From Deltaproteobacteria bacterium (GTDB lineage: Bacteria; Desulfobacterota; Dissulfuribacteria; Dissulfuribacterales; UBA5754): a stretch of 37,919 nucleotides of DNA. Shown in pieces: positions 1-37,919 of this stretch. The translations under genes were made by a program, and so were the position numbers. The notes below the pieces were generated by a model. The model was not told where the DNA came from and made no database searches. It was given only the letters and a program-made list of their open reading frames with translations. The number at the start of each line of letters is the position of its first letter. Position 1 is the stretch's first letter. The stretch spans positions 1-37,919 of the forward strand of contig JAINCN010000020.1 in assembly GCA_036574075.1 (NCBI GenBank). Direction: 5' to 3'.

Positions 1-40
1 CGAAACAAATACCCCAGCCGTAGGCTCACGGATTCAGGGA
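1..40 (-). repeat. Structured 172-bp repeat, partial copy R1 (terminal piece)
   Basis: This is the reverse complement of the left end of the repeat seen complete at 18979-19150 and 24721-24892. It carries the inner arm ACAAATACCCC and the outer terminus CTCACGGATTCAG. The copy is cut by the window edge, so its full length is unknown. It is oriented opposite to the complete copies. Confidence 0.85.
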
Positions 41-101
41 AAAGGCCGTTGCACCACCAAAGCGGTTATCCGGCCGATGAGGCACTGCCCCGCACCCCCT
101 C

Positions 102-212
102 CCCACCTTTCGATTTCACAGCATAAGCCTACGGCCGGGGTATTTGTGGATGGAGGCGCCCATGGACAAGGCTCGAACGGCAAATCTGCCCCCATGGACG
201 AGGGGCGATTTT
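102..212 (-). repeat. Structured 172-bp repeat, partial copy R2
   Basis: About 110 bases align, in reverse orientation, with the right half and centre of the complete repeats, including GGGGTATTTGT and both CCATGGAC hairpin loops. The outer terminus is absent. The match stops near 212, where an unrelated hairpin begins. The second hairpin arm is degenerate, so this looks like an old broken copy lying just outside the 3' end of the cas operon. Confidence 0.8.
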
Positions 213-220
213 AATAAATC

Positions 221-254
221 CCCGCCGCCTTCAAGACCGGATGAAGGCGGCGGG
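221..254 (-). terminator. Perfect 12-bp hairpin downstream of cas6
   Basis: CCCGCCGCCTTC at 221-232 pairs perfectly with GAAGGCGGCGGG at 243-254 around a 10-base loop. It lies about 85 bases past the cas6 stop on the minus strand and is followed there by an AT-rich stretch (GATTTATTAAAAT), not a clean T tract. It may end the cas transcript. It could also belong to a small RNA started by the promoter-like pair at 264-296. Confidence 0.45.
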
Positions 255-263
255 AACGTGGCC

Positions 264-296
264 ATTATAAGGTGCTTATGCGTATTGAGTTGTCAA
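264..296 (-). promoter_or_regulatory. Promoter-like TTGACA / TATAAT pair after cas6
   Basis: On the minus strand a perfect TTGACA (296-291) is followed by a perfect TATAAT (269-264), but the spacer is 21 bases, longer than the usual 16-18. Transcription from it would run straight into the hairpin at 221-254 and away from the cas genes. It could serve an array or small RNA outside the window, or be a chance match. Confidence 0.3.
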
Positions 297-339
297 AGAG
301 CTAATTTTTCCGGGGGCGAGGAGGAAAACGAAACGGGTC

Positions 340-1350
340 TTACGCCGCTTCGATCTTTCCGAGCCCCATGCTCGTGCCCTTGCCCACGTGCACCCATGTG
401 CCGAGTGCGAGAGGCAGGAGAAACGGGGCGAGCTCCCCCTCGTAGGTTGCCGATCCAACGATCCCGCCCATGGGAATGGGCCTTTTCTGGCGGGTCGACC
501 AGCGCTGCCAGTCGTGCCATTTCATGTCGCATTCGCTGATTCGCACGTCCTCTGCCAGGCGTATAAGGTCAGCGTAAGGAAGATCCGGATGTCTGCCCAT
601 GTGAAAATAATAGAGGGATGAGATCCTGCGAAGTAGGGTCCTCACAAGGATGTGGAACTCCGGCCTGTCGCAGAGGTTTTCCTGATAACGGAAACGAAAC
701 GGTGTTATAAAGCGGATTTTCATCCGCTCATGCGGGAGTCGTGCTGCATAATGCTGAAGGGCCTCAAGGCCAAGTATGGTCTCTGGCCTTTCCAGATCCT
801 TCCCGTCCCAGAGGGATTCGCGCCTGCATCCATCGGCGTCGAGGACCCGAACGTCCCTGATCACGAAGGAACCGTATCCAGCCCCCACACCCATCTCCCC
901 CATGCGCATGACCGCTGCGACGAAATACGGAAATGCATCCACGGCCCTATGCCCCATGAGCGTCATACCGAAGGAAAACGTCTCCCCTGGCTGGATGATG
1001 CCACCAGGGATCGACTCTGGGGCAAGGACAAATGGATGCGGGGCCTTTGGATATCTCCTCAACATCGCCGAATCCTGGGGCACCGGGGTCTCGAACACAT
1101 GGGAATAGATGCAGGAATTCTTCAGGATGCAGTCCTCGCAGCGAACAGAATGGACCATGCAGGCGGTCCTGCGGAGGGCCCGGCCAAAGACACCCCGCAG
1201 GGCGCTTCCCGGGTAGTCGGGAAGGCGGATCGGATCCAGGGCCTCGAGGAGAAACGAGAGGCGAAGGCAGATAAGGCCAGAAAGCTCCTGTGCCCAAAGA
1301 TCAGCCTGATCCTTTGAGCCGGTCTGCAGTTGGAGGGAAGCAGTGGTCAT
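340..1350 (-). CDS. cas6: Cas6-type CRISPR pre-crRNA processing endoribonuclease
   Basis: Cas6 RAMP endoribonucleases cut the repeat RNA of CRISPR transcripts to give the crRNAs loaded into the Cmr complex. The 336-residue product has the family's N-terminal RAMP pattern (YPGSALRGVFGRALRR), a cysteine cluster just after it (CEDCILKNSC, probably metal-binding) and a glycine-rich C-terminal loop (GKGTSMGLGK). The ATG at 1350 overlaps the TGA of the upstream CARF gene as ATGA, with an AAAGGTG ribosome site 8 bases before it. A GTG at 1359 would add three residues. It is the last gene of the cas operon. The catalytic residue cannot be assigned by eye, as it is poorly conserved in Cas6. Confidence 0.9.
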   Translation of the reverse strand: MTTASLQLQTGSKDQADLWAQELSGLICLRLSFLLEALDPIRLPDYPGSALRGVFGRALRRTACMVHSVRCEDCILKNSCIYSHVFETPVPQDSAMLRRYPKAPHPFVLAPESIPGGIIQPGETFSFGMTLMGHRAVDAFPYFVAAVMRMGEMGVGAGYGSFVIRDVRVLDADGCRRESLWDGKDLERPETILGLEALQHYAARLPHERMKIRFITPFRFRYQENLCDRPEFHILVRTLLRRISSLYYFHMGRHPDLPYADLIRLAEDVRISECDMKWHDWQRWSTRQKRPIPMGGIVGSATYEGELAPFLLPLALGTWVHVGKGTSMGLGKIEAA

Positions 1351-2633
1351 TCCCAGCACCTTTCCCGCGGAAGCTGGGGTGGGTCGGGCCTGAGCCCGAT
1401 CTGTTCGGCCTCTTTCCTGAACATGGGCATGAACTCCTCCTCCATCCAGCCTGAAAACTCCAGCCAGTCCGATTCAGACACAGGCGTATATCCATGGGCC
1501 AGTATGGTGAGATTCCGCTTGGCAAGGAGCTGGTGCATCCTCTCTTTTGTCCGGGAGAAGAAGGCGGCTGGTCCGCTTTCCGGCAGGAGATGGACGATAA
1601 GCTCCCAGGCCTTGAAGAGCGGGACCGGTCTCCTGCCCTTTTTGTCAGGGACGATGTCCATGCCTTGAGGGATCCTGTCCGCCGGGACATCTGAGGTGTC
1701 GATCCCGGCCCTTGACTTGAGGATCCACTGGGCGGTCCATTCGATGAGGCGATAGAGACGTGAGACAGCGTCGTCGTAACGGGCCTGGGAGGCGCGTCTT
1801 TGGGCGTTCATCCAGAGATCGTAAAGGAGTGCTGGCTCACGCCGGGCCTCTTTGGCATCCGCGCAGAGGATTTTCAAAAAAGCGAGGTGTCCGGGGAGTT
1901 TTCTCCCGATCTTTCTGGCGTAGATATCAAGGATCCTAAGCGCCTCCTTGTGGTCGAACCTGTCCCAGGCGTCAAATGCCATGGAGAGATCAGTCGCCAC
2001 CTGGAGTTCGGCCCAAAGGGCCGTATCACGAGGTGCTGAGAGGCCGGAAAGCCCCTTCCACGCCTCGCCGTAGGCAAATCGACCCCATGCGGAGAGATAT
2101 GGAGCCATGGCCCTGCGGAGCCGAACCCTGTCGGAGCAGGCGGCAACGCTCCTCTGGGTGCCGTCGGCCACCTTGACGAGATCTGGCCTGGCGCCGCTTA
2201 CGAGACGAAGCTCCACGTCGTTGTGCTCAAGGGCCGAGATGACGAGCGCGGCAGTCATGGTCTTGGTGCCCCCCGTGTAGTCGGCGACCATGCCGATTCC
2301 CGGAAATCGGTCCCTGAGGTCCTCGATGGCCTCATCCATCATGGTCACAGCCATATCGAGGTCATCCGGCGGGACAAGCCTCACCTCGAAGCGCCCTTCA
2401 GAAAGCCCGGCCTGGGTCGGGATGTTGGGAAGGGTGGGTTTTTCGTCCCTGGGATCGGCCTTGATGATGTTCCCCTGGCCTGTGATCTGCACCTCGGAGC
2501 CGGGCCTGCCTGTTGCTGGGTCGCGGCCTGTGCAGAAGAAGCAGACAAAAGAGGGGTCGATCTCTTTTATGGCAGTCACGATGGGCTGATGTGAGCCGCC
2601 CACAGTGCAGAGAAGTATGGGTTGCTGTGTCAT
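1347..2633 (-). CDS. TIGR02710-family CARF-HEPN protein (Csm6/Csx1-like)
   Basis: This 428-residue protein matches the TIGR02710 (Cas02710) group of CRISPR-associated CARF proteins. The N-terminal CARF fold, expected to bind cyclic oligoadenylate made by Cas10, shows the ligand-site motif DYTGGTKT at about residues 118-125. The C-terminal helical half holds RNLTILAH (R373 to H380, spacing Rx6H), which fits the HEPN RNase active site. Inferred role: ancillary RNase activated during type III defence. It starts at ATG 2633 with AAGGA nine bases upstream and follows vapC by 16 bases, so it is probably co-transcribed with its neighbours. Ligand ring size and RNase activity are not determinable from sequence. 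Confidence 0.85.
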   Translation of the reverse strand: MTQQPILLCTVGGSHQPIVTAIKEIDPSFVCFFCTGRDPATGRPGSEVQITGQGNIIKADPRDEKPTLPNIPTQAGLSEGRFEVRLVPPDDLDMAVTMMDEAIEDLRDRFPGIGMVADYTGGTKTMTAALVISALEHNDVELRLVSGARPDLVKVADGTQRSVAACSDRVRLRRAMAPYLSAWGRFAYGEAWKGLSGLSAPRDTALWAELQVATDLSMAFDAWDRFDHKEALRILDIYARKIGRKLPGHLAFLKILCADAKEARREPALLYDLWMNAQRRASQARYDDAVSRLYRLIEWTAQWILKSRAGIDTSDVPADRIPQGMDIVPDKKGRRPVPLFKAWELIVHLLPESGPAAFFSRTKERMHQLLAKRNLTILAHGYTPVSESDWLEFSGWMEEEFMPMFRKEAEQIGLRPDPPQLPRERCWE

Positions 2634-2649
2634 TGGTATAGGTCCTTCG

Positions 2650-3039
2650 CTATCTTATGCACTGGATCTCTACCCCGGCATCGAGAGAGAGCCAGGCGCG
2701 GTCCGCTGTTACTGCGGGGGCACTGAGCGATCTGGCAAGCGCTAAACAGGCACGATCACCGAGAGAGAGGCCGAGATGACGGGTTATCGGGCGTAACAAC
2801 GCAGCTTCTACTGCCTGTTGCCTGTCATGGGCAACGATCTCCACATCCAGGCTGTCCAGCAAAACCGTTGCATGGTCGGGCGGCAGGCCCAATTCAAGTG
2901 CCTTGGTGAGAACTTCGGCTGCATTGACCGTACTCATCAGGCACCCTCCTGCAGACAATATCTCGTCCATCTCCTGCCCACCAGGCTCCTGCCACAGCCA
3001 AGCAAGCACGGCAGAGGCATCGAGAATGCGTGGCCTCAT
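2650..3039 (-). CDS. vapC: PIN-domain toxin (VapC-like RNase)
   Basis: The 129-residue protein has the PIN architecture: LDASAVLAW near the N terminus with the first Asp, a Glu in NAAEVLTKAL near residue 42, Asp in LSLGDRACLALA and Asp in AVTADRAW, which together form the usual acidic metal site. VapC toxins cleave tRNA or rRNA and are held inactive by VapB. The ATG overlaps the antitoxin stop as ATGA (3036-3039), the standard layout of such pairs. It appears intact. The pair lies between card1 and the TIGR02710 gene inside the cas operon, in the same direction. Confidence 0.9.
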   Translation of the reverse strand: MRPRILDASAVLAWLWQEPGGQEMDEILSAGGCLMSTVNAAEVLTKALELGLPPDHATVLLDSLDVEIVAHDRQQAVEAALLRPITRHLGLSLGDRACLALARSLSAPAVTADRAWLSLDAGVEIQCIR

Positions 3040-3284
3040 TCCCGCGCTACCTCCGCGCGTCTTTCGGCGAGCAGGTCATCCACGACGGATTGCCCCTCCC
3101 TTTTCGGGCAATACTGCCTGATAAGCGTCCGGACACGATGCAACTGCTGCCGCCGAGTGGTCAGCTTGGCCTCACCTTCCGTAAGTTCCCAAAGCACGAT
3201 GTCGCCCTCCTTGATCCCCAGTGCCTTGCGGATTTCCGCCGGAACAACAACCCTGCCGCCTTCTGACATTTTGGCCTGAATCAT
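3036..3284 (-). CDS. vapB: AbrB/MazE-type antitoxin of the VapBC pair
   Basis: The 82-residue product carries the swapped-hairpin AbrB signature in its first half (GGRVVVPAEIRKALGIKEGD), expected to bind its own promoter DNA. The second half is a charged tail (LLAERRAE) that would wrap the PIN toxin. It starts at ATG 3284 with GGAG seven bases upstream and overlaps vapC by four bases. An AT-rich segment with a promoter-like pair and a direct repeat lies immediately upstream (3307-3342), so the pair can probably be expressed and autoregulated independently of the cas operon. Confidence 0.9.
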   Translation of the reverse strand: MIQAKMSEGGRVVVPAEIRKALGIKEGDIVLWELTEGEAKLTTRRQQLHRVRTLIRQYCPKREGQSVVDDLLAERRAEVARE

Positions 3285-3306
3285 ATTCTCACTCCATATT
3301 ATTTAT

Positions 3307-3342
3307 TTATGACATGATATCCATTTTATGACTTAAGGCCAA
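3307..3342 (-). promoter_or_regulatory. Candidate vapBC promoter and operator
   Basis: On the minus strand TTGGCC (3342-3337) and TATCAT (3319-3314) are separated by 17 bases. The plus-strand heptamer TTATGAC is repeated at 3307-3313 and 3326-3332, 19 bases apart, overlapping the -10 region. The segment is far more AT-rich than its surroundings. Direct repeats over the promoter would suit autoregulation by the AbrB antitoxin; that role is inferred. Confidence 0.45.
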
Positions 3343-3403
3343 TGCCACGACGTTCAATGGATGCCATCCTCTTTCGTGTCTCGAAGATTACCTCCGCAAG
3401 CCA

Positions 3404-4567
3404 TTAAGCGTTTTTCCACCTCCTCACCTCCTCGCCGAGGTTGCAAAGGTCCTGAGGCCCAATCACTTTGAAGTTGGCCTGTCTGGCCCGACCGAGGAGG
3501 TCATCTGACGGCTGCCTGGCTGACAAGAGCCAGGTATTACCGAAAAGTCCCCGGAGATCCCTGCCGAGGCTGCCTGTCTTGTAAGCGATATTGCTGTCCT
3601 TTTCCTCATTATGCCGGCGGGTCTTGCATTCGATGTAGAGGAGCTGGTTGTTGTGACAGGCAAGGACGTCAATCTCGTTTGCGCTTGTTCGTGCCGCCAT
3701 CCACTTGCCCCGTACGCCAAGGCGCACGTCGTGAACCCCTGCCTCCCTGACTGTGTGCCAGGCGTACTCCTCAAGCCATCCGCCGTGGAGATATCGCAGG
3801 GTGTCTTCATCCAAGAATTCGATCTCCCGAGAGCCATCTTCCCATTTGAGGAGCCCTGCCTTTTGCAGCCTTTTCAGGGCATCGGCCCATATTCCCCAGG
3901 GTGATTGACCTAAAGCCTGGACGGGCGAGACGAGCTTTTGGTCCTCGTCCAGGGCCTTTTCGGCAAGGCCGTTCATCGCGCCCAAAAAATTCTGAAAATC
4001 GGGTTTCTTGGCCTGCTTTGCAAGATAACTGCTTATGGCCTTTCGCGATTCGATGATATCCCGCCGGGCAGGGCTGTCGGATGAGGCACACTCGTATTGA
4101 AATCCCTGGGCCTCGAGATAGGAAGGAACGTCGAATACCTGCCCCATGGTAGTAGGCCCCTGAACCCCTTCTTCCTTTTGGGGCAGATACTCGATGCGGC
4201 GGTTTGCCGTATCTACGTAGATTATCTGTTCCACCTCGCCCCGGAAGACCTCCACAAAGGCCAATGCCATGGGCTTGGTGCCGCCTGTGGCATTGAGGAC
4301 GATCTTCGCCCCTGGATGCCTATGCTTCACATCAACCAAAAGATCCAGGGCGTAGCTGTGTATCCCCTGGATCCCTGCCTCAGGTGCTTTAAGCCGAATA
4401 TCCGTATCAATGCCCCTTTTTGCCAAAAAATCCTTCAGCCGTGCATGAATCCCTTTCCTTTCCATGGCGGCAGACGTCACGAGGACGACCAGGTCCGGCC
4501 TGAACATGAGGGCGGGTATCAAATTGGGAAGGGTCTGGTCTGAGACGAGGCAGACGTGGATGGTCAT
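3404..4567 (-). CDS. card1: Card1/Can2-like CARF nuclease (DUF1887, VC1899 family)
   Basis: The 387-residue protein has an N-terminal CARF domain with the ligand motif NATGGTKPM (residues 92-100) and a C-terminal PD-(D/E)xK nuclease domain: E298-I-D300, then E313-C-K315 in LLYIECK, preceded by GGWLEEYAW typical of the family. Characterised Card1/Can2 proteins bind cyclic tetra-adenylate and then cut single-stranded RNA and nick DNA. All visible catalytic residues are present. Its start is ATG 4567, 98 bases from the cmr6 stop. An AGGAGG lies about 15 bases upstream, further than usual. It is expressed with the Cmr genes as an ancillary effector. Confidence 0.88.
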   Translation of the reverse strand: MTIHVCLVSDQTLPNLIPALMFRPDLVVLVTSAAMERKGIHARLKDFLAKRGIDTDIRLKAPEAGIQGIHSYALDLLVDVKHRHPGAKIVLNATGGTKPMALAFVEVFRGEVEQIIYVDTANRRIEYLPQKEEGVQGPTTMGQVFDVPSYLEAQGFQYECASSDSPARRDIIESRKAISSYLAKQAKKPDFQNFLGAMNGLAEKALDEDQKLVSPVQALGQSPWGIWADALKRLQKAGLLKWEDGSREIEFLDEDTLRYLHGGWLEEYAWHTVREAGVHDVRLGVRGKWMAARTSANEIDVLACHNNQLLYIECKTRRHNEEKDSNIAYKTGSLGRDLRGLFGNTWLLSARQPSDDLLGRARQANFKVIGPQDLCNLGEEVRRWKNA

Positions 4568-4665
4568 GAGGTTAAGCGCCTTCCTCCTATCAACTCTTCA
4601 GCCTGTTCAGCAAGTCCTTCAACTCGACCTTTTTTCTTGTTTCCGGGCTAACCAGAAGTAGGTCG

Positions 4666-6072
4666 TCATGCTTTACCTTCCAACCATGATTTGACCAGCA
4701 AGGTCTTCTGGTATTCGCGGTCTTTTTCGGGCTTCTTGGCACGGCTGGATTCTTTCCATTCTTTGTTCTCCTGCATCTTTTTTTTCAGCCAGCTGGCTAC
4801 GGCAATCTTTTCAGCATCCTGCCAGCGTCCTTGTTTGACAGCACCAATCACAGCCGATATCTCCGGTTGGTTCTTGTCAGGGCGTCCGTCGAGAAATTCC
4901 CGGATAGATCGTTCCACCGGGTCGAGCTTGGCCAACTCGGCTTCCCTCTCCTTGGCCAGCCGCTCGGCCTCCGCCGCCTGACGCGCCATCCGTTCGCGTT
5001 CCTCGCTTCTCCTGGCCTGCTCCAACTCGGCTGCTTGATCCCGTAGCATTGCCCCGTAGCCCACAGCGGTCTTGGCGCCGAATCCCAGCCACTGAAAGGC
5101 GTGTTCGAATGCAGCCTTGAGCAGTTCTTTCCACTTTTCGTTCTGTGCCAGCTCTGGGGCGAGGCGGTTCAGGTGCACCAGATCGCAGGTGACGAAGAAA
5201 GTGAAGCCTGATTCGGGCGGTACCGTGAGAAAACTGATGGGCGTGGGTTGGCCGGAGTCGTGGGGGCTGGTGCTGTCGCCGGTCTTGGGTGCGGGTTTCT
5301 GCTGGTAGTAGTGCGACTGGTGCGGGGTCATGATCTCGACCATGAGGCTATCGCCCTTGATCTGCGGGATCACATCCCAGAAGGTGAGGGCACCGCGCAC
5401 ATGGTCAGTGTCGCCATCTTTTGATTTCAGACCGAACAGGGCATCTATGGTCGAGAAGGCGATGCGTTCCTGTCCGGCCTGAAGCGTGAAGTCCTTTTCA
5501 TCGCTCCAGTCGTGTTTCTTGCCCCAGTTGCCGCTGGCCAGTTCTCGTGCAGCCTGACGCAGCACGCCCTTTACGCCACTGCCCGGCAGATACGGCAGGC
5601 CGTAGGGATTCAAAAAGGCAAAGCCGTTTTTCAGCGGGTGCTCGTTGCCAAGTCCGGTGGTGAAGGGGGCAACGGCGATGGCATCGAGGCGAAGGATGCT
5701 GTCGGCGGGGACGGTCTGCGCCAAAGCGCGTTGGCGGTCGGCCAGGGCCTTCATGCATTTCTGGTCATCTTTGCAGAGCTTCTTGAGCTTGTTCCAGGCC
5801 TCCTTTGCAGCAAAGTCGTTCTTATCCCAAAGCCCTGGGAGGGGATTACGCTCGCGCCTTTGCAGCTGCCGAATGGTTTCATCCATTCCCAGTCTCTGCA
5901 GCATAGCAGCCACATTTCGCCCTTCTGGGCTATTTGCATGCGCCAATTTCTGAACCTGTTTCTCCTGATCTTGCTGGGTAGTCCAGATAGGCAGCAGCAT
6001 ACCAAAGCGCATTCCTGGTGAGGCATTTTCGAAATCTTTTCCAAGGTAATTTGGTACAGCGGCAATCGGCAT
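4666..6072 (-). CDS. cmr6: Cmr6, type III-B RAMP protein, with C-terminal charged extension
   Basis: Cmr6 caps the Cmr4/Cmr5 filament of the type III-B complex. The RAMP core shows LPYLPGSGVKGVLRQAARE near residues 160-180 and a glycine-rich loop (GFGAKTAVGYG) near residue 345. The ATG at 6072 is chosen because AGAGGA lies 8 bases upstream and the family begins near here; an upstream in-frame start at 6168 has no support. The last 110-120 residues are a highly charged probable coiled coil (Glu/Arg/Ala-rich) followed by a small Lys-rich domain, giving 468 residues, longer than typical Cmr6. What the tail contacts is unknown. Confidence 0.9.
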   Translation of the reverse strand: MPIAAVPNYLGKDFENASPGMRFGMLLPIWTTQQDQEKQVQKLAHANSPEGRNVAAMLQRLGMDETIRQLQRRERNPLPGLWDKNDFAAKEAWNKLKKLCKDDQKCMKALADRQRALAQTVPADSILRLDAIAVAPFTTGLGNEHPLKNGFAFLNPYGLPYLPGSGVKGVLRQAARELASGNWGKKHDWSDEKDFTLQAGQERIAFSTIDALFGLKSKDGDTDHVRGALTFWDVIPQIKGDSLMVEIMTPHQSHYYQQKPAPKTGDSTSPHDSGQPTPISFLTVPPESGFTFFVTCDLVHLNRLAPELAQNEKWKELLKAAFEHAFQWLGFGAKTAVGYGAMLRDQAAELEQARRSEERERMARQAAEAERLAKEREAELAKLDPVERSIREFLDGRPDKNQPEISAVIGAVKQGRWQDAEKIAVASWLKKKMQENKEWKESSRAKKPEKDREYQKTLLVKSWLEGKA

Positions 6073-6121
6073 TATGGTATCCTCTGTAATACGTATACTT
6101 GCGGGCTCAGGAGATATATCC

Positions 6122-6312
6122 CATGTCCATCCTGACCATACGGCTCGGCGATGATCTCGATGCGGCACTCACTCGCCTGGCCAAGGGTGCGCACTGTGGC
6201 AGTTATGGCTTTGTGGGAGGCACGCCAGGCCTTGGTGCCATGCGCAGAGCGCGCAGGCATTCTCACGGACGAGGATATCTTTAACCTTGTCCTAAAACCT
6301 TCCCGGACTTGA
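6122..6312 (+). pseudogene. Decayed ribbon-helix-helix antitoxin
   Basis: On the strand opposite the cas genes, ATG 6122 opens with MSILTIRLGDDLDAALTRL, a CopG/RHH-type DNA-binding N terminus. After about 20 residues the homologous frame changes, and the rest reads EARQALVPCAERAGILTDEDIFNLV, the typical C terminus of this antitoxin family, ending in TGA at 6310-6312. The middle of the domain is missing, so an internal deletion with frameshift has inactivated the gene. It is followed by, and overlaps, the toxin remnant at 6300-6461. Confidence 0.75.
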
Positions 6313-6461
6313 GCGACGCCCCCATTGTCGGTGCTGCCCTGGCCGCTGGCGCGGACCGGTTCGTCACCGGCGACAAGGCACTTTTGGCCCTGGGCCAGGT
6401 CGAGGAGCTGCCCATCGTCAGCCCGCGCACGGCCTACCTGCGGTTGCGCGGTCTGGGCTGA
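6300..6461 (+). pseudogene. Decayed PIN-domain toxin, C-terminal third
   Basis: The frame from 6300 to the TGA at 6461 reads 53 residues ending a PIN domain: DLSDAPIVGAALAAGADRF, then VTGDKALLAL with the conserved late Asp, and LPIVSPRTAYLRL. The N-terminal two thirds, with the first acidic residues, are absent and there is no start codon, so it cannot be an active RNase. Together with 6122-6312 it is the scar of a VapBC-like pair lying between cmr5 and cmr6 in opposite orientation. Confidence 0.75.
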
Positions 6462-6480
6462 GCGGTTGGTACGCAGCATC

Positions 6481-8961
<2,481 letters not shown>

Positions 8962-8965
<4 letters not shown>

Positions 8966-9254
8966 GACTGGACGATGACCTCCACGAGGGTATTCGTGAA
9001 CGGGCCTACATGCTGTACGAAGAAACCCCGCACTGCAGCCCACGCGACCCGCTTCAGCATGCATGGCTCAGGATCCAGCTCGGCATCATCGAAATACACG
9101 AGCGACTTCGAAATGTGCAGGGGATTTGGTAATGGGTGCGCATACATCGTTGCCACGCGCTTTGCGACATCACGGAACTCCATATTCTGCATATTGCCTG
9201 GCACAGTCCTGGCGCAAGCCGTGCGGCCTCTGGCAAAAGGACCTCAGGATGCAT
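8962..9254 (-). pseudogene. Internally deleted AbiEii/AbiGii-like nucleotidyltransferase toxin
   Basis: From ATG 9254 the strand reads MHPEVLLPEAARLAPG, the usual N terminus of nucleotidyltransferase toxins paired with DUF6922 proteins. Within about 20 residues the frame is lost. Another frame (open from 9204) then reads the family's C terminus, with PLHISKSLVYFDDAELDPEP and a WAAVRGFF segment, ending at 8962. The whole catalytic nucleotidyltransferase core, normally well over 100 residues, is gone. The ends are recognisable, so a single large internal deletion is likely. The start overlaps the antitoxin stop by 11 bases and the stop overlaps the cmr3 start. Confidence 0.72.
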
Positions 9255-9489
9255 GGAGATACAACCTCCAGAAGTTGCGGTCACGTGCCGGTAGCCTGCG
9301 GCTCGTTTCGGCGATCTCAAGCAGTTCCTCCTTCCGAAAGTGAACGAGCAGCCACTGTAACGCCTCAGGCGTGGTCTTCTCCATCAGGCGTTCTACGATG
9401 AACCGTGTGTGGGTCGCAGGATCGAGGCGATCGAAGTCCGTGTCCCAGAAACAGCCGCGCAGATTCTCCGGCAAACGGTTTGCAGTCAT
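9244..9489 (-). CDS. DUF6922-like antitoxin partner, intact frame
   Basis: The 81-residue product has the pattern of small DUF6922 proteins encoded next to AbiEii/AbiGii-type nucleotidyltransferases: LPENLRGCFWDTDFDRLD, then TRFIVERLMEK, ALQWLLVHFRKEELLEI and a final RRLPARDRNFWRLY. Its role is presumed to be antitoxin or regulator of the toxin whose remnant follows. It is joined to cas10 by an ATGA overlap (9486-9489), so it behaves as a gene of the cas operon. With the toxin core deleted it is an orphan. The family assignment is from memory of the pattern; a profile search would settle it. Confidence 0.7.
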   Translation of the reverse strand: MTANRLPENLRGCFWDTDFDRLDPATHTRFIVERLMEKTTPEALQWLLVHFRKEELLEIAETSRRLPARDRNFWRLYLHAS

Positions 9490-12400
9490 GCAGCAGCCTC
9501 CTCTGCGCCCTGACTGGATGCTTTAGTGCCGTCATGGGCACTTCTGACCTCGCGGGCGAGGAACTCGGCCACGGTGAGGAAGTTTTCGAGCCAGTCGAGG
9601 CCGTTTCTGTCCTGTTTGGTGGCGAGGTCGGCGAGTCTTTCGGCCAGTTTGGCGGCCTTGTCTTTCAACTCCTCCTTCCTGGCCTTGTCTTTCTCGCTTA
9701 TCTGGCGTTCAAACTGATAGGACAGCAGTCTTTCCAGCATTTCGGGTTGCCCCTTGGGATCGGGCAGGTCCTTGAGCCATTCCATCGTGTTATACACGGC
9801 ACGGCGGGAGGTGCCTTCATCGCGCAGGAAGGCGATTAGGTCATCGAGCAGATTCACGGGCTCGCCCCACTTGTCGGTGAGATGGAGCGCACCACCGGAA
9901 CGCTTGATGACGGTGATGGAGAAGGCATCGCGCCCTCCCTCGTTTTTGGCGCGCCTTTCTGCATCGCGCAGCTCGCGCAGCACAGCGCCAAGGGGCGCTT
10001 GGTGGTGGGCGATGACCGCGCCGGTGGAGGCAGTGGCGCGCTTGCCCATCATGCGCATGATATGTAGCTGCTGACCGCGCTTGAGCGCGGCAAAGCCCTT
10101 TTGCAAGGTCAGCCCCTGCCAGACGCCGCCCTCGTGCTCGGGATCGATGCCTGAGTAGGCATGGCGTAGCCGCTGCATGCAGGAGAGCAGATCGGCCACC
10201 GGTAGCATGGCCAGCACGTCATCGCCGCCGGCGTAGATCACCCGGCCAAGATGCTCCTCTTCCACCACATGGCGCACCACGGTTTGCGAGAAGTCGTTAA
10301 GCGCACCTGAGATGGCCAGATGCCGGTTAGGAGAGATCGGGCGCTTCTGATCTCCGTATTTTTTGATGAGTTGTTGTTTGGCAGCGTAATCGTCGAATCC
10401 AGTCTGCACCTGGGGATGGAAGCTTTCGCGGTACGGGATGGCTATGGCTGTCTTTTCGTCGCCGGAGAGGATGGCACCCATCTTGTCGCCGTCCATCATA
10501 ATCAGGGCATAATAGGTTTCGAGGCGGACTTCATCCTTATCTTTGCCCAATGCCGCGCCAATCACCTGTTTGACCTGGCGTTGGACCTTTTCCAGCTTAG
10601 TCACGTCATCGCTTTCGCGTGCAGCATCCAGCAGGCCGGGAATGCGCTTGGCAACGTCAATGGCCATATTGCCCCTGTGGCGGCGTATGAGCTTGCGCGG
10701 CAAGGCCACGGGTTCTGCGTTGACCACATCCAGCCCGTCGGCATTCCCGCCCTGCGCCAGCCACTGGTCGAGTTGATGCGCCAAGGCCATGGTGTGGGTG
10801 GAGACCACGAAGCGGTCCATTCTTTTTCCTGTTGCCTTACCGACCTCTTCGGCAAAAATCGTCGGCCACAGGCGCTTGATGGCGGGTAGCGCACCCAGGT
10901 GCTCGCCCTGTTTGGCCCAGGCAGGTCTTTGATCCGCGATCTTGGTCCACAAGGTTTCAATGTGTTCGCCTTCCTTGAAGCCGCGCTGGTCTTTGCGACT
11001 TCTTCTTTTGCCAGGCGGAACGCTGAGCTGAGTCCGGTCCGTGGTCAACCATTCCGTCTCGCCGGTCAATGAGCAGCGCCAGCCCTGTTGCTCTGTCTGG
11101 TCGAAGGTGCGTGTGGCCTTCGCTGCGGCCAGCATCCGTTCGGCCAGGTCGTACACAGCGGGATAGAGCACGCCTGGGTTGGGGGCGAAGAAGATGGTAT
11201 CGTCTCCCCAGTCGATTTCCTTTTGCAATGCCTGCCAGGCGTGGGAGTTGAGAAACCCGCAAGGCTGGCCAGGCTCGGCACCAAAGAATGGGGCCATCGC
11301 GGCGGACAGCGCGCTGGTGTCAAGGTCGCGCTGTTTTGCCTCGTCGAGGCAGCGGATGAGCGAGAACGGCACGGCAGCCCAGTGCACTTCGGGGAAACCT
11401 TCGAGTTGTTGCTTCATCTGCTCGTAGGGCGTGGCCGTTGTCTCGACATCGAACCCCGCCTCTTTCAAAAGGCGCGAGACCACGTCCTTCCCCAGCTCCT
11501 GTAACCAGGCGCGCACCTGCACTTGCACGTCTTCGGCTATCTGTCGCGCTTGAGCGGCAGGCACCACGGCGACGAAGCGGTTGGGCAGGGCAGCGGAAAA
11601 GAGTGGGTTGGCGTCGGAGCCACTCTGCATCCAGTCGCAGTGCTCGAACAGTTCAGCAGGCAGACCCATGGTGTCGCGCAGCCACAGATCGACCTGTGGA
11701 ATGCCTCGCAGGCGGGGGAACAGGATGGCATCCGGACCGAGCCTTTCGCATACCGGGCGCATCGCCTCCCAGGCCAGGCGTGAAAGCAGGTGAGAGCCGG
11801 CCCAAAGGTCATCCATCTTGCGCGCGGCGGCGATGAAGCCCTGCACCGGGCCTATGGAGAGGGCCAGCAAGGCGGCTTCGCCCTTTGGATCGGCGGCGAA
11901 GGCCCCAGCAAATGCGGAGGTGAGGTCGACGTGATCCCAGATGCTGTGATCGGGGATGCGGGTATCGGCGGGCAGCAGCTCCCATAGTGGGCCCAGCTTG
12001 CCAAAGTCTTCCGTATCCGCGCCGGTCACCGAGAGGTCTGAACCAAAACGCCAATAAGCCAGCAGGGTCTTGCGCCAGTCCTGTGTGGTCTCGTCCGATG
12101 CGCCGAGTTTCACCAGCAGTTTGGAGAAGTGATTGAAGCTGCGTTGCTTGATGTCGGCGATGTCGGTTTCCGTAAGACCACCCGGCAGTTCGTATTGCTC
12201 ACCGGTGAGTGGGTGGATCAGCACCGGCTGCTTCGTCCAGTGCACCTGGGCCCAAGGTTCGATGGCATGGGTCTCTTGCACGCCGGTTCTGGTGGTGATC
12301 GTGATTTTCCGCATCGGCCACTGCGGACGATCCGCCGCAGCGGCCCACCAGTCGGCGCGCTGCACATGTCGGTAGATGTCGCGCGGAAGCCCTTTCTTGA

Positions 12401-12596
12401 AGATCACCCGCGAGAGCACCTCGTCGTTGTCCGGATCGATGGTTTCGGGCAGCTTAGTGAGGCCGAGCAGTCGTATCAATGCGGCACTTGTGCCGTTCTC
12501 ATGCCCTGCCGGGTCACGCAGCAGCACCAAGGCCTTTTCCGCCGGATCGTGGATGCGGGCGGCGAGTTTGGTTTGCCAGATGAGGTCGTTGGTCAT
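9486..12596 (-). CDS. cmr2: Cas10 (Cmr2), type III-B large subunit and cyclic oligoadenylate synthase
   Basis: The 1036-residue protein is the signalling subunit of the Cmr complex. On target RNA binding, its Palm domains convert ATP into cyclic oligoadenylates read by the CARF proteins of this locus. The active-site loop YAGGDD is intact (GGDD at residues 790-793). The N terminus has the reduced HD-like motif IHDPAEKAL (H16, D17), which in other Cas10 proteins supports DNase activity. A first Palm-like segment LSIGPVQGFIAAARKMDD lies near residue 250, and CSLTGE near 510 may belong to the metal-binding part. It starts at ATG 12596 with GGAG seven bases upstream, directly behind the cmr1 stop. 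Confidence 0.95.
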   Translation of the reverse strand: MTNDLIWQTKLAARIHDPAEKALVLLRDPAGHENGTSAALIRLLGLTKLPETIDPDNDEVLSRVIFKKGLPRDIYRHVQRADWWAAAADRPQWPMRKITITTRTGVQETHAIEPWAQVHWTKQPVLIHPLTGEQYELPGGLTETDIADIKQRSFNHFSKLLVKLGASDETTQDWRKTLLAYWRFGSDLSVTGADTEDFGKLGPLWELLPADTRIPDHSIWDHVDLTSAFAGAFAADPKGEAALLALSIGPVQGFIAAARKMDDLWAGSHLLSRLAWEAMRPVCERLGPDAILFPRLRGIPQVDLWLRDTMGLPAELFEHCDWMQSGSDANPLFSAALPNRFVAVVPAAQARQIAEDVQVQVRAWLQELGKDVVSRLLKEAGFDVETTATPYEQMKQQLEGFPEVHWAAVPFSLIRCLDEAKQRDLDTSALSAAMAPFFGAEPGQPCGFLNSHAWQALQKEIDWGDDTIFFAPNPGVLYPAVYDLAERMLAAAKATRTFDQTEQQGWRCSLTGETEWLTTDRTQLSVPPGKRRSRKDQRGFKEGEHIETLWTKIADQRPAWAKQGEHLGALPAIKRLWPTIFAEEVGKATGKRMDRFVVSTHTMALAHQLDQWLAQGGNADGLDVVNAEPVALPRKLIRRHRGNMAIDVAKRIPGLLDAARESDDVTKLEKVQRQVKQVIGAALGKDKDEVRLETYYALIMMDGDKMGAILSGDEKTAIAIPYRESFHPQVQTGFDDYAAKQQLIKKYGDQKRPISPNRHLAISGALNDFSQTVVRHVVEEEHLGRVIYAGGDDVLAMLPVADLLSCMQRLRHAYSGIDPEHEGGVWQGLTLQKGFAALKRGQQLHIMRMMGKRATASTGAVIAHHQAPLGAVLRELRDAERRAKNEGGRDAFSITVIKRSGGALHLTDKWGEPVNLLDDLIAFLRDEGTSRRAVYNTMEWLKDLPDPKGQPEMLERLLSYQFERQISEKDKARKEELKDKAAKLAERLADLATKQDRNGLDWLENFLTVAEFLAREVRSAHDGTKASSQGAEEAAA

Positions 12597-12599
12597 GGC

Positions 12600-13808
12600 T
12601 TACTCCGGGATACGGGTGAGGTGTTGCGCTGGGTCGTCCAGGAAGGCGTGGACTAGCTTCCAGACTTTCTCTATGACGGGCCGGTCAGGCCGAAAGGCTG
12701 CAGGCGGCAGATGGGGAACATGGAAGATCACGCCGACTAATTTGTTGTCTGGCGTGGGGCGCACCTTGAAACGCAGTTGGTTGGGCAGGCGTAACTTCAA
12801 AGGTTTCTTCTTATTGTTTACAGATTCCACCTCCCAGGGTTGCACGAGATGGTTGGTGACGGGATAGCTCAGCCAATGGCGGGCTTGCGGACGGCCATGG
12901 TTGATTCCTTTATTTTTATTAGTGGATTTGTCCCCGGCATTGGTATCCATGGTGAACTTAAACTCCCGTTTCTGCGTTCGCAGCCCGATCTTGATCACGG
13001 CCAGCGTTTTCATCAGCGCCATCCAGTCGTTGTGCGGCGCGGTCTGCCAGATGAGTGCGCCTTTCTGGTCTTTGCCAATGGCGTGGGGCCAGTCGAGATC
13101 CAGGCACTCCTGCCAATCGCGCAACGGCAGTTTACGCACACCTGAGTCTCCCTCACCCCAGTCCTCTCCCGATGGTTGAGGGAGCAAGGCAAAGGAACCC
13201 CAGCCGTTGCGGCTTCGCCCGCCGAGCGTGCCGTAGCGGTCCATGAGCCAGAGTGTGCGTTCGAGGCGAGAGGTCTGTTCTTCTGGAAAGGCGATAGAGA
13301 GCGTCGCTGCTTCGCCGGCTTGGATAGCGGCGTTGGCTTTGAGGGTGGTCGCGTATTGTGGCCTCTGACCTCGTTGCTCGATCTTTTCAACCACCAATGG
13401 GCCATAACCCAAGTAGAGCTTGGGACCGATGTAGCCCACTTCAGGGTGTTGGATACCTTCGCGGCGCTTATCAATCTCTTGTCGTCCCCAATCCTTCTTC
13501 GTCAGCTTGCCTTCATCCCACTTGTCGAGCCGTATCCGCACCACGCTCTTGTGGCTGTCGCCATCTCCGTCATTGGCCATACCGAATAACCGCCCCTCCT
13601 CCCGCCGCATGTCATCCACATCCACCCGGTAGCCGTGATCCGCCGCCCAGACCACCCGCCACCACTGCCGAAGCAGCGCCTTGATCGGCGGTGTACGCCA
13701 GCGGCCGTTCTGCTCGGCGTCGCCAAGAAATGCTGGGGTGTTGAATTTTAGCTGGTATTTGAGGATCCTCACTGCTTCCTTCCCCCTTTTTATTCCATCC
13801 TGACTCAC
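12600..13808 (-). CDS. cmr1: Cmr1, type III-B RAMP protein
   Basis: Cmr1 sits at the Cmr6 end of the complex, near the crRNA 3' end. The product matches the family: FNTPAFLGDAEQNGRWRTPP, then IKALLRQWWRVVW near the N terminus, and the glycine-rich loop GTLGGRSRNGWGSF near residue 200. Just after that loop lies an in-frame insert encoded by a palindromic repeat (13148-13184). The listed start is GTG 13808 with AAGG six bases upstream. A GTG at 13772 preceded by AAGGA is an equally good start and would remove 12 residues that the family lacks. It is followed by cas10 after three bases. Confidence 0.92.
   Translation of the reverse strand: MSQDGIKRGKEAVRILKYQLKFNTPAFLGDAEQNGRWRTPPIKALLRQWWRVVWAADHGYRVDVDDMRREEGRLFGMANDGDGDSHKSVVRIRLDKWDEGKLTKKDWGRQEIDKRREGIQHPEVGYIGPKLYLGYGPLVVEKIEQRGQRPQYATTLKANAAIQAGEAATLSIAFPEEQTSRLERTLWLMDRYGTLGGRSRNGWGSFALLPQPSGEDWGEGDSGVRKLPLRDWQECLDLDWPHAIGKDQKGALIWQTAPHNDWMALMKTLAVIKIGLRTQKREFKFTMDTNAGDKSTNKNKGINHGRPQARHWLSYPVTNHLVQPWEVESVNNKKKPLKLRLPNQLRFKVRPTPDNKLVGVIFHVPHLPPAAFRPDRPVIEKVWKLVHAFLDDPAQHLTRIPE
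13148..13184. repeat. REP-like palindrome inside cmr1
   Basis: CTCCCTCA (13148-13155) pairs perfectly with TGAGGGAG (13177-13184). The enclosed segment contains CCCCAGTCCTCTCCC, a sequence type common as an intergenic repeat in proteobacteria. Here it lies in frame inside cmr1 and encodes QPSGEDWGEGDS between the glycine-rich loop and the C-terminal domain without breaking the frame. Confidence 0.6.
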
Positions 13809-13875
13809 TCATACCTTCGCATGTAGATATCTGGCAACCATTCGCAATCTTGCCGCACGTGCTTATTAGTCCGCG

Positions 13876-15024
13876 CTATTCCTCCACTGTGCCATAGTGG
13901 ATAGCCTCTGCCGGGATCCTGAGCAGAAATCTCTTGTCCCTTGGCCTTCCTTCGGATTGCACATGGTATTCTTTAGCCGAATGCCCCAGCGATTCCCTTA
14001 TGCACCTGTGCAGCTTGGATTTTCGCTCTAAGAAAAATTCCTTGTCCATGCCTAAACGAAGCCTTCTGGCCGTTGGGCCGTCATCGTCCAGATATCCAAC
14101 GATCTTTCCGTATTCGTCGAGATATTCAGTCGCGTATTCCTTGTCAAAGACCCCATCACCGGGGCAGGTGACCGGACCCTTGCCTTCCTTTTTCCTTCTT
14201 GCAAACCAGCTCAGAAAGGCGAGATCTGTCGGCGCAAGCCTTGCCTTTGCATTTCCCGCAAGGATCTTCCTGTTTGGGAGATCTATGACGAGCCTTGGCG
14301 GGCCGATCGCCTCCTGGACCGCGTTCACGGCCTCGGAGAATCTTGTCTTTCCGTAGATAAGGTCGTCGGGAAGGCCGTGGCGGAGGCGGACGAAAGGGAT
14401 GTCCGCAAGGGTCACCCGGGCGTCACGGGTGTCCACGGGGCGTTTGCCGGCATCGAGGGTGTAGATCACCCGGGATGAGCGGGTGGGATAATAAAAGTCG
14501 GGATGGGACTCGAAGGGAGGAGACACGAGGACGTGGGAAAGCCTGTCCTGCGGACGGCCGTAGAGCGAGAGGGCGTAACCCAGGTAGAACCCCATGGTCT
14601 TTCGTCCACCTGCCAGCGAGGCATGGAGGGCTGCGTTCTGATCCTCGGTCAGGCGTCTTACTGTATCGGCCATGGCGTCCGCAGTGGACTCGTTGTCCTC
14701 GACGGAACGGATGTCATCAAGGGGTGAACCGTTTTGGTCCCTTATCACATGGATGTTCTCCGGTGGGAAATGGATGCCGGAAAGTCCGTATTCCCTGAGA
14801 AGCCTTCCAAACCAGCCAGGATCCTCGGAAAGGAGGGTAAGCCGGGCCCGTTCGGCGCCCTCTTTCGTTGTGACAAGGTGTACCTCGGTCGGGATGAACG
14901 GCGGCGTGCCTGATATTGCAAGGCCGTATATGGTCTCGGTCACCACCTGTGGGGTAAGGCCCGCAGCCACGAGCAGGATGCGCCTTGGCCAGTTTTCCGG
15001 ATGTGATGGATCGAAGTCCGGCAC
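13876..15024 (-). CDS. TIGR02584/NE0113-family CARF protein
   Basis: The protein begins with the CARF pattern RRILLVAAGLTPQVVTETIY, then EVHLVTTKEGAERARLTLL, and has the second ligand loop ASLAGGRKTMGF. This identifies the NE0113 (TIGR02584) CRISPR-associated family, which has no nuclease domain fused to CARF. Some members are described as ring nucleases that destroy cyclic oligoadenylate and switch off the response; that role here is inferred. The C-terminal 120 residues are basic and may form a winged helix (LAPTDLAFLSWFARRKK). GTG 15024 is chosen because CGGAGG lies six bases upstream and the family starts near here; a GTG at 15069 would add 15 residues. It is the first gene of the cas operon. 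Confidence 0.85.
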   Translation of the reverse strand: MPDFDPSHPENWPRRILLVAAGLTPQVVTETIYGLAISGTPPFIPTEVHLVTTKEGAERARLTLLSEDPGWFGRLLREYGLSGIHFPPENIHVIRDQNGSPLDDIRSVEDNESTADAMADTVRRLTEDQNAALHASLAGGRKTMGFYLGYALSLYGRPQDRLSHVLVSPPFESHPDFYYPTRSSRVIYTLDAGKRPVDTRDARVTLADIPFVRLRHGLPDDLIYGKTRFSEAVNAVQEAIGPPRLVIDLPNRKILAGNAKARLAPTDLAFLSWFARRKKEGKGPVTCPGDGVFDKEYATEYLDEYGKIVGYLDDDGPTARRLRLGMDKEFFLERKSKLHRCIRESLGHSAKEYHVQSEGRPRDKRFLLRIPAEAIHYGTVEE

Positions 15025-15220
15025 CGTCTTCCTCCGATGGTTCTTTTCGGACGAAGATACGATTGACACAACTGCCGAACAAGCATCCGCAAGCTTGCCG
15101 ATCCTTATTCGCAGATGTCGACAACCCGCATCTCGCGGGCGTTTCGGTGCACAGACACACCCTATGCGGAAGATTTACAAGGGGTACGTAACAGGTCTGA
15201 TTCAGGGAAGTTTTTTGAAT

Positions 15221-15305
15221 TGGTGCCGAAGGGGGGATTCGAACCCCCACGGGTCTCCCCGCCACCCCCTCAAGATGGTGTGTCTACCAATTCCACCACT
15301 TCGGC
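15221..15305 (-). tRNA. tRNA-Leu(GAG)
   Basis: The minus strand folds as a class II tRNA: acceptor GCCGAAG pairing with CTTCGGC, D-loop GGTGGAATTGGTAGACAC, anticodon stem CCATC/GGTGG around loop TTGAGGG (anticodon GAG), a long variable arm, T arm GGGGTTCGAATCCCC and an encoded CCA (15223-15221). It lies four bases after the secG stop and is probably co-transcribed with it. Its 3' end faces the cas operon. Confidence 0.95.
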
Positions 15306-15309
15306 ACGT

Positions 15310-15714
15310 TCATTTCGATGGCCCTTCCTGCGGCGCAGGAGGGGTTTTCTCGTCCGGCACGGAGGGCGCAGACGATTTTTCAGGAACGGTTCCTTGTGTT
15401 TCATCCGGCGCCCCTGCAGGGGGAGCAGGGGTGACGGTTTCCAGCGGAGCGCTTTCCAGCTTTACGTCTTCCATGACCGATCCGCTGCCCCGGTGACCCA
15501 AAAGATAGGTCAGGGAAAGGGACGTAATCATGAAAAGTACGGCCAGCCCAGTGGTGAATTTGTTCAAAAAGCTTACCGGACCGGCACTTCCAAAGATCGC
15601 TTCGCTCGCACCGAACACAGCCCCCACCTCTGCGCCCTTTCCTTTCTGAAGGAGCACGGCACCGATGAGGAGGATACATGTGATGATGTGTATTATTATT
15701 AGTACTGTGTACAC
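15310..15714 (-). CDS. secG: SecG, preprotein translocase subunit
   Basis: SecG is the small inner-membrane partner of SecYE that helps SecA-driven export. The 134-residue protein has the two expected membrane helices (residues 1-22, and about 52-72) with the cytoplasmic loop LLQKGKGAEVGAVFG between them, the most conserved part of the family. A Pro/Ala/Glu-rich tail of about 60 residues follows, as in many delta-proteobacterial SecG proteins. The start overlaps tpiA by 16 bases, so it ends the gap-pgk-tpiA-secG operon; the tRNA-Leu gene follows directly. Confidence 0.95.
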   Translation of the reverse strand: MYTVLIIIHIITCILLIGAVLLQKGKGAEVGAVFGASEAIFGSAGPVSFLNKFTTGLAVLFMITSLSLTYLLGHRGSGSVMEDVKLESAPLETVTPAPPAGAPDETQGTVPEKSSAPSVPDEKTPPAPQEGPSK

Positions 15715-16484
15715 GCTGCAAGGGGGACGGTGGCGATTTTAACAAAACTGTCTGGATTCAGGGATGCACCACCGACGAGTACGCCGTCTATGTCAGACTG
15801 TGCCATGAGTGCGTCGATGTTTTCCGGTTTGACCGAGCCACCATACAAGATGCGCATCTTTTCTGCAAGAGAGGGGGAGAATCGCCGTTCAAGATAGTGA
15901 CGGATCCACTGGTGGGTCTCCTGGGCCTGTACCGGAGTCGCTGTCTTGCCGGTTCCGATGGCCCAGACCGGTTCGTAAGCAATGACAAGCTCGTCTTCCC
16001 TGCCAGTCGGCACGTGGGAGAGACTTCCGGTCAGTTGTGCATCGAGGACCTGGCTGGTCCTACCGGTTTCCCGTTCATTGAGGGTCTCACCGACGCACAG
16101 GATGGCCTTCATCCCGTAGGAGAGGACCGAGGCCACCTTGCGGGCGATGAAATCATCATCTTCACCCAGGATGCCCCGCCGCTCAGAGTGGCCTACGATG
16201 ACCCATGTCACGTGGAATTCCTCGAGCATGGGAAGAGAGATCTCTCCTGTAAAGGCCCCTTCCTTTTCGGGATAGACGTCCTGTGCCCCCAAGCCGACGC
16301 AGCCCGCTGACCCGGAAGCGGTGATCTCCTCCCAGGCGGCGGAAAGGGAGGTAAAGGGAGGGGCAATGACGATGTCCCGTTCGGACACACCTGAGATCTG
16401 TGGGAGAAAGGAGCGCAGAAACTCCCGTGTTTCCCGGGCCGTCTTGTACATCTTCCAGTTGGCTGCAAATACAGGCCTTCTCAT
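15699..16484 (-). CDS. tpiA: Triosephosphate isomerase
   Basis: TpiA interconverts dihydroxyacetone phosphate and glyceraldehyde 3-phosphate in glycolysis and gluconeogenesis. The 261-residue protein has the substrate Lys in ANWKMYK near the N terminus, the catalytic His in VIVGHSERR, the catalytic Glu in AYEPVWAIGTGK (flexible loop 6 follows) and the phosphate loop ILYGGSVKPEN. It is full length. The ATG overlaps the pgk stop by four bases (16481-16484), and its 3' end overlaps secG, showing a tightly coupled operon. Confidence 0.98.
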   Translation of the reverse strand: MRRPVFAANWKMYKTARETREFLRSFLPQISGVSERDIVIAPPFTSLSAAWEEITASGSAGCVGLGAQDVYPEKEGAFTGEISLPMLEEFHVTWVIVGHSERRGILGEDDDFIARKVASVLSYGMKAILCVGETLNERETGRTSQVLDAQLTGSLSHVPTGREDELVIAYEPVWAIGTGKTATPVQAQETHQWIRHYLERRFSPSLAEKMRILYGGSVKPENIDALMAQSDIDGVLVGGASLNPDSFVKIATVPLAACTQY

Positions 16485-17677
16485 TTTCCATCCCCATCTT
16501 TCTCGAGGACAGCGATGCCAGGGAGCTTTTTCCCCTCGAGAAGCGCGAGAAATGCCCCTCCGCCCGTGGACATGTACGAGACGTTCCGTTCTTCCCCTGC
16601 CTTATGGATTGCCGCATTTGTGTCTCCGCCGCCCACAATGGTCAGGGCGTGAGACGAGCCCACGGCCTGGGCCATGGCAGTCGTTCCACGACTGAAGGCG
16701 TCGGTTTCAAATGCACCCATGGGGCCGTTCCAGACGATGGTCCTGGCATCGGCGATGGCCTCGCAAAAGAGGGTTACTGTGGCAGGGCCGATGTCGAGAG
16801 CCATCCATCCGTTCGGGACCTCCATGGCCGGGACGATCTTGGTTGCTGCCGAAGGGGAGAGTTCCGTGGCCACAACGAAGTCCACGGGTAGATAGATCTT
16901 CTTTCCCGCCTCTCTTGCATCCTTTAGGATGTGTGCGGCCGTCTGAACGAGGTCGGGCTCCACGAGGGATGTGCCCATGCCGATCCCCTGGGATACGAGA
17001 AATGTGTTGGCCATGGCCCCGCCGATGATGAGGGTATCTACGATGGTGAGGATGTTCCGGATCGCTCCGAGCTTTCCCGAGACCTTGGCCCCTCCAAGTA
17101 TGGCGACCAACGGACGGGCAGGGTCTTTCATGGCCTTCTCGAAATAGCGGATCTCCTTTTCGAGGAGGAATCCGGCAGCACGGATCTGTACCCTCTCCGC
17201 CACGCCCACCACAGAGGCATGCGCACGGTGGGAGACAGCAAAGGCGTCGTTCACATAGACATCTGCAAGGGAGGCAAGGGCTGCGGAAAAGGCGGGATCG
17301 TTCTTGGTCTCACCGGCATGGAACCGGAGGTTTTCAAGAAGGGCCACGCCGCCCTCCGGGAGAGATGCGACGGCGCGTTCCACATCCGGCCCCACACAGT
17401 CGGGAACAAAGACGACCTCTTTCTCCAGGAGTTCCCCGAGGCGGAGGGCCGCTGGTTTCAGACTGAATTTTTCGATCCGTTCCCCTTTTGGCCGTCCGAG
17501 ATGAGAACAGAGAACGAGGCGGCCCTTGTGTTCGAGAATGTGTCTGATGCTCGGGATGGCGGCCCGAATGCGTGTGTCGTCAGTGACAGAGAGGTCGGCA
17601 TCCAATGGGACGTTGAAATCGACCCTCATGAGCACCCGATTGCCGGATACGGATATCTCGTTCAAGGTCCGGAACAT
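16481..17677 (-). CDS. pgk: Phosphoglycerate kinase
   Basis: Pgk transfers phosphate between 1,3-bisphosphoglycerate and ADP. The 398-residue protein has the N-terminal RVDFNVPLD, the substrate-binding CSHLGRPKGE, the hinge and nucleotide segments LGGAKVSGKLGAI and WNGPMGAFE, and the C-terminal VGGGDTNAAIHKAG with STGGGAFLALLEG. It is full length. It follows the GAPDH-like gene by 16 bases and overlaps tpiA by four, so all belong to one transcript. Confidence 0.98.
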   Translation of the reverse strand: MFRTLNEISVSGNRVLMRVDFNVPLDADLSVTDDTRIRAAIPSIRHILEHKGRLVLCSHLGRPKGERIEKFSLKPAALRLGELLEKEVVFVPDCVGPDVERAVASLPEGGVALLENLRFHAGETKNDPAFSAALASLADVYVNDAFAVSHRAHASVVGVAERVQIRAAGFLLEKEIRYFEKAMKDPARPLVAILGGAKVSGKLGAIRNILTIVDTLIIGGAMANTFLVSQGIGMGTSLVEPDLVQTAAHILKDAREAGKKIYLPVDFVVATELSPSAATKIVPAMEVPNGWMALDIGPATVTLFCEAIADARTIVWNGPMGAFETDAFSRGTTAMAQAVGSSHALTIVGGGDTNAAIHKAGEERNVSYMSTGGGAFLALLEGKKLPGIAVLEKDGDGK

Positions 17678-17693
17678 GACGCGCCTCCGTTTT

Positions 17694-18953
17694 TTAGAGC
17701 ATGGAATCGGCCACAGTAACAGTCCTTTCGCCCAACATGTTGGTGTAGCTTCCGAACTCGTTGTCGTACCAACCGTAAACTACCACCTGTGTGACCGGTA
17801 TCTGGATGGTCGAGCAAATGATTTCTCCGCCTTGGAGGCCCTTGCACGCAAGGGTCGGGTCCACCTCGATGACTGCTGTCCGCGTGTGGGTCTCTGTTCC
17901 TTCGATAATGGCTGCTGCTGCCGGAAGCCCGATGATATCCCCGGAGACATGCTGCTCCTCGGTGTATAGGAGACGCCCCTTCATGGGGCCATCGGCTGCT
18001 GCACGATAGATGTCGTTTATGATGGAGCGGTTGATGGGGGTCTCGAGACTTTCGTCATGGATGGAGAGGGCGAGGACGATTAGGGAGCCTGTTGTGGTGG
18101 GTACGCGCACGGATTCGGCTATGAAACCGATCTTTTTCATCTCCGGGATGACGAGGGCCAGCGCCTTGGCAGCACCCGTGGAGGTGAGAATGATGTTGTT
18201 GAAAACGCTTCGGTTCTTCCTGAGATCCGTTGCCCCGGCCTTGGGGAGGCGGTCGAGGACCACCTGGCTTCCCGTGGCCGCATGGATCGTCACCATGGAC
18301 GCTGCGAGGATCCTTTTTGCGCCGAAGTGGTCGAGAAGCGGCTTCACCATGTAAGAAAGGCATGTGGTGGTGCAGGAAGCAGCGGATATAAGGCAGTGCC
18401 TTGCCGGGTCGTAGTCGTCATCGTTGATTCCCATCACGGTTGTGACGGCGTCCTCGGGCATGGAGAGGGCCTTGTCCTTGATCTTGAATGGGGCGGAGAG
18501 GATGACTTTGGATGCGCCTGCCTCAAGATGCCCGCGTAGGGCCCCTTTCGGGGCGTCGGCCGGGGTGGTGGGGTCGGTGAAGACACCGGTGGTATCCACG
18601 ACGAGGCGCACCCCTTCCTGTGCCCATTCTATCTCGCGCGGATTTCTGTTTTTGCGAAGGATCTTGACAGGAATGCCGTCCACGGTCATGGTCCCGGCCT
18701 GCTCGTTGAGGTTTTCCACAACGCGTCCTGTGAGGTGTCCTCTCAGGTAGGTGCCCAATCGTCCGTACGTGCTGTCTCGCTCAATAATGGAGGCGATGTC
18801 TTCAAGGCCTCTTCCGATCTCGCGTCCGGTGTTGACGACGATCTCCGAAAAGGAACGGCGTGCGATATGGTGCCATAGGGTGAGCTTTCCGATCCGTCCA
18901 AGCCCGTTGATGCCGAGTTTCATTGGGCGGGGTGTGGTGTCAACCGTCAGCAT
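17694..18953 (-). CDS. Divergent glyceraldehyde-3-phosphate dehydrogenase homologue, 419 residues
   Basis: The protein has a GAPDH fold with Rossmann motif GINGLGRIGK, catalytic Cys194 in SAASCTTTC, the activating His224 in TIHAATG, and WYDNEFGSYTN at the end. It is about 85 residues longer than classical GAPDH. At the cofactor-selecting position it reads VVNTG (N41-T42) where NAD enzymes have Asn-Asp; the missing Asp suggests NADP use or relaxed choice, which is inference. The start is ATG 18953 with a strong AAGGAGGT five bases upstream. It leads the operon with pgk, tpiA and secG. A second, classical gap lies at 23498. The structured repeat R3 starts 25 bases upstream of this start codon. 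Confidence 0.88.
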   Translation of the reverse strand: MLTVDTTPRPMKLGINGLGRIGKLTLWHHIARRSFSEIVVNTGREIGRGLEDIASIIERDSTYGRLGTYLRGHLTGRVVENLNEQAGTMTVDGIPVKILRKNRNPREIEWAQEGVRLVVDTTGVFTDPTTPADAPKGALRGHLEAGASKVILSAPFKIKDKALSMPEDAVTTVMGINDDDYDPARHCLISAASCTTTCLSYMVKPLLDHFGAKRILAASMVTIHAATGSQVVLDRLPKAGATDLRKNRSVFNNIILTSTGAAKALALVIPEMKKIGFIAESVRVPTTTGSLIVLALSIHDESLETPINRSIINDIYRAAADGPMKGRLLYTEEQHVSGDIIGLPAAAAIIEGTETHTRTAVIEVDPTLACKGLQGGEIICSTIQIPVTQVVVYGWYDNEFGSYTNMLGERTVTVADSML

Positions 18954-18978
18954 GGATACCTCCTTATGAAATTTTTCC

Positions 18979-19150
18979 CTGAATCCGTGAGCCTACGCCC
19001 GGGGTATTTGTTTCGTGCGGCAAATAGCCCCCGTCCATGGGGGCGGATTTGCCGACGGCGCCCGTCCATGGGCGCCTCACTCCACAAATACCCCGGCCGT
19101 CGGCTTATGGTGTGAAATCGAAAGGGTGAGTGCATATCTCATGGATTCAG
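18979..19150 (+). repeat. Structured 172-bp repeat, complete copy R3
   Basis: The copy is bounded by CTGAATCCGTGAG (18979-18991) and its imperfect inverse CTCATGGATTCAG (19138-19150). Inside, GGGGTATTTGT (19001-19011) pairs with ACAAATACCCC (19084-19094). Within that are two hairpins: 19019-19053 (GGCAAAT/ATTTGCC outside GCCCCC/GGGGGC) and 19057-19076 (GGCGCCC/GGGCGCC), both closing on the same loop GTCCAT. A core of about 107 bases is identical to copy R4. It occupies the space between the dikinase stop and the GAPDH-like gene start, so it should lie in that operon's 5' leader or promoter. Confidence 0.92.
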
Positions 19151-19211
19151 GTCTCTGTCATACGAAGCCGGAGCTAAGAACCGCTTGCTTCACCATGATG
19201 GGATGTACGGA

Positions 19212-24541
<5,330 letters not shown>

Positions 24542-24617
24542 CTATCAGCTTTTTGCTTTTTCCCGGACTCGCCATGCCGGACTTGATCTGGCATTTAGAA
24601 TATATTGAAAATACTGG

Positions 24618-24637
24618 ATTCCGGCCTCAGCCGGAAT
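24618..24637. repeat. Short palindrome in the gap leader region
   Basis: ATTCCGGC (24618-24625) and GCCGGAAT (24630-24637) form a perfect 8-bp stem with a 4-base loop. It lies within the 215 bases between the gap start and repeat R4, a stretch that otherwise holds only AT-rich and degenerate repeat-like sequence and no gene. REP-like palindromes of this type are common between genes; a regulatory role is not shown. Confidence 0.5.
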
Positions 24638-24720
24638 GTCAGCAAATCGGAATTTTCGGCTTTTTACAAGACCACCAACATCAGGTAACTTTGGAAAAAG
24701 AGGAACGTACAGTTTTCTCC

Positions 24721-24892
24721 CTGAATCCGTGGACCGATGGCTGGGGTATTTGTTTCGTGCGGCAAATAGCCCCCGTCCATGGGGGCGGATTTGCCGACGG
24801 CGCCCGTCCATGGGCGCCTCACTCCACAAATACCCCGGCCGTCGGCTTATTTTGAAAAATTGCCAAGTTAAGTTCATATCTCACGGATTCAG
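24721..24892 (+). repeat. Structured 172-bp repeat, complete copy R4
   Basis: It has the same length and layout as R3. Termini are CTGAATCCGTG (24721) and CTCACGGATTCAG (24880-24892); inner arms are GGGGTATTTGT (24743-24753) and ACAAATACCCC (24826-24836); the two GTCCAT-loop hairpins lie between, the first at 24761-24795. The stretch between the inner arms is identical to R3, while the outer 15-35 bases on each side differ. It lies between the divergent gap and ppsA genes, about 215 bases from gap and 188 from ppsA. Confidence 0.92.
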
Positions 24893-24965
24893 GAGTTGAT
24901 TTTAAGGTGCCAGCTCACAAAGTCAATTCCATGCGATCCTGTTTCCCCCGGGCTATTGTAAGCAG

Positions 24966-24994
24966 TTGACAATGCGGGGGAGGATGCGGATATT
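24966..24994 (+). promoter_or_regulatory. Candidate sigma-70 promoter of ppsA
   Basis: A perfect TTGACA (24966-24971) is followed after 17 bases by GATATT (24989-24994), four of six matches to TATAAT. It lies about 90 bases before the ppsA start in an AT-rich stretch that follows repeat R4. The gene itself has a clear ribosome site, AGGGGGA at 25068-25074, seven bases before its ATG. Confidence 0.55.
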
Positions 24995-25080
24995 TATGAA
25001 TAGATATTCATTTTTTTCATGGACATTTCGAAAAGAAAGGATACAGTTAAATAAAACAGATATCTTCAGGGGGATTATCA

Positions 25081-27516
25081 ATGCCGCAAGCACCATTCAT
25101 CCTTTGGTTTGATCAGATAGGCATCGGCGACGTGGCCCTTGTCGGGGGGAAAAACGCCTCCTTGGGAGAGATGTACCGAAATCTTACCTCGAAGGGGGTC
25201 AATGTGCCGAATGGATTCGCCATCACGGCCGAGGCTTACAAACATCTTCTGCGTGAGACCGGTGTCGAAAAGGAGATCCGGGATATCCTGAAAGGACTCG
25301 ATACGCACAATATCTCGGATCTCCAGAAAAGGGGCAAAAAGGCCAGGGACTTGATCATGAATGTGGAGTTTCCCAAGGATCTCGAAGAGGTCATCCTCAG
25401 GGCCTACAAAGACCTCGAAAACGCCTACAAACAACCCAATGTGGATGTGGCGGTGCGCTCTTCCGCCACTGCGGAGGATCTCCCTGACGCATCTTTTGCG
25501 GGGCAGCAGGAGACCTATCTCAACATCCGGGGAGGGGATGCCTTGATCAAGGCCTGCCACCGATGTTTTGCGAGCATCTTCACCGACCGTGCCATTTCCT
25601 ATCGCGAGGACAAGGGGTTCGGGCACTTTGATGTCTATCTCTCCATTGCGGTCCAAAAGATGGTGAGAAGTGACAGTGCGAGCTCCGGAGTCGGCTTCAC
25701 TATCGATACGGAGAGCGGTTTCGACAAGGTCGTCTATCTCACCGGCGCCTGGGGACTCGGGGAAAACGTGGTTCAGGGGGCCGTGAACCCGGATGAGTTC
25801 TATGTCTTCAAGCCCACCCTCCACGGTGGTTTTAAGCCTGTCATCCACAAGAAGCTCGGCCTCAAACAGAAGACCATGGTCTATTCCTCCAACCCGAAGG
25901 AACCGGTCAGGAACATCCCCACTCCTAAGGACCGGAAGAATTCCTTTGTCCTTTCGGACGATGAACTCGTCACTCTGGCCAAGTGGTGCTGCATCATCGA
26001 GGATCACTACGGCCGCCCCATGGACATTGAATGGGCCAAGGACGGAGATGGAAAGCATATCGGAACAGGAGAGCTCTTCATCGTCCAGGCCCGTCCCGAG
26101 ACCGTCCAGTCCCAAAAGGACAAGAACTTTGTGGAGACCTATGTCCTCAAGGGATCAGGCAAGGTCCTTGTCACAGGAAATGCAGTTGGTTCAAAGATCG
26201 GACAGGGTCCGGCAAGGATCATTAATGACGTGAGCGAGATCACCAAATTCAGGGCGGGAGAGGTCCTGGTCACGGACATGACCGATCCCGATTGGGAGCC
26301 CATCATGAAGGTCGCCTCGGCCATCATAACAAACCGGGGCGGTAGGACATGCCATGCGGCCATCGTCTCCCGTGAGCTCGGTATCCCGTGCGTTGTGGGG
26401 ACGGAAAAGGGGACTGAGGTGCTCAAAGGCGTGGAGACCCTTACGGTCTCCTGCGCCGAAGGCGAGGAAGGGCGCGTGTACGAGGGCATGGTCCCCTTTG
26501 AGGTGGAGAGATTGAACCTTGCGGATCTGCCCAGGACCAAGACCAAGATCATGATGAACGTAGGCATCCCGGAGCAGGCATTCACGCAGGGCCAGATCCC
26601 GAACGACGGGGTTGGGCTCGCCCGCCTCGAATTCATCATCAACTCCCATATCGGGATCCATCCCCTCGCCCTTCTCAATTACGCTTCCCTCCGGGAGAAG
26701 GCACAAAAAGACAGGAAGATCAAGGCAGTGGTGAAGGTGATCGACGAAAAGACCGCAGCTTATGAAGACAAGGCGGCCTTTTTTGTGGACACCCTCGCCC
26801 AGGGGGTGGCACGTATTGCTGCCGGATTCTGGCCCAATGACGTCATTGTGCGTCTTTCCGATTTCAAGAGCAACGAATACGCCAACCTCGTTGGTGGATA
26901 TCTTTACGAACCTGCCGAGCACAACCCCATGATCGGCTGGCGGGGCGCCTCCCGTTATTACGCCCCCGACTTTGAGCCGGCCTTTGCCCTCGAGTGTGAG
27001 GCCCTTAAAAAGGTGAGAAACGTCATGGGGCTCACGAATGTCAAGGTCATGGTCCCGTTCTGCCGTACTGTTGATGAGGGCCGGAAGGTCATCGATGTCA
27101 TGCGCAAGTATGGGCTCGTCCAAGGGGAAAACGGCCTCGAGGTCTATGTCATGTGCGAGATCCCGAGCAACGTGGTCCTCGCAGACGAATTCTGCCGGGT
27201 CTTTGACGGGTTCTCCATCGGATCGAACGATCTCACCCAGCTCACCCTCGGGCTTGACCGGGATTCCGAACTCGTCTCCCACATCTACGACGAGAGAAAC
27301 GAGGCGGTAAAGCGCCTTGTCCGTCAGGTCATTTCCGTCGCCAGGGAGAAAGGCAGGAAGATCGGCATCTGCGGTCAAGCGCCGAGCGATTTTCCGGATT
27401 TTGCGGCCTTCCTCGTGGAGTGCGGCATCGATTCCATGAGCCTTACGCCAGATACCGCCGTAAAGACCCGGCTCATAGTTGCAGAAAAGGAAAAGGAACT
27501 CGGCATTGCCCCCTGA
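25081..27516 (+). CDS. ppsA: Phosphoenolpyruvate synthase
   Basis: PpsA makes PEP from pyruvate and ATP for gluconeogenesis. The 811-residue protein has all three parts: the N-terminal ATP-grasp (VGGKNASLGEMYRNL; AVRSSATAEDLPDASFAGQQ), the phospho-His domain (GGRTCHAAIVSRELGIP, His425) and the C-terminal PEP/pyruvate barrel with SIGSNDLTQLTLGLDRDS and Cys764 in GICGQAPSDFPDF. RTCHA, as opposed to TSHA, separates it from PPDK. It is full length and the only large plus-strand gene in the window. It stands divergent from gap and converges on ahcY. In sulfur-cycling anaerobes it would feed the gluconeogenic gap-pgk-tpiA genes nearby. Confidence 0.95.
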   Translation: MPQAPFILWFDQIGIGDVALVGGKNASLGEMYRNLTSKGVNVPNGFAITAEAYKHLLRETGVEKEIRDILKGLDTHNISDLQKRGKKARDLIMNVEFPKDLEEVILRAYKDLENAYKQPNVDVAVRSSATAEDLPDASFAGQQETYLNIRGGDALIKACHRCFASIFTDRAISYREDKGFGHFDVYLSIAVQKMVRSDSASSGVGFTIDTESGFDKVVYLTGAWGLGENVVQGAVNPDEFYVFKPTLHGGFKPVIHKKLGLKQKTMVYSSNPKEPVRNIPTPKDRKNSFVLSDDELVTLAKWCCIIEDHYGRPMDIEWAKDGDGKHIGTGELFIVQARPETVQSQKDKNFVETYVLKGSGKVLVTGNAVGSKIGQGPARIINDVSEITKFRAGEVLVTDMTDPDWEPIMKVASAIITNRGGRTCHAAIVSRELGIPCVVGTEKGTEVLKGVETLTVSCAEGEEGRVYEGMVPFEVERLNLADLPRTKTKIMMNVGIPEQAFTQGQIPNDGVGLARLEFIINSHIGIHPLALLNYASLREKAQKDRKIKAVVKVIDEKTAAYEDKAAFFVDTLAQGVARIAAGFWPNDVIVRLSDFKSNEYANLVGGYLYEPAEHNPMIGWRGASRYYAPDFEPAFALECEALKKVRNVMGLTNVKVMVPFCRTVDEGRKVIDVMRKYGLVQGENGLEVYVMCEIPSNVVLADEFCRVFDGFSIGSNDLTQLTLGLDRDSELVSHIYDERNEAVKRLVRQVISVAREKGRKIGICGQAPSDFPDFAAFLVECGIDSMSLTPDTAVKTRLIVAEKEKELGIAP

Positions 27517-27564
27517 AGGGTCTTCACCAGGATGAAAAGACGAAGGCGCCGACGGTCTATCCGC

Positions 27565-27625
27565 CGGCGCCCGTCCATGGGCACCTCCATCCACAAATAC
27601 CCCGAACGCCTGCTCACGGATCCAG
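27565..27625 (+). repeat. Structured repeat, partial copy R5
   Basis: The right half of the family is present: the second GTCCAT hairpin (one arm mismatched), ACAAATACCCC and the terminus CTCACGGATCCAG. The spacer between the inner arm and the terminus is shortened compared with R3 and R4. It lies in the 136-base gap between the convergent ppsA and ahcY genes. Confidence 0.8.
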
Positions 27626-27649
27626 GTATTTCGGTATCTGGCTTGTGAG
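27613..27649. terminator. Possible bidirectional hairpin between ppsA and ahcY
   Basis: CTCAC (27613-27617) and CCAG pair with CTGG and GTGAG (27645-27649) in a nested stem-loop that uses the end of repeat copy R5 as its left arm. Its place between convergent genes suits a terminator, but there is no clear T tract on either side, so the call is weak. Confidence 0.25.
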
Positions 27650-27652
27650 CCT

Positions 27653-28921
<1,269 letters not shown>

Positions 28922-30076
28922 TTAAAGGCCAGCCTGGTCCTTGAGTGTCTCCACCATGTCTAACTTTTCCCACGTGAATTCGGGCTCCTGGCGTCCGAAG
29001 TGTCCGTAAACAGCGGTCTTCTTGAAGATTGGCCGTCTGAGATGGAGATAATTGATGATGTCCCTGGGCTTGAAGCTGAAGTTTTTCTGGATGAGCTCGA
29101 CAATGCGGTCCTGCGGGATCTGTTCAGTCCCGTAAGTCCTCACGTTGATGGCAAGGGGATAGGTGATGCCGATGGCGTAGGCCACCTGCACCTCGCATTC
29201 CCGGGCCAGCCCTGCGGCCACGATGTTTTTGGCCACGTATCGGGCCATGTAGGAAGGCGAGCGGTCCACCTTGGTCGGGTCCTTGCCGGAAAAGGCGCCT
29301 CCTCCGTGGTGGCCGCGACCTCCGTATGTGTCCACGATGATCTTGCGTCCGGTCATGCCGCAATCCCCCTGGGGGCCGCCAACAACGAATCTCCCTGTGC
29401 TGTTTATGAAGAATTCGGTCTTTTCCGTGAGATGTTCGGGAGCGATGGTCTTTTTGATGACCTCCTCGATCACCGCCTCCCTGACCTCCTTCTGGCCCAC
29501 CTCGGGCGAGTGCTGGGCCGCGACCACGATGGACGTGACATCGACGGGCCGGTGATCCTCGTACCGGATGGTGACCTGGGTCTTTCCGTCGGGTCTCAAA
29601 AAGGGGAGTATGCCCTTTTTGCGGACCTCAGCCAGGCGCTGAGCGAGCTTGTGGGCATACCAGATGGGCATGGGCATGTAGTCAGGGGTCTCGTCCGAGG
29701 CATAGCCAAACATGAGTCCCTGGTCCCCGGCGCCTATGTCTCCGTTCCTGTCCACGCCCATGGCGATGTCAGGGGACTGCTTGTCGATGCTCGTGATGAC
29801 AGCGCATGTCTGCCAGTCAAAACCCATGCTCGCGTCCGTGTAGCCGATCTCCTTGATCGTGCCGCGCACGACCAGGGGCATGTCCACATAGCAATTTGTG
29901 GTGATTTCGCCTGCGATAAGGGCGAGACCGGTGGTGACGAGTGTCTCGCACGCGACCCGGGCGTATGGGTCCTTTTCAAGGATGGCGTCGAGGATGGCGT
30001 CCGATATCTGGTCGGCCACCTTGTCGGGGTGGCCTTCAGTGACGGACTCGGAGGTGAAGAGGAAATTGGGCATCAT
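28922..30076 (-). CDS. metK: S-adenosylmethionine synthetase
   Basis: MetK makes SAM from methionine and ATP. Signature segments are [20 protein letters not shown] at the N terminus, [12 protein letters not shown] in the middle and [20 protein letters not shown], with metal- and ATP-binding residues intact. ATG 30076 is chosen because GGGAGG lies nine bases upstream; the frame is open back to 30118, but those 14 residues are not family-like. An adjacent ATG at 30073 is equivalent. The product has 384 residues, the usual length. No SAM riboswitch is seen in its leader. Confidence 0.97.
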
Positions 30077-30151
30077 GACGGGTTTCCTCCCTGTTCGGAA
30101 TGTGGAGTTGGCTGACAATTCGTGATAGCGCCGTATGGTGGAGAATTTTTC

Positions 30152-30181
30152 TCTCTAATCGGGCAGGTGCCTTATTGTCAA
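30152..30181 (-). promoter_or_regulatory. Possible metK-ahcY promoter
   Basis: A perfect TTGACA on the minus strand (30181-30176) lies about 100 bases before metK and just after the tRNA-Ser(GCT) gene. The best -10 (TAGAGA, 18-base spacer) matches poorly, so the call rests on the -35 and position. Confidence 0.3.
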
Positions 30182-30202
30182 GGGAAAACGTGAGGGAAAA
30201 AT

Positions 30203-30295
<93 letters not shown>

Positions 30296-30303
30296 GGGGT
30301 GTA

Positions 30304-30392
30304 TGGCGGAGGGAGTAGGATTCGAACCCACGGTGCCTCGCGGCACAACGGTTTTCAAGACCGCCGCCTTAAACCACTCGGCCATCCCTCCC
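30304..30392 (-). tRNA. tRNA-Ser(TGA)
   Basis: The minus strand gives acceptor GGAGGGA, D arm GGCCGAGTGGTTTAAGGC, anticodon TGA in CTTGAAAA, a variable arm with TGCCGCGAGGCA, T arm GGGTTCGAATCC and an encoded CCA at 30306-30304. Both serine tRNAs are transcribed in the same direction as metK downstream. Confidence 0.95.
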
Positions 30393-30469
30393 GCGTTCAC
30401 GGGCCATTAAAAAGGCGTCTCGAAAACTACTGGTAGTGCGCGGGGCTGTCAATAACAGATCGTTTCCGA

Positions 30470-32230
30470 TCACAGGCGCTGGATATAGCCCCGGCTCTTC
30501 AGATAAAAAAGGATCTCCCTGGCCGCTTCCTCCGGGCTGGTCATGGACGTGTCGATGACGAGATCCGGGTTCTGCGGGGGCTCATACGGATCCTCGATGC
30601 CAGTGACCCCCTTGAGGATTCCGGCCTTGGCCTTGGCGTAGAGCCCCTTTCTGTCCCTAGCCATGCAGACGGAAAGGGGAGTGGAGAGGTAGATCTCTAT
30701 ATAGCCCCCGTAGCGGGAGATGTTTTCCCGGTTCTGGCGGCGGCTTTTTTCATAAGGGGCGATGGGCGCGCAGATGGCGATTCCGCCGTTTTTTGTGATT
30801 TCGCTTGCGACAAATCCGATCCTGAGGACGTTTAGGTGCCGGTGTTCCCGGGAAAATCCGAGTTCGCTCGAGAGGTTTCTCCTGACGATGTCTCCGTCAA
30901 GGAGGGTAACGGGCCGGTCTCCCATTTCCAGGAATTTGGTCTGGAGGATGCGGGCAAGGGTGGATTTGCCGGCCCCCGAGAGCCCGGTGAAGAAGACCGT
31001 GAATCCCTGTCGGCTTCGGGCGGGATAGGCCCGCCTGAGCTCGGCCAGGACATCCGGGTGGACATACCAGGGGGGGATGTCGTGCCCTTGTTCGAGGCGT
31101 TTTCTGAGTTCGCTGTAGGAGAGGCGGCGCGGAAAGGGGGCGTCTCCAGTCAGATCCTCGGGGAGGTATTCGTCTCGGTCCTCGAGATATGCAAAAGGGG
31201 GCAATGGCACCATGGCAACGCCGCATTCCTTTTCAAACCTCTCGCAGAGTTCTCGGGCGGCGAGCCGGGGATAGTAGGGGCTCCGGTCCATGGAGGTGAA
31301 GGGATCCGCGTGGTTCGGTTCCACCACCATGTGGGTGCAGCCGTAGTTTTTGTGGATGATGGCGAGCTGGATGGCCTCCCGAGGTCCGGCAAGGCGCATG
31401 GAGTAGGGGAGGAGGTTCAGGTGCGCAAGACCCTTGGGCAGGGTGCGGACAAAGGCCTCGTGGCACCGGACCCGGGCGAAGTGGTCGATGTCGCCTGGGC
31501 CAGTGTCTCCGGCCACGGGGTGCAGAAGGATGTTCAGACGGTGTTTCTCGGCAAACGACGTGAGAAAGGCCCTGATGCCCTGGTGAAGGATCTTGCGGGT
31601 GGAGATGGCAAGGACCTGAGACCAGCCCGCCCGCTGGAAAAAGGCCCTGAGCTCCGCCGGTGTGAGGCGCAGGGTCCGATAGTCGAAATGCATGGGAAGG
31701 GAGAGACCGGTGACCGGGCCGGAGACGAGAACAGGCCCTTCATCCTCGAGGATACGGGCGACCCCCGGGTGCGTGAGCTCGTCCGTCGAATAGAGCTTGC
31801 GGGCCTCGAGTTTTCTATCCGGTCTCCAGATCTCCTCCACGTCGAGGACCGCTAGCATGAAGCCCTCGGGGTCCCGAAGCGCGGCCCGTGTGCCAGGGGC
31901 GAGACGTTCCGCCGTTTTCTCTGACACCGCGAGGACCACGGGAAGGGGCCAGAGGGTGCCATCGGCAAGGCGCATCTCTTCGAGGACATTTTCGTAGTCG
32001 GCCCTCCCCATGTAGCCTTTGAGCGGGGAGAATCCGCCGCTGACGAGGAGTTCCAGGTCCGAGACCTGACGGGCGTCGAGGTCGATGGACGGATACGCGA
32101 CCGATTTCTCCCGGAGTTTCAACGCCTCGTCAGGGGAGGCGAGAAGGTCGCAAAGTACACCCCCATGGGGCAGGGGAAGACCGTGGATTGTACTCACCAT
32201 GTCTTGATGCACGTCCGTTTCAGTGGTCAT
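30470..32230 (-). CDS. APS kinase fused to a degenerate ATP-sulfurylase-like domain
   Basis: The C-terminal domain is a complete adenylylsulfate kinase: Walker A GLSGAGKST (residues 416-424), LLDGDIVRRNLSSELGF and RDRKGLYAKAKAG. It makes PAPS from APS. The N-terminal 390 residues align with Sat (GGFSPLKGYMGRADYENVL; MRLAGPREAIQLAI; KNYGCTH), but the catalytic motifs are altered. The usual QTRNPxHxxH reads STRKILHQGI (residues 210-219), losing Gln, Asn, Pro and the second His, and the usual GRDHAG reads EPNHAD (304-309). Sulfurylase activity is therefore doubtful. ATG 32230 begins the likely protein; ATG 32200 is an alternative. Neither has a clear ribosome site, and the longer open frame runs through repeats. 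Confidence 0.85.
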   Translation of the reverse strand: MTTETDVHQDMVSTIHGLPLPHGGVLCDLLASPDEALKLREKSVAYPSIDLDARQVSDLELLVSGGFSPLKGYMGRADYENVLEEMRLADGTLWPLPVVLAVSEKTAERLAPGTRAALRDPEGFMLAVLDVEEIWRPDRKLEARKLYSTDELTHPGVARILEDEGPVLVSGPVTGLSLPMHFDYRTLRLTPAELRAFFQRAGWSQVLAISTRKILHQGIRAFLTSFAEKHRLNILLHPVAGDTGPGDIDHFARVRCHEAFVRTLPKGLAHLNLLPYSMRLAGPREAIQLAIIHKNYGCTHMVVEPNHADPFTSMDRSPYYPRLAARELCERFEKECGVAMVPLPPFAYLEDRDEYLPEDLTGDAPFPRRLSYSELRKRLEQGHDIPPWYVHPDVLAELRRAYPARSRQGFTVFFTGLSGAGKSTLARILQTKFLEMGDRPVTLLDGDIVRRNLSSELGFSREHRHLNVLRIGFVASEITKNGGIAICAPIAPYEKSRRQNRENISRYGGYIEIYLSTPLSVCMARDRKGLYAKAKAGILKGVTGIEDPYEPPQNPDLVIDTSMTSPEEAAREILFYLKSRGYIQRL

Positions 32231-32257
32231 GCCGAACGATACCACGGCATTGGTAGG

Positions 32258-32278
32258 GGGCAACCCTTGTGGTTGCCC
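32258..32278. repeat. Palindromic repeat GGGCAACC / GGTTGCCC
   Basis: A perfect 8-bp stem with a 5-base loop lies 28 bases upstream of the Sat-like start codon. Palindromes of this sequence are frequent intergenic repeats in sulfur-cycling and other bacteria. It would fold in the mRNA leader. Confidence 0.7.
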
Positions 32279-32307
32279 ACCATCCCCATGGTTGCACGAA
32301 TGATATT

Positions 32308-32331
32308 GGGGCAGGCACAGGGGCCTGCCCC
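32308..32331. repeat. Palindromic repeat GGGGCAGGC / GCCTGCCCC
   Basis: A perfect 9-bp stem with a 6-base loop lies 30 bases from the palindrome at 32258-32278. The two appear to be members of one intergenic palindrome class. Together with copy R6 they fill the 228-base space between the small secreted protein gene and the Sat-like gene, which holds no other gene. Confidence 0.7.
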
Positions 32332-32403
32332 TACGGAATTGGGGGTGGTAATGCGCCCCAATCACAAATGCGTCCAATTGATTTCGACAGGAAAGGGCAC
32401 GGA

Positions 32404-32457
32404 ATAAATACCCTGGCCACTTAGCACGGCAGCCTGTTAGGCTCACGGATCCAGGGA
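32404..32457 (+). repeat. Structured repeat, partial copy R6
   Basis: AAATACCCTGGCC near 32406 and the terminus GGCTCACGGATCCAGGGA (32440-32457) match the right end of the family. The centre and hairpins are missing. The terminus abuts the stop codon of the gene at 32459. Confidence 0.7.
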
Positions 32458-32458
32458 C

Positions 32459-32917
32459 TCAATAATTACGCCACACATCGCCTTGCTGTTTGAGAATCTG
32501 CCGGCTGTTTCCTTTCTGACGATTCCCGTTACCTCTGGATGCGGTGCTTTCCCCTCTGCCCTGTTCCTCCTTGTTTTCTTTCAGGTGCGAGACGCGTTTG
32601 ATGGAGGTAATGGTCTCCTTTCCGGATAAGGTAAAGGCGACATAGTCGCCTACCTTCAGGGAGCCGTAGGACGTCTGTGTGCCGTTTTCCGTCAGGACGA
32701 TGAGGTTGGGGGCAAGGGAGTAGCCCGAATCGTCGATGACGATCGCTTTTGGGTCGATATGGTCGATGGTCCCGTAAAAATGCGGTTCCTGTTCCATTTG
32801 TTCGATCGGAGAAAGGACCACGCCCTCCTCACACGAAACGATGTCAGGGGAAAGAAGGATCGGTCCGCAAAGGAGCATTATCGCAACTGCCTGGGGTATG
32901 AATCTCTTGCTTTTCAT
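32459..32917 (-). CDS. Small secreted protein of unknown function next to pilY1
   Basis: The 152-residue product has a Sec signal peptide (KSKR, then a hydrophobic run and a cut near SPDIVSCEE). A compact beta-rich middle follows (FYGTIDHIDPKAIVIDDSGY to VGDYVAFTLSG), resembling small OB- or SH3-like periplasmic domains. The tail of about 40 residues is Lys/Arg/Gly/Asn-rich and probably disordered. I do not recognise the family. It starts at ATG 32917 with GGAGG nine bases upstream, follows pilY1 in the same direction after 151 bases, and so is probably part of the pilus-tip operon. A role in PilY1 secretion or pilus assembly is a guess from position only. Confidence 0.7.
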   Translation of the reverse strand: MKSKRFIPQAVAIMLLCGPILLSPDIVSCEEGVVLSPIEQMEQEPHFYGTIDHIDPKAIVIDDSGYSLAPNLIVLTENGTQTSYGSLKVGDYVAFTLSGKETITSIKRVSHLKENKEEQGRGESTASRGNGNRQKGNSRQILKQQGDVWRNY

Positions 32918-32979
32918 TGAAAATGCCTCCGAATCTCATTCTGTTTTTTGGGGGAAAGACGAACCGGGAACCGGCAAGT

Positions 32980-33015
32980 TATGCTCAGGGGAAAGATTAC
33001 TCCCCCCTGAGCATA
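32980..33015. other. Perfect 12-bp hairpin between pilY1 and the small secreted gene
   Basis: TATGCTCAGGGG (32980-32991) pairs perfectly with CCCCTGAGCATA (33004-33015) around a 12-base loop. It lies about 55 bases past the pilY1 stop and 63 before the next start. No T tract follows on the minus strand, so it is more likely an attenuator or an mRNA-stabilising stem than a strong terminator. Confidence 0.6.
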
Positions 33016-33068
33016 TGGGCCCCTCACGGTCATCAGACAAAAGGAGCGTTTTTCCAGGTCCCTGTATA

Positions 33069-36000
33069 TCATCTTTCAATCCAGTAATAGAATCCGATCC
33101 TCATGGCCTGTTCCCTCACGGTAACCGTCCCGCCCTGGGCGCTGGCAAAGATCTTGAGTTCCTCAGACTCCCTGTTCGGATTGGAGGGCAGGCGGAGAAA
33201 GACAGGATTGTGGAGGAGGTATGGGTATCCTATCCCAGTCGGCGGAACGGGAACTCCGTTGATCGGTATCGTGTCGTTCGAGTCGATGATGCCGTCACCG
33301 TTGATGTCGAACTGGGGTTTATCGAGACGGGCACCGCTGCATGCGTCCATCTCGTGGAGGATGGACTGTCCACCGCCAGAGCAAGGAGATTCGTTGGGGA
33401 TGAAGGTGAGAAGTATGGCCTTGCCGTCCCGAATGAAGACATCCTTGATGACCCGCTCTCCAGAGATGGGAAGATCGAAGTACCATCCGGCATGGGCGAT
33501 GGCCTCGTCCGCTTCGTCTGTGACTCCGTCTCCATCATTGTCCTCATTGTCAGTGGATGTCACTGAACCACCTGGGTTTGTCTTCTGGGGCGCAGTATCA
33601 GGTACCGTGTACCAATGGGCCTTGTTGTCCGTAAGCGTCCTCAGATAATGGCCCATGTAATTCCGTTCGTCTATGACCTCCTGCTTGAGTAGTGTCACGT
33701 CCGCCGGTTGGTTCGAAAGCCTTCCGTCCGCCCGGTTGAACGATCCGAGATATTCACTATCGTCCGCATCGTCTCCATAGTCCCAGATCCCATAGACACT
33801 CTGGATGGTGGCATCGGTCCGGTCTGCGTCGCAGAGATATTTACCTGTGCCGAAGACGACCATGTATCCGTGTTCTTTGCAGTGCTTCATGACATCAGGT
33901 CGTGTGGTAATGGGCTGACCCAACGCCTGGAAGAGGGGCTGGGGGTTGGTCCCGTCCGAGAAGGCGATCTCCCAGTTTGCAGGGTCCCCCTTGAGCCCCT
34001 TGAGATCGAATTTCCAGAGGTTTCCCTTGAGGTCCCCGGCATATGCGTAATCGGCCACGAAATCGGCGTTTACGTCCACAACTGCTGGGGTAGAGAGGCC
34101 GTTGTCGCCTCCGATGCCAGTGTCGATCTTGCGGATGAGCTGGCCGTTCAGCGCATCCACCACATAGAGGACCGCGTTACCGTTTGCACTTCCGTAACCG
34201 TTTCCGAAGATGACGGCCCAGCGTTTGCCACCAGGCTTGGTTGTATCCCTGACCTGTACGATGCTCGGGACGCTGAAGCTGTAGCCCATGTCAGGATCAG
34301 GCGAGGAAGGAAACTCCCAAAGGACACGGGAAGCGGCCGATGTCTCGTCCGTTATCAGCTCGGCGTTTTCGATATCAAGGGCGAAGTACCCTTTGCCGCC
34401 CTTTCCGAGGCCGCCGACGAGAAGGGTCTGGGTGGAGCTGATCTCCTTTGCCACTGGTGAGAGGTCCACAAAGAACTTGTGATTACTCTGGTACGAGGGG
34501 TCGGCCAGGGCCGGAAGGTTTTCGTACACAAACCCTGGCACATACGCAAATCGTTCATTTCCCGTTTCTGTATCAAAGGCGTGGAGCATGCCGTCGTTTC
34601 CGCCTACATAAATGGTATTATCCACGAGGAGGGGGGCGGAGTGAACGAGGTCGCCGAGCTTGCGGGAACGGGCCCGAAATCCGCTCACCTCCTTCCCCCT
34701 GATGAAGTCCACGATGTTTCTGGCCTTCGTGTCATCCGTGCCCCATGCGGGGTCAAGGGCGGTTTTCTGTTGATCGGAAAGGCGGTCGAAACGGAAGGGG
34801 ACGCCATTCGTTCCGTTGTGGGTCACGATGACGCGGCCCGTGTCCCAGTCCTGTAGCTGGAGCTGGTCGGAGGCACTCCAGAGGATGTCGCTCGGTTCCC
34901 TTTTGATCTCTCCTGTCAGGGGGTCAACGGGAAAGGCCTGGAGGTCCCCGGTCCATTGGGATCCGTCATAGGAAGACTGATAAAGGACGGTACCTGAGTT
35001 CAGCTCCTCGCTGTTTACGGAGACAGAGGCCCCGGATGCGAGGCGCCCCTCGATGTTTTCCATGATGGAATGAATGGATTCCACGAGTTCCTCTGGGTTT
35101 GCTGCGCTGAAGAAGGCCCCGCGCCCGTTCACCGAGGCGTGCCAGAGGTCGTCGATCTTGTATGGGCATGCCCAGCAACTGTGTGGATTCGGCCAGACTG
35201 GGGCGGAAAGGATCCCTGCCTTTACGTTCTGCAGGCATGGATCCGTGCCGTTTTGCGTGTAATATGGCACGTCGAGGCTCCCGTAAAGCCCGAATGAGAC
35301 CCCATATGTCACCATGTGCTGGTGGGATGCATCGTCACAGGAATTGGTGGGGACTATGTTGTCCAGGCCGTTGGCAAGATCCTCCTTGTAGAACTTCATG
35401 GCCACGTCGGCGAGGGTGTCCGAGTTCCCGTCTGCGTACGGGCTTCCTTGATCGCCGTCCTGGTTGCCTACGCCTGGGTCGCTTCCGTTCCAGTAGCCAT
35501 CGGTCATGACGATGGAAAAGGCCTGCTGGCATGCGCCACCATCTTCGGGCAGGGTCCACGGCGCAGATCCAAGGTTTCCTGTCAGCCCGTCGTCCGCGTC
35601 AAAGTACCTGCCCACGTCGAGGAGCGCCGTCCGTAAGGGTGTCCCGCCGTCTGAATCGATCCCGTAGAGCCGGTCGAGGAGCTGGTCGGTCGAGTCCACG
35701 TTTACGGAGCCAGAGGTAAACTCGAACTTCACCGCATCGGCGAGCGTGCTATGACCGTTGCTCCCAGAGTGCCTTTCCACCTTTACTTTTCCACTTGTCC
35801 CTGCGTTAAAGGTGTAGGTCCCCAGTGAGACCCACTCTCCGCAGACATTGCCGGGTTCCATCCTCTGGTTTTTGTACACGATCGTGTCTCCGCCGGCATG
35901 GGTGATAGTATATTTTGCATGCTGATCCCGGTTATTATAGCAGTTCCACCAGGCATATACGGTATAGTCCCCAGATTGTGGTAGATTTGGGGTCCATGTT

Positions 36001-37484
36001 GCATATCTTCCGCTCGTTGTTGTGTAACGTGCATTGTTGTTATACGGATTCGGCGAACCTGAATTGTACCATCCGCTCGTTTCGCTATACGCGCTGTCTT
36101 TGTTGTCCACGATTATGGCATCCGTATAGACCTTTATGGGCAGGACCGGCTGTCTGACCCCTGTGTTGATGGTGTAGATCCCGACATAGACCCTTTCGAG
36201 ATCCGCGATCGAACGGGAGACCGCCGCCTTGGCCGTGAGTTCCCGTCTCCTATAGTAGCTGAACCAGTTGGCGAAGTTCTGGAGATCTTCGAGATCCGTT
36301 TTGTAACGCACGAAATTTCCCTGTTCGTCGTACACCTTTGGCCTGATGCTGTCCGGGACCTCTGCAATGGTCCGCAGGACGAGCTCTCCGGTCTCTATAA
36401 GATCGTCGGCTCTGATGAACTGATAGTATTCCCGGGTCCAGTTGGTCCCGTTGTGAACGAAGTTCACGAGCCAGACCTCGCCTGGGTCTATTACCTCGTC
36501 GCCATCGGCGTCATTTACTGCAAAATAGTGGGCGTTTCTGATGTCCACTTTTAAGGTAGGCCCGGTATAGTCGAACTTTACTGCGTCCGCGACAGTCGAA
36601 TCCCCGGTGCTTGCCGCATGACGCGAAATTCTGACGCTACCTGTTCTACCTTGGGCAAACTGGTACTGACCAAGGGGGATCCATTCTCCGCAGACCCCGG
36701 GCTTGGGCGTATTATTCTGATCCGCTCGCTGGTCCTTGTAAATAATGGTAGGGGACCCTGTGGAGTCGATGATCGTGATCTTTGCATTAGTGTCGCTATA
36801 TGTGCTGCAGGGCCACCAGGCGGAGACGTCATAGCTTCCCGTAAAAGGGATGGACGGGGTGAAGACGGCCTCGCTCCCGTTGACTCTGGTATCATATGAA
36901 GATCCATTGTATTCCGGCCAGTGATTCGATTCTCTCCAGGTCCCCGTTTTCCTGAACGCAGGGTAGCGGTCCTTATTGTCAACGATGACTGTCCCCTCAT
37001 CGAGACTAAGATAAACGTCGTTAAGATCGATGGTTGGTGTGTCGTACTCGGGATTGGAACGAGGGTATCTGGTATCTGCGTTTTGGTGGTTAGGCCACGG
37101 CAGATAGGTTACGTGTTGATTGTAGAAGATCCGGTTGTATCCGCTCCACCGGGTCTTCCAGTAGCCCTTTGCTGCACCGTCAAGATGACTTCTATAGACG
37201 TTGTCATCAAGGTCGTAAATATATTGATAATAGGTTCCGGAGGCCCAGAACATGCCCTCTGTATCCTCGGTCAAAAACTCCCAGTCCATGCTTCCCGAGT
37301 TGTCATAGACGAACATGATGTTTGGCGGCGGGGAAAGGACGGAGGTCTCCATGGGGATGTCGCTGACGCAGGCGGCGTGGAGGGGGACGGCCTCCCACGG
37401 GATGATGAGCCCAAGGGTTGTGAGAAACGTCACTATGCCGTTGACGCGCCTTTTCCACCCGTTGCAGAAGATCCTGTTTCTCAT
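33069..37484 (-). CDS. pilY1: PilY1-like type IV pilus tip adhesin with two golvesin-like modules
   Basis: The 1471-residue protein has a signal peptide (cleaved near HAACVSD), a von Willebrand A domain with metal site DNSGSM (residues 61-66) continuing at SDGGTPLRTAL (about 609) and MTDGYWNG (about 665), and the PilY1 beta-propeller (about 930-1300) with APLLVDNTIYVGGNDGMLHA. A calcium-loop candidate, DVNADFVADY, lies near 1135, and DINGDGIIDSND near 1391. Inserted in the vWA part are two homologous modules of about 135 residues (about 166-305 and 456-590), each running from IVDNKD to ADAVKF with a WTPxLP- and CGEW-type core, resembling golvesin-like carbohydrate-binding domains. PilY1 promotes pilus extension and adhesion. 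AAGGGGGCGAG precedes the ATG. Confidence 0.92.
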   Translation of the reverse strand: MRNRIFCNGWKRRVNGIVTFLTTLGLIIPWEAVPLHAACVSDIPMETSVLSPPPNIMFVYDNSGSMDWEFLTEDTEGMFWASGTYYQYIYDLDDNVYRSHLDGAAKGYWKTRWSGYNRIFYNQHVTYLPWPNHQNADTRYPRSNPEYDTPTIDLNDVYLSLDEGTVIVDNKDRYPAFRKTGTWRESNHWPEYNGSSYDTRVNGSEAVFTPSIPFTGSYDVSAWWPCSTYSDTNAKITIIDSTGSPTIIYKDQRADQNNTPKPGVCGEWIPLGQYQFAQGRTGSVRISRHAASTGDSTVADAVKFDYTGPTLKVDIRNAHYFAVNDADGDEVIDPGEVWLVNFVHNGTNWTREYYQFIRADDLIETGELVLRTIAEVPDSIRPKVYDEQGNFVRYKTDLEDLQNFANWFSYYRRRELTAKAAVSRSIADLERVYVGIYTINTGVRQPVLPIKVYTDAIIVDNKDSAYSETSGWYNSGSPNPYNNNARYTTTSGRYATWTPNLPQSGDYTVYAWWNCYNNRDQHAKYTITHAGGDTIVYKNQRMEPGNVCGEWVSLGTYTFNAGTSGKVKVERHSGSNGHSTLADAVKFEFTSGSVNVDSTDQLLDRLYGIDSDGGTPLRTALLDVGRYFDADDGLTGNLGSAPWTLPEDGGACQQAFSIVMTDGYWNGSDPGVGNQDGDQGSPYADGNSDTLADVAMKFYKEDLANGLDNIVPTNSCDDASHQHMVTYGVSFGLYGSLDVPYYTQNGTDPCLQNVKAGILSAPVWPNPHSCWACPYKIDDLWHASVNGRGAFFSAANPEELVESIHSIMENIEGRLASGASVSVNSEELNSGTVLYQSSYDGSQWTGDLQAFPVDPLTGEIKREPSDILWSASDQLQLQDWDTGRVIVTHNGTNGVPFRFDRLSDQQKTALDPAWGTDDTKARNIVDFIRGKEVSGFRARSRKLGDLVHSAPLLVDNTIYVGGNDGMLHAFDTETGNERFAYVPGFVYENLPALADPSYQSNHKFFVDLSPVAKEISSTQTLLVGGLGKGGKGYFALDIENAELITDETSAASRVLWEFPSSPDPDMGYSFSVPSIVQVRDTTKPGGKRWAVIFGNGYGSANGNAVLYVVDALNGQLIRKIDTGIGGDNGLSTPAVVDVNADFVADYAYAGDLKGNLWKFDLKGLKGDPANWEIAFSDGTNPQPLFQALGQPITTRPDVMKHCKEHGYMVVFGTGKYLCDADRTDATIQSVYGIWDYGDDADDSEYLGSFNRADGRLSNQPADVTLLKQEVIDERNYMGHYLRTLTDNKAHWYTVPDTAPQKTNPGGSVTSTDNEDNDGDGVTDEADEAIAHAGWYFDLPISGERVIKDVFIRDGKAILLTFIPNESPCSGGGQSILHEMDACSGARLDKPQFDINGDGIIDSNDTIPINGVPVPPTGIGYPYLLHNPVFLRLPSNPNRESEELKIFASAQGGTVTVREQAMRIGFYYWIER

Positions 37485-37496
37485 GTTCTCGCCCCC

Positions 37497-37919
37497 TTAA
37501 AAGTTTCTTTTGAAACCGATCTCGATTACGGCACGGCCGTTTCCTGTGTTGCTCAGGCCGAAGATGCTGTAACTGTGGACAGGGTTTGTCCCGCCGCCCA
37601 TGACGAGGGAGTCGCCGGGTTCATGCCCAGTGTAGAGGACCTGATAAAAGACGTTCCCGCCAGGCATGCTCCCTGGGTGTTTGATAAACTTGCCAGACTT
37701 GCTGGCGATGAAGCTCGTTAGTCCGAAGATCTCGTTTCTTTCGATCTCCCCGTTTCCGTTGGCGTCAACGGTGATGTCCGGCTTCCCGTCGTCGTCGATG
37801 TCATCCTGCAGGCCGTCGATGTCATTCTGCAGTCTGAGGATTTTGGGCTTGTCGTTCGGGTTTGCAGGGTTATCGAGGCGGAAGTTTTCCAGGTCCAGCG
37901 GGTCCGTGTCCTGGAGAAT
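37497..37919 (-). CDS. C-terminal part of a pilus-cluster protein, probably a minor pilin (PilX-like), partial
   Basis: The minus-strand frame is open from the window edge to TAA 37497-37499, giving 140 residues. It contains an acidic, Asp/Asn-rich stretch (GLQDDIDDDGKPDITVDANG) that could bind calcium, and ends with SYSIFGLSNTGNGRAVIEIG and a basic terminus, a beta-strand ending typical of minor pilins such as PilX. The N terminus, with the diagnostic prepilin helix, is outside the window. Its stop lies 12 bases before the pilY1 start within the ribosome site, so the two are co-translated. The pilin assignment rests mainly on context. Confidence 0.6.
   Translation of the reverse strand: MLQDTDPLDLENFRLDNPANPNDKPKILRLQNDIDGLQDDIDDDGKPDITVDANGNGEIERNEIFGLTSFIASKSGKFIKHPGSMPGGNVFYQVLYTGHEPGDSLVMGGGTNPVHSYSIFGLSNTGNGRAVIEIGFKRNF

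Follow-up and report, generated by a model that had tools for sequence, protein, structure and literature searches.

Two golvesin-like modules in the vWA region of a desulfobacterotal PilY1 pilus-tip protein

The grip of a type IV pilus is decided by the PilY1 protein at its tip, and the von Willebrand (vWA) domain of this protein is thought to sense force. Within the window, the whole stretch of 37,919 nucleotides analyzed here, lies a pilY1 gene whose vWA region is interrupted by additional sequence. This raises the question of what the inserts are, how they came to occupy their sites, and what they may contribute to the pilus tip. The gene is best explained as encoding a PilY1 tip adhesin for type IV pili in a desulfobacterotal bacterium, with a vWA (MIDAS) domain on which two CBM35-like golvesin modules are displayed, and these modules would bind glycans; taken jointly, inferred parts included, this explanation is moderately probable.

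Architecture of the protein and its inserts

The gene product matches T4P_PilY1 (PF05567) with an E value of 1.3e-54 (186.2 bits; cut-off 28.1), which supports the preliminary description of a PilY1 tip adhesin (Table 1). The sole NCBIfam match, the Neisseria PilC equivalog NF040838, scored 109.8 bits, below its curated cut-off of 350, and naming by NCBIfam family transfer was consequently set aside. We infer that the gene upstream probably encodes a minor pilin belonging to the pilY1 operon; its fragment has no NCBIfam match and resembles, in tblastn searches, segments directly 5' of pilY1 in L047 (E 1e-7), L044, and L039. Stretches resembling the small downstream gene are also found 3' of pilY1 in L046 and L047.

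Table 1. Features of the pilY1 locus (window positions; residues of the PilY1 protein)
Feature	Residues	Position	Strand	Basis
Upstream gene, C-terminal part, cut by contig end		37497..37919	minus	tblastn
pilY1 gene	1471 aa	33069..37484	minus	open frame; T4P_PilY1 (PF05567)
MIDAS motif DNSGS, end of vWA strand 1	61-65	37290..37304	minus	motif search
Module 1 (site 1), Golvesin_C	166-305	36570..36989	minus	Pfam, 86.3 bits
Inter-module vWA segment		36120..36569	minus	alignment; model secondary structure
Module 2 (site 2), Golvesin_C	456-590	35715..36119	minus	Pfam, 97.2 bits
MIDAS threonine (GGTPLR)	T615	35640..35642	minus	motif search; alignment
MIDAS aspartate (MTDG)	D662	35499..35501	minus	motif search; alignment
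PilY1 beta-propeller, C-terminal	957-1238	33771..34616	minus	PF05567
Small PilY2-like gene directly 3' of pilY1		32459..32917	minus	Fimbrial_PilY2, E 0.048, sub-cut-off

The N-terminal vWA region (residues 51-818) contains a complete MIDAS (DxSxS, T, D), and D61, S63, S65, T615, and D662 are invariant in an alignment of 16 PilY1 proteins. Because the window protein has no Pfam VWA match and its insert-free relative L118 only a sub-cut-off one, the vWA domain is assigned from its motif, from the alignment, and from structural models. Among the best 50 matches, the vWA fold of the L118 model reaches Z scores of 18.0 to the pilus-tip protein Mfa5, 17.1 to PilB, and 16.8 to SpaC. RrgA is not among these 50, an absence that carries no weight. 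The inserts do lie between the metal site (D61-S65) and the later threonine and aspartate, as first described, but they do not form one tandem insert. Instead, the modules occupy two separate vWA loops about 150 residues apart, and the segment between them holds the NAHYF hairpin region, helix 1 (QNFANWFSYYRRRE), and strands 2 and 3 (VYVGIYTIN and RQPVLPI).

Each module independently passes Golvesin_C (PF25275) far above the cut-off of 31.6 bits, with the domain matches spanning residues 166-304 and 457-588, so that the proposal of golvesin-like modules at these residues is borne out. Module 1 also scores 127 bits against a custom golvesin-module profile whose seed includes the window modules. 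The mutual likeness claimed for the two segments is equally clear, with 44% identity over 141 columns, a BLASTP score of 112 bits, and a Smith-Waterman score of 306, compared with a mean of 33.8 and a maximum of 67 in 1000 shuffled comparisons. Their common motif order holds for IVDNKD (starting at residues 167 and 458 in modules 1 and 2, respectively), SAWW (221) or YAWW (510), CGEW (265 and 548), and ADAVKF (299 and 582); however, WTP occurs in module 2 only (497), whereas module 1 has FTP (208). The columns best conserved among modules (W472, W497, Y507, Q540, W551, and D583) may be structural.

Fold, distribution, and relationships of the modules

In an AlphaFold2 model (pLDDT 90.8, pTM 0.79), both modules are predicted to be beta-sandwiches. 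The nearest solved folds to the modelled modules are xanthan lyase 6F2P (VIA Z 19.9) and CBM35 modules, in agreement with the golvesin-type fold anticipated earlier. Further matches are MiXBM (12.5), CBM35 3zm8 for module 1 (VIA Z 13.1; 126 residues, 2.5 A), and the uronate-bound CBM35 2w47 (VIA Z 12.2; 129 residues, 3.0 A). A PDB profile search with the modules retrieved 6F2P (9.1e-30) and 2VZP, the CBM35 of exo-chitosanase CsxA (E 0.0011), and module 2 matched the C-terminal domain of 6F2P with an E value of 1.1e-14. According to these models, the modules have a CBM35-like fold that can be aligned to solved CBM35 structures.

Beta-sandwiches of the CBM type frequently play no part in binding sugars. 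We take IPR033803 to be the same domain as Golvesin_C, which matches the examples of PMC9166713, xanthan lyase and golvesin. The Cbeg4/5 CBMs of Bacteroides lectins bound N-glycans on an array (PMC9166713). By analogy, polysaccharide binding by the modules, one of two ligands first suggested for this pilus tip, is plausible; none of the evidence examined points toward the other, a sheath.

Golvesin modules were found within the vWA region at 17 of 80 PilY1 loci from named genomes, all 17 among 30 mostly deltaproteobacterial loci; a profile search of the 50 loci outside this set found none. In a 395-genome sample of the phylum, at least seven of the 202 PilY1-bearing genomes encode a golvesin-bearing PilY1. 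A site-2 module is carried by seven proteins: five from the 80 loci (L094, L095, L096, L098, and L104), the window protein, and G030. L104 comes from Desulfobotulus alkaliphilus, a cultured relative. L094 (as L083, on the same contig) lies outside the window's order, and its PilY1 shows 47.8% identity across almost the entire length. Across relatives, site 1 holds one golvesin module, two golvesin modules, or a PPC-like domain; in seven PilY1 proteins of the window's own order, it holds the PPC-like domain and site 2 is empty. This insert is called PPC-like because its best PPC (PF04151) score, 19.2 bits, is below the cut-off of 25.9, but it aligns with the N-terminal PPC domains of other PilY1 proteins at an hhalign E value of 6.2e-25. 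That relatives swap, double, or lose modules suggests a modular change of pilus grip.

The core PilY1 tree, in which the G027 row starts early, just before its TPLR, follows named groups untidily. It unites the window with PPC-bearing genes from the same order (98/94) and places the seven site-2 carriers in one group around the window's lineage with weak support (88/67). In the module tree, the window site-2 module partly follows the core-tree order among site-2 modules, with some forks open, and the L104 site-2 module is uncertainly placed on a very long branch. The end branches of window modules 1 and 2 are 0.79 and 0.15, respectively. Because the window's module at site 1 clusters among site-2 modules, whose cysteine pair it shares, module 1, not module 2, is more likely the copy on this sequence evidence, and it looks displaced toward the site-2 type. 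For topology tests, with groups picked after tree inspection, forcing module 1 of the window into the classical site-1 group was only weakly rejected (p 0.043), the same constraint gave p 0.072 for L095 and p 0.052 for L098, the data neither established nor rejected a single clade for every site-2 module (p-AU 0.092), and joining all six site-1 modules of double proteins was rejected (4.6e-6).

Possible role and origin of the modules

Two modules at two insertion sites, the reappearance of modules at these sites in related proteins, the exchange at site 1 for a PPC-like domain, and a CBM-type fold are computed features of this family. A mechanism built on them would have the PilY1 propeller dock on minor pilins at the pilus tip, with the modules binding an extracellular polysaccharide or glycosylated surface and being pulled on by pilus retraction. 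Because the modules sit in loops adjoining vWA strands 1 and 3, and not at a chain end, tension on a captured glycan would act straight on the metal-binding domain, which would couple glycan capture to the force response of the vWA domain. If modules were exchanged, doubled, or lost at either site, the pilus grip would then change with no rebuilding of the tip. Alternatively, the modules may bind no ligand and serve a structural purpose, as stalks or spacers that stiffen the vWA domain or keep it at a distance from the pilus. Large proteins contain many CBM-like sandwiches with a structural role, and site 1 accepts unrelated beta-sandwiches. We nevertheless consider spacers unlikely, given that PilY1 as such does not need the modules, judging by the 50 loci without them, and that whole-module exchange and the divergence between modules better suit a ligand-facing role; related domains, moreover, bind glycans (PMC9166713).

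The history of the modules can also be read in other ways. The preliminary description took the AT-richness of part of module 2 as a sign of later acquisition, and the composition itself is as described: the first half of the module has 47.5% GC (GC3 0.50), compared with 55.8% (GC3 0.68) in the whole gene, and contains the gene's lowest-GC 201-nt windows. The same-genus genome G001 (83% complete) has no golvesin match, its PilY1 being distantly related to that of the window. However, Asn, Thr, Ser, and Tyr, which make up 38.5% of module 2, lower GC by themselves, and site 2 is filled by related modules in the six other carriers, which the core tree groups with the window, albeit weakly. Module 2 groups with the site-2 modules of other genera on its short end branch, and a recent horizontal acquisition is very unlikely. 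Transfer of the whole two-module gene between lineages, with the scatter due to gene transfer rather than to module loss or swap, would fit the presence of both modules in L094 and G030 while the closest in-order relatives have the PPC-like domain, as well as the untidy core tree. The window nevertheless falls with the PPC-carrying genes found in its order, for which vertical descent with module change is a simple account, and we regard whole-gene transfer as rather improbable.

With somewhat less than even confidence, we propose that the desulfobacterotal PilY1 vWA domain works as a cassette with two slots, between which CBM-like modules are copied within the gene, diversifying the tip, and that glycan capture by modules situated in the force path of a mechanosensing domain could feed straight into surface sensing. 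The site-1 module is of site-2 type in three lineages (the window, L095, and L098), whereas the classical site-1 module is kept by close core relatives, L096 of L095 and G030 of L098.

Comparison with known systems

Exchangeable CBM-like modules at fixed vWA sites offer a testable route for a change in tip specificity and place a possible glycan sensor inside a putative force-sensing domain. In PMC10553843, PilY1 is flagged as an adhesion candidate in sulfate reducers of tight consortia, and Seep-SRB2 is placed within Dissulfuribacterales. The accessible portions of the literature on golvesin, PilY1 adhesins, domain insertions, and carbohydrate-binding modules mention no golvesin-bearing PilY1.

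Xanthan lyases and Cbeg4/5 share the Golvesin_C domain, or IPR033803 under our assumed equivalence, but they are secreted enzymes or lectins, whereas the window protein is a pilus-tip protein. RrgA and PilB resemble it as pilus adhesins whose vWA domain has two inserted arms, and two inserted segments (sites 1 and 2) are likewise found here by alignment and model; they differ in pilus type (sortase pili for RrgA) and in arm folds. Acinetobacter ComC/PilY1 is a PilY1-type tip adhesin with lineage-specific vWA insertions at differing positions, and adhesion, twitching, and DNA uptake reach their full level only with its finger-like insertion (PMC10374093). The ComC finger is a Tyr-rich protrusion, whereas the window protein has entire CBM35-like domains, inserted at two sites and subject to exchange for other domains. 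A related idea is the carrier-plus-effector view of modular pilins and PilC/PilY1, put forward in a study that lists 68 InterPro architectures for PilC/PilY1 and describes a PilB vWA domain flanked by two arms (PMC8179133). Its modules are described as N-terminal, whereas those of the window lie inside the vWA domain, and golvesin may be among the 68 architectures. Modular PilY1 is already known, and golvesin modules inserted in the vWA domain are a variant of that kind.

Two golvesin modules within the vWA domain of PilY1

The 1471-aa frame is identified as PilY1 by a T4P_PilY1 propeller at residues 957-1238 (E 1.3e-54), and a Pfam search of the same protein places two Golvesin_C domains alongside it. 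Both exceed the cut-off of 31.6 bits, and a whole-genome profile search finds exactly these two matches in the window's own genome. The preliminary description had proposed two related golvesin-like segments, and their mutual similarity is confirmed: they share 44% identity and reach a Smith-Waterman score of 306, compared with at most 67 when the sequence is shuffled 1000 times. Module 1 scores 20-36 against other regions of the protein. The description's list of shared motifs holds except for WTP, which module 1 replaces with FTP.

Coordinates of pilY1, two other frames of the window, and elements of the predicted structure (model residue i corresponds to protein residue i+50)
Feature	Position	Strand	Basis
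pilY1, 1471 aa	33069-37484	-	open reading frame
Golvesin_C match, module 1	36573-36989	-	86.3 bits
Golvesin_C match, module 2	35721-36116	-	97.2 bits
Bifunctional sulfate adenylyltransferase/adenylylsulfate kinase	30470-32446	-	
1449-aa frame	19212-23561	-	
vWA strand 1	model 5-10		AlphaFold2 model
Module 1	model about 112-260		AlphaFold2 model
Helix 1	model 347-378		AlphaFold2 model
Strand 2	model 382-388		AlphaFold2 model
Strand 3	model 394-400		AlphaFold2 model
Module 2	model about 406-541		AlphaFold2 model
Helix 2	model 549-557		AlphaFold2 model
Strand 4, leads into TDG	model 605-611		AlphaFold2 model

The sulfate adenylyltransferase/adenylylsulfate kinase frame lies close downstream of the pilY1 region. 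The 1449-aa frame resembles pyruvate, phosphate dikinase, although no model of this enzyme reaches its cut-off, and the best-matching stretch leaves out a long N-terminal part of the frame.

Both modules lie inside the vWA region, as first proposed: among the residues of the metal site (MIDAS), module 1 follows D61/S63/S65, and module 2 precedes T615 and D662. An AlphaFold2 model of residues 51-818, built from 38 input sequences (mean pLDDT 90.8, pTM 0.79), has the same order of elements as the model of L118, an insert-free relative (mean pLDDT 75.8) that resembles the vWA domains of the pilus proteins Mfa5 (Z 18.0), PilB (17.1), and SpaC (16.8). The models thus place module 1 (site 1) between strand 1 and helix 1, a connection that is long in PilY1 even without an insert, and module 2 (site 2) in the loop between strand 3 and helix 2. 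Relatives that lack module 2 join the two sides of the loop directly, for example as VLYLNTHQDELY in genome G029.

Module 2 is similar to the C-terminal domain of the Paenibacillus xanthan lyase 6F2P (E 1.1e-14). A profile from 11 modules retrieves 6F2P with an E value of 9.1e-30 and gives a weaker match, at 0.0011, to the CBM35 of CsxA (2VZP). The predicted structure likewise aligns to 6F2P (Z 19.9) over 267 residues across both modules, where an rmsd of 29.7 Å indicates that the two domains are arranged differently relative to each other. It also aligns to CBM35 3ZM8 (Z 13.1, 126 residues, 2.5 Å), MiXBM 7EHG (Z 12.5, 128 residues, 2.7 Å), and CBM35 2W47 (Z 12.2, 129 residues, 3.0 Å).

Occurrence among relatives and exchange at site 1

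Golvesin-bearing PilY1 is more widespread than first described. Golvesin_C occurs in 5 of 60 relatives and T4P_PilY1 in 36; among 395 genomes sampled across the phylum, the counts are 20 and 202. Both profiles match one frame in at least 7 of the 395 (the window's genome, G027, G080, G199, G348, G365, G418), and in G145 the gene is apparently divided between two contigs. Among 80 PilY1 loci taken from named genomes, 17 have golvesin modules within the vWA region (L094, L095, L096, L098, L100, L101, L102, L104, L107, L108, L113, L114, L115, L116, L120, L151, L159), as counted with a profile to whose seed the window and its relatives contributed a part. All 17 fall within 30 mostly deltaproteobacterial-titled loci (L094-L121, L151, L159), three of which (L105, L106, L110) are truncated ahead of site 1; the same search finds none in the vWA region of the remaining 50. 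The Pfam check of these loci covered ten segments and, separately, site 2 of L104. It confirmed golvesin in six of the ten and at L104 site 2, and found no Pfam golvesin in L097, L099, L103, or the site-1 stretch of L104.

Both sites are occupied in the window, G030, L094 (same contig as G348), L095, L096, and L098, and site 2 alone in Desulfobotulus alkaliphilus ASO4-4 (L104), whose site-1 insert (L104:6352-7332) has no Pfam match at E 0.1. Site 1 is also open to exchange: in G017, G020, G029, G039, G041, and both PilY1 of G044, it holds a non-golvesin domain, with nothing at site 2. The best score of this domain against Pfam PPC (19.2 bits) is under the 25.9 cut-off. A profile of the domain does, however, align with the PPC domains at the N terminus of other PilY1 proteins (E 6.2e-25), and it is therefore named PPC-like.

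A second route to doubling is seen in L108, L113, L151, L159, and G365 (L090), which carry two consecutive golvesin modules at site 1. At least three modules each are present in L087 (G201, 2295 aa), L088 (G066, 1198 aa), and L089 (G245, 1157 aa), where no PilY1 match was found in the frame of the modules. Among the N-terminal parts examined (L100, L101, L108, L114, L116, L119, L120, L121, L151), several have extensions of 354-1127 aa ahead of the vWA domain. Pfam searches detect Calx-beta and MopE-type metal-binding motifs in that of L116 and PPC domains in those of L120 and L151, while MopE-like repeats in L119 and L121 were judged by eye. Within the window's genus, G001 (83% complete) encodes only a distant PilY1 (L048, 1509 aa), and a genome profile search found no Golvesin_C match there; the two-module gene may thus vary even inside the genus.

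History of the modules

In a tree of the PilY1 core (34 rows, 755 columns), every carrier of a site-2 module falls inside one 17-row group (88/67, weak), which also takes in the PPC-bearing genes, G027, and the module-less L112 and L118. The sister of the window is the PPC group together with G027 (98/94). The simplest reading of these sequences is that module 2 was gained once and lost several times, although gene transfer may instead lie behind the pattern.

The preliminary description took the AT-rich part of module 2 to be in keeping with later acquisition. The first half of module 2 is indeed lower in GC (47.5% vs. 55.8%), partly because its sequence is rich in Asn, Thr, Ser, and Tyr, and this is no proof of late arrival. 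The module tree (44 rows) does not support the proposed order. Four site-1 modules, from the window, L095, L098, and L114, group there with site-2 modules (98/98), and those of G030, L094, L096, G199, and G027 form a separate clade (97/97). A constraint uniting the six site-1 modules of double proteins is rejected (p-AU 4.6e-6); single constraints are marginal (window 0.043, L095 0.072, L098 0.052). An independent character agrees in part with the tree: six of 46 modules have a cysteine pair (C226/C265 in module 1, C515/C548 in module 2). The window and L098 have it at both sites and L094 and L095 at site 2, whereas it is missing from the site-1 module of L095. By tree and cysteine pair together, the window's module 1 probably arose by copying of a site-2-type module, opposite to the order first proposed.

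Possible function and precedents

According to two studies, and to general knowledge of the family, PilY1 is a tip protein whose C-terminal part attaches to minor pilins, and its vWA domain is linked to adhesion and force response (PMC10374093; PMC8179133). Related domains offer a parallel: in an array experiment, glycans were bound by the CBMs of two Bacteroides lectins, Cbeg4 and Cbeg5 (PMC9166713). The golvesin modules might similarly bind polysaccharide, and because they are inserted in vWA loops, a pulling force could be passed from them into the vWA domain.

The two-module PilY1 is real and well supported. No earlier account of golvesin modules inside a PilY1 vWA domain was found in literature searches that covered open-licence papers. 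Modular PilC/PilY1 as a general idea is already published, with a dataset of 68 architectures that may include a golvesin entry (PMC8179133), and the present arrangement is a variation on it. The nearest precedent is Acinetobacter ComC, in which a finger is inserted in the vWA domain; in that study, deletion of the finger equals deletion of comC in effect, with twitching and DNA uptake abolished and adhesion reduced (PMC10374093).
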